Assembly: GCF_016888135.1 (NCBI RefSeq)
Contig: NZ_JACSWB010000280.1
Location: 1 to 60,327, forward strand
DNA: 60,327 nucleotides
Source of the DNA: Leptolyngbya sp. CCY15150
Lineage (GTDB): Bacteria; Cyanobacteriota; Cyanobacteriia; RECH01
Reading direction: 5' to 3'
Shown in pieces: positions 1 through 60,327 of the stretch. The position numbers and the translations under genes were made by a program. The notes under the pieces are model-generated. The model saw only the letters and a program-made list of their open reading frames with translations. It was not told the DNA's origin and did no database searches. The first letter of the stretch is position 1, and every line of letters starts with the position of its first letter.

Positions 1-71
1 TCTAGAACCCCCCCCCCAAACTCGCCAACCCCGAACGAGAGAATCAGGGTTTCAGCGATCGCATTGGGTCA

Positions 72-120
72 TTTTGTAATCAAAGTGATTACAAAACTGG
101 CAAATTGCCCTTGTAATCAC
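72..120. promoter_or_regulatory. Palindromic operator-like site plus a third half-site upstream of the CyRepA1 gene
   Basis: Positions 72-82 (TTTTGTAATCA) and 86-96 (TGATTACAAAA) form a perfect 11 bp inverted repeat with a 3 nt spacer. A further direct copy of the core TTGTAATCA lies at 111-119. The arrangement (one dyad plus one extra half-site about 37 bp downstream, in the leader of a replication-type gene) looks like a repressor or initiator binding site. The function is inferred; no iteron array is visible in the 185 bases available. Confidence 0.55.
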
Positions 121-308
121 AAAAAGCCAGTCTGCTAAAGTCAATACACCAACCCGAAACGGGCAGTTGCGCCAACATCCCTCTCTTGAGAGGGCAGTTT
201 GTGCTGCGATGGCTTGGCATAGATCACCCAGGAAGGGTTCCAGTCAGTTTGAGGTGCAGAATAGTTATGGTCAACGGCTCATCCCATCTCTCAATACCCG
301 CCGCATCA

Positions 309-3300
309 ATGACCGCATCGATAACCGATGCCCACTATCAGGAGTGGCTTGATAGTGGCGTAGATGCTGAACTCATTAAGGCTAATGTCTGCAGCCTCAG
401 CGGAGCTGCTATTTATGATTATCTGTTCTACGGAGAAGAGGTTTCCCGCACGAATACCGGACGCTTATCTTCGTTTTATCTCCGGGACTATGCGCCCCTA
501 GAAGCAGGCGGCTGGTGGTGTAGTGGGCTAGATCCTCAATGCCAATGGGAACCAATGCTGTGGGGGCAGTTTAAGGCTGATACACCTCGACGACATTTGG
601 ATTATGGCGGGACAGGCCGTTCCAAACTTAAGGTCGTGAAGTATGAACCACCGGTTAAAGTAGCAACGCGAGCTTATTTTCTTATGGTACCCGACGCGAT
701 CGCTCAACGGGTTTATCAAACCGCAGGCGTCTGTCCATCCCCGGAAGACCAAGACCAAGGCTTTTGGCATTGTGTCTTAACCTACAATATTTTTATTCTG
801 ATTACAGAAGGGGCTAAGAAAGCAGGAGCGCTGCTCACTGCCGGTTATGCTGCCATTGCCCTTCCCGGTGTGAGCAGTGGCTACCGAGTGCAGAAAAATA
901 ACCAGGGAACGCGTTCAGGCAAGCGCTACTTAATTCCTGACTTGCAGCTCTTCGCCACCCCCGATCGCCAGGTCTACATCTGTTTTGACCACGATCAAAA
1001 GCCATCAACCCAAGCAGCGGTGCAGGCCAACACCTTGGTGCTAGGAGGACTGTGGCACGATGCGGGCTGTGATGTGCGGGTGATTGAGTTGCCGGGGCCC
1101 GAAAAAGGGGTGGATGACTTCATCATGCAGCGCTCTCAAGCAGCCTTTACCGATTGCTATGAGCAAGCCCTACCGCTCAACATTTGGCGATCGCGGCGGA
1201 TGTATCAATTAACCTGTCCTGTGCAGGAAACGGTGCATCAGCGCTATCTAGACGTTACCTTGCCTGAGTCAGGCTTAGTCTGTATCAAATCTCCCAAAGG
1301 TACTGGAAAAACCTCCCTTCTAGAAGGCATCATCCGCCAAGCCACCCAGACGGGCCGTAAAACTTTGGTCATCAGTCATCGTATCCAGCTTGCCCGGGCC
1401 ATTTGCCAGCTTCTGGGGCTGGATTATGTGAGCGAACTCCATCAATCTGAAACGTCTAACTTACTTGGCTTTGGCCTCTGTATTGACTCCCTTCATAGCC
1501 GTAGCCAAGCGCAGTTTATGGTATCTGATTGGAAAGGCGCGATCGTGGTGCTAGACGAATGCGAGCAGATTATCTGGCATGTTCTCAATAGCACCACCTG
1601 TCAGCAAGAGCGGGTGGTGATTTTAGAAACCTTCAAAGCGCTCCTGCGGCTGGTGTTATCCAGCGGTGGACTGGTCATTGCCCAAGATGCCGATCTATCC
1701 GACCTGAGTATTGAGCTGCTCACCACCTATGGCAGCGATCGCCCCGATGAACCCAATGCAGCTCCGATTCAGCCCTGGATCGTCGTCAACACCTGGAAAC
1801 CAACACAGGCATGGCCGATCACGTTTTACAAAACACCGGATCCAGCAGCTCTATGGGTTGCCCTAGAACAGGCGGTGCAGCAAGGGCCTGTGTTTATCTG
1901 CATGGATGCCCAGAAACCTCGCTCTAAGTGGGGAACCGTCAACGTTGAAGCGCGCCTCCAGCAGCTTTTTCCCGATAAGCGCATTCTCCGCATCGACAGC
2001 CATACCGTCACCGATCCTAGCCATCCTGCCTATGGATGCATGGCTCACTTGATCCCGTTGATGCAGCAGTATGACATCGTCATTGCCTCACCCAGCATCG
2101 GTTCTGGCATTAGCTTTAACGTTCCCGATTACTTTGTCGCGGTCTTTGGTATCTTTCAAGGCACGATTCCCGATAGTGAAATTAGGCAAGCCCTAGCGCG
2201 AGTTCGACAATCGGTGCCCCGCCATGTCTGGGTACGCCCCTTTGGGGTGAATCGCATTGGCAATGGCTCCACAGACTACCAAGCCGTCGTAGCCTCCACC
2301 GTTCGCACCCAGCAAGCCAACTTACGATTGCTCAAAGACGTCGATTTTGACCTTGATTACACCTACGATCCGGTAACGTTGCGTACATGGGCTAAGTTTG
2401 CTGCCCGCGCCAATACATCTCTGACGAAGCTGCGAGATGTCCTAGAAGCAACCCTGGTGCAAGAAGGGCATACCGTAACGGCTGTGACCCCAGCATCTCA
2501 GGACAAGAAACGCTTAAGCGATATCAACAAACAGCAAACTAATATTCGCGATCGCTCCTGTCAGGATGAGGCCAACGGAGTTGTCAACGCAGCAGACATT
2601 ACCGACGACCTCTACCAACGCCTGCAAGACCAGCGCTACAAAACACCAGAAGAACGTCAGCAAGAGGAAAAATATCGCCTACAGCAGCGCTATGGCGTTG
2701 AGGTGACGGCGGATCTATACCTCCACCATCAACAGGGCTGGTATCAGCAACTGCGGCTGCACTATTACCTCACCCATGCCAGCGACCAAGTGCGATCGCG
2801 CGATCGCCAACATTGGCGCGATCACCTATCCCGCGGCCAGGGGATCATCTCTCCCCAAGATGTCCGCACCTATACCGAGCGCGTTGAGGCTCTCAAGCTA
2901 CTGGGTCTCGTAGACCTGCTGCAAGACGGTAAAGACGTTCACGGTGATCATGACCTCGTGCAGGCAATTGTGGCGCGATCGCGGCAGTGGAGGTATGACC
3001 TGAAAACCCTCTTCCGGATCTCCATTACTGAAAACATGGGCTCCATGCAGATCATTCAAGCCTTGCTAGGCCTGATTGGCGTTAAGCTCCATCGCCAACG
3101 GCGATCGCGCCTCCGAGACGGCAGCCGCAATTGGATCTACCGCTACAGTTCACCCACCGATGGCCGCGATCGCATTTTTGAGGCTTGGGCACAACAGCAG
3201 GTCACCCCGGAGGGTCACCCCCTGGATAGTATTGATCTAACTAATAAGGGGGTGACTGCAAATGCAGAGGGGCCACCTTGGTCTGCTTCTGAACCCCTAA

Positions 3301-3563
3301 ACAGTTCCCCAGCTCCCCAGCCCATGGATGAGCAGGTTGAACTAGACCAAACCTTGATGTACCAAGTCTTAGTCCAGCAGGTGCTGACCTCCCCCAGCGA
3401 TGTCCCAGAGGCTGTCTCCAGCAACCTAGCGGAGGCGACTACTGATCTGGATAGGGCGATCGCTACGGAGCTAGCCAACCTCCCCGACCCAGGGGTTGAC
3501 GCGTCAGCCAAGGATTACGAAAGCGTTCAAAATTCACCAAGAATTAAATCGCCCCATTCCTGA
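309..3563 (+). CDS. CyRepA1-type plasmid replication protein (DUF3854 Toprim primase-like plus helicase)
   Basis: A very large protein of the cyanobacterial CyRepA1 family. The N-terminal part has a DUF3854/Toprim-like core: an EGAKKAG acidic motif near residue 165 and a FDHDQ motif about 55 residues later, as in primase Toprim domains. It is followed by a P-loop ATPase with Walker A (PKGTGKTS, near residue 330), a DECE Walker B-like motif near 415, and a later segment (SPSIGSGISF, then an arginine-rich ALARVRQ stretch) resembling helicase motifs V-VI. The C-terminal 250 residues are polar and low in complexity. The frame is open from 186 (1125 aa), and ATG codons occur at 267 and 309. I prefer 309 because the family-like sequence begins just after it. 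The family is associated with plasmid replication and mobile DNA. Here it sits beside chromosomal-looking genes, so an integrated element or a domesticated copy is possible. Confidence 0.8.
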   Translation: MTASITDAHYQEWLDSGVDAELIKANVCSLSGAAIYDYLFYGEEVSRTNTGRLSSFYLRDYAPLEAGGWWCSGLDPQCQWEPMLWGQFKADTPRRHLDYGGTGRSKLKVVKYEPPVKVATRAYFLMVPDAIAQRVYQTAGVCPSPEDQDQGFWHCVLTYNIFILITEGAKKAGALLTAGYAAIALPGVSSGYRVQKNNQGTRSGKRYLIPDLQLFATPDRQVYICFDHDQKPSTQAAVQANTLVLGGLWHDAGCDVRVIELPGPEKGVDDFIMQRSQAAFTDCYEQALPLNIWRSRRMYQLTCPVQETVHQRYLDVTLPESGLVCIKSPKGTGKTSLLEGIIRQATQTGRKTLVISHRIQLARAICQLLGLDYVSELHQSETSNLLGFGLCIDSLHSRSQAQFMVSDWKGAIVVLDECEQIIWHVLNSTTCQQERVVILETFKALLRLVLSSGGLVIAQDADLSDLSIELLTTYGSDRPDEPNAAPIQPWIVVNTWKPTQAWPITFYKTPDPAALWVALEQAVQQGPVFICMDAQKPRSKWGTVNVEARLQQLFPDKRILRIDSHTVTDPSHPAYGCMAHLIPLMQQYDIVIASPSIGSGISFNVPDYFVAVFGIFQGTIPDSEIRQALARVRQSVPRHVWVRPFGVNRIGNGSTDYQAVVASTVRTQQANLRLLKDVDFDLDYTYDPVTLRTWAKFAARANTSLTKLRDVLEATLVQEGHTVTAVTPASQDKKRLSDINKQQTNIRDRSCQDEANGVVNAADITDDLYQRLQDQRYKTPEERQQEEKYRLQQRYGVEVTADLYLHHQQGWYQQLRLHYYLTHASDQVRSRDRQHWRDHLSRGQGIISPQDVRTYTERVEALKLLGLVDLLQDGKDVHGDHDLVQAIVARSRQWRYDLKTLFRISITENMGSMQIIQALLGLIGVKLHRQRRSRLRDGSRNWIYRYSSPTDGRDRIFEAWAQQQVTPEGHPLDSIDLTNKGVTANAEGPPWSASEPLNSSPAPQPMDEQVELDQTLMYQVLVQQVLTSPSDVPEAVSSNLAEATTDLDRAIATELANLPDPGVDASAKDYESVQNSPRIKSPHS

Positions 3564-3619
3564 TCTTTCCCCGTAGGATCTGAGTATTGGAGTGTAACTA
3601 ATATCACACGTTGCACCCA

Positions 3620-4105
3620 ATGACACGTTCGCCCATGACGGCGTCTGCTGAAGCGATCGCTCAACAGAAAGCCCAAAAACTGCTTAAACTCTATAGCTCC
3701 GGACGCAAGACCTTCAGCATGGCTAAGCTGGTCAAGGGTCACCTGCATCTGCGATCGCCCAACTTAGAGGGGGTGATCCTTCGCAATGCTTACCTTGCGG
3801 ATATTGGCTTGATGGGGAGCAACCTGACCCAGGCCATCTTGGATGGGAGTAATCTTTGTCGCGCTGATTTGAGTGAAACCAATTTGCTTCAGGCCAGCCT
3901 AATCCGGGCCAACTTGAGCAAGGCGAACCTCAACCGCGCCAATTTACGCGAAGCCTGTCTACAGGGTGCTGATCTCACCGAGGCATCCCTGAGAGGTGCA
4001 GACCTCAGCTATGCCAACCTGGAAGGGGCAATTCTTGACATCGAGACCCTGGGCACCGCCAATCTCTACCAGGCCATCTTGCCTGACGGATCCGTTCATC
4101 CCTGA
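3620..4105 (+). CDS. Pentapeptide repeat protein
   Basis: About 160 residues. After a 40-residue charged N-terminal segment the protein is almost entirely A(D/N)LXX pentapeptides (for example ANLSKANLNRANLREA), which fold as a right-handed quadrilateral beta-helix. No signal peptide or catalytic domain is seen. The open frame begins at a TTG at 3611; the ATG at 3620 is the simpler start. It lies 57 bp after the CyRepA1 gene on the same strand and could be co-transcribed with it. The biochemical role is unknown. Its N-terminus differs from the other two pentapeptide proteins in the window. Confidence 0.85.
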   Translation: MTRSPMTASAEAIAQQKAQKLLKLYSSGRKTFSMAKLVKGHLHLRSPNLEGVILRNAYLADIGLMGSNLTQAILDGSNLCRADLSETNLLQASLIRANLSKANLNRANLREACLQGADLTEASLRGADLSYANLEGAILDIETLGTANLYQAILPDGSVHP

Positions 4106-4106
4106 G

Positions 4107-4138
4107 CCCCTAACCTGAAGCTGAGCTTGGGGTTATTT
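4107..4138 (+). terminator. Weak hairpin terminator between convergent genes
   Basis: CCCC(TAA) pairs with (CTT)GGGG around an 11-12 nt loop and is followed by TTATTT. It begins right after the pentapeptide stop codon and touches the stop of the convergent histidine kinase gene. The U-tract is imperfect, so efficiency is doubtful. Confidence 0.4.
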
Positions 4139-5876
4139 AGGCGTCAGGGGGCGTTGGAGGGGGTTGGATAGGTAGTTGGATGGTGAAGGTGGTTCCAACG
4201 CCTTCCTGGCTCTTAAAACGCACTTGCCCTTGGTGGTGGGCAACACATTGTTTGAGAATGGCTAGCCCTAGGCCCGTACCGCGAATGGTGCTGACGTTGC
4301 TGGCGCGGTGAAACAGCTCGAATAATCGAGGTTGGTCTTCTTTAGGAATGCCAATACCTTCGTCTTGAATTTCAATCAGAGCAACACCATCTTGACAGTG
4401 GAGGCTCAGTTTTACGGTGCTATGGGAGCGAGAATATTTGATGGCGTTGGATAACAAGTTCGTCAGGATCGATCGCATCAAAGCTGGGTCTAGAAACGCT
4501 TGTTCACAGCCCAATAAACATTCAAATTCAATGGTGTGATTGATGCCCAACCCCATGCGCATTTCTTCAACAATTTCCCGACAAAAGTAATTTAGATTGA
4601 CCATCATAGGGTTGAACTCAAGCCGCCCAGCCTCAGCTTTGCCTAGGGTCAGCACGTCTTCTAGCAACTGGGTCATAGTACTGATGGCTGAGCGAATGCG
4701 ATGATAATATTCCTGCTTTTTCTCCTCGGTAACTTGATGCCCATATTTCTCTAGCAATTCTGTAGAGGTGCGGATGATAGTGAGGGGAGTGCGCAGTTCA
4801 TGGGACACCATAGACACAAAGCGCGACTTAAGTTCATTCGTCTCTTTTTCTGCTTTCAAAGCATGACGAATTTCATCTTCAATCCGCTTACTTTTAATGA
4901 TCATTTGCTCGCGGGTGCGAATGCTTTCCACCATGCTTTGCAAAACCTGAGCCAGGCGATCCATTTCATCTGGAAAGGTGTGTAGGTGCGATCGCGACAG
5001 TTGAACACCGTAGTCTCCAGCTCCGATTTTCTCCGCTGATTCGGTGAACTCAACTAAGTTGCGCGTTAAGATACCCGACAACGTATAGATCAGGATAAAC
5101 AACACGCCGTAGGTAATGCCGAAGGATATCAATACCCGGTTGCGAATGGCCTGCTGTACCTGAAATACGTAATCTGCTTCAATGTCTAACCCCAGGCCGG
5201 CAACCACATTGCCATTGGCATCTCGTAGGGGTGCATAGGCTGAAATCCAAGCGCCCCAATCATCGGTATAAATTTCATCTTCCCGTCTAATCCGCTCATC
5301 TAAAATGGCCCAGCGCGGGGTACCCGGATTTTCAACGGCTAGAAAATGGGCCGCCTTTTCAGGATCTCGAATGGCCCATAGATCGACTAAAAACACCATT
5401 TCTAAGCGCTGGGGATTATTAGAATTAAGCCCAGTCCAATGGGTTTCCCCTTCACGACGAATGACGTAGGAATAAAGCCAAGCCCTGGGTTCAATGCTCT
5501 GAACAGTTTGAAACCATTTCAGTTGATTGTGGTAGCGTGGATCATCCGAAAAGCCTTCAGCATTGGGCTGTCCTTCGGTATACAACGCCATTAATTCTTC
5601 AACATCAACACCTTCGGCTGCGCCGTTCAGCGTGGCTTCCATATCAGCCTGGAGGCGACTGAGGGTTTTTTCGGTGGTGAATTGGTAAAACCAGTAGAAG
5701 GTTCCAGCAAATACGATGCTAAACACCATGCTGAAGCCAATCAGCAGCTTAGTGCGTAGGCTAACGGGTTTGATAAAGCGCAGAGATGACCTGTGGGACG
5801 AAGCCGTGGTTGAGATGTGGGGAGGTTGTCGGTTTGTGCTAGCGCTTAGGTTAGGAGGAGGATTAATCAGCGTCAT
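4137..5876 (-). CDS. Membrane sensor histidine kinase (Cache-like sensor, HAMP, HisKA, HATPase_c)
   Basis: A 579-residue class I histidine kinase. A cytoplasmic 40-residue N-terminus precedes TM1 (about 43-65). An extracytoplasmic region follows (about 66-245) ending in a Cache-like segment (WISAYAPLRDANGNVVAGLG), then TM2 (about 246-270) and a HAMP-like linker (SAEKIGAGDY). The H-box MVSHELRTPL lies near residue 355, with the phospho-acceptor histidine inside HEL. The ATPase domain shows an N-box (LLSNAIKY), a G1 box (DEGIGIP) and a G2 box (RGTGLGLAI). It should autophosphorylate in response to an external ligand. No response regulator is adjacent, so it is an orphan kinase here. Family assignment is firm; ligand and partner are unknown. 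Confidence 0.92.
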   Translation of the reverse strand: MTLINPPPNLSASTNRQPPHISTTASSHRSSLRFIKPVSLRTKLLIGFSMVFSIVFAGTFYWFYQFTTEKTLSRLQADMEATLNGAAEGVDVEELMALYTEGQPNAEGFSDDPRYHNQLKWFQTVQSIEPRAWLYSYVIRREGETHWTGLNSNNPQRLEMVFLVDLWAIRDPEKAAHFLAVENPGTPRWAILDERIRREDEIYTDDWGAWISAYAPLRDANGNVVAGLGLDIEADYVFQVQQAIRNRVLISFGITYGVLFILIYTLSGILTRNLVEFTESAEKIGAGDYGVQLSRSHLHTFPDEMDRLAQVLQSMVESIRTREQMIIKSKRIEDEIRHALKAEKETNELKSRFVSMVSHELRTPLTIIRTSTELLEKYGHQVTEEKKQEYYHRIRSAISTMTQLLEDVLTLGKAEAGRLEFNPMMVNLNYFCREIVEEMRMGLGINHTIEFECLLGCEQAFLDPALMRSILTNLLSNAIKYSRSHSTVKLSLHCQDGVALIEIQDEGIGIPKEDQPRLFELFHRASNVSTIRGTGLGLAILKQCVAHHQGQVRFKSQEGVGTTFTIQLPIQPPPTPPDA

Positions 5877-6535
5877 GGGAGGATGAATCTATATCGCACA
5901 GGATACCCAAGTATGGTTGGGGGGTGGCAGCGATCGCCTGTCATCAGAACATCTTGGTAAGAGCTTCATGGAGGAATGAAGTTCATGCCCAATGGGCATT
6001 TTGTCAGGTTAAGACTAGCCCAAGACAGTTACGACGTCATAGCTGGGATGATGGCAGGGATGCAAGGCGCAATACCGTGCAAGATGGCTCACTTGAAAAC
6101 CAAGATACTGAGTAACGGCTTGTTCACAGGGGGAGTTCACAGGGGAACTATTTCATCTATACAAGTAAATGAGAGGTAGATCCGAACCGTTTTATGATCA
6201 TCAAGATGTTGCTACCGAGGCATCGGTTACATCTTATACCTTTGAATCACACAGGCACACTGACAGCCCCACTGGGCCGAGCATACTAGACCGGGCATAC
6301 TGGGCTGGGCATATAAAGCCAGACCGATGACATGGTAGTCACTGTCATCGTTAGCCATGATTCATAGAAGATGCCAAACGTCCCTAGATGATTCTGATGG
6401 AACCAGGAATGGATATATCCCCTGGCTCAGTACTGAAGAGATAATTGCTGCAAGAAACACCCTAGATATCCCGATTATGCACTATTGTTGCAATTCTCGT
6501 CGGTGATCTGAGGGTGATCTAGAGATAGCTAGCGT
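5877..6535. other. Gene-free stretch with a short tandem repeat and a hairpin
   Basis: No convincing gene. The two short frames at 5924-6179 have unstructured composition. The stretch holds a threefold 14 bp tandem repeat at 6271-6312 and an 8 bp inverted repeat CGATGACA/TGTCATCG (6325-6332 and 6343-6350, 10 nt loop). Confidence 0.5.
6271..6312. repeat. 14 bp tandem repeat, three copies
   Basis: ACTGGGCCGAGCAT, ACTAGACCGGGCAT and ACTGGGCTGGGCAT follow one another without a gap. The copies differ at two to four positions. It lies in intergenic DNA between the histidine kinase and the chorismate lyase gene. No function is evident. Confidence 0.7.
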
Positions 6536-7153
6536 CTAGGGCTGCGATCGCTGCATGGGGCCCAAATACCGCGTTAGATAGGGAGAAAATACCTCGTAGA
6601 TCAGGGTGAGGGGCTGTCCGTGATGCCAAAACAAATAGTGCCGTCCCCAGAAGGGGCCCGCTTGCTGAAATTCCTGTTCTAGAACGTCGGAATAGCCGCA
6701 GTAAATGCCCTGAACATCTCGGTAGAGTTCGGTGCGCAGGCGGGCGAGGCTAGCCCAAATGGGCAGCGATCGATTTTGTAAATAGTCGTCAACATGGCTG
6801 GCTTCCCACCAGGAGGTGGCATAGGCAAGCCGTTGCCCAGAAGCGGTACGTAGCCACACTTGGCGGCGCAGGCGGGGCCCTGGAATGACGTCAATCACGT
6901 TGGGAGCCTGGTCGCGATCGCAGCCAATCAGCGACATATCAATCACATCCACGTCCGTCCGTTCGCCGGTGAGTAGCTGGAGGTGACGGGTGGGCGAGCC
7001 ATCCCCGAGCATGAGAATTTGCCACGTTGGGGCCAGTTGATCATGGGGCAAGCCTTGCTGAACTACCTCTTCTCCCCCTTGCCAAATGGGCTGCAGGGCA
7101 TACCAAGGTGGTGATGCTAGGGTGCTTCTTACAGATTCAAAAGCTGATGTCAA
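6536..7153 (-). CDS. Chorismate lyase (DUF98 family)
   Basis: A 205-residue protein matching the cyanobacterial DUF98 chorismate pyruvate-lyase family. That family removes pyruvate from chorismate to give 4-hydroxybenzoate, the head-group precursor of plastoquinone. Recognisable family segments are LMLGDGSPTRHLQLLTGE near residue 50 and the RQVWLRTASGQRLAYATSWW region near 105-120. The length fits the family. No signal peptide is present, so it is cytoplasmic. It is followed downstream by an intergenic region and is not obviously part of the polysaccharide cluster, although it shares its strand. Confidence 0.85.
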   Translation of the reverse strand: MTSAFESVRSTLASPPWYALQPIWQGGEEVVQQGLPHDQLAPTWQILMLGDGSPTRHLQLLTGERTDVDVIDMSLIGCDRDQAPNVIDVIPGPRLRRQVWLRTASGQRLAYATSWWEASHVDDYLQNRSLPIWASLARLRTELYRDVQGIYCGYSDVLEQEFQQAGPFWGRHYLFWHHGQPLTLIYEVFSPYLTRYLGPMQRSQP

Positions 7154-7220
7154 GGGATTTACAAAAATTTACGCCATTGCCTCGATCATAGTATGAATTT
7201 CTCCGGTCGGCAGGGGGTGC

Positions 7221-8366
7221 CTAGAGTGCAGACTCGGGCACATCGGGGGTCGTTGATGGCGGCGGCGGGGTGAGCGGCTGGAGCAGGCCCGCTTGCTGAC
7301 GGGCGATCGCTCGTTCGAGACTTGCCTCAAAGGTCACCACCGCATCCTGCCAGGTATAGTGAATTGCCCGCTCATGGGCTCGCTCAGACATGGCCCGCCA
7401 ATCGGCATCGGGCATCTGAGCGATCGCCACGATCGCATCCGCTAAGGCCTGAGGATCGTTGAATGGAATGAATTGGCCAGCGCCTTCCTGCAAGAGTTCG
7501 GGAGCGGCTCCGGCGGCAGTGCCAATCACGGGTGTTCGGCAGGCCATGGCTTCCAAAATTGGCAGCCCAAAGCCTTCAATCTTGCTGGTGAACAACCAGG
7601 CATCACAGCTTGCGTAAATGGCTCTCAGCTCTGCTTGGCTGGGCTTATGGAAAAAGGTGCAGCCGGCTAGCATATTGTCGCCGGGCTGAAACATGCTGAA
7701 CACCAAGAGTTTGAGATTAGGAATCACCTGTCGCGCTCGCTGAACGCCCTCATAGGCAAAATCGCAGCCTTTCCAAGCGGCCCGAGAAAACATCATGCCC
7801 ACGGTGGGGATGGCTTGCTTGCCCCGAGGTTCGGCATAGAACTGTTGACAATCCACCGCATTGGGGACAAGGGAGACCTCTGGATCGCCGTAGGTTTCCT
7901 TAGCAACATCGACCAGCCATTGGGCAATGGTGATCTTATGCATGGGCAGGGCCCAAGTAGCCTTCACCCGCTCCACGGGTAGATAGTCATGGATTTCGTA
8001 GTGCTGCAGGAAGTAAACCTTGGTGCCTTTGGCCTCAGGCATCGCCGCTACCCATTCGGCTGTTTCCCACCAGGTGGCGATGATCACATCAGCATCTGGC
8101 ACATCGGCGGCAACCATGGGGCGCGATCGCTCAATCACCCGGTGGGGCACATCAAGATCATCGAAATAGGACATCTTCTTGTCCGTCGGAATCCATCCCT
8201 TGCCGGTTAACACAGAGCGAATCTGCCGCCGCAATCGGGGGCGGGGGGCAGGCGTGGAAACGACGGTGACCTGGTGGCCCCGCTGTTGCAGCAGATCAGC
8301 ATAAATGGACGCCACCCGAATTCCTCCAGTCATGTCAACGGGGGGCAAGACAAAAGTAACCTTCAT
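7221..8366 (-). CDS. GT4-type glycosyltransferase
   Basis: A 381-residue GT-B fold glycosyltransferase. The N-terminal Rossmann-like start (VTFVLPPVDMTGGIRVASIYADLL) has the glycine-rich turn of the acceptor domain. The C-terminal half has the family 4 signature EGFGLPILEAMACRTPVIGT (E-x7-E, retaining enzymes that use nucleotide-sugar donors), followed by a conserved GAAPELL segment. The C-terminal 25 residues are proline-rich. It lies upstream of the chorismate lyase gene on the same strand, 67 bp away, and downstream of a flippase, so a role in surface polysaccharide assembly is likely. Sugar specificity cannot be read. Confidence 0.88.
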   Translation of the reverse strand: MKVTFVLPPVDMTGGIRVASIYADLLQQRGHQVTVVSTPAPRPRLRRQIRSVLTGKGWIPTDKKMSYFDDLDVPHRVIERSRPMVAADVPDADVIIATWWETAEWVAAMPEAKGTKVYFLQHYEIHDYLPVERVKATWALPMHKITIAQWLVDVAKETYGDPEVSLVPNAVDCQQFYAEPRGKQAIPTVGMMFSRAAWKGCDFAYEGVQRARQVIPNLKLLVFSMFQPGDNMLAGCTFFHKPSQAELRAIYASCDAWLFTSKIEGFGLPILEAMACRTPVIGTAAGAAPELLQEGAGQFIPFNDPQALADAIVAIAQMPDADWRAMSERAHERAIHYTWQDAVVTFEASLERAIARQQAGLLQPLTPPPPSTTPDVPESAL

Positions 8367-8667
8367 AACACTGGTTAAGGGTAAAGATCTGAGTGGGAGA
8401 TAGTTTTGATGACCATGGGCCGCAGGATAGTGCTGATCCAGTCGATGACCTCGGGTGGGGTGCTATGCTCTCCCACCAAGGAACTAAACGGTTGAGTCAT
8501 CGTTTTTTAGGATGGCTAGATAGGGATTTGTCTGCCCTAGAGCTTCCCAGGCGTTATCCATTCAGCTTATGGAAGCTATCCGCCCATATAGATGCAACGG
8601 TTCACGATGTATAACCACGAAGTATAGCCCTAGTCCTGGGTTAGAGGCTGATCGGCCGGTCTTAGAC
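8367..8667. other. Gene-free stretch, no clear feature
   Basis: About 300 bases between the GT4 and flippase genes. An 8 bp inverted repeat (GTGGGAGA near 8394 and TCTCCCAC near 8470) is the only pattern noticed, and its arms are too far apart to be compelling. Confidence 0.4.
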
Positions 8668-10026
8668 TTAGGCAAATACGCCGTCCCAGGGTAGACCTAG
8701 CCCTAAGAAAGTGCGTACTGCTAATACGCTTCCTAGGAGGACGACCAGAAGCCCGGTGAAGATAGCATCTTGCCTCAGGCAGGAGAGTTTTTCTCGGTAT
8801 AGCCCCAGGGCGATCGCAATATAAAAGGGCAATTCGCTTAAGGCCACCGCCAATACTGCCCCGAAGGGAGCTATCTCTTCCGGCAAGATCATGATCGATC
8901 CAGGGATACCCACGACGATGACTAAGAAGCTAAAAAAGTTCCCATAGGCGTTATAGCGGGGTTGACCCACGGCAAATAGGCAAGGATTGAGGGTATCGGC
9001 CATCAGGTTGGGCCATAGCCCCAGCGCCACGATGGACAAAATCCAGCCGGCACTTTCGAAGTTTTCGTTATACAAAAAATCGATAATGATATCTCCGCCA
9101 CTCGCTAGGATCACCACTACCACCATCAACCCTGCTAGGGCTGCCTGGCGAGACTTCATAATTTTCTGGCGCAGTTCTGAACGAGGGGTGTCGGAAATTT
9201 TAGACATCACCGGAAACAACACTTTGGTGTAAACCTTTTGGTTAATTTGCCGGGGTAGGTCGCCAAGGGTAAAGGCAATGCTGTAGATACCTAGAAACTC
9301 TAACGAGAGGAATTTACCCAGCAGGAGACGGTCAGACTGGGTGGAGAGGAACATCATAGCGGTGGATAGAAAAATCCATTTGCCAAAGGAAATAATCTCT
9401 TTGATGGCGTCTTTATCCCACTTTAGGCGGCTGGGTGTGACTTGGGGTAGAAGGGTGTGGCTAATGATTAACCGCAGACTCCAAGCCACCAGCGATCCAC
9501 CGGCTAAGGCCCAAACGGTGGGATCAAACCATGCCCAAATCACCGTGACGGCCGTACCGATTAACTGAGTACTAATTTCAAAGAGCGCCAGTTTCCCCAT
9601 GGCAACCTCTCGGCTGAGAGTGTAGTTGGCCATGGATTCTAGACCGCCTAAGACCATGGTGAAGCCGATGACGGGAACCAGCCAGAGCAGGCGAGGTTCT
9701 TCATACAGCGCGGCGACGGGCCAAGCGATGATCAAACAGCAGAGCCATAGACCAAACCCCCGAATAATTTGGGCTGTCCAGGCGGTGTTGAGGAAGTCGG
9801 GTTCGTTGCCGCGTCGATTTTGAATGACGCTGGGGCCAATCCCAATATCTGAGAAGAGGGTGAGTCCGCCGATGAAGGTGTAGACCAGCGCCATTAAGCC
9901 AAAGAATTCGGGGAGCAGCAAACGGGTGAGAATTAGGTTGCTAGCTAGCCGAATGCCTTGGCTGAAGCCATAGGCGGCGAAGGTCCAAATGGCACCTTTG
10001 AGGGCTAGGGATTTGAGGGAGGGCAT
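8668..10026 (-). CDS. Wzx-type polysaccharide flippase (MOP superfamily)
   Basis: A 452-residue polytopic membrane protein with about 12-14 hydrophobic segments, typical of the polysaccharide transporter (PST/Wzx) branch of the MOP exporters. These move undecaprenyl-linked repeat units across the inner membrane. The N-terminal block (LKGAIWTFAAYGFSQGIRLA, ILTRLL, FGLMALVYTF, FSDIGIGPSVIQ) is characteristic of the Wzx/lipopolysaccharide biosynthesis family. It is clearly paralogous to the flippase at 35.7-37.1 kb, which shares the same motifs in order. It sits between two GT4 genes on the same strand. Substrate unknown. Confidence 0.9.
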   Translation of the reverse strand: MPSLKSLALKGAIWTFAAYGFSQGIRLASNLILTRLLLPEFFGLMALVYTFIGGLTLFSDIGIGPSVIQNRRGNEPDFLNTAWTAQIIRGFGLWLCCLIIAWPVAALYEEPRLLWLVPVIGFTMVLGGLESMANYTLSREVAMGKLALFEISTQLIGTAVTVIWAWFDPTVWALAGGSLVAWSLRLIISHTLLPQVTPSRLKWDKDAIKEIISFGKWIFLSTAMMFLSTQSDRLLLGKFLSLEFLGIYSIAFTLGDLPRQINQKVYTKVLFPVMSKISDTPRSELRQKIMKSRQAALAGLMVVVVILASGGDIIIDFLYNENFESAGWILSIVALGLWPNLMADTLNPCLFAVGQPRYNAYGNFFSFLVIVVGIPGSIMILPEEIAPFGAVLAVALSELPFYIAIALGLYREKLSCLRQDAIFTGLLVVLLGSVLAVRTFLGLGLPWDGVFA

Positions 10027-10123
10027 AGTAGTTAGGAAAAAAGGGGTGAATGATGGTGGCTGGAAGGACGGGTATTACCCAGGAGTAGCCGAAGCTTGAG
10101 GGGGAGCGATCGCCTTGGGGATG

Positions 10124-11326
10124 CTACTTGGGCTTGGCAAAGAGCTGGGTGAGCTTATGGGCTTCCGTATGGGCATTGTGCTGCACTTGGACGCGTTGGG
10201 CTCCAGCGTCGCCTAGGCGGGTGAGGTCTTCTGGGGATGTGTGCAAGACCGTTTTTAAGCTGTCGGCGAGGGCATCCACGGAGCCGGGCGGAATTAGCCA
10301 GCCGCAGACGCCGGGCTCAATCAGCTCAGGGATACCAGCCACGTAGGTGCTGAGAACCGGGCGGTGTAGGGCAAGGGCCTCCATGATCACGACCGGTAGC
10401 CCTTCCGCAAAGCTCGGCAGGATAAAGGCTCGGCTATTCAAAATATGGCGCTGTACCTCGGCGCTGCTGGCCCATCCTGTGATGGTGATGTAGGACTGGA
10501 GCTGGTAATCCTGAATCTTGGCCTCAAGCTGCGATCGCAGCTCCCCGTCCCCCACAAGCGTGAGGTGAAACTCTTGCCCGGCTTGAGCTAAGCGGTGAAC
10601 AGCTTCTAACAGCAGCAGGTGCCCTTTTTGTTCGCTCAGCCGCGCTACGCAGACAAGATTGGGGGCGGCGGGAATGGGCGTGGTGGCTGGGTTCAAGAAG
10701 TAATCGTCTACGCCACAATGCACAATGTGAATTTTGGCCCAGTCGTCTGCCGAACACCAGCGATAGAGCTGGCTGCGGCCGTAGGAGCTGATGGCGACGA
10801 CAAAAGCAGCCCGGCGAATTTTTTCTGGGAGGGCGATCGCCTTCACCTTGTCAAACTCCTCAGGGCCATGGACGGTAAAACTATAGGGTGGCCCGCCTAG
10901 GGCATGGCAGAGCATGGCGACGGTGGTGGAATTGGTGCCGAAATGGGAATGAACATGGGTGACCGGGGTACGCGCCAATTTGCCCAGCAGCACGCAGGCT
11001 TCCGCCAAATAGATGATGTGCAGCAACAGACCTCGCTCAGAGTTCCAGCCCACCTGCACCGCTAGCCGCAGGGCGCTTAACCACTTCGTGGGTCGAGATA
11101 GGGCCACCTTGCCCATGGCCAGCATCAAGCCGACCAGCCCTACCTGAAGAATCACCTCAGTTTTTTGGAGTTCAGCTTTATCTGTTTCATCAACTAGCTC
11201 GTCGCTGCGCGATCGGACTGAAAACCTGTATACACTGATACCGCAGGCTTCAACTCCCTGAATTTCGCGGCGAATAAAACTATGGCTAACCTTAGGATAT
11301 TGATTGATAAGATAGGCGATCGCCAT
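10124..11326 (-). CDS. GT4-type glycosyltransferase (colanic-acid WcaL-like)
   Basis: About 400 residues. The start (MAIAYLINQYPKVSHSFIRR) resembles glycosyltransferases of the WcaL/colanic acid type. The central HVHSHFG segment and the C-terminal PSFAEGLPVVIMEALALHRP (E-x7-E) mark family 4 GT-B enzymes. The open frame begins at 11341; the in-frame ATG at 11326 immediately precedes the conserved sequence and is preferred. It is the first gene of the minus-strand group 11.3-6.5 kb, which runs into the flippase 97 bp downstream. Acceptor and donor are unknown. Confidence 0.88.
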   Translation of the reverse strand: MAIAYLINQYPKVSHSFIRREIQGVEACGISVYRFSVRSRSDELVDETDKAELQKTEVILQVGLVGLMLAMGKVALSRPTKWLSALRLAVQVGWNSERGLLLHIIYLAEACVLLGKLARTPVTHVHSHFGTNSTTVAMLCHALGGPPYSFTVHGPEEFDKVKAIALPEKIRRAAFVVAISSYGRSQLYRWCSADDWAKIHIVHCGVDDYFLNPATTPIPAAPNLVCVARLSEQKGHLLLLEAVHRLAQAGQEFHLTLVGDGELRSQLEAKIQDYQLQSYITITGWASSAEVQRHILNSRAFILPSFAEGLPVVIMEALALHRPVLSTYVAGIPELIEPGVCGWLIPPGSVDALADSLKTVLHTSPEDLTRLGDAGAQRVQVQHNAHTEAHKLTQLFAKPK

Positions 11327-11341
11327 CGACATCACGAGCAT

Positions 11342-12063
11342 AGTTCATGAACTCAGTAGACAATTCAGCAGACACTATCGACAGATACCATCGATGTTGA
11401 CCATCGACGTTTGAAAGCGGCAGAGCTAGGTGTGCAATCTGATGGAAGGGACGGTCGATCAACAGATTGTCCGTATTTCCCACGTCCTTCACCCTAGTAC
11501 GAGAGCAGATGGACGCTCTTGTGGGCGGGTTTGACCCTCCTGATGGGGGATGACACTTGGGTGGTGGGATAGTAGATGCAAGGCTCATGCCAGGTTCAAC
11601 GTAACACCGAGTGGTTAGAAACTGCCAGATTTGGGGGGTAAATCAGTTTCATAGTACCCAGACTATCCTTGAACTGCTCAAGCATAGACGGAAGTTGACC
11701 AGGCGCTGTTGAATCTACGGAGGTGCGATCGCTCTATCCTATACAATGCAAAGGATTTGGTGGTTCTCAGATTCAGTTGCACGGTGCTCTACAGATGACA
11801 GTTTACTTGTGGAAAGGTTACGGTAGGTGCGATTAGGTCAACTGAGAGGGTGAATGGGGCTGGCTAGCCGGTTCTGACGTTCAGGACTATGGATTGATCA
11901 GCGTGGTGACTGTTTCAGAAACATAATCGTTATATAAAACGTTAGTAAAGATAGGGGTGATTATCCAACGATTGCCAGTGGTCTATGTAAAATACTGGTC
12001 ACACCCATTCACCACTGAGCCTGCATTTAACCTCTATTGTTTAAGGACTATTGTTTAGGGACT
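11342..12063. other. Divergent intergenic region between glycosyltransferase and export gene
   Basis: About 700 bases with no credible gene; it must hold promoters for both directions. The AT-rich segment 11930-11990 (CGTTATATAAAACGTTAG and an imperfect inverted repeat CCAGT...ACTGG near 11977-11998) is the most likely control region for the export genes. I could not fix a -35/-10 pair with confidence. Confidence 0.4.
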
Positions 12064-13731
12064 ATGGTCACGATCCACAAAGCAATGCCTGGTGACCCAA
12101 GGGCTAACCAGACACTTAATCAAGGACTGTTGGTTTTGATGGGGCTGTCGGTGGGGTTGACGGCATCACTCATGACCGCACTGATGGCAACGGCCAGCGT
12201 GGCCCAAAGCGATCGCTTGCCTGTGCTGGAGCCGGATGGTTTGTCTAGGGATGCTGTCCTAGACGCAGCTCCCGATCAAACGCTGCCCGAGATGACGCCG
12301 TCTGACTTGGCACCGTCTGACTTGGCACCGTTATCCGAGCTTCATCATCCTGATAACGACCTTGCCGAGGCAGATCTATCCAACACTCGTCTATCTGAGG
12401 TTGATCGCTTAAGCGATCGCCTAGCCCAAGCTACTCCCACCGCCCAGAGCAGCGATCGCCTGCCCTTGATCACCCCAAGCCCGTCTGAACCAGATGCTTC
12501 CCAACGGGTTCCCATCGAGACGGCACCGCTCCCAAATCAGCCGGTTCAACCCACGCCTGCTCCGGTATCCCCGGCCACTCCCGGCGTTGACCCGCGCTTT
12601 CCCTTCGTGAGAACCGACGATCGGAGCTTCTCCCTGCCCCGCTCCTCCTCCTTTCCCTATATTTTGGGCACCGGCGATACCATCACCCTCAATATTTTTG
12701 ATGTCCCGGAATTTAGCGACGGGGAATATGTCATCGGCGTAGACGGTTCCATTAACCTGCCTTGGGTTGGGTCGGTTTACTTAGAAGGACAAACGATATC
12801 GAGTGCTGGCACCTACCTAGAACAGATCTATGCCCAGTTCATTCGCGATCCGCTGATTGTTGTTGCCCTAGTGCAACCTCGTCCGCTGCGGGTGAGTGTG
12901 GTGGGAGAAGTGACCCGGCCAGGCTCCTACACCATTAGCCCAGAGGCCGGTGCAACCACAGACTTGGGTGACGGCATCAGCCAGTGGGCCACCGCCATCA
13001 ATGCCATTCAGCAGGCCGGAGGCATCACCCAGCTCGCCAATATCCGCAACATTGAAATTCGCCGAGGTCAGACCTTGCCCGGTGAGGAAAGCACCATTGA
13101 AGTGAACCTCTGGGAGTTTTTGCAGACCGGGAGCCTGCCCCAAGACATTACCCTGCGAGATGGAGACACCGTGTTAGTGCCGCGGGTGTCTGATATCAAT
13201 CAAGAAGAACTTGGGGAAATTGCCACAGCCAATTTCTCACCGCTGTTGATCAATACCTATGTGGTTGGAGAAGTTGAAACCCCCGGAGCCATAGAGTTGC
13301 CTCCCAATTCATCTCTCAACCAAGCTTTGCTGGCGGCGGGCGGACGGGTGAGCAACCGCGCCGGTCGGGTAGACCTCATCCGCGTTAATTTGGACGGAAG
13401 CGTTGAGCGGCGGCGGGTGTCCATTGACTTCTCTGACCCAGTCAATGAAGAGACCAATCCGTCCCTGCGCAATAACGACATTGTGGTGGTGCGGCGTTCG
13501 ACCTTGGCTGGAATTTTTGATGGCATCGAGTTTGTAACAGCCCCGATTCGCAACGTATTTGGTCTGCTGGATGGCGTTTTAGATGTGCGCGATCGTCTCG
13601 ATACTAATGACAATAATGATCAGAATAACGACGATGACGATGACGATGACGACGACGATGATGATCCGTTTGATCCGGATGATCCAGATAATCCAGATCC
13701 AGGTGAACCCTTTCCAGATGTTGGATTATAA
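12064..13731 (+). CDS. Wza-like polysaccharide export protein (Poly_export plus SLBB) with poly-Asp tail
   Basis: About 555 residues. An N-terminal hydrophobic segment ending in ASVAQS reads as a signal sequence. A 130-residue low-complexity Pro/Ser/Asp region follows (including a PSDLA duplication). Next comes the polysaccharide export domain (YILGTGDTITLNIFDVPE) with two SLBB-type segments (VVGEVTRPGSYTI and VVGEVETPGAIELP). This family forms the outer-membrane export channel for capsule or EPS. No lipobox cysteine was seen, unlike E. coli Wza. The C-terminus has a run of 12 aspartates followed by a D/P/N-rich tail. The open frame begins at a TTG at 12037; ATG 12064 is preferred, with AGGG just upstream. 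It precedes the Wzc-like gene on the same strand. Confidence 0.88.
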   Translation: MVTIHKAMPGDPRANQTLNQGLLVLMGLSVGLTASLMTALMATASVAQSDRLPVLEPDGLSRDAVLDAAPDQTLPEMTPSDLAPSDLAPLSELHHPDNDLAEADLSNTRLSEVDRLSDRLAQATPTAQSSDRLPLITPSPSEPDASQRVPIETAPLPNQPVQPTPAPVSPATPGVDPRFPFVRTDDRSFSLPRSSSFPYILGTGDTITLNIFDVPEFSDGEYVIGVDGSINLPWVGSVYLEGQTISSAGTYLEQIYAQFIRDPLIVVALVQPRPLRVSVVGEVTRPGSYTISPEAGATTDLGDGISQWATAINAIQQAGGITQLANIRNIEIRRGQTLPGEESTIEVNLWEFLQTGSLPQDITLRDGDTVLVPRVSDINQEELGEIATANFSPLLINTYVVGEVETPGAIELPPNSSLNQALLAAGGRVSNRAGRVDLIRVNLDGSVERRRVSIDFSDPVNEETNPSLRNNDIVVVRRSTLAGIFDGIEFVTAPIRNVFGLLDGVLDVRDRLDTNDNNDQNNDDDDDDDDDDDDPFDPDDPDNPDPGEPFPDVGL

Positions 13732-14068
13732 GTATGGTTGATGATCAGCCGAGGGATCAGGGATAGGGTAGATTTTTGTTGAGGCCTTGTTTAGGTATTG
13801 TTCAAACTCAGGGTGCGATGTGAGACAAGTAGGGTGCAATCCATCATGATCCATGGTGGGTAGGGTGATTTCTAGTCTTAACCGATGAGAGGTTGAATGC
13901 TTCTTATTTGAAGAATTGAGGAACAGGTTGGAAGGTCAAACTGTAAATTGCTAGCATTCAGATGTAGCCTAGGGCAGCGATCGCCCGTGATGACGTCAAC
14001 TGCTAGCCGTGATCGACCACCACCTTCATGTTTATCTCGTGTTGACCTTGCAATTTAAATAGCCCATT
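13732..14068. other. Intergenic, no clear feature
   Basis: 337 bases between the Wza-like and Wzc-like genes. It contains one HIP1 octamer near 13978. No gene and no strong terminator were seen, so read-through from the export gene is possible. Confidence 0.4.
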
Positions 14069-16360
14069 ATGCAGCAGTCCCCAGCGGGTTACGACGATCT
14101 AAATACTGACGCTCCCCAGGGCGGGTTGAAGCTTGGCCCCTACATTCGAATGCTCAAGCGCAATCTCTGGATTGTGGTTGGCAGCACTCTTTTGTTGGGG
14201 GGGGCTGCGTTTGTGAAAAGTACCTCCTCAGTGCCCACCTACCAAGCAGGGTTTCGGCTGCTGGTGGAGCCGGTGACGGCGGAAGCTCGATTAGTCGATC
14301 CATCGGCATTAACGCGGAATGGTGGTGGTATTAACCGGGCCCAGGAAATTGACTATCCCACCCAGCTTGAGATTTTGAAAAGCCCGGCGATGCTATGGCC
14401 CATCTACGAGCAGGTCAGCGAGGAGTTTCCAGAATTTGCCTATATTCAGCTCCAGAACGACCTCTTGGTGGAGCGATCGCCCCAAACCAAGATCATTGAA
14501 GTGACCTTTCTTGGCAATGATCCTGGTTTGGTGCAGACGGTGCTGGATGAAACCGCTGCCAAGTATCTGCAATATAGTTTGCAAGAGCGGAAAACCCGAA
14601 TTGGTGAAGGGATTAACTTCATTAATGACCAACTTCCTACCCTAGAAGAGCGCGCTAGTGAGCTGCAAGATCGGCTGCAAGATCTCCAGCAGCGCTTTTT
14701 TGTGAATGATCCTGAAAACGAAAGTGCTCAGCTCACAGAACAATTGCGGGGCATTGTGTCTCAGCAGGTGGAAACGGCTCAGGAGTTGCGGGAGCAGCGC
14801 GAATACTATGCTTCGCTACAGCGGCAGCTCAACCTCACACCCAATCAGGCGATCGCGGCTTCAACCTTAAGTGAAGAGCCAGGCTATCAGGCGCTGCTGA
14901 CCCAGTTTCGCGAGCTAGAGGCCCAAATTGCCGTCGAGTCTGCCCGCTTTACGGAGGCCAGCCCAACCATTCAAGCGCTACGGGAGCAGCAAGATAATAT
15001 TGCTAGCCTCATGAACTCAACGGCCCAAAGTATTATTGGCCCTGCCCTAGGCGGCGAGTCGAGTAATCCTGAAGTGCAGGCTTTCCAAAACAGTATCCGC
15101 CTGGGTTTGATTCAGCAGATGGTTGATACGTCCAATCTAGTTGAACTATTGGAAGTGCGGCAGGATGAGCTAGGGCGTTTGCGGTCGGCGGCGGAAGACC
15201 GGGTGCAAGATTTCCCAGCGATCGCCCGAGAATACAACGAAATTCAGCGAGAATTGGATATCACCACCCAGGCGCTGGATCAACTGCTCTCCCAACGGGA
15301 GACCCTAAGCCTAGAAGCCGCTCAGAGCGCTGTACCTTGGGAAGTGCTGTCAGAGCCGCAGGTGCCCTTAGATGAAAACGGCGACCCCATGCCCGAGTCG
15401 TCCAGCCCGATTATTTTGCTGGCGGGCATTATGGGCGGAGCGATGTTGGGAGCTGCCCTGGCACTGCTGCTTGAAAAATATCGCGATATCTACCACGACG
15501 TTGAGGATATCGAGGACGCTATGCCCGCTCCGATCCTGTCCGTGGTGCCTCCCTGTCCCTTTGCCAACCAAGTCCTGTTCTATTCGCCGGAGTCGTCTAC
15601 CCTACGGCCCGCTGAGCAAAGCTCGATTGTGGCGTTTCAGGAAGCCTTTAGCGAATTGTTTGCCGGGCTGCGGTTTCAAAAAAGTGGCACGATTCAATCC
15701 CTAGCGGTCTGTTCTGCAACGATGGGGGATGGCACGTCAACGATTGCGGCTAATTTAGCCCAAACCCTAGCATCCTCTGGAAAACGAGTGCTGTTGGTCG
15801 ATGCTAATTTCCGAGATCCAAGGCTGCATGAGTTTTTTGATCTGCCCAATGATAAGGGCCTAGGCGACCTTCTCAAGTCGTCTTTTGAACCAGAAGCGGT
15901 GATCCGATCGGCACCAACGGCGGAGCATCTTTCCATCTTAACGGCCGGCAGCACGATGGTGGATGCACCTAAGCTGTTGGGGTCGCCTAGGATGGAAGCC
16001 GTCAGCGATCGCTTAGCCGAGATGTTTGACGTGGTGATTTACGACGCTCCGCCCCTGCGCGACTACATGGACACGGTGTTTTTGTCTGACCATGTGGATG
16101 GCGTGTTGATGGCGGTGGCCCTGCGCCGCACCAAGCAGTCAGCCGTGAACATTGCCCTAGAAAAATTGCAGGAATATTCTATATCCCTGGTGGGGGTGGT
16201 GGCCAACTCGCCCCTCAATCGTCATCGGCCCATGCAGCAAAGCTCTACCAGGGTGGCAGCCGAAGAACCTCTTTGGATGAAAACCGGCGTTTCTGGTTCA
16301 GAAGCTGGCGGTTTGTCGATCCAGGCTAGTGAGGGAAAGCCAGTGCCCCATGAGTCTTAG
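14069..16360 (+). CDS. Wzc-like polysaccharide co-polymerase with degenerate BY-kinase domain
   Basis: A 763-residue protein with the architecture of bacterial tyrosine autokinases that set polysaccharide chain length. It has a Wzz domain with TM1 near residues 33-50, long coiled-coil-forming periplasmic segments (about 190-260 and 360-400), TM2 near 448-470 and a MinD-like cytoplasmic domain (about 530-740). The Walker A position reads MGDGTSTIAANLA: the invariant P-loop lysine of GK(S/T) is a threonine codon (ACG). Walker A' (LLVDANFRDP) and Walker B (VVIYDAPP) are recognisable. The C-terminus lacks the usual tyrosine cluster. Most likely it retains the co-polymerase role but is impaired in kinase activity (inference). 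It lies downstream of the Wza-like gene. Confidence 0.9.
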   Translation: MQQSPAGYDDLNTDAPQGGLKLGPYIRMLKRNLWIVVGSTLLLGGAAFVKSTSSVPTYQAGFRLLVEPVTAEARLVDPSALTRNGGGINRAQEIDYPTQLEILKSPAMLWPIYEQVSEEFPEFAYIQLQNDLLVERSPQTKIIEVTFLGNDPGLVQTVLDETAAKYLQYSLQERKTRIGEGINFINDQLPTLEERASELQDRLQDLQQRFFVNDPENESAQLTEQLRGIVSQQVETAQELREQREYYASLQRQLNLTPNQAIAASTLSEEPGYQALLTQFRELEAQIAVESARFTEASPTIQALREQQDNIASLMNSTAQSIIGPALGGESSNPEVQAFQNSIRLGLIQQMVDTSNLVELLEVRQDELGRLRSAAEDRVQDFPAIAREYNEIQRELDITTQALDQLLSQRETLSLEAAQSAVPWEVLSEPQVPLDENGDPMPESSSPIILLAGIMGGAMLGAALALLLEKYRDIYHDVEDIEDAMPAPILSVVPPCPFANQVLFYSPESSTLRPAEQSSIVAFQEAFSELFAGLRFQKSGTIQSLAVCSATMGDGTSTIAANLAQTLASSGKRVLLVDANFRDPRLHEFFDLPNDKGLGDLLKSSFEPEAVIRSAPTAEHLSILTAGSTMVDAPKLLGSPRMEAVSDRLAEMFDVVIYDAPPLRDYMDTVFLSDHVDGVLMAVALRRTKQSAVNIALEKLQEYSISLVGVVANSPLNRHRPMQQSSTRVAAEEPLWMKTGVSGSEAGGLSIQASEGKPVPHES

Positions 16361-16364
16361 GATA

Positions 16365-16446
16365 ATTGAGGTCTAGGGCGATTGAGGTCTAGGGCGATCG
16401 CCCCCCGGATTTATCTAAAGCGATCGCCCCCCGGATTTATCTAAGG
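16365..16446. repeat. Two abutting short tandem duplications built around HIP1
   Basis: A 16 bp unit (ATTGAGGTCTAGGGCG) occurs at 16365-16380 and 16381-16396. A 26 bp unit containing CGATCGCCCCCCGG follows at 16395-16420 and again at 16421-16446. The second copy runs into the stop region of the convergent small gene at 16441. It looks like recent slippage duplication. Confidence 0.8.
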
Positions 16447-16689
16447 CGATCGCCGCTGGAGCCAACGGTTGAACCAGCCCATGATGTTAATATCTCGCCG
16501 AAGCTGCTCTAGCTCTTGGCGATGCTGGCTGGCCAACGCCTGATAATCCTGGGCCTGGATATGCTGCACCTCTCGATAGAGCGCTTCTTGATAAAACTCG
16601 TGGGTGATTTGGTAGCGCTGTAAAACCTCGATCGCTTCAGGATGGGTATCAGCTTGGGGAATCACCCAATGGAACGGCTGGGAGGACAT
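16441..16689 (-). CDS. Small hypothetical protein
   Basis: Unrecognised protein of about 82 residues if started at the ATG at 16689, or 111 residues from the ATG at 16776. The shorter form (MSSQPFHWVIPQADTHPEAI) begins a region with ordered composition: a helical middle (EFYQEALYREVQHIQAQDYQ), a Q/E/R-rich helix and a basic, tryptophan-containing end (WFNRWLQRRSP). The extra N-terminus of the longer form is low complexity. It is divergent from the HTH gene at 16.9 kb and convergent with the Wzc-like gene. Confidence 0.5.
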   Translation of the reverse strand: MSSQPFHWVIPQADTHPEAIEVLQRYQITHEFYQEALYREVQHIQAQDYQALASQHRQELEQLRRDINIMGWFNRWLQRRSP

Positions 16690-16782
16690 ATCGGCTTGGG
16701 GATAGCTACAGCGGGGATCTGGGGAAAGCGATCGCCCCTTGGGCGAGTTGGGGGCAGATCGGATACCATGGGACAACTGAAT

Positions 16783-16823
16783 TCTAGATCTGAGACTCGA
16801 TCTAAGGTCTAGATCTGAATCTC
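16783..16823. promoter_or_regulatory. Direct repeat pair upstream of the HTH gene, possible operator
   Basis: TCTAGATCTGAGACTC at 16783-16798 is repeated as TCTAGATCTGAATCTC at 16808-16823 (14 of 16 identical, 25 bp start to start). The pair lies between a divergent small gene and the HTH-protein gene. Autoregulatory binding is an inference from position and repetition only. Confidence 0.35.
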
Positions 16824-16918
16824 AATCCTGCATCCCAGTATAAGCGGGACGATCTTGTCCAAATGGTGCAATCCTTACCGATTGCCGCTCGGCCAGGCAG
16901 AACGCTAAAGGAAACCGT

Positions 16919-18505
16919 ATGCCTCGCAAACGTAACTCCTCCTCTCCACCCCCAGAAGCATCCCTCTCGCCTGAGTCGGTGCAGATGGAGCTATCCACCG
17001 ATCCCAGGCCTGCAGATGGAGAGCCGCCTTGTGAGGATCCGCCATCTGTGGATGAGCCTGGGAATGCTTTGCCTGTGGAGCCGCCGTCTGTGAATGCGCC
17101 GTCTGTGGAAGTGGTCGATCGCTTTGATGTCTCGTCGGATGCCCTGCAAACCAGTCCCGACCTGTTTCCCAACGGCAAAACCACCACCCGCATGGCCTCG
17201 GCCCTGCCCATTTGGGAAGCCAGCAATATTCTCACCCAGCGGAAGGATTTGCCCTGGGGTGCCGATTCGAAGGGCAAACTTCGCTATGCCCGCAATGTGG
17301 AAAATGGCGAAGGGGCGGTGCATTTTTGGGTCACGGAGCAGATTGAAGACGAGTCACCCGCTACCCTCGCAGGGGCCGCGGCCCTCGCGGTGATTGACAC
17401 CTTTGATATTCGCGCCGCCTGTATGCATTTGATCTATGCGGCCCACGCCACCCAGATCGATCGCCCCTGGGAGCAAGAGTTTGTGATCAGCGATCGCCAG
17501 ATTGAAGAATATCTGGGGCTGAAAAAGCGCACGGACAAGAATAAACAGCAGAAATTGGCGCTGATTCAAGAAATTGCCAAGCAGCCCTGCAAAATCACTA
17601 CCTTTGTGTCGTGGCCCACCCAAAGCCGCATGAAGGGCTTCACCATTGAAGAAGGGCGCTTGTGGCATTTGTTGGGGACGCGCTACCACTATCAGCAGGA
17701 TCTGTTTGGCAACAAAGAACTTTCTGGCGTGACCTTTATTGTGCGGGCGGGGCTCTGGGCCCGCTATTTTCTCAACGAAGAGGGGCGGCGCAACAAAAAT
17801 GCCCTCTGTGAATACAGCACCCTGTCCAAATCCTCCCTGCGGGACGTGATGAGCGTTTGGCAGCACCGGGAAGGGGCGGCTCGCCTGATGGTGTGGCTGC
17901 TGTTTAAAACTCGGCTAGAGCGCCAGGAACCGATGTCGGTGATGATGCTCATGGATGTGGCCTTTGGGACAGAGCGGATTGAGCAGGCCAAGCAAGACAG
18001 CCAATCCCGCAAACGCTTTGCCAACCTCTGGGATGAAACCCTGCATCTGCTGCAGGTTCGTGATTGGTGTATTCACTTTGATCCAGAAACCTATCCGCCA
18101 GAGCTGCAGCCGTTAGGGTTGGGGCGATCGCGCCCGAGTCGGCCCCGAGGCTTTTTTGATCGCCTGCTGCAGGCCCAGCTTTGGATTACCCCCCTCGAAG
18201 ACTGGCACGATAGCTCCATGACGGTGGATGATACAGACGAGCTTGCCTCTGTGGAACCGGGACCGGAGCCCGAACCGGAACCCGAAACCGGCCTCACCGG
18301 AGGGCAAATTAAGGCGATGCGCCTGGGCTATGGCTGGAGTCAACGAAAACTGGCAGCCCTCACGGGGCTCAGCCAGGGATTAATTTCTCAGCTAGAAACC
18401 GGGGGGCGATCGCTCACCCCCGATAACCGCGAGGCGCTATCCCGAATTTTTGAGCTGAATGACCCCACAACCGCCCATATCGAAGACGTGCTGCACGAGG
18501 ATTAG
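16919..18505 (+). CDS. Large HTH protein of unknown function (C-terminal XRE/Cro-type HTH)
   Basis: A 528-residue protein. Residues 1-75 are Pro/Ser/Glu-rich and probably disordered. The body (about 95-425) is globular and rich in Trp/Leu/Arg. I do not recognise it with certainty. Segments such as EFVISDRQIEEYLGLKKRTD, and its alternation of helices, vaguely recall winged-helix replication initiators. A (PE)n linker near 440 leads to a clear XRE-type helix-turn-helix at about 460-515 (MRLGYGWSQRKLAALTGLSQ, then ISQLE). An AAGGA Shine-Dalgarno sequence lies about 8 nt before the ATG. A DNA-binding regulator or replication-related protein is plausible; neither is proven. It stands alone between the Wzc-like gene and gmd. 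Confidence 0.6.
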   Translation: MPRKRNSSSPPPEASLSPESVQMELSTDPRPADGEPPCEDPPSVDEPGNALPVEPPSVNAPSVEVVDRFDVSSDALQTSPDLFPNGKTTTRMASALPIWEASNILTQRKDLPWGADSKGKLRYARNVENGEGAVHFWVTEQIEDESPATLAGAAALAVIDTFDIRAACMHLIYAAHATQIDRPWEQEFVISDRQIEEYLGLKKRTDKNKQQKLALIQEIAKQPCKITTFVSWPTQSRMKGFTIEEGRLWHLLGTRYHYQQDLFGNKELSGVTFIVRAGLWARYFLNEEGRRNKNALCEYSTLSKSSLRDVMSVWQHREGAARLMVWLLFKTRLERQEPMSVMMLMDVAFGTERIEQAKQDSQSRKRFANLWDETLHLLQVRDWCIHFDPETYPPELQPLGLGRSRPSRPRGFFDRLLQAQLWITPLEDWHDSSMTVDDTDELASVEPGPEPEPEPETGLTGGQIKAMRLGYGWSQRKLAALTGLSQGLISQLETGGRSLTPDNREALSRIFELNDPTTAHIEDVLHED

Positions 18506-18679
18506 ATGACCTTGAGGTGCTCATAGATGCTTATAGAGGTGCAGGATTGAACCTTGTCCTGTGCTGAAGATGTTCAGATCACCGCGTACAATGCAAGACT
18601 GCCTCATATGTTGCACCGCCATGACGTGGGCTGTTGTCCAGGGGTGGGAGGTGAATGGCTTAGATTGCTAGGAGTATTA

Positions 18680-19768
18680 ATGGTGACTAATCTAAAACGT
18701 GCCCTGATTACCGGAATTACTGGACAAGATGGGTCGTACCTCAGTGAGCTGTTGCTGGACAAAGGCTATGAGGTGCATGGCATTATCCGCCGCACGTCTA
18801 CATTTAACACCGATCGCATTGATCATATTTACCAAGATCCCCACGATCAGCAGGCTCGCCTCTTCCTGCACTATGGCGATCTCACCGACGGCACCACCCT
18901 GCGCCGCATTCTGGAAGATGTGAAGCCGGTGGAGATCTACAACCTGGGAGCCCAATCCCATGTGCGCATTAGCTTTGACGCTCCAGAATATACGGTAGAC
19001 TCCGTGGCCATGGGGACGCTGCGCCTGCTAGAAGCCATTCGCGACTATCAGCAGCGTACCGGCATTGAGGTGCGGTTTTACCAAGCCGGTTCATCGGAAA
19101 TGTTTGGTCTAGTACAGGAGGTGCCCCAGCGGGAAACCACGCCTTTCTATCCCCGCAGTCCCTATGCCTGCGCCAAGGTCTATGCCCATTGGCAAACCAT
19201 CAACTATCGTGAGTCGTATCAGCTTTTTGCCTGCAATGGCATTTTGTTTAACCACGAGTCGCCTCGGCGGGGCGAAACCTTTGTCACCCGGAAGATCACC
19301 CGAGCGATCGCCCGTATTGTGGCAGGGCAACAGTCCAAGCTGTACTTGGGAAACCTGGATGCTAAACGCGACTGGGGCTATGCCAAGGACTATGTGCAGG
19401 CCATGTGGCTGATGCTGCAGCAAGACCAGCCCGATGATTATGTGGTGGCGACGGGGGAAACCCACTCGGTGCGCGACTTCCTCAACCTGGCCTTTCGCTA
19501 TGTCAATCTCAACTGGGAAGATTATGTAGAATTTGACGATCGCTACCTCCGGCCCTCGGAGGTGGATCTGTTAATGGGCGATCCAACCAAAGCCAAGCAG
19601 CAGCTAGGTTGGCAGCCGTCAGTCACCTTTAAGCAACTGGTGGCGATTATGGTGGATGCCGATCTGCAAGTGCTCGGGCTGAGCAACAGTAACGCCCACA
19701 GTAACGCCAACGGCGATTCAGACTATGCCACCGTGCGGCGATCGCTCCAGGATCCCCTGGCCAACTAG
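18680..19768 (+). CDS. gmd: GDP-mannose 4,6-dehydratase
   Basis: A 362-residue extended SDR enzyme converting GDP-D-mannose to GDP-4-keto-6-deoxy-D-mannose, the first step to GDP-L-fucose. It shows the NAD(P)-binding [15 protein letters not shown] motif at the N-terminus, the family block [20 protein letters not shown], and the catalytic YACAK (Tyr-x3-Lys) in [20 protein letters not shown]. The frame is open from 18554, but the ATG at 18680 has AGGAG 5 nt upstream and starts exactly at the conserved sequence. The gene ends 38 bp before fcl on the same strand, so the two are very likely co-transcribed. The C-terminal 30 residues are Asn/Ser-rich and not conserved. Confidence 0.95.
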
Positions 19769-19803
19769 TTCTCAGCAGACCCCCAGACCTAGACTATGCC
19801 TAG

Positions 19804-20760
<957 letters not shown>

Positions 20761-20839
20761 AGCTGGCTGGTGCATCTAGGGGGTTGGGCGATCGGATAAC
20801 GTCATCAAACGCACGTTACCGTAGGGTTGCTGATTGGGA

Positions 20840-21610
20840 TTAGCGCGATCGCCCTGGCTCTGCCGCTGGTTTTGGCAAAATTGCCCCCTTAAGATTGGCA
20901 CCGTCGAAGATCACCTGATCGATGCAGGTGTTGGTGAAATCTGCATATTGGAGATCGGCGTTTTGAAAGCAGCAGCCGGTGAGATCGGCTCCGCTTAGCT
21001 TCGCGCCCACCAGATAAGCTTCGGTAAAATTACAGCCTACCAGGGTGCTGCGGCTGAGGTTGGCTTCCTCAAGATCTACCCCAACCAAACTGGCATTACT
21101 GAGGTTAGCCTCAATCAAGTTGGCATTGCTGAGGTCAGACAGGTTGAGCGCGCTGTTTTGCAGCTTGGTACGGCTAAGGTCAGTATCCACCAAAATAGAA
21201 CCCGTACACTGCACGCTGCTGAGATCAGCCCAACTGAGATTGGCCCCCGTGAGGTTCACTTCCCGCAGATCAGCCCAACTGAGATTGGCTTGGATGAGCT
21301 GGGCCCGCGATAGCTTAGCGCGCCGTAGATTGGCTTGGATAAAAATTGACCAGCCCGCATCCACATCCTCTAAATCTGCCTGTTGCAGATTCGCCTCACT
21401 CAAATCCGCATCCCGCAGATAGGCACCGCGCAGGTTCGTTTTCACCAGTTGCGCTTCCACCAGCTTGGCCTTGATCAAATCCGCGATATGTAAATCCAGC
21501 CCACTTAACTTGGCACCGCTCAGATCCGGCTTAATGCGGAGGGTTTGCCGCCATTCATTCCAGGCATCTACGCTCTGGGTGAGCAAGTCGAGATGTTCTT
21601 GATCGGCCAT
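20840..21610 (-). CDS. Pentapeptide repeat protein with conserved N-terminal cap
   Basis: 256 residues. The first 30 (MADQEHLDLLTQSVDAWNEW) form a helical cap; the rest is continuous A(D/N)LXX repeats (for example ANLSWADLREVNLTGANLSWADL) expected to fold as a beta-helix. It is paralogous to the protein at 56.8-57.7 kb, sharing the HL-x-L-(I/T)-x(2-3)-V-x-AWN-x-WR pattern at the N-terminus. The function of this class is not established. It is convergent with fcl and not part of the sugar pathway. No signal peptide. Confidence 0.88.
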   Translation of the reverse strand: MADQEHLDLLTQSVDAWNEWRQTLRIKPDLSGAKLSGLDLHIADLIKAKLVEAQLVKTNLRGAYLRDADLSEANLQQADLEDVDAGWSIFIQANLRRAKLSRAQLIQANLSWADLREVNLTGANLSWADLSSVQCTGSILVDTDLSRTKLQNSALNLSDLSNANLIEANLSNASLVGVDLEEANLSRSTLVGCNFTEAYLVGAKLSGADLTGCCFQNADLQYADFTNTCIDQVIFDGANLKGAILPKPAAEPGRSR

Positions 21611-21961
21611 GGGTTTAATCCAAGGGTGAGGGAGGTTCGTGAAAACGTGCGGGATAGTTTACGGAAATGCTGGGTGTAGGGGTGAATCCTTTAGGAAGTA
21701 TGTCTGCTGCTTAGTGAGGCTGATCAACCTATGCTTTTGGCTACCTCTAAGTTGATGTCTTTGGGACAGCTAGACGACTAAACTGGGATAGTTCCCTATT
21801 CACGCTTTTTCCAGGGCGATCGGGACATCTCAACCCATCTATTCCGAAGGGTCAAGCCCTGAACAGCTTAGAGGACGTGCTCTGGCCAGCGGCACAAATC
21901 CAGCGCCTTTTCGTCTAGCTATTTAGGTTTTCAGTCGCTTCATTCATTTAGGACATACGTT
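21611..21961. other. Intergenic, no clear feature
   Basis: 350 bases between divergent genes. It should contain the promoters of the pentapeptide gene and the small secreted protein gene. No repeat or hairpin stood out. Confidence 0.4.
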
Positions 21962-22387
21962 ATGAAAAGATACTTGCCCGTTATCGTGATTGCTGCTGCT
22001 CTTCTAGGTGGCATCGCTCCAGCTCAGGCCCAAACCGCTCCTGCTGGGGACGCTGCAGCGGCCAATGTTTTAGCCCAAGGTGCTGATGTCACAGCGATCG
22101 CTGACACGTTTATTGAGTCATTAGCGAGTGGTGACTACGCGACTGCCCTGCAAAGCTACGATCCGGCCATTCGCACCACCCTCACCGCTGAAAGCCTAGC
22201 CCAGCAATGGAACGATCTTATTGCTAGTACGGGTGCTTATGAAGGCCCCGTTGCCACAACGGTGGACAACTCCGGCGATGCACCGGTAGTGATTATGACC
22301 GGTCAGTTTGAGAATGGCCCGCGCGACCTGTTTATCTTGTTTAACAGCAATAATCAGATCATCAGTATGGATGCTATGGAATTTTAG
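21962..22387 (+). CDS. Small secreted protein (DUF3887-like)
   Basis: 141 residues. A classic signal peptide (MKRYLPVIVIAAALLGGIAPAQAQ) is followed by an Ala-rich linker and a compact domain: IADTFIESLASGDYATALQSY, then LTAESLAQQWNDLIASTGAYEGP, then FENGPRDLFILFNSNNQIISM. This order resembles DUF3887/NTF2-like domains that occur at the N-terminus of secreted hydrolases. Here the domain stands alone. Periplasmic or extracellular location is inferred. It is monocistronic, with a GGGGGGCGATCGCTCCCCC hairpin just after the stop. Confidence 0.7.
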   Translation: MKRYLPVIVIAAALLGGIAPAQAQTAPAGDAAAANVLAQGADVTAIADTFIESLASGDYATALQSYDPAIRTTLTAESLAQQWNDLIASTGAYEGPVATTVDNSGDAPVVIMTGQFENGPRDLFILFNSNNQIISMDAMEF

Positions 22388-22858
22388 GTGGTGATGGGGG
22401 GCGATCGCTCCCCCAATCCATCGTCTAATCACGGTCATTCCCTTGGCGTAACCCAGGGGAATTTTTGCCGGCCTATCCCTCATCGGATTGCAGGAGATTG
22501 CGGGAGATTACGGATGATCGAGAATAGTGAGATGATAAATCTATGCTGTTTGTGATGGTTAAGGGCGATTTCCAACGCCTATGATTGATTCTGTCTGCTA
22601 GATACTCCCGCTACCATCATGCTTGGCCATGCTTAGCGGAGAGAACTGTTCACCCTATGGTTATCAGCATCGCAGGAGCCCATGCAATCATCATCAAGCT
22701 GTTCTTCCTAACGATAGAAGAGGCCAATAGGCGTCGGGGTAAGCAAGTATCTCTCGATGTGCCTAAGTCAGATCGCCTAAGTTAGATCGCCTAAGTCAGA
22801 TCACCTAGTTCAGACGAGCATCCCTTCTATTCATCCGCTAATTTGTAATGGTTTAGTT
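22388..22858. other. Intergenic with HIP1-centred hairpin and 14 bp tandem repeat
   Basis: Immediately after the stop, TGGGGG and TCCCCCA flank GCGATCGC (22395-22415), a terminator-like stem without a U-tract. Further on lies the tandem repeat at 22761-22814. The short open frame at 22585-22785 has no protein-like character and covers the repeat. Confidence 0.5.
22761..22814. repeat. 14 bp tandem repeat, nearly four copies
   Basis: GCCTAAGTCAGATC (22761-22774), GCCTAAGTTAGATC (22775-22788), GCCTAAGTCAGATC (22789-22802) and a degenerate fourth copy ACCTAGTTCAGA follow in tandem, about 45 bp before the ATG of the DUF3747-SLH gene. They would lie in its leader or promoter. Confidence 0.8.
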
Positions 22859-24142
22859 ATGGCTATAAAATCCCTTCTTCATCGCATCTCCACAGTTACA
22901 GCCATTGCCGGCACTATGGCAGGCACGCTGCTGATGTCTGCCCCTGCCTTAGCGTCTATTTTTGGACAGCAGGAAGTTGATCAAAGCCGCTTTGTGGCGA
23001 TCGCTTCTCCCATTGGCGGCGGTAGTTCTCACCAGTTGCTGATTGTTGAGCAAGTGTCCACAACGCGTCAATGTTGGAACGAGCAGGGCAGCAATCCCAC
23101 GATTATCGATCCTCTCCTGCTGACGTTTGATTTTACGGGTATCTGTGGTCGCAGCACCGATAGTAACGGCTATTCGATTCGTATTGCCGGGGAAGACTTG
23201 GGCGTTCAGTACAGCCTGCGGGTGGTGCGTCGGGGTGGAGATATGGTGCTGGTGGGCGTGCCCTTCAGTCGTTCGGCGGGCCAAGAATATGAACTTGGCC
23301 GCGCCAATGGCGTCACCACCGACTTTGCCAAAATTACCCTCGATCCTGGCTGGCGGTTTGCGAAGCGCACCTATGAAGGACGCACCTTGGGGCATGTCTA
23401 CATCACTCGGGATACTGCACCACCGACCACGCCCACCACACCGCCGGTTGTGACACCGCCAGTTGTAACACCACCGACTACGCCTCCTACGACACCTCCT
23501 ACGACGCCACCGACCACACCGCCGGTCGTGACACCACCCACGACCCCTGCCTTCAGTGATATTGCTGGAGATATTTATGCAGCGGATATTCAGCTTGCGG
23601 TTGAGCGTGGGTTTATTTCAGGATTTTTGGAAGACAACACCTTCCGTCCTCGCGCTTCCTTGACCCGTGAACAGTTGGTCTCCATTGTGATTGAGGCACT
23701 CGATACGTTGCCCGATGTGAATTTGGCGCTGCCGACTCAGGTAGGTAGCAACCCCTATCGAGATGTGGGTGCGTCTCGCTGGAGTGCAGCTAAGATTCAA
23801 TTTGCCCGCGATAACAACATTATTAGTGGCTATCAAGACGGTAGCTTCCGTCCTGGGCAACCAGTGACACGGGCTGAGCTGATGGCAGTGTTGCGCCGTG
23901 CGGCTGAATATGGGCAAACGCTCCAAGGTGACGATCCTACGCTAGTTGGCAATACGGCGGCGACGAGCTTTACCGATATCTCCGGGCATTGGGGCTCAAG
24001 CTTGATTACCCAGATGTCTACCTACTGCGGTGTTGCTTCACCGCTCAACGAAACTGGGCAACGGTTCAGCCCCGACGAAGCGGCGCTACGTAACTACGCC
24101 ACGGCGGCGACGGTGCGGATGCTGCGCTGTTTGGAAGACTAG
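22859..24142 (+). CDS. DUF3747 and S-layer homology (SLH) domain surface protein
   Basis: 427 residues. A signal peptide ends at about 32 (SAPALA). The DUF3747 domain follows (about 33-180; FGQQEVDQSRFVAIASPIGG, WNEQGSNPTIIDPLLLTFDF). Next is a 45-residue Thr/Pro linker of PTTPP-type repeats. The C-terminal half has SLH-like modules (AFSDIAGDIYAADIQLAVER, RASLTREQLVSIVIEAL; then YQDGSFRPGQPVTRAELMAV; then SFTDISGHWGSSLI). SLH modules anchor proteins to cell-wall polymer, so this is probably a wall-bound surface protein. The role of DUF3747 is unknown. A strong hairpin follows about 110 bp downstream. Confidence 0.88.
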   Translation: MAIKSLLHRISTVTAIAGTMAGTLLMSAPALASIFGQQEVDQSRFVAIASPIGGGSSHQLLIVEQVSTTRQCWNEQGSNPTIIDPLLLTFDFTGICGRSTDSNGYSIRIAGEDLGVQYSLRVVRRGGDMVLVGVPFSRSAGQEYELGRANGVTTDFAKITLDPGWRFAKRTYEGRTLGHVYITRDTAPPTTPTTPPVVTPPVVTPPTTPPTTPPTTPPTTPPVVTPPTTPAFSDIAGDIYAADIQLAVERGFISGFLEDNTFRPRASLTREQLVSIVIEALDTLPDVNLALPTQVGSNPYRDVGASRWSAAKIQFARDNNIISGYQDGSFRPGQPVTRAELMAVLRRAAEYGQTLQGDDPTLVGNTAATSFTDISGHWGSSLITQMSTYCGVASPLNETGQRFSPDEAALRNYATAATVRMLRCLED

Positions 24143-24253
24143 TAACGCAAGACAGAAGAACGAAGATAGAAGAACGAAGAGGACTTCCAAGACAGTCAAG
24201 GGTTTCCGCCTTAGCAACTAGGCGGGTTATGTCTGCCTAGGAGTACTAGCGGC

Positions 24254-24288
24254 TGAACGGTCAGGAATAGATGTGCCCTGACCGTTCA
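24254..24288 (+). terminator. Hairpin after the DUF3747-SLH gene
   Basis: TGAACGGTCAGG (24254-24265) pairs perfectly with CCTGACCGTTCA (24277-24288) around an 11 nt loop, followed by CCTTT. The stem is strong but the U-tract is short; it may stop transcription or stabilise the 3' end. Confidence 0.55.
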
Positions 24289-24456
24289 CCTTTGGGCGGT
24301 CAGATGTCTTGTTCAAGAGACGTTAACGTTACCCACCCAATGAGCCTAGATGTTCTCGTAAGGTGGGCGCTGGGACGGGTTACGCGATCGCTACCCGTCC
24401 TACTGGTTTCCAGCCCCTTCTATCCTTGTGGAAACCAAAAAGTTCACATACGTTCA

Positions 24457-24488
24457 AAGCCCCTCGCCCGTTCTGGGAGAGGGGCTTT
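24457..24488. terminator. Bidirectional hairpin in a dispersed repeat
   Basis: AAAGCCCCTC (24457-24466) pairs with GAGGGGCTTT (24479-24488) with a 12 nt loop, then GGGGTGAGGGGC. Related CCCCTC/GAGGGG sequence recurs at 34605-34650 and 44630-44735, so this belongs to a dispersed intergenic repeat type. Confidence 0.55.
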
Positions 24489-24561
24489 GGGGTGAGGGGC
24501 TTCCAGTTGTGTCAGCTTTGATGGGTTACGCTGTCGCTAACCCGTCCTACCGCTAGGGAGC

Positions 24562-25632
24562 TCAGGCGTAGACTTTTTGGTAGTAGGCTTGGTAGTCCTC
24601 AGATAGCAAGGGCTGCCACCATTCCTCATGGCTAAGAAACCATTCAATGGTCTGGCGTAGGCCTTCATCGACGGTGACGGAGGGCGTCCAGCCGAGTTGG
24701 GTTTTGATTTTGTTGGCATCGATCGCATAGCGGCGATCGTGGCCAGCTCGGTCTTTCACGAAGGTGATCAGTTGCCGAGAGGGGCGCACGGGTAGATTTG
24801 GCGCGAGATCGTCCATCAAATCGCAGAGCATATGCACGAGGTCGATATTTTTGACCTCGTTATTGCCGCCAACGTTGTAGGTTTCGCCGGTCTGGCCTTT
24901 GTGGATGACGACATCTAGGGCAGTGCAGTGATCTTTCACATAGAGCCAGTCGCGAATATTTTGCCCATCACCATAGACCGGCAGCGGCTTACCCAGCAGG
25001 ATGTTGATGCACATCAGGGGAATGAGCTTTTCGGGGAAGTGGTAGGGGCCGTAGTTATTGGAACAGTTGGTGACCAGCGTGGGCATGCCATAGGTGTGGA
25101 AGTAGGCCCGGGCTAGGTGATCGCTGCCAGCTTTGGAGGCAGAGTAGGGGCTGTTGGGCGCGTAGGGGGTGGTTTCGCTAAAGGCGGGATCATCCGCCTC
25201 TAAGCTGCCATAGACTTCATCGGTGGAAACATGCAGGAAGCGATCGCTCTCTAGCTGGCCGCGACCTGTCCAATGATGGCGAAAGGCTTCGAGCAGCGTG
25301 AAGGTGCCGACGACATTGGTGCGAATGAAGGCATCGGGGCCCAGAATCGAGCGATCCACATGGGATTCAGCGGCGAAGTGGGCAACGGTGTTGATTTGCT
25401 CTTCAGCCAATAGTTGATCCACCATGGGGCGATCGCAAATATCCCCCTGCACAAACCGAAAATTGTCATGGCTATCAAGGTCATTCAGCGTAGCCCGATT
25501 GCCGGCATAGGTGAGCGCATCCAGCACCACCACGCGATCGCTGGGATAGGTTTCACACCAATGATGGACAAAGTTCGATCCGATGAAACCAGCCCCACCC
25601 GTGATCAAAAGTCGTCGCTGCATGTTTTCCAT
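24562..25632 (-). CDS. rfbB: dTDP-glucose 4,6-dehydratase
   Basis: A 356-residue extended SDR enzyme, second step of dTDP-L-rhamnose synthesis. It shows the cofactor motif GGAGFIGSNFVHHW, the family segment HFAAESHVDRSILGPDAFI, the STDEVYGSLE strand, the catalytic Tyr-x3-Lys in YSASKAGSDHL, and GDGQNIRDWLYVKDHC. The length is standard for RfbB. It is the last gene of the long minus-strand polysaccharide run; rfbA, rfbD and rfbC lie 3-5 kb upstream, separated by two glycosyltransferases. The start could also be the second methionine (MQRRLLITGG) three codons in. Confidence 0.95.
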   Translation of the reverse strand: MENMQRRLLITGGAGFIGSNFVHHWCETYPSDRVVVLDALTYAGNRATLNDLDSHDNFRFVQGDICDRPMVDQLLAEEQINTVAHFAAESHVDRSILGPDAFIRTNVVGTFTLLEAFRHHWTGRGQLESDRFLHVSTDEVYGSLEADDPAFSETTPYAPNSPYSASKAGSDHLARAYFHTYGMPTLVTNCSNNYGPYHFPEKLIPLMCINILLGKPLPVYGDGQNIRDWLYVKDHCTALDVVIHKGQTGETYNVGGNNEVKNIDLVHMLCDLMDDLAPNLPVRPSRQLITFVKDRAGHDRRYAIDANKIKTQLGWTPSVTVDEGLRQTIEWFLSHEEWWQPLLSEDYQAYYQKVYA

Positions 25633-25756
25633 AATCCTGGCTGAGTCCTACAGGGTACGTTACAAATAAAGAGCGGTCTACCAAACGAAATGCAACCTAA
25701 TAGTTAAAGTGCTTGCCCAACAGCTTGTTCCATGAAGCGATCTGCCCAACACATAT

Positions 25757-26839
25757 CTAGGCTTGGGTGAGAGATTTTTGAAACTGCGGATACCAGTCTT
25801 CTAAATCCTGAACGGACATGGAAAACACTTTAAACGAGTAGGCTAAGCCAACTAATAATCCCCGAACCTGAGGTAGTGAAAAGCGTTTGCTGAGAATATC
25901 CTTGCAGAGTTCTGCCAGGATCCGTCTAACCATTAAAACATAGAACTTTGAGTGAACTTTGGACGCATTTGAGGCATGTTTCTTAATACAGATAGCTTGG
26001 TTGAGAACCGATAGAATGGTCACCTGAAATCGTCGGAGACGACCTGATTTGCTTTCGAAATGATGGATAGCTGCCTGGGGCGCTTCCACCAAAGCTCCAT
26101 GCAATGAAACTCGATAGCTAGCATCTAGATCTTCTCCGGCTGCATAGTAAAGCAAGGCAGGTTCAAACTTTACTTTAGCAATCGTTTCTCGGCGGTAGGT
26201 CATGCGAAATCCCTGGAAAAGTTTCACGGGAAATATAGAAACGTGATCCTCAGGAAAACTTGGAAACGATTGAGCAGGAAAAGAGCCAGTATAGGGGACA
26301 AATAAATGCTCACTCGACATGAGAAAAATATGCGTCCACAGGAAATGTTTGAGCTTACTAAATCGTCCATTCCGGAGAGATTTTGCCTCTGGATTCATAC
26401 CCGTTTCCTTGGGTTTATCATCAATGAAAATCCCAGAAGGGGGAGCATGGGCAGCGGCTGGCTGTACTCCTTGAATTATCGATTGGGAGTCTAGTTCGTA
26501 GATGTTCATGACGTCCTCAGCGCAGGTGGGATACATGAGAGAGTCATCATCAATCAGAAAAACAATATCCGCCGTTGCTAATTGAATCGCTTGATTACGC
26601 TGAAGTGTGAGCCCACGTTTTTCAGCTTCAACATAAGTCCATTGAATATCAGGTGCTTGATGAGCGAAGGTTTCTAGTATAGATTGCTGCGTTTTTTGCC
26701 AATAGGGGCTTCCATCTACAATGATGATTTCTGTGGGGGGACGAGATTGCGATAGGGCGCACTGAATACACAGAGGCAATATTTTCTCTCGCTTATAGGT
26801 ACAGACTAATAATCCCCAAGATAAGGGTTGCTGATTCAC
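25757..26839 (-). CDS. GT2-type glycosyltransferase, AT-rich
   Basis: A 360-residue GT-A fold enzyme. The start is GTG at 26839 with an AGGAG 10 nt upstream. It shows the family 2 opening WGLLVCTYKREKILPLCIQC, EIIIVDGSPYW, and the metal-binding DDDS (DXD-like) in ADIVFLIDDDSLMYP near residue 95. The C-terminal half is basic and helical. The gene is visibly more AT-rich than its neighbours and contains no GCGATCGC in 1083 bp, which suggests later acquisition. It is flanked by rfbB and a GT4 gene on the same strand. Donor and acceptor are unknown. Confidence 0.82.
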   Translation of the reverse strand: MNQQPLSWGLLVCTYKREKILPLCIQCALSQSRPPTEIIIVDGSPYWQKTQQSILETFAHQAPDIQWTYVEAEKRGLTLQRNQAIQLATADIVFLIDDDSLMYPTCAEDVMNIYELDSQSIIQGVQPAAAHAPPSGIFIDDKPKETGMNPEAKSLRNGRFSKLKHFLWTHIFLMSSEHLFVPYTGSFPAQSFPSFPEDHVSIFPVKLFQGFRMTYRRETIAKVKFEPALLYYAAGEDLDASYRVSLHGALVEAPQAAIHHFESKSGRLRRFQVTILSVLNQAICIKKHASNASKVHSKFYVLMVRRILAELCKDILSKRFSLPQVRGLLVGLAYSFKVFSMSVQDLEDWYPQFQKSLTQA

Positions 26840-27094
26840 AAATGGAAAACTCCTATGGATGACTAGACTGAGACTAGGATAGATGCCTGGTTTCTGATTA
26901 AGACGAAGGCGATCGCTTAGATGTTCTTCTAGTTATCACATAAGTTTTGATCCATAAAAGCAGCTATTGAAACAACGTTGTGCTTGTTGACTAAGTTTGA
27001 CTCAAGAGCTAGGGGAGAAGCCTTCAAAAACTGGTTAGAAAACCGGACTTTCAAGATAGTTTAAACCTAGTTTATCAGCTAGATTGAGAGGCTA

Positions 27095-28399
27095 TTAACC
27101 TGTAGCAACATCCAGTTTAGGAACCGGAGATGGGCTGACCAGCTCATCATAAATAGCCATCATTGTTAGGGCTTTTTGTCCCCATTCAAATTGTTTAGCC
27201 TGCTCCGTAGCTGTTTTCGACATGGTTCGACGTAGGGCTTCATCCTTCACCAGTTGGGTGATGTGAACTGCCATTTCTTGGACAATGTGGTCACGGGACA
27301 GGGGCTCAATTTTGAAGCCAGTTTCTGCCGTTACATATTCACCAATGCCGCCGTTATTCACCACAATGCAAGGCAGGCCGCAGGCCATGGCCTCCATAAC
27401 AACCGCACCGCCAAATTCACGAATAGAGGGGAAACAAAAGAGGTCAGACTTGCGGTAATAGTCGAGGGTTTCCTGTTGCTGCACCCAGCCGGTAAAGGTA
27501 ATCGCTGATGTGAGGTTTAACTGCTGGGTTTGTTCCTCAAGGGGCGATCGCTCTTGGCCATCTCCCACAATGGTTAGGTGAATGCGATCGCGCACCTCGG
27601 GTTCTAGTTGAGCGATCGCATCGACCAACATATCGGCTCCTTTATAGGGCACTAAGCGCCCCACAAAAATTAGCTCAATTTTGTCATGGACGGGGCGATC
27701 CTCAGCGGCATCTAAAAACTTTTGCTCGATGCCATTTTCGTAGAACAGATGAATGCGATCGCTGGGAAGATCAAATTTCTCCTGCAGCATGTCTAAGGTA
27801 TAGGTTGATCCAGCAAGGATTTTGTCGGCGCGGCGATAGGTATCTTCATAGCCGGGCAGGAGCAGTTCTCCTAGATCTCGAAGAAAATTTAGGTAGGCAT
27901 GTTCCTTGCGGGCGATCGCTTCAAAGTTTTTGGGAAACGGAACGCCGCCATTGACGGGGCCGTAGAGAAACGGGGTGCGATCGCACACTTGGCTAAGTTT
28001 GACCGGATAGCGAGGAATCATCGGGGTGATCACATGCACCAGGTCGTAGTCTCCCGCCACCACGCTGTCTTTGAATTGCTGGTAGACCCGGCGGTTAAAT
28101 TCTTCGTAGACCGGATAGGTGAGGGCATGAAACAGCGGCCAAATCTTGGAAGCGATCGGCCCAACTAAACCAAAGTAAAGCTGAATGCCTCGACTTTCTT
28201 CGATATAAACAACGTTTTGATGGCCCCGTTTTTGCATAGCATCGCGGTTGCGCGCATGGGTGACCAGGGTGGCGTTCACCCGTTGATTGATCTCTCGGAA
28301 AAAGTTGTATCCCACTAAGGGAACCGATGACCAATCCGGGTTACAGGACTCGATGATCAATAAAACGTTGAGGGATTTGTAATCTGCGGTCTCAGGCAT
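27095..28399 (-). CDS. GT4-type glycosyltransferase
   Basis: A 434-residue GT-B enzyme. The C-terminal half has the family 4 blocks LIFVGRLVPYKGADMLVDAI, LTIVGDGQER, FPSIREFGGAVVMEAMACGL (E-x7-E) and NNGGIGEYV. The N-terminal half contains FLYGPVNGGVPFP, typical of a subgroup found in exopolysaccharide clusters. It lies 103 bp downstream of rfbA on the same strand and probably belongs to the same transcript. Retaining chemistry with a nucleotide sugar is expected from the family; specificity is not readable. Confidence 0.9.
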   Translation of the reverse strand: MPETADYKSLNVLLIIESCNPDWSSVPLVGYNFFREINQRVNATLVTHARNRDAMQKRGHQNVVYIEESRGIQLYFGLVGPIASKIWPLFHALTYPVYEEFNRRVYQQFKDSVVAGDYDLVHVITPMIPRYPVKLSQVCDRTPFLYGPVNGGVPFPKNFEAIARKEHAYLNFLRDLGELLLPGYEDTYRRADKILAGSTYTLDMLQEKFDLPSDRIHLFYENGIEQKFLDAAEDRPVHDKIELIFVGRLVPYKGADMLVDAIAQLEPEVRDRIHLTIVGDGQERSPLEEQTQQLNLTSAITFTGWVQQQETLDYYRKSDLFCFPSIREFGGAVVMEAMACGLPCIVVNNGGIGEYVTAETGFKIEPLSRDHIVQEMAVHITQLVKDEALRRTMSKTATEQAKQFEWGQKALTMMAIYDELVSPSPVPKLDVATG

Positions 28400-28502
28400 G
28401 AGCAGGTGCCTCTTGCATCAAAGTATGGGGCGGAACGGTGGGCAACTCAGGCATCTAGGGTTGCTAGGCGTGTGGTTGGGAGGGTCTGGGATCTGGGATA
28501 CC

Positions 28503-29576
28503 CTACATCACCTCAATCTTAGAATCGTCGCCGATCATGAACCGCAAAGCCTTGGGACGCTGAGGCGCTTCTTTGAGCTGGGCCCGCTGACCAATCAGGC
28601 TGTCTACAATTCGGTGATGAATGCCGGTGATGCTGGCACCCTTCAGCAAGACGCTATGTTCAATATCGGCTTCAATCAGCGATACCTCGTTGGCAATGCT
28701 GCTGTAGGGGCCAATAAAGCAATTTTCGATATGGCAGTTGTCCCCGATAATCACCGGGCCGCGAATGGTGGAATTGATAATTTTGGACTGTTTGCCAATA
28801 CTCACCCGCCCAATAATCTGGCTCTTATCATCCACCTCGCCATTCACGGAGGATTGCAAGCAGGTGTCGAGAATCACCCGGTTGGCTTCTAGCAAATCAT
28901 CTTTTTTCCCGGTATCTAGCCACCAGCCTTGAATGCGGCGGGCTTCCACCTTTTGCTGATGGTCGATCAGATATTGGATGGCGTCGGTGATTTCTAGCTC
29001 GCCCCGAGCCGAGGGTTGGATATGGGCGATCGCTTCATGAATACTCGGCGCAAATAGATAAATGCCCACCAGAGCTAAGTTGGAGGGCGGCACCTTCGGT
29101 TTTTCCACCAAGGCCAACACCCGCCCCTCGTCGTCAATTTTGGCGACCCCAAAGGCGGTGGGATTGGGCACCTCACAGAGCAGAGTGAGGGCGTCGAGCT
29201 GGCGAGCTTTGAAGGCGTCAATAAAGAGGTTCAAGTCGCTCTGCACCAGGTTATCGCCCAGGTACATGACGAAGGGCGAATCGCCGAGAAACGGCTGGGC
29301 AATTTTCACCGCATGGGCGAGCCCTGCCGGTTCCTCTTGCAAAATGTAGGTAATGTTGGCTCCAAAGCGATCGCCATTCCCGGTTTTAGCCTGCACTTCG
29401 CCGCCGGTTTCTGGGCTAATAATGATGCCGATCTCAGTAATGCCAGCGGCGACAATGTCCTCAATCCCGTACCAGAGAATCGGTTTATTAGCTACGGGTA
29501 CCAGTTGCTTCGCCCCAGTATAGGTAAGAGGACGCAAACGGGTTCCTTTGCCACCAGATAAGATAATTGCTTTCAT
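28503..29576 (-). CDS. rfbA: Glucose-1-phosphate thymidylyltransferase, long form
   Basis: A 357-residue nucleotidyltransferase making dTDP-glucose from dTTP and glucose 1-phosphate. It shows the signature GGKGTRLRPLTYTGAKQLVP, then LGDNLVQSD (metal/nucleotide binding), VEKPKVPPS and WLDTGKKDDLLEA. It is about 65 residues longer than the E. coli RmlA type. The extra C-terminal part (INSTIRGPVIIGDNCHIENC and following) is a left-handed beta-helix hexapeptide domain, as in the long-form enzymes of actinomycetes, archaea and cyanobacteria. It is 27 bp downstream of rfbD, so very likely co-transcribed. Confidence 0.95.
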   Translation of the reverse strand: MKAIILSGGKGTRLRPLTYTGAKQLVPVANKPILWYGIEDIVAAGITEIGIIISPETGGEVQAKTGNGDRFGANITYILQEEPAGLAHAVKIAQPFLGDSPFVMYLGDNLVQSDLNLFIDAFKARQLDALTLLCEVPNPTAFGVAKIDDEGRVLALVEKPKVPPSNLALVGIYLFAPSIHEAIAHIQPSARGELEITDAIQYLIDHQQKVEARRIQGWWLDTGKKDDLLEANRVILDTCLQSSVNGEVDDKSQIIGRVSIGKQSKIINSTIRGPVIIGDNCHIENCFIGPYSSIANEVSLIEADIEHSVLLKGASITGIHHRIVDSLIGQRAQLKEAPQRPKALRFMIGDDSKIEVM

Positions 29577-29603
29577 GGGAGTGCTATGGGTGAAGGACTG
29601 AAT

Positions 29604-30500
29604 TCAACGAGCAGAGGCGGTCACGGGTGCTAGGTCATGCAGCAGTTTCCGCAGGCTGGCCCGCCAATGGGGAGCGGGATGCCCTAGGATGTCGGCGGCT
29701 TTCTGACCGGACAGCACCGAGTAGGCAGGCCGCTGGGCCGGGGTGGGATAGTCAGCAGTGGTAATCGGCACCACCCGTTTGAGGGTGAGGGGAAATCCAA
29801 GGGCGGCGGCTTCTTCAACGATCGCCACGGCGAAGTCATACCAGCTAATGGCTCCGCTGTTGGTGTAGTGGAGGATGCCGGTGGTGGGGCTGGGGGCGCA
29901 GAGGTAGGGAATCAACTGGGCGATCGCTTGGGCCAAGTCTCCCGTCCAGGTTGGGCAGCCGACCTGATCCATGACCACCCGCAGTTCTTCGCGCTCGGCC
30001 CCAAGGCGCAGCATAGTTTTGACAAAATTGCCCTTGCCGCCGGCACCGTAGACCCAGGCAGTGCGTACAATCAGGTGGCGATCGCAATTATTGCTCACGC
30101 CCAGCTCTCCAGCCAGCTTGGATTGCCCATAGGCTCCCTTGGGGCCGGTGGGATCGTCTTCTAGGTAGGGGGTATTTTTGCTGCCGTCAAACACATAGTC
30201 GGTGGAGACGTGGATGATGGAACTGCCGAGTTTTTGCGCCTCTTCCGCCAAAATTGTGGGCGCGGTGCCGTTGATGGCGATCGCTCGATCCATTTCCCGC
30301 TCGGCGGTGTCTACGCCGGTATAGGCCGCAGCATTGACGACCACATCGGGCCGGATCGCCTGCATCACCTGCCGGATTTGGTCAGGCTGGCTGAGATCCA
30401 GGCGCGATCGCCCTAGGGCGGTTACATCGCTGAGGGTGGAGAGAATAGGCTGGAGTTCGCTGCCCAGTTGACCATCGATACCCGTGAGTAGAATCCGCAT
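29604..30500 (-). CDS. rfbD: dTDP-4-dehydrorhamnose reductase
   Basis: A 298-residue NAD(P)H-dependent SDR reductase, last step to dTDP-L-rhamnose. It shows the cofactor motif TGIDGQLGSEL at the N-terminus, NAAAYTGVDTAE, HVSTDYVFDGSKNTPYLE, the catalytic Tyr-x3-Lys in YGQSKLAGE, and VRTAWVYG. Its ATG overlaps the TAA stop of rfbC by one base (TAATG, 30498-30502), so translation is probably coupled. Length and motifs are standard. Confidence 0.95.
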   Translation of the reverse strand: MRILLTGIDGQLGSELQPILSTLSDVTALGRSRLDLSQPDQIRQVMQAIRPDVVVNAAAYTGVDTAEREMDRAIAINGTAPTILAEEAQKLGSSIIHVSTDYVFDGSKNTPYLEDDPTGPKGAYGQSKLAGELGVSNNCDRHLIVRTAWVYGAGGKGNFVKTMLRLGAEREELRVVMDQVGCPTWTGDLAQAIAQLIPYLCAPSPTTGILHYTNSGAISWYDFAVAIVEEAAALGFPLTLKRVVPITTADYPTPAQRPAYSVLSGQKAADILGHPAPHWRASLRKLLHDLAPVTASAR

Positions 30501-31045
30501 TAGGCGTACACCTCGGCTGTTTTGAAGGATTGACCCGCTTGGTCTTTGCTCGACAGGATCGGGTCGGCCGTGAGGGGCCAGAGGATGCCCACGTCGGGGT
30601 CATTCCAAAGGAGCGATCGCTCGTGCTGGGGTGCGTAGTAGTCGGTGGCTTTGTAGAGCACGTCGGCGCTGTCAGAAAGCACCAGAAAGCCATGGGCAAA
30701 GCCGGGGGGCACCCAAAGCTGGCGTTTATTGTCCGCACTGAGTTCACAACTGACCCAGTTACCAAAGGTGGGGGAGCTTTTCCGCATATCCACCGCCACA
30801 TCGAGAATGCTGCCCATCGCCGCCCGCACCAGCTTACCCTGGGGCTGCTGCACTTGATAATGCAGACCGCGCAGCACATGCTTGACGGAGCGAGAGTGAT
30901 TATCTTGGACAAAATCGAGATCGAGCCCAGTTTTATCGGCAAAGGTACGCCGGTTAAAACTTTCCATGAAGAAGCCGCGATCGTCCCCAAACACCTTCGG
31001 TTCTAAAATCAGCACATCGGGGATGTCTGTGGGAATGATCTGCAT
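30500..31045 (-). CDS. rfbC: dTDP-4-dehydrorhamnose 3,5-epimerase
   Basis: A 181-residue cupin-fold epimerase of dTDP-4-keto-6-deoxyglucose. It shows FNRRTFADKTGLDLDFVQDN, the catalytic-histidine motif VLRGLHYQ, LVRAAMGSILDVAVDMR, and WVPPGFAHGFLVLSD. The start has a full AAGGAGG Shine-Dalgarno sequence (complement of 31051-31057) 5 nt upstream. It is the first of three tightly packed rhamnose genes (rfbC-rfbD-rfbA). Confidence 0.95.
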   Translation of the reverse strand: MQIIPTDIPDVLILEPKVFGDDRGFFMESFNRRTFADKTGLDLDFVQDNHSRSVKHVLRGLHYQVQQPQGKLVRAAMGSILDVAVDMRKSSPTFGNWVSCELSADNKRQLWVPPGFAHGFLVLSDSADVLYKATDYYAPQHERSLLWNDPDVGILWPLTADPILSSKDQAGQSFKTAEVYA

Positions 31046-31181
31046 GAAAACCTCCTTATGAATTCCCGGTTTGGCAGGGTTGAGGCCTAGCCCATCTCAG
31101 TATTCCCACGAGTTTTTGTAAACCTTCAGATGGTTCGTAAAGTTTCCGTAGAGATGTAGGGATTAAGGACGGTTTGGGATA

Positions 31182-32390
31182 CTAGGGCGCACGATCGGCC
31201 TTCGGCGGCGGGGCAGGATCTCGTTCCGTGCGCACCCACTGCCGCTGGGGTCGGACGATGAAGGCAATATACATGGGGATTTTCCAGAGCACGTAGAGGG
31301 GAATCGAGAGTAACTGTCCTAGGGAAAGGATCGATCGCCCAAAGCGAGCCCAAGCCAGCATCACCGCCGATAGCAGCAGCAGGCCCTGCAGACCCAAAAA
31401 GCCCGCGATCGCCCACGACACACCCAGCCAGCCAGCGGCGATCGCCCCCACCATCGCCGCACCCCACAGCATCACCAACAGCGACAGGGGTGGCACGGCC
31501 AAGTCCAACGCTAGGGCCAAGGCACCAAGGCGCTGCCGGGCGATCGCTGTGGTCAACAACCGGGGAACTTGGGTCACCAAGGTTTGCAAATGGCCATGTT
31601 CCCAGCGGGTGCGTTGGCTGGTGGCGGCCTGATCCTGCTGGGGCAAGCGACCGATCACCCGGGCCGTTTCGCAAAACTGGGGCGGCGCACCGGCGATCGC
31701 TAGGTCTAAACCCAACTGCATATCTTCCACAATGTTGCCGCTGGCCAAGGGCGATTGCCGAATCATCTCCCAGGGAAAGGCCATGCCGGTGCCGGTGAGC
31801 AGGCAGGGCAAGCCCAAGCGCTGCAAACCTCGCGGCCGCACCCGATTCTTCACCATAAAGGCCAGAGCCGACACCGAATCCTTGGCGCTGGGATCGGGCG
31901 GTTGCTCCATCAAATACAAAGCCTGTACCGGGCGCTGGGACTGGGCGGCCTGCTGGGCGATGGTGCGCAGGGCTCCGGGCAGTAGGGTGCAGTCGGCATC
32001 CACCATCACCACAATGTCGGGCGGATCCGCATCTAGGGAGCGCAGCCCAAAATCTAGGGCATAGCCCTTGCCCCGCTGATCCCGATTCTGGCGTTCGAGC
32101 ACCGTGGCTCCCGCCGAGCGAGCGATGGCGGCAGTGTCATCGCTGCAGTTATCGGCAATGACGATCAGGCGATCGCCCTCTACCAGTTGGGGCATCAGTG
32201 CGGCCAGGGTGTCTTGAATGACCAGAGCCTCGTTGTGCGCTGGAATCAACACCGCCAATCGTGGTGCATGGGCCAACGGGGCGGGCGATCGCCCCGGCAG
32301 CATGGCTAGCCAACATTCAAGGGTGAAGGTGAGAACTGGAATGCAGACGATCAGGGCGATCGCCCAGCATAGGTATGTCAGAACGACCAA
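31182..32390 (-). CDS. Membrane GT2 glycosyltransferase (processive type, QxxRW)
   Basis: 402 residues. An N-terminal TM (about 5-28) is followed by a GT-A domain: LAVLIPAHNEALVIQDTLAA, VIADNCSDDTA, MVDADCTLLP (DXD), and QRTRW (QxxRW) near residue 235. Two to three TMs (about 295-350) lie in the C-terminal part. The QxxRW motif and membrane helices are shared with processive GT2 enzymes such as hyaluronan and poly-GlcNAc synthases, although many cyanobacterial relatives have unknown products. It lies 136 bp upstream of rfbC and is oriented with the rhamnose genes. Confidence 0.88.
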   Translation of the reverse strand: MVVLTYLCWAIALIVCIPVLTFTLECWLAMLPGRSPAPLAHAPRLAVLIPAHNEALVIQDTLAALMPQLVEGDRLIVIADNCSDDTAAIARSAGATVLERQNRDQRGKGYALDFGLRSLDADPPDIVVMVDADCTLLPGALRTIAQQAAQSQRPVQALYLMEQPPDPSAKDSVSALAFMVKNRVRPRGLQRLGLPCLLTGTGMAFPWEMIRQSPLASGNIVEDMQLGLDLAIAGAPPQFCETARVIGRLPQQDQAATSQRTRWEHGHLQTLVTQVPRLLTTAIARQRLGALALALDLAVPPLSLLVMLWGAAMVGAIAAGWLGVSWAIAGFLGLQGLLLLSAVMLAWARFGRSILSLGQLLSIPLYVLWKIPMYIAFIVRPQRQWVRTERDPAPPPKADRAP

Positions 32391-32479
32391 ATCTAGCTCC
32401 TTGGCTGCAAGATACTAAGGCTCAACGGTAGCAGATCCGTAAATCTACCCTCAAGTTGCCCAAGAAGGCGCGATCGCTA

Positions 32480-33535
32480 TCATCCATCTCGGTCAACCTC
32501 GGATGTAACCGGTTTGGCTGGGGGCTGGGGGGCTTCGTCCATGGGTGGACTGGGGGGAGCGGGTGCCGACGGTGCTTTCTGGGTGGGCAGTTTGGCCAGT
32601 AAGACCAAAAAGTTGCTCCAGGTGGGCAGATGGCCAGGATTGGCCAGGAGCGATCGCACCCCTAGCTTCAAGGCATTCCGCCGCTGTCCTTGGCTGAGAG
32701 CCTGCCAGGCTCGACCCTGTAGAAATCCCTGAATTTGTTCATTGGACGAATAGGATCGCGACTCGGAACCTTGGGGAATAGGCGGAAAGATGCCACGTTG
32801 CAGATCATCCTGCCCTTGATGCTGGCGCTGCTGCTGGAAGGTGCGGGCGATCCGATCAAAAAAGACCCGTCGCTCGGAAGGGATCACGTGGGTAATGGAG
32901 TCGTTGTGCAGGCGGTAGCAATAGCGAGACTCGATCTGGTAAAACACCCGGCAAATGTCGGTCAGACGAAGCTGCAGGTCAATGTCTTCGCCGGTTTCGA
33001 AGTAGGGACGAAACCCGCCCAGGAGTCGTAGGGTGTCCGTGCGGATGGCGAAGGTGCAGAGGTGGGTGCGGGTGATGCCTTGCTGAAGTTCATCGGTCAC
33101 CTCTTCCGGCGTGCTGCCGGTGTCGTGCTGCAGGACAAAGGAGCCGTTGGGCGCAATGATGTCGTAGCTACCACAAACCGCGCCATAGTCTGGATGCTGC
33201 TGCAGCCAGTTGGCTTGGGAGGCAATGCGTCCAGGCGTAAACAGATCATCGGCATCACAGCGCATGATGATCGCGCCCCGGGCCGCCGCTAGTCCTAGGT
33301 TCATGGTGGTGGAAATGCCCGCCTTAGCACCGTTGACGACCCGCAATCGCGCATCTTGAATCGCCTGCACTCGTTCTAGGGAGCGATCGCTAGAGCGATC
33401 GTTGACCACAACCACCTCCAAGGGAATCGTGGTTTCTTGCAGCACCGACTGCAGCGCCTGAGTAATATAGCCCTCGGCGTTATACATCGGAATAATCACG
33501 CTAACGAGCGGTGGTGGTAGTTCCAAAGTCTGCAT
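32480..33535 (-). CDS. GT2-type glycosyltransferase
   Basis: A 351-residue soluble GT-A enzyme. It shows VSVIIPMYNAEGYITQALQS, LEVVVVNDRSSDRSLERVQA, and the DXD-type RCDADDLFTPGRIASQA. The C-terminal 35 residues are Pro/Ala-rich (APSAPAPPSPPMDEAP) and probably disordered. It is similar in start and layout to the next upstream gene, suggesting an old duplication. The gap to the downstream GT2 is 89 bp, consistent with one operon. Confidence 0.9.
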   Translation of the reverse strand: MQTLELPPPLVSVIIPMYNAEGYITQALQSVLQETTIPLEVVVVNDRSSDRSLERVQAIQDARLRVVNGAKAGISTTMNLGLAAARGAIIMRCDADDLFTPGRIASQANWLQQHPDYGAVCGSYDIIAPNGSFVLQHDTGSTPEEVTDELQQGITRTHLCTFAIRTDTLRLLGGFRPYFETGEDIDLQLRLTDICRVFYQIESRYCYRLHNDSITHVIPSERRVFFDRIARTFQQQRQHQGQDDLQRGIFPPIPQGSESRSYSSNEQIQGFLQGRAWQALSQGQRRNALKLGVRSLLANPGHLPTWSNFLVLLAKLPTQKAPSAPAPPSPPMDEAPQPPAKPVTSEVDRDG

Positions 33536-33600
33536 GGTGCGATCGCTCTCCTACTGGGTGAATGAACGGACTCTTTTTCCAAAGGTCTCCTAGAGGACAG

Positions 33601-34560
33601 CTAAGGTTCCTCCAGGGACGGCATTGGCTTGGCGATCGCACAGCCCAAGAGTATCCAGCCATCGGTCTGGAAGGGACGTAGCTTGATCGCCCGCCACCCA
33701 TAGACCAAGGCAGTTTGGCGCTGGCGGCTATTGAAGGCCCACCAGCCATACTTGAGCATAAAGTGATGCTGGGACTCAGGATCGGCGGTGGGTCGCCAGG
33801 CATAGCCCGCTTCAAACTTGCCCTCGATGCCGCGCCGCTGCCAAGCGCGTTCGCAAACCCGCCGCGCATTGTGCCGCTGTTCCGTACTGCGCGTTTCGCT
33901 AATGGAATGGGCATGGAGCCGATAGTGCAGCACAACGGTTTGCAGATTGGCCAGATGCCCCACTTCCCCCAGCCGCAGCCACAGGTCTAAATCTAAGGCG
34001 CTTTTCAGCGATTCGTCATAGCCGCCAATCTCCTGCAGGGTGCTGCGACGCATCATGGCACAGGGATGGCAAATACTGCCATGGCCGGCGAGGGCAGATT
34101 GTTGAATCGCCTCATTGTCTGGGGGGAGGGCCAGGTAGGTGAGCAGGCGACCCTCAGCATCGATCAGGGCATGGTTACCACCCACACAGACCACCTCTGG
34201 ATGGTCATGGAGGAAGCTGACCTGCTGGCTAAAGCGATCGGGCAGGGCGATGTCATCGGCATCCATGACGGCAATGAACTCGCCTTGGGCTTGGGCCTGG
34301 AGGCGATTGCGGGTAGCCGAAACCCCTAGATTGGTGGGGTTAGCCAGCACATGGATGCGGGCATCTTGGGCGGCATAGGTTTGGAGGATGGCGAGGGAGC
34401 GATCGCTAGAACAGTCATCACCGATCCACAGCTCAAAGTCCTCAAAGGTTTGGGACAAGATACTCTCAATTGCTTCAGCTAGGTAGCGTTCGGAGTTGTA
34501 AACCGGCAAAATGACCGAGACCCGAGGGGGGCGATCGCAGTCAATAGGCACGTTTGACAT
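33601..34560 (-). CDS. GT2-type glycosyltransferase
   Basis: 319 residues. It shows VSVILPVYNSERYLAEAIES, FELWIGDDCSSDRSLAILQT, and AVMDADDIALPDRFSQQVSF (DXD). The C-terminal part (GGYDESLKSALDLDLWLRLG, then HYRLHAHSIS) is typical of EPS-cluster GT2 enzymes that add a single sugar. It is 65 bp upstream of another GT2 gene. Confidence 0.9.
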   Translation of the reverse strand: MSNVPIDCDRPPRVSVILPVYNSERYLAEAIESILSQTFEDFELWIGDDCSSDRSLAILQTYAAQDARIHVLANPTNLGVSATRNRLQAQAQGEFIAVMDADDIALPDRFSQQVSFLHDHPEVVCVGGNHALIDAEGRLLTYLALPPDNEAIQQSALAGHGSICHPCAMMRRSTLQEIGGYDESLKSALDLDLWLRLGEVGHLANLQTVVLHYRLHAHSISETRSTEQRHNARRVCERAWQRRGIEGKFEAGYAWRPTADPESQHHFMLKYGWWAFNSRQRQTALVYGWRAIKLRPFQTDGWILLGCAIAKPMPSLEEP

Positions 34561-34604
34561 CAGCTCATCTCACAAAGGGACAAAAGTTGGACGAAAGGTG
34601 GTTT

Positions 34605-34655
34605 CAAAGCCCTTCTACCTCTCTGGCAAAGGGGTTGGGGGAGGTCTTCGAGGTT
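34605..34655. repeat. Degenerate dispersed repeat (CCCTTCTACC...AAGGGGTTGGGGG type)
   Basis: CAAAGCCCTTCTACCTCTCT followed by GGCAAAGGGGTTGGGGGAGG resembles the intergenic repeats at 24457-24500 and 44630-44735. It can fold into a weak stem. It separates the sulfotransferase and GT2 genes. Confidence 0.5.
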
Positions 34656-34671
34656 TGTTTCACCATCTGGC

Positions 34672-35490
34672 TCACGATTCATCCTGGGATATGGGCAGGC
34701 TAGTACATCGCTGGCTTAAGGTTTGACAACAGTCTTGAAAGGCTTGATTGGCCCGCTCAAGAAGATGTGGATCTAGGTTATAGAGTGTTTTTTTAGGATT
34801 GCGAATAATGGTTCCAGATTCTAAATTTCCAGACCAGTCACCCACTTTTCTCTGTCCAGTTACCGGCGTTTTTTCATACTGTTCAGAAAGGGGAAATTTT
34901 AGAGATAGATGCTGTTCTAGGGCTCGAAAAACAGCATCTGTTTGATGAATGAGCTGAGCATGGGTGAGGAAAAATGCTCGCTTAGGATGTTCCATGATCT
35001 CGGCATAGCGCTGGATGCTTCGGAGGCGATCGCAATAATATTGGGTGTAGTCTTCTACAGAATAGAGCTGGACTCCATCATCTCCCGTTTCGCCCCATAG
35101 CTTGACCATGCTAGACAAGGTTTCCGCCGGATCTCTTAGGAGAAAAATGATGGAGATACGAGGATGATTGAGGAGAGATTCGTCTTTAATATGCATATCA
35201 TGAAGAATTTTGTCCATGATAAAGCGATCGCTCATATCAAGTTGCTTTAGGGCATATTTAACATCACACATTAAGTGAGTTAAATCCTGTTGGTTCCAAT
35301 AAAAAACATGGGTTTCTCCATAGCCAGAAATCTCTGGATTGGTGTTGAGGATATGGGTAAACATCGATGAACCCGATCGCATATGTCCCAATATCCATAG
35401 ATACTCATAGGACTTACGACGAACGACCAAGTTAGCCTTGTAATAGGCTCGAAATAGTTTTGCGGTTAAGGCATCTGGCTGTTGGATCAT
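34672..35490 (-). CDS. PAPS-dependent sulfotransferase
   Basis: A 272-residue sulfotransferase-fold protein. The 5'-phosphosulfate loop is GHMRSGSSMFTHILNTNPE near residue 35. The 3'-phosphate-binding region is ISIIFLLRDPAETLSSMVKL near 105, with its Arg and Ser in place. A late RKVGDWSGNL segment fits the C-terminal substrate/PAPS region. It probably sulfates a sugar of the polysaccharide or another acceptor; the acceptor is inferred from context only. The gene is more AT-rich than its neighbours but does contain two HIP1 octamers. It lies between a flippase and GT2 genes. Confidence 0.85.
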   Translation of the reverse strand: MIQQPDALTAKLFRAYYKANLVVRRKSYEYLWILGHMRSGSSMFTHILNTNPEISGYGETHVFYWNQQDLTHLMCDVKYALKQLDMSDRFIMDKILHDMHIKDESLLNHPRISIIFLLRDPAETLSSMVKLWGETGDDGVQLYSVEDYTQYYCDRLRSIQRYAEIMEHPKRAFFLTHAQLIHQTDAVFRALEQHLSLKFPLSEQYEKTPVTGQRKVGDWSGNLESGTIIRNPKKTLYNLDPHLLERANQAFQDCCQTLSQRCTSLPISQDES

Positions 35491-35697
35491 GGTGTCTCTT
35501 GGGTTGAATCTCTGGTGCTGAAATAAATCTGCTGAACTAGCTCAGTTGGTTGAAGGTTTTTGAAGTTAATACATGAGGTTGCTAGAGATGATGAGACTGT
35601 TCCTTAAAACCAGCAGACACACCTGATAGAACTTGATGAATAGGATGCATGAATCTTGAAAACTATCTCGACAACTGCCATCAATCATGCTGATAGC

Positions 35698-37062
35698 TTA
35701 AATAGAACTCAGCATATAGGTTGAGCCCCAAATAATCACGATGGCAGCACCAAGCACCGGGATATCAACCTCTGGCTGCCAGAGCGAAAACTTAGAGAAA
35801 ATGATGGCTTTCACAGGATAGGCAAACCAGGTCACACTGGCTAACCCCCACACCACACCCGGTTGACCATTGAGCTGATAGCCGATGACCATCGCGGCTA
35901 ACTGCACTGAAATTTGCACAACCAACAAAAAGGACACCAGGAAAGTCTTGCCTTTGGCCATCAAAATACCGTCATAGGTGCCGCCCACAACGCCAATTAA
36001 TGATCCCAACGAAATAATCTGAATGATCCAGCCAGCATCAGCATAGCGTTCATCATATAAAGTGTTGATAATAGTGGGGCCAAACAGAATAAACGTTAGG
36101 GAAATACCCCAGCCAATTCCTATTAAGGTGAGGCGGCTTTTGCGTAGATTGGTATAGACTCGCTCGGGGCGATCGCGAATGAGTTCGGCATAGGAGGGAA
36201 ACAGGACGCGATCGATCACCTGGGAAATGGCTTGGCGGGGGAAGCGGGCTAGGGTGACGGCGATGGTGTAAACCCCCAAAAATCGCACGTCTAGCAATCG
36301 TCCCAGAATCAAGCGATCGCCCTGACCGGCCAAGAAGGTCAGCGCGGTGCTAATAAAAATCCAGCGCCCAAAGCGATAGAGGGACTTGAAGGCCTCCGGT
36401 TCCCAATGAAAGCGGTTGGGGATGCCCGGCAGCATCACATGGCTGAGGGTCATGCGCACCAAGCTATCTACCAGCCCCCCTGCCACCAGCGCCCAGACCG
36501 ATTCATACCGCCAAGCACAGAAAACCATCACCACCAAACCCACCACATAGGAGGTGAGTTCTAAGCTCGTGACCAACCCAAGCCGAAGGTTGCGGTTGGC
36601 GGTGGGCAGCTTGGTGGAGGTGAAGCCGGAGATTAACGCCGTTAACCCCACCACGGGCAAAAGCTGGGTGAGCATGGGTTCGCGGTAGAACTGGGACGCC
36701 GGGAACGCGATCGCGCAGGACAACAACCACAGCCCCACCCCGCGTCCAGCTTGAATCGTCCAGGCAGTGTTGAGAAAGGCTGGATCATCGCCCCGTTTAT
36801 CGTGAATGATGCTGGGCTTGATGCCAATGTCGGAAAACATTTCTAGCCCCTGCAGAAAAATCTGCACCAGCGACATTAGCCCAAAGGCCTCTGGAAACAG
36901 CAGGCGAGTCAGAACTAAATTGCTGGCAAACCGTAGAACCTGATTGGCACCATAGCCGCCCAGCGTCCACATGGATCCCCGGATGGCCCGTGCTTTTAAG
37001 GACGGTTTGGCCGCAGGATCAGGCGTGGGCTCGGGAGAAGGCGTTAAGGACGGATCAGCCAT
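35698..37062 (-). CDS. Wzx-type polysaccharide flippase, second copy
   Basis: A 454-residue polytopic MOP-family protein. After a 25-residue Pro-rich N-terminus it shows the same ordered motifs as the flippase at 8.7-10.0 kb (GSMWTLGGYGANQVLRFASN, LTRLLFPEAFGLMSLVQIFL, FSDIGIKPSIIHDKRGDDPA, FLNTAWTIQAGRG). The two are therefore paralogues, diverged enough to suggest different substrates. It heads the minus-strand polysaccharide run. It is expected in the inner membrane, flipping lipid-linked repeat units. Confidence 0.9.
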   Translation of the reverse strand: MADPSLTPSPEPTPDPAAKPSLKARAIRGSMWTLGGYGANQVLRFASNLVLTRLLFPEAFGLMSLVQIFLQGLEMFSDIGIKPSIIHDKRGDDPAFLNTAWTIQAGRGVGLWLLSCAIAFPASQFYREPMLTQLLPVVGLTALISGFTSTKLPTANRNLRLGLVTSLELTSYVVGLVVMVFCAWRYESVWALVAGGLVDSLVRMTLSHVMLPGIPNRFHWEPEAFKSLYRFGRWIFISTALTFLAGQGDRLILGRLLDVRFLGVYTIAVTLARFPRQAISQVIDRVLFPSYAELIRDRPERVYTNLRKSRLTLIGIGWGISLTFILFGPTIINTLYDERYADAGWIIQIISLGSLIGVVGGTYDGILMAKGKTFLVSFLLVVQISVQLAAMVIGYQLNGQPGVVWGLASVTWFAYPVKAIIFSKFSLWQPEVDIPVLGAAIVIIWGSTYMLSSI

Positions 37063-37990
37063 ACAGAGTCCCTAGTAATGTGCAATCGCAGGCGTGCCCA
37101 GGATACCCAAATTTGCCCAAAGATATTCACATCAAGGGCGATCGCTCTTAAAATCGCTCTCAAAAATGCCGTGCGTTCGACGAGGTGAGGGCTCCAGAAA
37201 CTCCTATGCCTTGGGCGATGATCGGTACCTTTCAGGCTGAGGATCTCCGTCGAATTTACGTTCAAAATAACCCTATGGGGATGACTCAAATCGATAGATA
37301 ATTTCAATAGATGCCTAACATAACCTGAGTGTGGGATAAGCTGAAAGCCTTATGCTCTCGTTGTTTGAGAGCCTGCCTTCATCTGAAAAGCGGAACCATT
37401 CCCTTAGCCCAAACTGACGTTATACTAGCGCCCTAACCATAGTTGAAACGATAGAAAACTAAGTGCCCTGACGTATGGCGATCGCACGGTCAAGAGTACG
37501 GATCCAAATTATGCTCCTAGGATGATGCATGGCAATGTTTTAACCAGGACGCATCAACATTTCAAGTTCGGCCAAAGTATCTTGGCCGTCCGTCGCCACC
37601 TCATCTGGCTCTGGGTCATGGGTCAAGATGGGAGCTGTTTTGCGAGATACACCCCAAGACTGATGTAGTCGAAAGCGAATCTCAAGGTGTCCCCAGGAAT
37701 TTCGCTGTAGTGGAATTTGCATGGTTACTTAAATGTTCACGACTTCTTCAAGATACGAAAGTTTCTGAGAATTGCCTGTGATGGAGTTAAGACTTACCTG
37801 TGACCCTCATGAGACGTGTGATTGATCCCGGTCTATCCATCGAGTGATAGTACATCCGTCTGAGAGCGATCGCCGTCGGTTGTTCCGATGATCCCGGTCA
37901 CAGGGCGGCCTTGCCGAAGCTAAGCTGTATTGGGCATGGTAGAAGCGAACCCTTGGGGCGATCGCCCCTAATCAATGAGTGAGGTGTCCC
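37063..37990. other. Mostly non-coding region with one doubtful small frame
   Basis: About 900 bases between divergent polysaccharide genes. It contains a small hairpin GCTCTCgttgtttGAGAGC near 37353-37371, several HIP1 sites and a possible 60-codon gene at 37540-37722. It presumably contains promoters for the flippase run and for the plus-strand GT2 gene. Confidence 0.45.
37540..37722 (-). CDS. Possible small hypothetical protein
   Basis: 60 codons from ATG (MQIPLQRNSWGHLEIRFRLH). The first 30 residues are basic and beta-like and the rest is acidic, ending in ELEMLMRPG. No Shine-Dalgarno sequence is seen before the ATG and I do not recognise the family. Protein-like composition is the only support. 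Confidence 0.3.
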   Translation of the reverse strand: MQIPLQRNSWGHLEIRFRLHQSWGVSRKTAPILTHDPEPDEVATDGQDTLAELEMLMRPG

Positions 37991-38992
37991 TTGAACACAA
38001 TTGGATTAGTCGCGATTGGTCGCAATGAAGGCGATCGCCTGCAGCGCTGTTTAAAATCGGTGGTGGGCCAGGCTGATGCGGTGGTCTACGTCGATTCTGG
38101 CTCCACGGACGGCAGCGTCGAGTTTGCCCAATCTCTCGGCGTTGAGGTGGTGGTGCTTGATCTGTCTATTCCCTTCACCGCCGCCCGCGCTCGGAATGCT
38201 GGCTTTGAACGGCTGCTGCAGCTCCAGCCCGATCTCACCTTTGTGCAATTTGTCGATGGAGATTGCGAAGTGGTGCCAGGCTGGCTGGAGATGGCTCGCC
38301 AAGCCTTGAGCGATCGCCCGGATCTGGCGGTGGTCTGCGGACGGCGGCGGGAGCGCTTCCCCGAGGCCTCGATCTATAACCAAATCTGTGACATTGAATG
38401 GGATACCCCAGTGGGAGAAGCCACGGCCTGTGGCGGCGATGCCATGATGCGGGTGGCGGCAGTCCAACAGGTGAACGGCTTCAACCCTAGTTTGATTGCT
38501 GGGGAGGAGCCGGAGCTATGCGTGCGATTGCGTCAGCAGGATTGGAAAATCTTCCGTCTAGATGCAGAGATGACCCTGCATGATGCCCAAATGACCCAGT
38601 TTTCCCAGTGGTGGAAGCGATCGCAGCGATCGGGTCATGCCTTCGCCCAAGGCAGTTGGATGCATGGCCGCAGTCCTCAGCAGCATTGGGTCAAGGAAAG
38701 CCGCCGGATTTGGATCTGGGGGCTGGTGATCCCCGTAGTGATCTTGGGAACGGCTGGGATCACCTCGGGCTTTAGTTTACTGCTGCTGGCTCTCTATCTG
38801 GTGTCTGCCCTGCGAACGGCTCGTTATGCCCAGGGCAAGGGCTATGAGCCAGGCGTAGCTCGCTGGTATGGATGGTTTTGCACCGTAGGAAAATTTCCAG
38901 AACTTCAGGGTCAGCTCCAGTTTCATCTTCGTCGGATCTTCCATCGCCAAGCCACGCTGATCGAATATAAATCTGCGCCATCCAGCCGCTAA
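37991..38992 (+). CDS. GT2-type glycosyltransferase with C-terminal membrane helix
   Basis: About 333 residues. The preferred start is TTG 37991 (MNTIGLVAIGRNEGDRLQRC) because GAGGTG lies 5 nt upstream; the frame also offers GTG 37979. It shows VVYVDSGSTDGSVEFAQSLG, FVQFVDGDCEVVPGWLEMAR (DXD-like DGD), GGDAMMRVAAVQQVNGFNP and GEEPELCVRLRQQDWKI. A hydrophobic segment at about 240-270 suggests membrane attachment. It stands alone on the plus strand next to the polysaccharide run. Confidence 0.88.
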   Translation: MNTIGLVAIGRNEGDRLQRCLKSVVGQADAVVYVDSGSTDGSVEFAQSLGVEVVVLDLSIPFTAARARNAGFERLLQLQPDLTFVQFVDGDCEVVPGWLEMARQALSDRPDLAVVCGRRRERFPEASIYNQICDIEWDTPVGEATACGGDAMMRVAAVQQVNGFNPSLIAGEEPELCVRLRQQDWKIFRLDAEMTLHDAQMTQFSQWWKRSQRSGHAFAQGSWMHGRSPQQHWVKESRRIWIWGLVIPVVILGTAGITSGFSLLLLALYLVSALRTARYAQGKGYEPGVARWYGWFCTVGKFPELQGQLQFHLRRIFHRQATLIEYKSAPSSR

Positions 38993-39067
38993 TTTGGCTG
39001 GCTCTTGGTGAGCAGAGCCAGCCAGGATCCGGATATCAAAAGCTGGGGCAGAAAAGTAGATTGACCC

Positions 39068-39487
39068 ATGGTAGGCCATGCCATGGGTCTTGCTCAGCCC
39101 ATTGGTTTTCTAGGTTGCATTATGTTTGTTCCCTATCGGATTTTCCGTCCGACCACGCGCATTCTCAGCTCAACCAGTGCGCCAGATATCCTGCATTGGG
39201 TCACCCAGAGTTTAGAATCCAATGTTGCCTGCTTGCTTCTAGATTTGCAGGACGTCATGTTTATGGATAGTAGCGGTCTAGGAGCGTTGGTGATTGCTAG
39301 CAAGCGTGTGAAGAAGGTGGGTGGACGGCTGGCGTTATGCTCCCTCAGTGGTCAAGCTCGCATGGCTGTGGAAATGTCGTCCCTTGATACCATCCTGGAA
39401 ATTTACGATACTCCGCAAGATTTTCTCCAGCTTTTTTCCAGTCAAGATTCCATGCGATCGCCCCATCATGACTCATCCCCGTCCTAG
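39068..39487 (+). CDS. STAS-domain protein (anti-sigma factor antagonist type)
   Basis: 139 residues or fewer. The STAS core is clear: ACLLLDLQDVMFMDSSGLGA with the phospho-acceptor serine motif DSSGLG, then KKVGGRLALCSLSGQARMAV and the final DTILEIYDTPQDFLQLF. Such proteins act in partner-switching circuits with serine kinases, or as regulatory subunits. The start is uncertain: ATG 39068, or an inner ATG at 39119 (MFVPYRIFRPTTRIL). It lies 59-70 bp before a histidine kinase gene on the same strand and may be co-transcribed with it. Confidence 0.85.
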   Translation: MVGHAMGLAQPIGFLGCIMFVPYRIFRPTTRILSSTSAPDILHWVTQSLESNVACLLLDLQDVMFMDSSGLGALVIASKRVKKVGGRLALCSLSGQARMAVEMSSLDTILEIYDTPQDFLQLFSSQDSMRSPHHDSSPS

Positions 39488-39545
39488 CCCTCATCCAAAA
39501 GGGTGAACCACTGGGAGCTAGTGAGATGGGCAGTGATCTCGTACA

Positions 39546-40994
39546 GTGGAGACTGTAGCTCATAGTTGCTCCAATGTGAATGCAAAAACTCCACAGCATC
39601 TTCAGTGGCCTAGGCTGACCTTGATCTCCTTTAAGCCATGGTGCGATCGCTTGATATCTTGGATGCCGTCCTCCTCCTCATTGGACTATCCAAAATGGCA
39701 ACATCGCTTCATGCTGGAACGATTACGCTTAATGGGCATCCTGGCTATTGTTTTATTGAGCTGTTTAACCACGCTCAATCTGCTTGTGGTGATCCCGGCA
39801 GTGACTCTGGAGCAATCGGTGAGCCTCACGCCAGGCCTCTCCTACCGCTGCATTGTAAGCTCCATTGCTCAAGGGCTAGGACTGGTCTTAGGGCTGGTCT
39901 TGCTGAAAGACTTTCGTGCCCGGAACTATCCAGGATGGCTCTTTTTATGGCTATCTTGGTCGATTTCCTTTCTGCCCCAGATCCAGGTATTTCTTCGAGG
40001 GGAAGTCATCTTCAACCCCATCAGTTGGATGATTGTGTTCACGGCCCAGGCCATTTTGATCCCCGTTCGCTGGCGGCTGCATCTGCTGTCTCAGGCTGTT
40101 CTTTTGGGCAGTGTGGCTGGAGCGATGCTCCTTGGCTTTGAAAACGTTCACTTTGCGGCCCGCACCGATCTCACCCCTGCTATGGGCTCTGCGGTATATT
40201 CCCTGACTGGATTTCAGCTTTTCTCAGTCTGTCTTATCTCTAATCTAGGTGTGTATCTCTACGAGCGGATGATGCGACAGGAGTTTGAGTTGCGACGGCA
40301 AATACGCCTCTTTCTCCATGCCGTATCCCATGACCTCCGCAACCCCGTGTTGGGAACACTGATGGTCTTAAGAAATTTACGCAATCCAGCCGGTGAAACC
40401 ACGCTGTCTCAGGGCATTCTAGACCGCATGATTGAAAGCGGCGATCGCCAGGTTGAACTGATTGATTCCTTACTCGAAGCCTATACCATCGAAACCCACG
40501 GACTACAGCTCCATTGCCAACCGCTCTCGTTGGGAAATTCAGTACAAAAGATTCTCGGTGATCTGTATTCTTCTATACAAGATGCCGAAGCGATCGTGTC
40601 CGTGAGAATCCCAGATGCCCTGCCGCTCGTGAACGCCGATCCGACACAACTGCATCGGGTTTATCACAACCTCATCTTACATACCCTGCGCTCCAACGCT
40701 CCTGGACTCCATCTGCGGTTGACCGCCCAAGTCATGGGCAAGTATCTCCGCTGCACCGTCCATGACAACGGCCCGGGGCTCTCGACTGAACAATGCGATC
40801 AACTGTTCAATTTTTGTACCCGTGGCCCCAACGCCCGCCAAACCCTAGGACTAGGATTGGGGCTGTATATCTGTCAGCAGATCATTGAAGCGCACCATGG
40901 AACCATTGGTGTCTCTAGCACCTGCGGCCAAGGAACAACCCTATGGTTTGATCTGCCGATCGCTCTCCCTGACTCCTACCCCCAACACCGCTAA
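39546..40994 (+). CDS. Membrane histidine kinase with 5-6 transmembrane sensor
   Basis: Up to 482 residues (GTG start at 39546; several later in-frame starts are possible). The N-terminal half holds about six hydrophobic segments (LMGILAIVLLSCLTTLNLLV through FQLFSVCLISNLGVYLY) with no recognised sensor domain. The kinase core has the H-box HAVSHDLRNPVLGTLMVLRN near residue 258, a divergent N-box (VYHNLILHTLRSNAPG), G1 (HDNGPGLS) and G2 (TLGLGLGLYICQQI). It follows the STAS gene closely and has no adjacent response regulator. Confidence 0.88.
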   Translation: METVAHSCSNVNAKTPQHLQWPRLTLISFKPWCDRLISWMPSSSSLDYPKWQHRFMLERLRLMGILAIVLLSCLTTLNLLVVIPAVTLEQSVSLTPGLSYRCIVSSIAQGLGLVLGLVLLKDFRARNYPGWLFLWLSWSISFLPQIQVFLRGEVIFNPISWMIVFTAQAILIPVRWRLHLLSQAVLLGSVAGAMLLGFENVHFAARTDLTPAMGSAVYSLTGFQLFSVCLISNLGVYLYERMMRQEFELRRQIRLFLHAVSHDLRNPVLGTLMVLRNLRNPAGETTLSQGILDRMIESGDRQVELIDSLLEAYTIETHGLQLHCQPLSLGNSVQKILGDLYSSIQDAEAIVSVRIPDALPLVNADPTQLHRVYHNLILHTLRSNAPGLHLRLTAQVMGKYLRCTVHDNGPGLSTEQCDQLFNFCTRGPNARQTLGLGLGLYICQQIIEAHHGTIGVSSTCGQGTTLWFDLPIALPDSYPQHR

Positions 40995-41816
40995 GCATGT
41001 GCAGATCCTCCCGCCGGCAGGCTTGGATCACGGATGAGCGGGGTTGAGCTTTTTATACTAGGGGGTTCGGCATTCTACCTTGTTTCTGAGACAAAAAAAT
41101 ATAGCTTTTATGAAGTTGAAAAGGTATAGATGTTGTTTCAGTGAAAATACGCAATCAATCTTATAACAGCTTGAGAAAATAGAGCGCGATCGCTAGAATT
41201 AGAGTTAAGTCTTCCAGGACTAGCCAACTTTGTAAGCAAAATCACTGATTTTTTCCCTAGAAGCTGCCAGTATTTGGTTACTCCAGCCATCTAGACCTTA
41301 ACCCTTACATTGAAATCTGTTGATCAGCGTCGTGCAACAGTATAGGGGCGGTGTCTATCTTCATACCTGTTGGCGTAGGACGAAGAAAGGCCTGGTATCT
41401 GTTGTAATCCTATCTATCAAGATGCGATCGCGATCAGTTAACCCCCCTGAGTCATAAGCGTTTCTGCTCTTCAGTCCTTGATGTTATGAAGTTCAGTCGC
41501 TATACCTTTCCCAAACCTCTGAGAGGTATTTTCTGGAATTGTGACTCATGACCCTGTGGTTTATACTGAAGCCCCGCTGACACCCATACGCTGACACCAT
41601 ACATTTTTGCGTTGCTGAAGGATAGACCCGAGTTCATCCATACTCAGGTCATGGTTACACTCCAGCGCACGATCAGACATTGAACGTTGGGTTCTTCAAG
41701 ACCGCCCACAACCTGTCAAATCATTGCGTTGCTTACATCTGGATCATGCCCGAGCAGCGCTCAGCCCGATATTACAGTCTTCCAGTTTACTATTCAGTAG
41801 CCCCGTGAGAATTGCC
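40995..41816. other. Gene-free AT-rich stretch
   Basis: About 800 bases after the histidine kinase. Sequence such as 41080-41150 is notably AT-rich. No terminator with a proper U-tract, repeat or RNA-like fold was identified. Confidence 0.4.
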
Positions 41817-42002
41817 ATGGATATGCCAGTAGAGCTTCAATCCAAACTGACAAACCTAACGCCCTATGAGCTAGACGAGCTAGAGGCCTGGTTTGCCCAC
41901 TTACCTGTCTATGACGAAGAAATCCGTACTCTCATTGCCAGTAACGTGGATGCCCTTGTCCGAGAGCTTAACGGATCTTGGATCTCAGATACTCACTCTT
42001 GA
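41817..42002 (+). CDS. Small acidic hypothetical protein
   Basis: About 61 residues from ATG 41817 (MDMPVELQSKLTNLTPYELD), or 92 from 41724. The shorter form is uniformly acidic and helical (ELDELEAWFAHLPVYDEEIR, then TLIASNVDALVRELN), while the extra upstream part is low complexity. I do not recognise a family. It is convergent with msrA; a shared hairpin terminator lies between them. Confidence 0.5.
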   Translation: MDMPVELQSKLTNLTPYELDELEAWFAHLPVYDEEIRTLIASNVDALVRELNGSWISDTHS

Positions 42003-42124
42003 CTCTTGACGGATAGTGAGGGCAAAACCTTGGATGATCATAGGTTTTTACAAGGACTTCTCTAGTTTCTGCTCAAAATAGCCGCGCGTCATCCGCCAAT
42101 AAGCTGGGTAATTTAAGCCATATT

Positions 42125-42165
42125 AACGGCTAGAGCGTAGATGTATTCTATGCCCTAGCCGTTTT
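42125..42165. terminator. Hairpin terminator between convergent genes
   Basis: AACGGCTAG (42125-42133) pairs with CTAGCCGTT (42155-42163), followed by TT on the plus strand. The complement also ends in AT-rich sequence, so it may serve both the small plus-strand gene and msrA. Confidence 0.6.
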
Positions 42166-42186
42166 GGGACAAGTGGATGCTACGGG

Positions 42187-42849
42187 TTATGCCCGAGCTT
42201 CGATCCCCATGCCAATGGGGCAAGATACATTAGTTCCACCCAAGCCACAGTACCCGTTGGGATTCTTAGCTAAATACTGTTGGTGATACTCTTCTGCGTA
42301 ATAAAAGGTTGGCGCATCTAGAATTTCAGTGGTGATCGCCCCATAGCCTGCGGCCTGAATGGCGGTTTGATAGACCTGCTTGGATGCGATCGCTGCCTGC
42401 TGCTGCTCTGGAGAATAGGTATAGATCCCAGAGCGATATTGCGTGCCCGCATCATTGCCTTGGCGCATACCTTGGGTGGGGTTGTGGCTTTCCCAAAACA
42501 CCTTCAGCAGGGTTTCGTAGCTGATTTGAGATGGGTCAAAGGCCAGCCAGACGACTTCATTGTGACCGGTGAGACCGCTACAAACTTCTTGGTAGGTGGG
42601 ATTGGGCGTGATCCCCGCTGCATAGCCCACTGCCGTCACCACCACACCGGGTAGCTGCCAGAATTTGCGTTCTGCGCCCCAAAAACAGCCCAGACCAAAC
42701 ATGGCTTGCTCTAAGCCCTTGAGGTCGGGGTTGAGGGGATTGCCGTTGACAAAATGCTTGGACGGAATGGGCATGGTTTCCGCCCGTCCAGGGAGCGCCT
42801 CTTGAGCGGTGGGCAGGCTGAGCTTTTTACCGAATCCGAATAATCCCAT
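42187..42849 (-). CDS. msrA: Peptide-methionine (S)-S-oxide reductase
   Basis: About 220 residues. It reduces methionine sulfoxide in oxidised proteins and belongs to oxidative-stress repair. The active-site motif [16 protein letters not shown] holds the nucleophilic Cys. The segments [31 protein letters not shown] and [12 protein letters not shown] are canonical, and C-terminal cysteines ([15 protein letters not shown]) are available as resolving residues. The start is ATG 42849 (MGLFGFGKK) or GTG 42861. It is longer than a minimal MsrA by a 40-residue N-terminus. No signal peptide. Confidence 0.93.
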
Positions 42850-42929
42850 GGGGTTTAACACTGGTTTACAAAATACTCTTTCATCCTACAGAATTCCACA
42901 GATTTCTGCGGAGGTCGTCCCAGGGGTGC

Positions 42930-43481
42930 TTAGAACTGGAGGGTGGCGATCGCTCGCTGTCGGTCTTCGGGACGCACTTCTAGGTAGCGCTGGAGAGTGG
43001 CGAGGGAGCGATGCCCGGAAATGTCTTGGATATGGCGCAGGGGCACGCCGGCATTGCTCATGGTCGTTAGGGCTGTGCGGCGAAAGCTGTGGGTGCTGAT
43101 GCCCTGGAGCCCTACCCGCCGGCAGGCTGCCCGCAGAATTTTGTCGGCGCTGAATCGGGTGAGATGGGGCGATCGCCCTGGCATTCCCGGAAACAGGTAG
43201 CCGCTGGCCGGAGCGTAGGCCGCCAGCAGTTCCGCGAGAGCTGGATGAATATGGAGCGATCGCGTCTGTAGCTTGCCCTTGGTATGCCGCCGCCGCAGGG
43301 TGAGGGTGTCGCCCTGCAGATCATCCACCCGCAGGGTGAGGGCTTCGGAAATTCGGCAGCCCGTATATAGACAAAGGCCAAACAGGGCGCGATCGCGATC
43401 GCTGCTCAAGCCATGGGCAAACAAGCGCTGAATTTCGTCCCCGGTCAACACCCTAGCCTGCCCATTCCCCTGTACCTTCAC
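42930..43481 (-). CDS. Short tyrosine recombinase (catalytic domain only)
   Basis: About 183 residues from GTG 43481, which has GGAGGAG 5-6 nt upstream; the ATG at 43601 would overlap nadA. All catalytic elements are present: Arg I in TGCRISEALTLRVDD, the beta-hairpin Lys in RRRHTKGKLQTR, HSFRR (His-x2-Arg), SGHRS, and the nucleophile Tyr in LQRYLEV. The N-terminal core-binding (SAM-like) domain normal in XerC/XerD and phage integrases is absent; the protein begins at the catalytic domain (ARVLTGDEIQRLFAHG). Either a stand-alone catalytic recombinase or a remnant of a mobile element. No att-like repeats were noticed beside it. It is divergent from nadA. Confidence 0.85.
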   Translation of the reverse strand: MKVQGNGQARVLTGDEIQRLFAHGLSSDRDRALFGLCLYTGCRISEALTLRVDDLQGDTLTLRRRHTKGKLQTRSLHIHPALAELLAAYAPASGYLFPGMPGRSPHLTRFSADKILRAACRRVGLQGISTHSFRRTALTTMSNAGVPLRHIQDISGHRSLATLQRYLEVRPEDRQRAIATLQF

Positions 43482-43556
43482 CGCCGCTCCTCCAATTTTG
43501 GTAAAAACTACTATAATAGGAAACCTGTCTAGATTGCCATCCCCCGAGCCGACCCG

Positions 43557-44606
43557 TTGATCATCGTTGATCCATCGTTTCGATCGGGCGGCCGGGATCA
43601 ATCTCAGGCAGCCGATTCCCTACCTTTGATGGATGGTACTGCTGTGTTTACGACTGCTCGTCCCACGTCAACGTCCGCCCTACCCACCGACCTAGTTGCC
43701 GCCATTCAGGCCTTAAAGCAAGAGCTGAACGCGGTGATCCTAGCCCACTATTACCAAGATCCCGACATTCAAGACATTGCTGACTACATCGGCGATTCCT
43801 TGGGGTTATCCCGCCAAGCGGCCAGCACCGACGCAGCGGTGATCGTCTTTGCTGGCGTCCATTTCATGGCGGAAACGGCCAAAATTTTGAATCCCCACAA
43901 GCTGGTCTTGTTGCCCGACTTAGATGCCGGCTGTTCCTTGGCAGATAGCTGCCCTCCAGCAGACTTTGCCGCCTTCAAAGCCGCTCATCCGGGTCACCTG
44001 GTGATTTCCTACATCAACTGCACCGCCGACATCAAGGCCATGAGCGACATCATCTGCACCAGCTCCAACGCCGTGCAGATCGTCAACCAAATCCCTACGG
44101 ATCAACCGATTATCTTCGCGCCCGACCAAAATCTGGGGCGCTACGTTATGGCAGAAACCGGACGAGACTTGGTGCTATGGCAGGGATCCTGCATGGTGCA
44201 TGAGAATTTTTCTGAAAAGAAAATGGTGCAGTTGCACATGGAGCATCCGGAGGCGGAAATTTTGGCCCACCCAGAATGTGAGCCCTCAGTATTGCGCCAT
44301 GCCGACTATATTGGATCGACCACCGCCCTGCTCAACTATTGCCAAAAAAGCGATCGCTCCTCCTTCATCGTGGCCACGGAGCCGGGCATCATTCACCAAA
44401 TGCAAAAGCAAGCGCCCCACAAGCAGTTTATTCCAGCGCCGCCCATGGGAAGCTGTGCTTGCAACGAATGTCCCCACATGCGGCTGAACACCCTGGAAAA
44501 AATCTACTGGGCCATGAAGCGGCGATCGCCCGAGATTACCATGGCTGCCGAGCTACAACAGGCCGCCCTCAAACCCATTCAGCGCATGTTGGACATGAGC
44601 CATTAG
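43557..44606 (+). CDS. nadA: Quinolinate synthase
   Basis: A 325-349 residue [4Fe-4S] enzyme condensing iminoaspartate with dihydroxyacetone phosphate to quinolinate, in de novo NAD synthesis. It shows [62 protein letters not shown] and [14 protein letters not shown]; the cysteines in these segments include the cluster ligands. The frame opens at TTG 43557; the ATG at 43629 (MDGTAVFTT) is equally possible. TATAAT at 43512-43517 may be its -10 box. Confidence 0.95.
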
Positions 44607-44629
44607 CCGGGGTGACGAGTCAATCTCGA

Positions 44630-44735
44630 AGACCCTCACCCCAAACCCCTCTACCAGGTCAGTAGAGGGGCTTTGAAAAACCTGTACCTCTCTTGCTCCC
44701 CCCTTGTGGGAAAAGGGGCTGGGGGATGAGGGGAA
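44630..44735. repeat. Dispersed intergenic repeat with terminator-like hairpin after nadA
   Basis: CCCCTCTAC (44646-44654) pairs with GTAGAGGGG (44662-44670) and is followed by CTTTG; then a second C/G-rich block (GCTCCCCCCTTGTGGGAAAA, GGGGCTGGGGGATGAGGGG). The ACCCTCACCCCAAACCCCTC wording is of a kind often found between cyanobacterial genes. It probably ends nadA transcription. Confidence 0.65.
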
Positions 44736-44816
44736 ACAATGGGGCAGCCCATCAGGTCAGCCGTACCCCCTAAAACTCCATTCACCGGCGATCGCGCCCT
44801 GCCGATGACCAGAAGG

Positions 44817-45119
44817 CTAAGGCTTGCCCTTGAGATGGTTCAGAATTTCTTGGTTGTCGGTCTGAATGCCGCGCATAACGGAGCGATCGGCTTCAGCACC
44901 CACCGAAAGACGGGCAACAGACTGAGAGAGGCGATCGATGCGATGGGTGAGGCGATCGATCGCGATCGCATTGGTTTCCTGCGTCGCTACCACTCGATCC
45001 ACCTGCTCTGTGAGTTTATGGATGGCGGCAGCATTGCGCCCGGCGATTTTAGCGACCGCTGCCACTAAACTGCGCACCGAGTCTACATCATCCCCAAACA
45101 AATCGATTCCCCCAGCCAT
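44817..45119 (-). CDS. Small coiled-coil hypothetical protein
   Basis: 100 residues. After GIDLFGDDVDSVRSLVAAVA the protein is a continuous helix with heptad-like spacing (IHKLTEQVDRVVATQETNAI, AIDRLTHRIDRLSQSVARLS). It ends in SVMRGIQTDNQEILNHLKGK. No signal peptide or membrane helix. This class of short coiled-coil protein is frequent in cyanobacteria and has no assigned function. The frame is free of better candidates on the other strand. Confidence 0.6.
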   Translation of the reverse strand: MAGGIDLFGDDVDSVRSLVAAVAKIAGRNAAAIHKLTEQVDRVVATQETNAIAIDRLTHRIDRLSQSVARLSVGAEADRSVMRGIQTDNQEILNHLKGKP

Positions 45120-45397
45120 TGGCGATCGCCCCCTACATCATCGGTAACACGTTATGTCCACCCATCAAGGTTGGTTCCTAGGCTAGACTAACCTGAGACC
45201 CAACGATGCCGCTTGGTCATCTTGCTATAGCGGCGTTGACGCAGTTGGCATCAGGTTAGGCACATCCTACCCCATGCAGCATCTGCCCGCACCTTGGCGT
45301 GAACCTCAAGCGTCATCAGCTCCGTCACCCATTGTAGGATCGCGTTGAAATCTTTTGGATGGGAATCGGTCTTAGCTGCCAATCAATCCCTCAGACC

Positions 45398-45667
45398 TCA
45401 TACAATAATCTGCTGGAGATAGCGATTGAGAAATTGATGGGCTTCTTCCTGGGATTCAACCCGGTGATTCACCTTAAACATAAAAGGGCTAACGCGGGTT
45501 GGCGTGAGGGGAGCAGGCTCCCAAATTGAAACCATCATGCCTTCTTCAGACTGGGTAATGGCATATTCTAGACCAGCAGGAATGGCGTGATCATCAATAC
45601 CGGCTGAGACTAGAACTCTATCAACCCAATCCATATCAGATGTAGCGGGTCTGGATAACGCATGCAT
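45398..45667 (-). CDS. Small hypothetical protein
   Basis: 89 residues (from MHALSRPATS). The middle and end look like a small alpha/beta domain (LEYAITQSEEGMMVSIWEPA, FMFKVNHRVESQEEAHQFLN, RYLQQIIV). I do not recognise the family. It is isolated, with 280 bases of non-coding DNA before the next gene on its left. Confidence 0.5.
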   Translation of the reverse strand: MHALSRPATSDMDWVDRVLVSAGIDDHAIPAGLEYAITQSEEGMMVSIWEPAPLTPTRVSPFMFKVNHRVESQEEAHQFLNRYLQQIIV

Positions 45668-46488
45668 ACAACTAAAGTCTCCGGGTGCATAGGGGCATGG
45701 TAGAAAACGTGAGCATGATACCTACCAAGGCATCATCAAGGCTTGCAACAACTGCTTCAAACAACACTCCCTACGCCATGATATGGCTCGGATCAGGCTG
45801 TTGGGGTTTGCTTGGACAGCCAAGGCTGATGAACCCATCAACCTTAGGGTCATACTCGACAAGCGACAACAAGTTTCTTGAGATATCTTCAGCAGCATCA
45901 GGGTTGAATTCGGTCGATCAGACACATGTTTCGATCGCGATCGCCCTTTGATGCTGGGCTAAATAACTTAAAAAACTTACTTAAAGGTCATGGGCTAATC
46001 ATTAGCAACTCACATCTATGACATCTCAAGACTGATTGGGAGAGTCTACCCATCATCAGAAGATGTAAGCCAGTATTAAGTTCCTAGACCTATTCCTAGA
46101 CCTATGAGTGGTTATCGAGTCGTTATCAGTTGCTCTTGCATGACAGCTATGGGTTTGAGGCTCGACCTCATCGCACATAGCCTACACACTACCTTTCAAT
46201 GCACCCTATGGAAGTTAGAGACGAAAATGATGGGACGCACCCATCGCTTAATTACAATAGCCTGAGTCGAACCATTTAATCTACCTGCGTGTAGTTTAGC
46301 CCTCAGCCCGCATTCTGTGTCCCGTTGATTTACCGTTAAACGATGAAGAAATTATGAACTTTAAGTAAACGACTCATAAATCTAGCGGGAACAAACGAGA
46401 TATCGTTGCACATTAAAGCTTGCGCCTTGGCTCAATTACATCGCCAACTCTAGAAAAACCAAGCGTTTTGAGCATTGGCGGCTCAAGG
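45668..46488. other. Gene-free stretch with a 12 bp duplication
   Basis: About 800 bases upstream of the small minus-strand gene and downstream of pckA. The open frame at 45685-45951 has an unlikely composition. TTCCTAGACCTA occurs twice in tandem at 46081-46104. No RNA gene was recognised. Confidence 0.45.
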
Positions 46489-48237
46489 TCAAGAGAATGC
46501 TTCCAGGGTGGGACCCGCGTCAATCAGCTCTGGGCTTGTGCCATGAATTGCTGCAAAGTTGTCGATAAATCGGCGGGCTAACAGGCAAGCTTGCTGATCG
46601 TAGGCCTGAGCATCTGCCCAAGTCTTCCGGGGATCGAGAAGGGCAAGGGGAACGCCGGGCACCCTATCTGGCACAAAGATTTTGAAGATGGGATGGGCAT
46701 GGTAGGTGACTCGGTTCAAGGTACCATTGAGAGCCGCACTGACCATGGCACGGGTATGGCGAATGGCGATGCGTTGCCCTACGCCATAGGGGCCGCCAAA
46801 CCAGCCGGTATTCACTAAAAATACGGTGGCCGTGAAGTGATGTTTACGCAGGCGATCGCCCAACATTTCAGCATAAAGTGCCGCCGCGAGGGGTAAGAAG
46901 GGTTTGCCAAAACAGGCGGAGAAAGTGGCTTGGGGTTCCGTCATACCCTGTTCTGTACTCGATAGCTTACTCGTATATCCCGACAAAAAATGATACATAG
47001 CCTGGGCGCTGGTGAGCTTGGCGATCGGGGGCAAGACGCCAAAGGCATCCGCCGTTAAAAAGATCACCGTATTGGGATGGTTTCCCAAACCCGATCGTTC
47101 GCTATTGGAAATATAGTCAATGGGGTAAGCAACCCGAGTGTTTTCGGTGAGGGAATGGTCGTCGTAATCAGGAGAGCGATCGCTGGCCCGCAGGATCACA
47201 TTTTCCAACAAGGCTCCTGAGCGAACCGCTTGCCAGATTTGAGGTTCATGCTCTTTCGACAGGCTATTTGTTTTGGCATAGCATCCTCCTTCAAAGTTAA
47301 AGATGCCGTCTTCCGACCATCCATGTTCATCATCACCAATCAAAAACCGCTCTGGATCGGAGGCAAGGGTGGTTTTTCCGGTTCCCGATAGTCCAAAAAA
47401 GAGGGCGGTATGACCTTGAGCATCGCGATTGGCTGCGCAATGCATGGGCAAGACTCCTCGCTTTGTCATGACGTAATTCATGAGAGAAAAGACCGATTTT
47501 TTGATCTCTCCCGCATAGCGAGATCCGCCGATAATCACCAGCCGTTTTGAGAAGTCAATCACAATAAAGGCTTCACTATGAATGCCGTCATGGTCTGGAT
47601 CGCCCTTCAATCCAGGAACAGCAATCACGGTAAAATCTGCATGATGATTTGCTAATTCTGATGGTGAAGGACGAATAAAGAGTTGATGGGAAAAAAGGCT
47701 TTCTGATGCCAGTTCAGTAATGACTCGCAAACCCATTCGGTAGGTTGAATCTGCCCCTACAAAGCCATCAAAAATATAGAGATCTCGCCCTTGAACATAG
47801 GAGAGGATGCGCTGATAGAGGTGTTGAAACTTGAGTTCTGAAATAGGAACATTAGATTCATCCCAATGAATCTCCGCATGATGATCTGGATCATCAACGA
47901 CAAACTTATCCTGGGGCGATCGCCCCATATGGCTACCTGTTTTAACGCAGAGAGCACCATTGTCTGCTAGGATGCCTTCTCCACGAATGAGAGCATGTTC
48001 AATGAGTTGAGGAACCGGCAAATTTCGATAGACATTACCCAGGTTTTTCATGCCTAGCTCAGCCAAGCCATAACAATTGGATGGAGTAGGTTGATAAGCA
48101 CTCCAGGGCTGACGTCCAGCACCATGGTGAGGCTGGTGCCGCGGTTCAGACAGGCTAGAAGCTGTTAACGTCTGCTTATAGAATGGAGAAATCTCTTGCG
48201 TTGATCTAGCACCTGGATCATGGATTCTATAGTTCAT
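46489..48237 (-). CDS. pckA: Phosphoenolpyruvate carboxykinase (ATP)
   Basis: A 582-residue ATP-type PEPCK, interconverting oxaloacetate plus ATP with PEP plus CO2. It shows NGALCVKTGSHMGRSPQDKF, the kinase motifs FFGLSGTGKTTLASDPERFL (Walker A near residue 285) and IGDDEHGW, the FNFEGGCYAKTNSLS segment, and FPLAAALYAEMLGDRL-like C-terminal sequence (here FLPLAAALYAEML). It is about 40 residues longer than the E. coli enzyme at the N-terminus. The extended start is supported by AGGAGA (complement of 48243-48248) 5 nt before the ATG. The extension is polar (RSTQEISPFYKQTLTASSLS) and lacks a signal peptide. It is monocistronic. Confidence 0.95.
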   Translation of the reverse strand: MNYRIHDPGARSTQEISPFYKQTLTASSLSEPRHQPHHGAGRQPWSAYQPTPSNCYGLAELGMKNLGNVYRNLPVPQLIEHALIRGEGILADNGALCVKTGSHMGRSPQDKFVVDDPDHHAEIHWDESNVPISELKFQHLYQRILSYVQGRDLYIFDGFVGADSTYRMGLRVITELASESLFSHQLFIRPSPSELANHHADFTVIAVPGLKGDPDHDGIHSEAFIVIDFSKRLVIIGGSRYAGEIKKSVFSLMNYVMTKRGVLPMHCAANRDAQGHTALFFGLSGTGKTTLASDPERFLIGDDEHGWSEDGIFNFEGGCYAKTNSLSKEHEPQIWQAVRSGALLENVILRASDRSPDYDDHSLTENTRVAYPIDYISNSERSGLGNHPNTVIFLTADAFGVLPPIAKLTSAQAMYHFLSGYTSKLSSTEQGMTEPQATFSACFGKPFLPLAAALYAEMLGDRLRKHHFTATVFLVNTGWFGGPYGVGQRIAIRHTRAMVSAALNGTLNRVTYHAHPIFKIFVPDRVPGVPLALLDPRKTWADAQAYDQQACLLARRFIDNFAAIHGTSPELIDAGPTLEAFS

Positions 48238-48892
48238 TGCTCTCTCCTAAAATGTAGCGATGGTGACGCATACCAGGCCATCAGGCATGTAAACAATCTT
48301 CTACAAAACGTATAAAAAATTACTAGATACCCAACATTCAGATTCTATTTCAGGGGCGATCGCTCTTCAAACTAGAGAGGTTCATCTAGGAATCTCTATG
48401 CTATGTAAACCACTAAAATAGTACTTAATTTCTATTGTGATGTGAATAACAATTTCAAGGAAAAAATATTAAGACAATTCTGTTATGCACAAAAATTTCG
48501 TAATGAATCTACGTCATTTTTCTCGCAATTCTTTATAAGAAAACAGAAATTTTTATCTAGGTTCAACTAATGCAATATATTGCATCCCCAAGCGCCAGCC
48601 CAGGGACATACATCAGAGCCATGAATTAACCCACACTCTAGATTTCGCCTAGCCCTAGACCCTATTCCACGTCTAGTTCATGGTCACAATCTCCATGTCG
48701 CAGCCAATCCGCCAGATGGATGCCCTACCTCTAGGTCTAGCCCCTGATGGAGTTGGCGGATCAAGCGTGAGCAGCTTTACAATTCATCCATCAGAAACTC
48801 ATCGAGTCTTGACAAATCTCCTACGGGTTTCGGCGATCGCTCTAGAAATTTAAACTATATGCAACTAACTCCGCAGCACCCTGTTATCCCAG

Positions 48893-48922
48893 GCAGGGTG
48901 CTTTTTATATCACTTCTTGTGG
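48893..48922 (+). terminator. Rho-independent terminator with no gene upstream
   Basis: GCACCCTG pairs with CAGGGTGC and is followed by TTTTTAT on the plus strand. The nearest upstream plus-strand protein gene is many kilobases away, so an unannotated short transcript in 48.6-48.9 kb is suspected. Confidence 0.7.
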
Positions 48923-48984
48923 GCTCTAGGGCTTGCAGCATCTCGATTAAACTCTAGCCAGGATTTAATCGGAAATTTGTTAAG

Positions 48985-49155
48985 ATTGAGACACCTTGAC
49001 TGCCCGTCATGTCCGTGGGTGCTTTCTTCTCCCGGTTAGAAAAACTGGGTTCTCAGTCCAGACCTGAGGCTTAGCCAGAGAAGGGGCACTGCCTTGAGAT
49101 CCGCCAAATGTTCATAAAAAAAACCCCTGGCAATTGCCAAGGGGCGATTTTTACC
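48985..49155 (+). ncRNA. Candidate structured small RNA with three-way junction and terminator
   Basis: The closing helix pairs 49019-49022 (GTGC) and 49026-49031 (CTTCTC) with 49078-49083 (GAGAAG) and 49086-49089 (GCAC). Hairpin A pairs 49031-49037 with 49043-49049 (one G-U). Hairpin B pairs CTCAG (49052-49056) with CTGAG (49064-49068). About 35 nt later a stem (49124-49144) leads to CGATTTTT. A TAAGAT at 48981-48986 may be the -10 box. G-U pairs in the helices favour transcription on the plus strand. It did not match 6S RNA, SRP RNA, RNase P RNA or tmRNA motifs that I know. The limits are approximate. Confidence 0.4.
49118..49153. terminator. Bidirectional terminator
   Basis: AAAAAAAACCCCTGGCAATT followed by GCCAAGGGGCGATTTTT: the stem CCCC(T)TGGCAATTGCCA(A)GGGG-like dyad is flanked by an A8 tract on the left and ATTTTT on the right, so it can terminate both strands. 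The stronger U-tract (eight) is for minus-strand transcripts, implying a minus-strand RNA from the 49.2-49.7 kb region as well. Confidence 0.7.
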
Positions 49156-49757
49156 TTGCTGTTCTTCAGTTAACTTAAACGATCTTGCTGTTGTTTAACC
49201 TCACTCGATCGGGCGATTTTTTAGCGATCGCTGTCCATCCTCAGAATGAGTGGCCGTTGGGCACCACCTCCCGTTGCGCATGACAAACTCACACCCCATC
49301 TAGGGGCTTGGTAGCCCCGTCGCTTCAGCCTGGAGAGATCTCCATGGGTTGCGTGAGCCATGGCAGTTCCACAAAATGAAACTTTCGTGGAATAGAGGCA
49401 GGGCGATCGGCAATGCGGGGCTGAATCGCAAGCGGATGTGCGCTAACGAACCGTGAGCGGCTCGCTTACCCTTCATTCACGATCAAGGTTGGGCGAGTGT
49501 CTTGCTCCCATGCCGGTTAGCGCCATTCAGCAACGCCATCTGCAGATCTAGGCCAGGAGAGAGCCCGGCGATCGCGTGAACCATCTATCCCCCAACACCT
49601 CGGCTGATCTAAGACGTCTGGGCCTAGCAAGAAAGAGACAGCTCGTACTCTAAGGCAGAGGTAACTCGCCTATTGACCAAGGCAGAAACCCTTGTGTATC
49701 AAGTCCTTTTCGTTGTTTTGTCTTCGTTGTTCTGTCTTGCAATCCTAGGGCGATCGC

Positions 49758-50159
49758 TTAGTCCACCATCAGCAACTTGGGTCGCCACAGCTCTGCCCGA
49801 CAAATATAGCGGCAATGTTGCTTGAGCAGCGCCAGTTGATATGGCGAAGGGACTTGGCGCAGCACATCATAAGCAGCAATGATTTCGGCAATTTGCTGGG
49901 CATTTTGCAGCGGTACACCCACCTCAATCAGTCGCCGCCAGTAGACGGGCATCAGTTGCCGCATTTTGAGCGATCGCTGCTGACCCTTAACACGCTTGGT
50001 GACGGTATATTGAACCATCGCACGGGCAAGTCGTTGTGCTTCGGCCTTGGACATGCCCAGGGCCAAAAAACGCCGGACATACCGTCTCATTGACGGATGA
50101 GATTGAAGTGAAACCCTTTTAGAGGCTGGGGAGGAGACGAACATAGGCAAGGTCATCAT
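49758..50159 (-). CDS. Basic hypothetical protein
   Basis: 133 residues with a strongly basic composition. A Ser-rich start is followed by helices MRRYVRRFLALGMSKAEAQR, LARAMVQYTVTKRVKGQQRS and YWRRLIEVGVPLQNAQQIAE. The repeating (G-x-S/P-x-x-x-A-Q-x-x-A) pattern hints at two related helical units (LGMSKAEAQRLARAM and VGVPLQNAQQIAEII). I do not recognise the family. A GAGGGT lies 5-6 nt before the ATG. RNA or DNA binding is possible from charge, but unproven. Confidence 0.6.
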   Translation of the reverse strand: MMTLPMFVSSPASKRVSLQSHPSMRRYVRRFLALGMSKAEAQRLARAMVQYTVTKRVKGQQRSLKMRQLMPVYWRRLIEVGVPLQNAQQIAEIIAAYDVLRQVPSPYQLALLKQHCRYICRAELWRPKLLMVD

Positions 50160-50988
50160 AGAAACCCTCAGTCATTGAAATACCTGCTGCAGAGATAGCA
50201 ATCGATTCACAACACAGACTGCGATCGCTATGGCTTGATTCACACTCTTTAGTATCCGGTACTGCTCCAGATTATTCTGTGATAAGAGCCTAATCATCCT
50301 CGTGATAGTGGATAGAGACTATCGTGATAAATGCAGATACCTCCCTGTGATGCACGTTGATGCGCGATGTGACTGGCATCACCTCACCCGGAAAGCGATC
50401 GCAGGCAAACGGTTTATCTCAGGAATAATACTGATGCGTAGAATTACTATTTTTACAGAGAAAATACTGGCGAGCGATCGCTTTGCCCGTCACGCTTGAC
50501 ACACACCGATACATTTTCCCAAAATACCCACTACACTCTCTTGGAGTTCATGCAATGCTCCCCTACAATGGGCTTGTTTAAAGGAACATGCCCATGTTTT
50601 CACCCAGTTAATGATGTCTCGATGAAGATTGGAAAAATTAATGTTATACCCGTATCAGTATTGCTACAGTTGAAGTTGATTTTTTTCATCTCAGTCGGAT
50701 TTGAGACGGTCACACCACACCATCAATGCTCTACCCCAGACCATCAACGCTACAGCAAGCATTTGACAAAAACTCGATTATCTTATCCATAAATAACCTG
50801 AGTTTTTATCGATATCGTGGTTGTAGCAGCTATCGTTAGTCTGCGTCTATACACCCTGAAATTCGTCCCCTTTCAATGTAGATCTTGTCCATGCATCCAT
50901 ATCTAGCTGTTCATCCATCCAAAAAACATAGCCGTGGATTGCTAACAAGACCTCCCATTGCATCAGGTGAGACGAACTCGTTCCTAAA
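50160..50988. other. Gene-free stretch upstream of the surface-protein gene
   Basis: About 830 bases, fairly AT-rich, divergent between two genes. Short frames at 50302-50792 lack protein-like character. An imperfect duplication ACCATCAATGCTCTAC/ACCATCAACGCTAC occurs near 50718-50755. It should contain the promoter of the large surface protein gene. Confidence 0.45.
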
Positions 50989-53900
50989 ATGCAATCGAGG
51001 ATCTTAGCAGTCATGCAAAAACCTAGGGGTTCATCCAAAGCTGATCAACTGAAAGACACGGTGCAGTTATCCCCAGCATCTACAACCCTCCCAACCCATC
51101 TTGTTTTCGTTGATTCGAGAGTTGAAAACTATACCGATCTACTCTCCGAACTACCCACCCATGGCGTTGCTATTCTTCTCAACCCAACCCAAGACGCGAT
51201 CGCCCTCATTAGCCAAACTCTCAACCTGTACAGCGATGTCCGCAGTATCCATCTCGTCGCCCATGGATCACCAGGATCGTTAGCCCTAGGACGAGTTCCT
51301 CTCGATCAGGACACCCTGCAGAGCCAAAGCGATCGCCTTCGGGAATGGCAACGTTCTTTGGCATCAGACTCTGAAATCCTCATCTATGGCTGTGAGGTTG
51401 GGGCTGGCCGTCGGGGACAGGCGTTTGTGCAAACGCTGCATGAGCTGACAGGAGCAACGATTGCGGCTTCCTCCACGCCCGTTGGTCATCGCGATCGCGG
51501 CGGCAATTGGGAGCTTGATGTCACCACGGCTCCCCTCCGCAGCGAATTGGCTTTCTCGGCTCAGGTGCGCGATCGCTACCCCGCTGTTCTCTCCGTTCTC
51601 TTTCAAGACAGCTTTACCCTAGACACGGTTCAAGGCCCCTGGATCTATGGCACGGGCCCCGGAACCACCACGCCTAATCCAGCCCTAACCGCTCGTACAG
51701 GCACCACCGGTGCTCTGCCAGGTTTAGCCGGCGGCCCCATTGATGCCGTCGGTGATGGTGCCCTGCGACTCACCGCTGCTGCTCAAAACCAAGCTGCCTT
51801 TGTCATCTACAACAACCCGATCAGCAGCAGTGATGGCTTAGACATTACCTTTGATTTTTACATGTACGGAGGCAACGGTGCCGATGGCATCAACTTCTTC
51901 CTCATCGATGGAAATGTTACTCCCGATAGCGCCGGGGCCTTTGGAGGTTCCCTTGGCTATGCTCAACGAGATTCTGGAGGTCAGGTCGATGGCATTGAAG
52001 GGGGGTATCTCGGCATTGGATTTGACGCCTTTGGAAACTACTCATCCGCTACAGAAGGACGAGTAGGTGGGCCAGGACTAACCCCGGACTCTGTGGCAAT
52101 TCGTGGGCCAGGAGCGGGTCTGAATGGCTACGCATACCTGCGTGGAACAACTGCAATTCCTGGTGGCTTAGATGTGCCAGGTGCTGGGGTTACTCGTGGC
52201 GATGCCCAGAAAACGGCCCGTGTTTTGTTAGAAGATAACGGCGATCTCACCGTATTTCTCGATCTCAATGATGATGGGGACTTTAATGATCCTGGCGAAG
52301 ATATTATCCCCACCTTCAACGTTGTAACAGAAACGGGTGCAGCCATTCCAGATACCTTTAAGTTTGGGTTTGCGGCATCCACAGGTGGTTCAAATAATAT
52401 CCACGAAATCCGTAATCTCACTATTAGTACGGCCAACGATCCTCCCACAGGCCCACAAGCCGATCTGGTGGTTCGTAAAACTGGGCCGAGTGACGTGCTG
52501 CCAGGGGATGAATTCACCTACACCATCACAGTGACGAACAGCGGGCCCAACAATGCGACTAATGTGTCCCTGCAGGATTTACTGCCCGATGATCTAACCT
52601 TTGTGAGTGCATCCAATGGAGGCACCTATGATGCGGTCACCAATACCATCAACTGGACTCCCACCAATCTCAATAATGGTAACCAGGTAACCTATTCCGT
52701 TACAGTTCAAGCACCAGCCACAGCCGGGGTAACCCTCGAAAATACCGCGTTTGTCACGGGCACCCAAGTGGATCCCAATCTCAACAACAACCGCCGCGTT
52801 TTAGCGACCAATGTTGTAAATGAGTTGCCCGAGGATGAGTTAGCCAATCTTAGACTCACCACGATTGGGCCAAGTCGGGTGCGTGGCGGGGATACCATCA
52901 CCTACCGCATCCGGGTGGGGAATGCTGGCCCTGATACCGCCATCAATTTGGTGACGCGCAGTAGCCTTCCGGAGGGCCTGATCTTTGATAGTGCGCCTCG
53001 GGGAACCTACGATGCGGCAACCGGTATTGTGCAATGGAACCTCAACCGTCTAGCCAGCGGCGCAAGTCGAGTCTTTGAGGTGACTGCGATCGCCCCCAAT
53101 CGTAACCTTACCGTGCGGAACGCAGCCACCGTACGTTCGGCGACTGAGGATCCTAATCTTGTCAATAACCGCGATGTCGTTAGCACCCGCATTGTCCGAT
53201 TGGATAACCCTGAGCCTCCAGAGGATGACTTAGCCAATCTCAGACTCAGCATCATTGGCCCCGATCGGGTACAAGGCGGTGAAACCGTCACCTATCGCGT
53301 CCGTGTGCGCAATGCTGGCCCCGATACCGCCACTAATGTAGTGACGCGCAGCCGCCTTCCGGAGGGCCTGATCTTTGATAGTGCGCCCCAGGGATTCTAC
53401 AGTACGACAACCGGCATTGTGCAATGGAACCTCAACCGTCTAGCCAGCGGTGCAGTCCGAGTCTTTGAGGTGAATGCGATCGCTCCCAATCGCGACCTCA
53501 CAGTACGGAACAGCGCGGCGGTGCGTTCGGCGACTGAGGATCCTAATCTTGTTAATAACCGCGATGTGGCTGGCACCCGCATTGTCCAGTTGGTGCCTGA
53601 GCCACCTTGTGAAGATTGCTGCGAAGATGGTGTCACCCTCATTGGCACCAATGCTAATAATGAGCTGGTTGGCACCCGAGACAATGACCGTCTAGAGGGT
53701 CGCGGCGGGGATGATAATCTCCGGGGTCTAGCCTGCGATGATCTGCTGATCGGCGGAGCTGGGGACGATCGCCTCTTTGGCGGCACAGGTGATGATCAGC
53801 TCTATGGCGGTAATAACAATGACATTGCCTATGGTGGTCTTGGGGATGACATTATCTACGGTAATTTTGGCGACGACATCCTCTATGGCAGAACAGGTGA

Positions 53901-54558
53901 TGACACCATCTACGGTGGTAATGGCACTGACATTATCTACGGTGGCCCTGGCGATGATCGTCTCTTTGGTGACGCTGGTAATGATGTCATCTATGGCACG
54001 TCGGGCAATAATTTTATCCTCGGTGGCATTGGTGAAGATCGCCTCTTTGGCGGAAATGAGGACGATCGCATCTTCGGCGGAGAAGACAACGATATCCTGC
54101 GCGGAGGTGCCGGTAATGACGTTCTCAATGGCAATGCCGGCAATGATCAACTCTTTAGCGGCGATGGAAACAACGAACTCTACGGTGGCATAGGAGATGA
54201 CATTCTCCACAGTGGCCCGGGTGCCAATATCCTAGTCGGCGGTGGTGGCTTTAATACCTTTGTGTTTAAGGACACCAATGGCAGACGGGACTCCATTCTG
54301 GACTTTAGTGTGGAGAGAGATTTGATTGACCTCAGTCGAATTTTTGCAGATCCTCGATACAACAATCAGTTCTCCGGGTTCGACATCTTCGATCGCTATG
54401 TTGCTGTCCGACAACTCGGAAGCGATACTGCGATCCGAGTTGATACAGAAGGAGATCTGGGATTTGGCTTCAACGAGGGTGCCGTTCAGGCCATTGTTAT
54501 ACTCAAAGGCATTGATGCTACTCAAGTAACCCGAGATAACTTTATCCTCGCTGCCTAG
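50989..54558 (+). CDS. Large DUF4347 / lectin-like / DUF11 / RTX-repeat surface protein
   Basis: 1189 residues. Order: DUF4347 (about 35-205; THLVFVDSRVENYTDLLSEL, VRSIHLVAHGSPGSLALGRV, ILIYGCEVG); an L-type-lectin-like beta-sandwich (about 205-485; LDITFDFYMYGGNGADGINF); three DUF11 repeats (about 487-610, 613-740, 743-870; TYTITVTNSGPNNATNV and similar); a Cys-rich linker (CEDCCED); RTX nonapeptides (about 885-1080; GGAGDDRLFGGTGDDQLYGG); and a C-terminal region with FVFKDTNGRRDSILDFSVER. RTX repeats bind calcium and usually mark type I secretion with a C-terminal signal. No N-terminal signal peptide is seen, which fits. Probably an extracellular adhesin or matrix protein. No type I transporter is nearby. 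Confidence 0.9.
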   Translation: MQSRILAVMQKPRGSSKADQLKDTVQLSPASTTLPTHLVFVDSRVENYTDLLSELPTHGVAILLNPTQDAIALISQTLNLYSDVRSIHLVAHGSPGSLALGRVPLDQDTLQSQSDRLREWQRSLASDSEILIYGCEVGAGRRGQAFVQTLHELTGATIAASSTPVGHRDRGGNWELDVTTAPLRSELAFSAQVRDRYPAVLSVLFQDSFTLDTVQGPWIYGTGPGTTTPNPALTARTGTTGALPGLAGGPIDAVGDGALRLTAAAQNQAAFVIYNNPISSSDGLDITFDFYMYGGNGADGINFFLIDGNVTPDSAGAFGGSLGYAQRDSGGQVDGIEGGYLGIGFDAFGNYSSATEGRVGGPGLTPDSVAIRGPGAGLNGYAYLRGTTAIPGGLDVPGAGVTRGDAQKTARVLLEDNGDLTVFLDLNDDGDFNDPGEDIIPTFNVVTETGAAIPDTFKFGFAASTGGSNNIHEIRNLTISTANDPPTGPQADLVVRKTGPSDVLPGDEFTYTITVTNSGPNNATNVSLQDLLPDDLTFVSASNGGTYDAVTNTINWTPTNLNNGNQVTYSVTVQAPATAGVTLENTAFVTGTQVDPNLNNNRRVLATNVVNELPEDELANLRLTTIGPSRVRGGDTITYRIRVGNAGPDTAINLVTRSSLPEGLIFDSAPRGTYDAATGIVQWNLNRLASGASRVFEVTAIAPNRNLTVRNAATVRSATEDPNLVNNRDVVSTRIVRLDNPEPPEDDLANLRLSIIGPDRVQGGETVTYRVRVRNAGPDTATNVVTRSRLPEGLIFDSAPQGFYSTTTGIVQWNLNRLASGAVRVFEVNAIAPNRDLTVRNSAAVRSATEDPNLVNNRDVAGTRIVQLVPEPPCEDCCEDGVTLIGTNANNELVGTRDNDRLEGRGGDDNLRGLACDDLLIGGAGDDRLFGGTGDDQLYGGNNNDIAYGGLGDDIIYGNFGDDILYGRTGDDTIYGGNGTDIIYGGPGDDRLFGDAGNDVIYGTSGNNFILGGIGEDRLFGGNEDDRIFGGEDNDILRGGAGNDVLNGNAGNDQLFSGDGNNELYGGIGDDILHSGPGANILVGGGGFNTFVFKDTNGRRDSILDFSVERDLIDLSRIFADPRYNNQFSGFDIFDRYVAVRQLGSDTAIRVDTEGDLGFGFNEGAVQAIVILKGIDATQVTRDNFILAA
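52832..53600 (+). repeat. Tandem ~390 bp duplication inside the surface-protein gene
   Basis: The second and third DUF11 units are near-identical in nucleotides with a 390 bp (130 codon) offset: GATGAGTTAGCCAATCT at 52834 against GATGACTTAGCCAATCT at 53224, and CTTCCGGAGGGCCTGATCTT present in both. The first DUF11 unit is much more diverged, so this is a recent intragenic duplication. Confidence 0.8.
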
Positions 54559-55284
54559 GTCATCCCATGGTTGGGTCGTGCTCAAGATTGACCATGATTC
54601 TGTCCTCAATGTCTTCCTTAAACAAGACATTGAGCTTCCAGATCATGACATTTTGGGCACGGCATCTTGAGCACGACAGCCCAAACGATCTCGTTGCCTC
54701 ATATGCCCTCTGGTGAAGGAGAAAGCCCCAATTCTCCCTTCATCGGGGGCATCCCAGAAAGAGTGATGGGATACATTTTATTTGTCAAAACATGATCATT
54801 TCAAACCTTTTCCTATCCAAAGCGATCGCTTTTAGGCGGGTCATTTCAAATAACTAATAGCCAACCTTATACGTGCCATAGACGAAACTACAGGAATATC
54901 TAAAGAAAATCCAAAATGGCTCTATTTGTATTCAATGCTGCAATCGTATCTAAATTGCTACGTTAGTCTAATGTTGACTTGGAATTCTGAACCGATCGGG
55001 GGCTATCTTAGCCCCTTTTATTATGGGCGATCGCGCTCTGCAGAAAACCAGCAGCCCAAGCTCCTCGTCACACTGGCATCCTGTTGGGTCATCTATTGGA
55101 TCACCTATTGGATCTACATCACAAGGCAGCGATCGCCCCCCCCCATGACACCTATTACCCTCAGTTCCGTCACATATACCCATGCGGATCTAACATTCAT
55201 CGTTCACAATGGGGTGAGATCCTGTGCTTGCTGTAGATACCTGCTAGAGATGCGTTATGTTGACCTCAGTTCAAACTGTGCCTT
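54559..55284. other. Gene-free stretch with the palindrome and an AT-rich leader
   Basis: Apart from the palindrome, about 600 bases with no convincing gene. The frame at 54926-55288 ends at the start of the next gene but has an unlikely composition. The AT-rich run 54830-54920 may contain the promoter of the Wzy-like gene. Confidence 0.45.
54571..54684. repeat. Nested 114 bp palindrome after the surface-protein gene
   Basis: TTGGGTCGTGCTCAAGAT (54571-54588) pairs with ATCTTGAGCACGA (54664-54676) and CCCAA (54680-54684), with a 3 nt bulge. CATGAT (54593-54598) pairs with ATCATG (54642-54647). CTCAATGTCTT (54605-54615) pairs with AAGACATTGAG (54624-54634) around an 8 nt loop. No U-tract follows. 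It may be a 3' stabilising structure, a cruciform or a small non-autonomous element. Confidence 0.75.
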
Positions 55285-56838
55285 ATGAACTTTGAGATGA
55301 GCTACAACGGAGGAGGCTACGTAGCGCCTACCGTTCCTTTAGTCATGTTGCTGTGGTTTCCGCTGGTGCTGTATCTCTTCATGCAGCTTCCCGGACAGCG
55401 CGCCATTGTGCTCAGTTTTGTCTTAGCCTGGCTCTTTTTACCAGAAGCAACCTTAGTCTTACCAGGCATTCCAGACTATACAAAAATGTCGGCGACATGC
55501 TACGGCATTTTTCTGGCAACCCTGCTTTTCAATGCTCAAAAGCTACAGTTCTTTAAACTGAGTTGGATCGATATTCCCATCTTGCTCTACTGTATCGCGC
55601 CCTTTTTCTCGTCTATGTCAAACGGGCTAGGTCTCTATGACGGCATTACAGGATCTATTGAGCAAACCGTTACCTGGGGCTTTCCCTATTTTCTAGGACG
55701 GATCTATCTCAACACCCTCAAAGGGATGCGGATGTTGGCGATCGCTGTTTTCATTGGTGGACTAGCCTACATTCCCCTCTGTCTCTTTGAAGTGCGGTTT
55801 AGCCCCCAGCTCCATGCCATCATTTACGGCTCCCACGCCTTTGCCGACTTTGCCCAAGCCATGCGGATGGATGGCTTCCGGCCTACGGTGCTGATGCGCC
55901 ACGGTCTGGCCGTAGGTGGGTGGATGATGGCCGCAACCTTGACGGGCATTGGGCTTTGGAAAACAGGAGCCCTCACCAAGGTTCGCGGGATTCCCATGAA
56001 GATCCTGGTTCCGGTCATGCTGGTGGGGTTCACCTTGCTAAAGTCCACCGGCGCTTACATGCTCCTAGTCATCGGGCTAGGCATTATGGCAGCGGCTTGG
56101 TATTTCCGAACCGCCATCCTCGCGCTAGCCCTCATTGTTTCCCTGTCGGTTTACCTCTACCAAAATGCCCTCACCGAAACCTACATAACGGATCAAATTA
56201 TCACTTCCCTAGAATCCTTTGTGCCAGAAGAGCGCATCGCATCACTAGAATTTCGATTTAATAACGAAGAATTATTGGCAGACAAAGCTCGACAGCGCAA
56301 AATCTTTGGCTGGGGCGGATGGGGGCGCAACCGCATTATAGATGAGGATGGCAACGATGTTGCTGTCACCGATAGCCTATGGATTATTGTATTTGGGGTG
56401 AATGGGCTCTTTGGGCTAACAGCAATTTTTGGATCCTTTTTCCTATCAGTATTTGCCTTTATTCGCCGCTATCCCGCCAAGCTATGGTCCCATCCCCAAG
56501 TGGCCCCTGCAGCCCTTATGGCCACAGTGCTCTTGCTGTATATGATGGACAGCGTCTTAAACGCCATGTCTAATCCCGTGTTCTCGGTGATGTGTGGTGG
56601 CATTGCGGGGGTAGCGGTCAACCAAGCTCAAACTCGGCTGGCTCCCGTATCCCGAAAAGGGGAGCTGTTGCCGATTCGCCCACCCCAACCCGCTACACCT
56701 GCCCCAGCACCGGACTCGCCCACAGCAGCAGCCCCGCCAACATCCGAGCAGGAGGGCGACCTAGAGCCGCGAACCAAGACCGGCATTGGTGGAGGGCGAT
56801 CGCTTCGGCAGCGGCGATCGCTGGGCTCTGGCATTTAG
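55285..56838 (+). CDS. O-antigen polymerase/ligase-like membrane protein (Wzy-like)
   Basis: 517 residues with 10-12 hydrophobic segments from the N-terminus to about residue 455 (VPLVMLLWFPLVLYLFMQLP to LMATVLLLYMMDSVLNAMSN). A 60-residue Pro/Ala-rich cytoplasmic tail ending in basic residues follows. The large loop FRFNNEELLADKARQRKIFGWGGWGRNRI followed by TDSLWIIVFGVNGLFG resembles O-antigen ligase/polymerase (Wzy_C/WaaL) proteins. Such proteins join lipid-linked repeat units, so it is the best polymerase candidate for the polysaccharide locus. The assignment rests on topology and loop sequence; sequence conservation in this family is low. Confidence 0.7.
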   Translation: MNFEMSYNGGGYVAPTVPLVMLLWFPLVLYLFMQLPGQRAIVLSFVLAWLFLPEATLVLPGIPDYTKMSATCYGIFLATLLFNAQKLQFFKLSWIDIPILLYCIAPFFSSMSNGLGLYDGITGSIEQTVTWGFPYFLGRIYLNTLKGMRMLAIAVFIGGLAYIPLCLFEVRFSPQLHAIIYGSHAFADFAQAMRMDGFRPTVLMRHGLAVGGWMMAATLTGIGLWKTGALTKVRGIPMKILVPVMLVGFTLLKSTGAYMLLVIGLGIMAAAWYFRTAILALALIVSLSVYLYQNALTETYITDQIITSLESFVPEERIASLEFRFNNEELLADKARQRKIFGWGGWGRNRIIDEDGNDVAVTDSLWIIVFGVNGLFGLTAIFGSFFLSVFAFIRRYPAKLWSHPQVAPAALMATVLLLYMMDSVLNAMSNPVFSVMCGGIAGVAVNQAQTRLAPVSRKGELLPIRPPQPATPAPAPDSPTAAAPPTSEQEGDLEPRTKTGIGGGRSLRQRRSLGSGI

Positions 56839-56839
56839 C

Positions 56840-57730
56840 CTAGGAGGGCGACTCCGATAGAGAACCATCCGGTAGCGTAGCCTGACTAAAATCAGCCCCC
56901 TCAGCAGACATGTCGGTGACAACCGCATCCGTGAGGTTAGCACCGCTGAGGTTGGCCTCATCTAAAATCGCCTGGGTCAAGATGGCTTCACTCAAGTTGG
57001 CACCGCTGAGATTGGCAGCCGTTAAGTCAGCTTGACTGAGATTAGCCTGGGTGAGCTTGGCACCCAAAAGCGTAGCTGTACTCAGATTGGCACCGGTGAA
57101 ATTCGTGGCGCTGAGATCCGCTCGGTTGAGGCGTGCCCCGATCAGAACCGCGTTCACCAAAATGCTTTGGCTGAGATTAGCCCCAATCAATCGCGTATCT
57201 CGCAGAGCTGCCCCGGTCAAATCCGTTTGGCTCAAATCCACCCGGCTCATTTCTGTTCGGCTGAGGTCGGCTCCCACCATACTGGCTTGGCTGAGATTAG
57301 CCCGGCTGAGGTCGGCTCCCACCAGGCTAGTTTTCGTCAAAATCGCGCTGGAAAGGTTGACGCCGGTTAAATCGGCCCGGTTGACCTTAGCCCGGCTGAG
57401 GTCAGCTTGACTCAGATCCGCACCACTTAAATAGGCCCCAAGCAGGTTTGTATCTGTGAGGTTAGCTTCTGTCAAATTCGCCTCATTGAAATCAACGCCG
57501 CTGAGGTCAGCCCGAGAAAGGTTGACGCAGTGCAAATTGGTGTAGCCCAGATCGGCACCTAACAAGCTGGTTTGACTTAGATCAACATGGCTGAGGTTGG
57601 CGTGCTTTAAGTTGATTTTGTTGAGATTAATCCCACTCAGGTCAGGAGCAACGTCAGGATTTTCGTCGCGCCACTGGTTCCAAGCACTAACGCCTTTGTT
57701 GATCAGAGTGAGATGGTTTTCATTCGCCAT
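56840..57730 (-). CDS. Pentapeptide repeat protein with conserved N-terminal cap
   Basis: 296 residues. The cap MANENHLTLINKGVSAWNQW (then RDENPDVAPDLSGINLNKIN) is followed by about 50 pentapeptides (ADLSRANLSQASMVGADLSR). Paralogue of the protein at 20.8-21.6 kb, with the same cap layout. AGGAGA precedes the ATG by about 8 nt. It is convergent with the Wzy-like gene, leaving one base between stop codons. No signal peptide or enzymatic domain; role unknown. Confidence 0.88.
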   Translation of the reverse strand: MANENHLTLINKGVSAWNQWRDENPDVAPDLSGINLNKINLKHANLSHVDLSQTSLLGADLGYTNLHCVNLSRADLSGVDFNEANLTEANLTDTNLLGAYLSGADLSQADLSRAKVNRADLTGVNLSSAILTKTSLVGADLSRANLSQASMVGADLSRTEMSRVDLSQTDLTGAALRDTRLIGANLSQSILVNAVLIGARLNRADLSATNFTGANLSTATLLGAKLTQANLSQADLTAANLSGANLSEAILTQAILDEANLSGANLTDAVVTDMSAEGADFSQATLPDGSLSESPS

Positions 57731-57833
57731 ATCGAAACTCTCCTGAGGGGTGCTGCTGGATTATTGCCCATTGTCGGCCCAAATGTACCCTGTTCACAAG
57801 ACCAGCCGCTAGCTTGGAACCATGCTGCCTTGC

Positions 57834-58862
57834 CTAGTCAACCACTTCCCGCACGCGATAGATAGGTCGCCCCTGGGATTCGTGATAGGTACGGATCAGC
57901 AATTCGGCCAGTAATCCAAAACAAAAGAGCTGAATACCAGCCAGAATTAGCACCACTGCCAGAATTAACAGGGGGCGATCGCCAATCGATTGTCCCAAGA
58001 GCTTCAAGACCGTTAGATAGAGCCCTAGAACGGTGCCCAAGGTCAACGACATGCCGCCCCAGAAGCCAAAGACATGCATGGGTCGCGTCAAGAAGGTCTT
58101 CATAAACGAGACGGTCATTAAATCCATCACCACGCGGAAGGTGCGATCAAGACCATACTTACTTTGTCCATACTGGCGGGCATGGTGCCGCACCGGAATT
58201 TCAGCAATCCGCCCCCCTTCAATGGCCGCCAAGGCCGGCAAAAATCGGTGGAGCTCACCGTAGAGGTTCATATCGGCGATCAGTTCAGCACTGTAGGCCT
58301 TCAGAGAGCAGCCATAGTCATGGAGCTCGACCCCGGTGACCCAACTAATCAGCCCATTGGCGATTCGGGAAGGCAAGAGCCGCGTCAGTTTGGCATCTTG
58401 GCGATCTTTCCGCCAGCCGCTCACCAGGTCATAGCCCTCATCAAGCTTGGCAACCAGCGTCAAAATATCGCGGGGGTCGTTTTGCAAATCCCCATCCATG
58501 GTGACAATCACCCGGCCGGAGGCATGGTTAAAACCCGCGGCCATGGCCGCGGTTTGCCCATAGTTGCGCCGCAAAATCACGGCTTTGAGGTCTGGGCGCT
58601 GGGGGGCTTGCTGCTGCAACCATTCGACCGACCCATCCCGCGATCCATCATCCACACAAATGATTTCGTAGGACACCTGCTGCTCTTGCAGCACCGAGGC
58701 GATCGCTTCTACCAAGTGAGGCAGGCTTTCCACTTCGTTGTGAATGGGAACCACCACAGACACCAGCGGCGTCAGGGCTGAGGGTTCTTGATAGGTTTTT
58801 TCCAGCACCAAGGCTGGAGCCGGAGAGTGTTGCCCTGATGACTGCATATCTGCTGTAGACAC
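57834..58862 (-). CDS. GT2 glycosyltransferase with two C-terminal membrane helices (DPM1/GtrB-like)
   Basis: 342 residues from a GTG with GAGGT about 5 nt upstream. It shows VSVVVPIHNEVESLPHLVEA, EIICVDDGSRDGSVEWLQQQ, VIVTMDGDLQNDPRDILTLV (DXD) and YDLVSGWRKDRQDA. Then come two TMs (about 245-270 and 285-315) as in the polyprenyl-phosphate glycosyltransferases (dolichol-phosphate-mannose-synthase-like, ArnC/GtrB). It probably loads a sugar on a lipid carrier at the inner membrane. It is downstream of the epimerase gene (121 bp gap). Confidence 0.9.
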   Translation of the reverse strand: MSTADMQSSGQHSPAPALVLEKTYQEPSALTPLVSVVVPIHNEVESLPHLVEAIASVLQEQQVSYEIICVDDGSRDGSVEWLQQQAPQRPDLKAVILRRNYGQTAAMAAGFNHASGRVIVTMDGDLQNDPRDILTLVAKLDEGYDLVSGWRKDRQDAKLTRLLPSRIANGLISWVTGVELHDYGCSLKAYSAELIADMNLYGELHRFLPALAAIEGGRIAEIPVRHHARQYGQSKYGLDRTFRVVMDLMTVSFMKTFLTRPMHVFGFWGGMSLTLGTVLGLYLTVLKLLGQSIGDRPLLILAVVLILAGIQLFCFGLLAELLIRTYHESQGRPIYRVREVVD

Positions 58863-58983
58863 GTTACCTCACACCCCTATGGATGGTTTTAGTTTGATTT
58901 CTAGTTTGATATAGATGGCTCTAGTTTGATCTGACACAATCGACCCAGCGCTCAAGTCAGCAGGGGCGATCGCGTCACATGTT

Positions 58984-59991
58984 TTACACATTGTAATAGT
59001 CGCGATACCACTCCACAAACCGAGGCAGGCCCTCTTCAATGGGTGTGCTGGCTTGAAACCCCACCGCCTCAACCAGCGATCGCACATCCGCATAGGTTTC
59101 CGGCACATCCCCCGGCTGCATGGGCAAAAATTCCTTCACGGCAGCCCGGCCGATTGCCCCCTCCAGCACCTCAATAAACCGCATCAACTCAACGGGCTTG
59201 TGGTTGCCAATATTGTGAATCACGTAGGGAGCTGGCGTACCCTGATGAGCATCTGGACGATCGTTGGGGGCAGCAGGCTGCGGCAGATGATCCATGACGC
59301 GGGCGATACCCAGCACCACATCATCAATGTAGGTGAAGTCGCGGCGCATTTTGCCATGGTTAAACACCTTGATCGGCGTGCCCTCTAGGATGGCTTTGGT
59401 GAACAGGAAGTAGGCCATGTCGGGTCGTCCCCAACTGCCATAGACCGTAAAAAACCGTAGGCCGGTGGTGGGCAAAGCGTAGAGATGACTGTAGGTATGG
59501 GCAATCAGCTCATTGGCCTTTTTGGTCGCCGCATAGAGACTGATGGGATGGTCTACATTATCGTCAACCGAAAAGGGAATTTTCCGGTTGGCACCATAGA
59601 CGGAGCTCGACGAAGCATAGACCAAATGCTGCACATCAAAATGCCGGCAGCATTCTAGAAGATTCACAAACCCCACCAAGTTGGCATCGACATAAGCATG
59701 GGGATTTTGAATGGAGTAGCGCACCCCTGCTTGGGCAGCCAGGTTGATCACCTTCTCAGGACGGTAGGTCTCAAACACTTGGGTCAGGGCATCGCGATCG
59801 CCTAGATCCACCTGCTTAAAGGTAAACAGAGGGCGATCGCGCAACTGGGTGAGGCGATCGCGCTTGAGCTGCGGATCATAGTAGTCGTTCACGTTGTCTA
59901 AGCCCACGACCGTCAAACCCTGATCGGTCAAATAGTGGCTGAGATGGAAGCCAATAAACCCAGCCGCCCCCGTCACCAAAACATTACCCAA
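58984..59991 (-). CDS. NAD-dependent epimerase, UDP-glucuronate 4-epimerase type
   Basis: 335 residues from TTG 59991 (AGAGGTAA lies about 6-8 nt upstream). It shows the cofactor motif TGAAGFIGFHLSHYLTDQG, VINLAAQAGVRYSIQNPHAY, YASSSSVYGANRKIPFSVDD, the catalytic Tyr-x3-Lys in YAATKKANELIAHTY, and RFFTVYGSWGRPDMAYFLFT. The wording (AGVRYSIQNP, YGPWGRPDMA-like) matches the CapI/UDP-glucuronate 4-epimerase subgroup. It is likely to supply UDP-galacturonate, giving an acidic sugar to a polymer. Substrate is from subfamily resemblance. Confidence 0.85.
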   Translation of the reverse strand: MGNVLVTGAAGFIGFHLSHYLTDQGLTVVGLDNVNDYYDPQLKRDRLTQLRDRPLFTFKQVDLGDRDALTQVFETYRPEKVINLAAQAGVRYSIQNPHAYVDANLVGFVNLLECCRHFDVQHLVYASSSSVYGANRKIPFSVDDNVDHPISLYAATKKANELIAHTYSHLYALPTTGLRFFTVYGSWGRPDMAYFLFTKAILEGTPIKVFNHGKMRRDFTYIDDVVLGIARVMDHLPQPAAPNDRPDAHQGTPAPYVIHNIGNHKPVELMRFIEVLEGAIGRAAVKEFLPMQPGDVPETYADVRSLVEAVGFQASTPIEEGLPRFVEWYRDYYNV

Positions 59992-60067
59992 GCTTTTACC
60001 TCTGTCTTAATCTCCAACAGATACCATACACCAACCCCTAGAAGCGATCGCCCTAGACCTCTATATC

Positions 60068-60101
60068 CATGCAAAAAGCGCCCCCGAGGGGGCGCTTTTC
60101 A
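60068..60101. terminator. psbA: Strong bidirectional terminator after psbA
   Basis: CAAAAAGCGCCCCCGAGGGGGCGCTTTTCATC: the stem AAAAGCGCCCCC/GGGGGCGCTTTT has a minimal loop and A/T tracts on both sides. It lies 30 bp beyond the psbA stop codon and would end its transcript. Confidence 0.85.
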
Positions 60102-60130
60102 TCAAGCTATCAGACTAGCTCTGCGATAAA

Positions 60131-60327
<197 letters not shown>

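Follow-up and report, generated by a model that had tools for sequence, protein, structure and literature searches.

What does the conserved DNA beside pckA specify, and from which strand is it read? The sequence-only reading of this window (the whole stretch of 60,327 nucleotides analysed, contig C280 of a 5.75-Mb cyanobacterial genome) had proposed a plus-strand RNA with a three-way junction and a downstream terminator at 48985–49155. No protein gene lies nearby on that strand, as had been remarked; the interval falls between two genes:

46489–48237, minus strand: pckA, ATP-dependent PEPCK
49758–50159, minus strand: a 133-aa ORF with no Pfam or NCBIfam match

The entire intergenic region between pckA and this ORF was aligned for the window species and its two nearest genomes (G001 and G002, same genus), in both of which the gene order is retained. 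The three-species alignment revealed a 480-bp conserved island at 48772–49250, which includes 48985–49155, between strongly diverged flanks (about 10–45% identity at 48583–48772 and about 0–35% at 49263–49560). Identity was 80–95% at 48803–48903, 85% at 48963–49003 and 98–100% at 49123–49223, with only 45–52% at 49003–49063. Three candidate RNA genes (A, B and C) were recognized within the island. Neither the window nor 48700–49760, which was also searched, gave any Rfam 15 match above the gathering score; weak matches to STnc40, mir-2996 and others were far below gathering and were rejected. The interval 48985–49155 is in a small-RNA locus with no Rfam match. The island had no match in the plasmids or phages searched.

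By far the best supported of the three candidates is C, which is read from the strand opposite to the RNA first proposed:

49218–49211, minus strand: upstream box AATCGCCC, at −53
49177–49172, minus strand: −10 element TAAGTT, 6 nt before the predicted start A49165
49165–49116, minus strand: candidate sRNA C, about 50 nt, proposed from its −10, intrinsic terminator, conservation and a homologue in genome G029
49124–49144, minus strand: terminator stem-loop of C, identified by terminator scan and still paired in G029

The C RNA would begin at A49165 with AGAACAGC and have the layout AGAACAGCAAGGUAAAAAUCGCCCC-UUGGCAAUUGCCA-GGGG-UUUUUUUU, that is, an unpaired 5' tail (AGAACAGCAAGGUAAAAAUCG) followed by its own intrinsic terminator, a conserved stem with a run of U8. 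A −10 of the form TAnnnT at a fixed 6-nt spacing, together with the box at −53, makes a candidate promoter, and the box is a probable activator site. C is near-invariant in the three species, with 97% identity over 130–140 nt in both relatives, and 49117–49242 is the most conserved stretch of all. The fold z-score for 49114–49166 was −3.4. A literature search for published mention of the C sequence listed papers that were unrelated by title.

A homologue of C was identified in G029, a genome of another family, by a plain DNA search (2e-12) and by a covariance model (113.7 bits, for a model that the G029 sequence had helped to build). Its first 26 RNA nucleotides are identical to those of the window C, its terminator has changes in loop and stem that retain pairing, and its promoter has diverged except for the box and the −10. 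At 3.9 kb the G029 contig is short, and the genome has 8% estimated contamination, which makes its taxonomic label uncertain, and the breadth of C may consequently be overstated; nevertheless, both the promoter sequence and the neighbourhood in G029 differ from those of the window genus. DNA, pattern and covariance-model searches, which covered up to 390 genomes of the class and would miss strongly diverged relatives, found no further members of C or of its sibling C' (described below), and within these limits the distribution of C is narrow. Distant DNA and pattern matches for C in other families (L006, L052, L057, L064, L076–L105 apart from L077, L121–L140 and L149–L156) were all rejected, since inspection showed neither a terminator nor a box like those of C, nor a correctly spaced −10. 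Covariance matches L110–L113 were judged to be chance, with mostly terminator-like hairpins driving the score. In a search for a wider regulon of the AATCGCCC box the remaining matches were also judged to be chance, and one common to the window genome and G002 is inside a conserved 418-aa ORF. The 5' ends of C and C' had no match in viral contigs.

The sibling, C', came from a pattern search that required a terminator after GAACAGCAA, and is present in the window genome (contig C153), in G001 (C922) and in G029; it was not found in G002. Its RNA would begin AGAACAGCAAAACUACGAUGCACUA and has its own terminator. C and C' share the 5' end AGAACAGCAA, the same first ten bases, and in all genomes that have them the layout is constant: the box AATCGCCC at −52 or −53, TAnnnT, 6 nt, then A. 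This constancy, the G029 homologue and the terminator together indicate with high probability that C is an sRNA gene. In G029, C' and C are in tandem on one contig and strand, with C' 673 bp upstream (L005:2139–2034 and 1467–1363, respectively, minus strand), whereas in the window genome the two are on different contigs; this points to an old tandem duplication and later rearrangement. A true NsiR1 (RF02399, 57.5 bits) follows C' on the same strand, about 1 kb further downstream, at L142:2532–2585 in C153 of the window genome and at L147:2513–2566. Between C' and NsiR1 is a pentapeptide-repeat protein resembling the Alr5209/HetL families, below the cut-off.

We think it probable that the island brings together short small-RNA genes, each under a promoter of its own, of which C is the main one and B a second, convergent one, with C' as a sibling of C elsewhere. 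This explanation is favoured because of the conserved island between diverged flanks, the identity and terminator of C, its G029 homologue, the sibling C', and, for B, the plus-strand bias in its folding and the conserved promoter-like block. A different explanation is control at the DNA level only, in which binding sites and a bidirectional terminator insulate pckA from its neighbouring gene and there is no functional small RNA. The two strong terminators and several dyads in the island are compatible with this. We regard it as unlikely, however, as a genome of a different family has the identical C 5' tail between the −10 and the terminator, and the first ten bases recur in C', elsewhere in the genome, at the same promoter spacing, and insulation needs no such sequence.

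The plus strand, from which the RNA of the sequence-only reading would be transcribed, has the following features:

48945–48970 and 48981–48986, plus strand: promoter-like block, the dyad GATTAAA-N12-TTTAATC and TAAGAT
48993–49152, plus strand, 3' end uncertain: candidate RNA B, proposed from a conserved promoter-like start and the RNAalifold z-score of its body
49019–49031/49078–49089, plus strand: closing helix of B, 12 bp with one bulge
49034–49038/49072–49076 and 49049–49057/49063–49071, plus strand: inward extension and hairpin of the B consensus
49032–49037/49043–49048, plus strand: hairpin 1 as first drawn, in the window species only
49052–49056/49064–49068, plus strand: hairpin 2 as first drawn, 100% paired in the three species

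B is a plausible RNA that would start near 48993 with ACCUUGAC. The spacing from TAAGAT to A48993 is 6 nt, as in C; the poorly conserved segment 49003–49063 is the first part of its body. Conserved folding favours the plus strand, as had been suggested from G-U pairs: RNAalifold z-scores for the three-species body, against two nulls of shuffled alignments, were −2.4 to −2.8 on the plus strand and −0.6 to −0.8 on the minus strand, and those for the core at 49017–49093 were −3.8 and −2.3. This bias alone is not decisive because other windows of the same alignment reach z-scores near −3 or beyond. As a single sequence, the RNA first proposed folded no better than shuffles (z −0.26; 74 of 200 shuffles were as good).

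All the elements that had been drawn (the closing helix, hairpins 1 and 2, and the stem with a T-run at 49124–49152) exist at those positions. The closing helix and hairpin 2 are also conserved; hairpin 1 is not, with 69% of cells paired and breaks in both G001 and G002, and so neither is the three-way junction. The RNAalifold consensus of the three species is instead one long irregular hairpin. Its helices are paired in 94% and 93% of cells with three both-sided-change pairs, a count that shuffles reached in 37 of 500 cases. The closing helix, 94% paired, has two both-sided changes, which the shuffle control reached in 64 of 500. With three sequences and counts within reach of shuffles, covariation in B is thin, and of the three helices first drawn, in all of which compensatory changes had been named as the positive outcome, the closing helix alone showed both-sided changes, and hairpin 1 was broken in two of the three species. 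The terminator assigned to this RNA also reads better in the other direction: on the plus strand the stem is followed by CGATTTTT, with three bases between stem and T5, whereas on the minus strand eight Ts are directly 3' of the stem, where they would end C. A three-way-junction RNA with its own terminator is thus not supported. The place first marked was well chosen, but its strand, structure and terminator were right only in part; the case illustrates that hand-drawn folding of a single strand can flag a real locus yet name the wrong transcript.

These data also bear on whether the plus-strand RNA at 48993–49152 could be the main functional transcript, the conservation of the minus strand then being that of its terminator and 3' flank. 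The promoter-like block and the plus-biased conserved folding would be expected of such an RNA. We consider this quite unlikely, though, given that 49117–49242 is mostly beyond the 3' end of B, that the G029 homologue keeps only C and C' stands alone, both without B, and that the U-run fits the minus strand better. That B encodes a small protein is highly improbable: the window species has an open 21-codon frame from the ATG at 49009 (MSVGAFFSRLEKLGSQSRPEA), but in G001 the ATG is lost to a 9-nt deletion and there is an early stop, and in G002 there is a stop after seven codons. B resembles 6S RNA (RF00013) in being a long irregular hairpin of similar length; it had no match to the 6S covariance model and the 6S RNA of this genome is on contig C157 (91.4 bits), in agreement with the earlier exclusion of 6S.

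In the cluster of small-RNA genes that we favour, transcription of C would start at 49165 from the promoter with the −53 box and the TAnnnT −10, and would end at its own intrinsic terminator, with U8 extending to 49116. B would probably be a second transcript, convergent with C, the two overlapping at the 3' end of B in the stem that they have in common; if B is transcribed as far as the stem, the overlap would be about 36 nt. Most likely, C acts in trans, its 5' tail AGAACAGCAAGGUAAAAAUCG pairing with mRNAs. Judged from the layout, trans-acting base pairing by the unpaired tail is the most economical mechanism for both C and C', which probably share a regulator and some targets because they have the same first ten bases and promoter layout. 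No convincing target was found among the neighbouring genes, where the best local duplexes were weak or not conserved, and nothing was found for pckA. The sole lead among the neighbours was GCAAGGU of C against ACCUUGC in codons 3–5 of the 133-aa ORF; this 7-mer is present in the three species, but statistically the lead is weak, and the longer duplex is confined to the window species.

To our knowledge, few cyanobacterial sRNA families have been described, mostly from model strains. NsiR1 (RF02399), an sRNA of about 60 nt, is known from heterocyst formers. It is similar to C in size and in its simple layout, a short unpaired 5' part followed by a GGGG-type intrinsic terminator, and it has its own promoter, as C would. 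Like C and C' it occurs in multiple copies per genome; Nostoc 7120 has 12 of them in tandem upstream of hetF (PMC9045159). C' shares the word GAUGCAC with it. However, the 5' sequences differ, the candidate promoters of C and C' have the AATCGCCC box where NsiR1 is reported with a DIF1 motif, and the NsiR1 covariance model did not match C even at E 10, nor C' at E 1. Yfr1 (54–57 nt) is also very short, with an unpaired conserved stretch and a terminator hairpin; its motif CACUCCUCACACC is fully conserved and it is in all cyanobacteria examined (PMC4734099). In contrast, on direct reading none of C, C', A and B contains CACUCCUCACACC, and C was found in very few cyanobacteria. The motif of Yfr2, GGAAACA, is not in C or C'. 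The likeness to the Yfr2 family (for its status, see PMC6778093) is that a single conserved pairing motif is common to several short RNAs in the same genome, as C and C' share AGAACAGCAA.

C and C' most likely form a family of trans-acting sRNAs with a narrow distribution, ordinary in kind and, as far as Rfam and the literature were searched, new as a family. A bolder reading, which we hold to be doubtful, is that they are undescribed siblings under an uncharacterised activator that would bind AATCGCCC at −53, and that B, as a convergent structured RNA, overlaps and controls C, the two RNAs with their common bidirectional terminator making up a switch upstream of pckA. As a sibling pair with one defined 5' end, an upstream promoter box in common and a homologue in a distant genome, C and C' would offer a compact, testable regulon in Leptolyngbya-like lineages.

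The third candidate of the island, A, is nearer to pckA:

48863–48907 (approximate), plus strand: candidate small RNA A, conserved in three species
48875–48902, plus strand: strong and strongly conserved terminator of A, from the terminator scan

No copy of A was found outside the genus. Its single-sequence fold z-scores were −4.4 to −5.3, and it is preceded by a conserved upstream region from about 48783. The −10 of A is not perfectly kept in G001 (TGAACT), and its start was inferred from the shared spacing.

Several other elements were observed around the island. A conserved block upstream of pckA (48404–48464, minus strand) contains TTCACA-17-TACTAT at 48446–48418 on the minus strand, the probable pckA promoter, which would leave about 170 nt of leader. 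On the other side, a long near-perfect hairpin (TTCCACRAAA...TTTYGTGGAA) at 49367–49395 stands out in a flank that has otherwise diverged. Each of the three species has it, but its position shifts and it occurs in either orientation; it may be a terminator or a short mobile palindrome. Beyond the 133-aa ORF, 50989–54558 on the plus strand encodes a large protein with DUF4347, DUF11 and RTX-type calcium-binding repeats, which is probably a secreted or surface protein.
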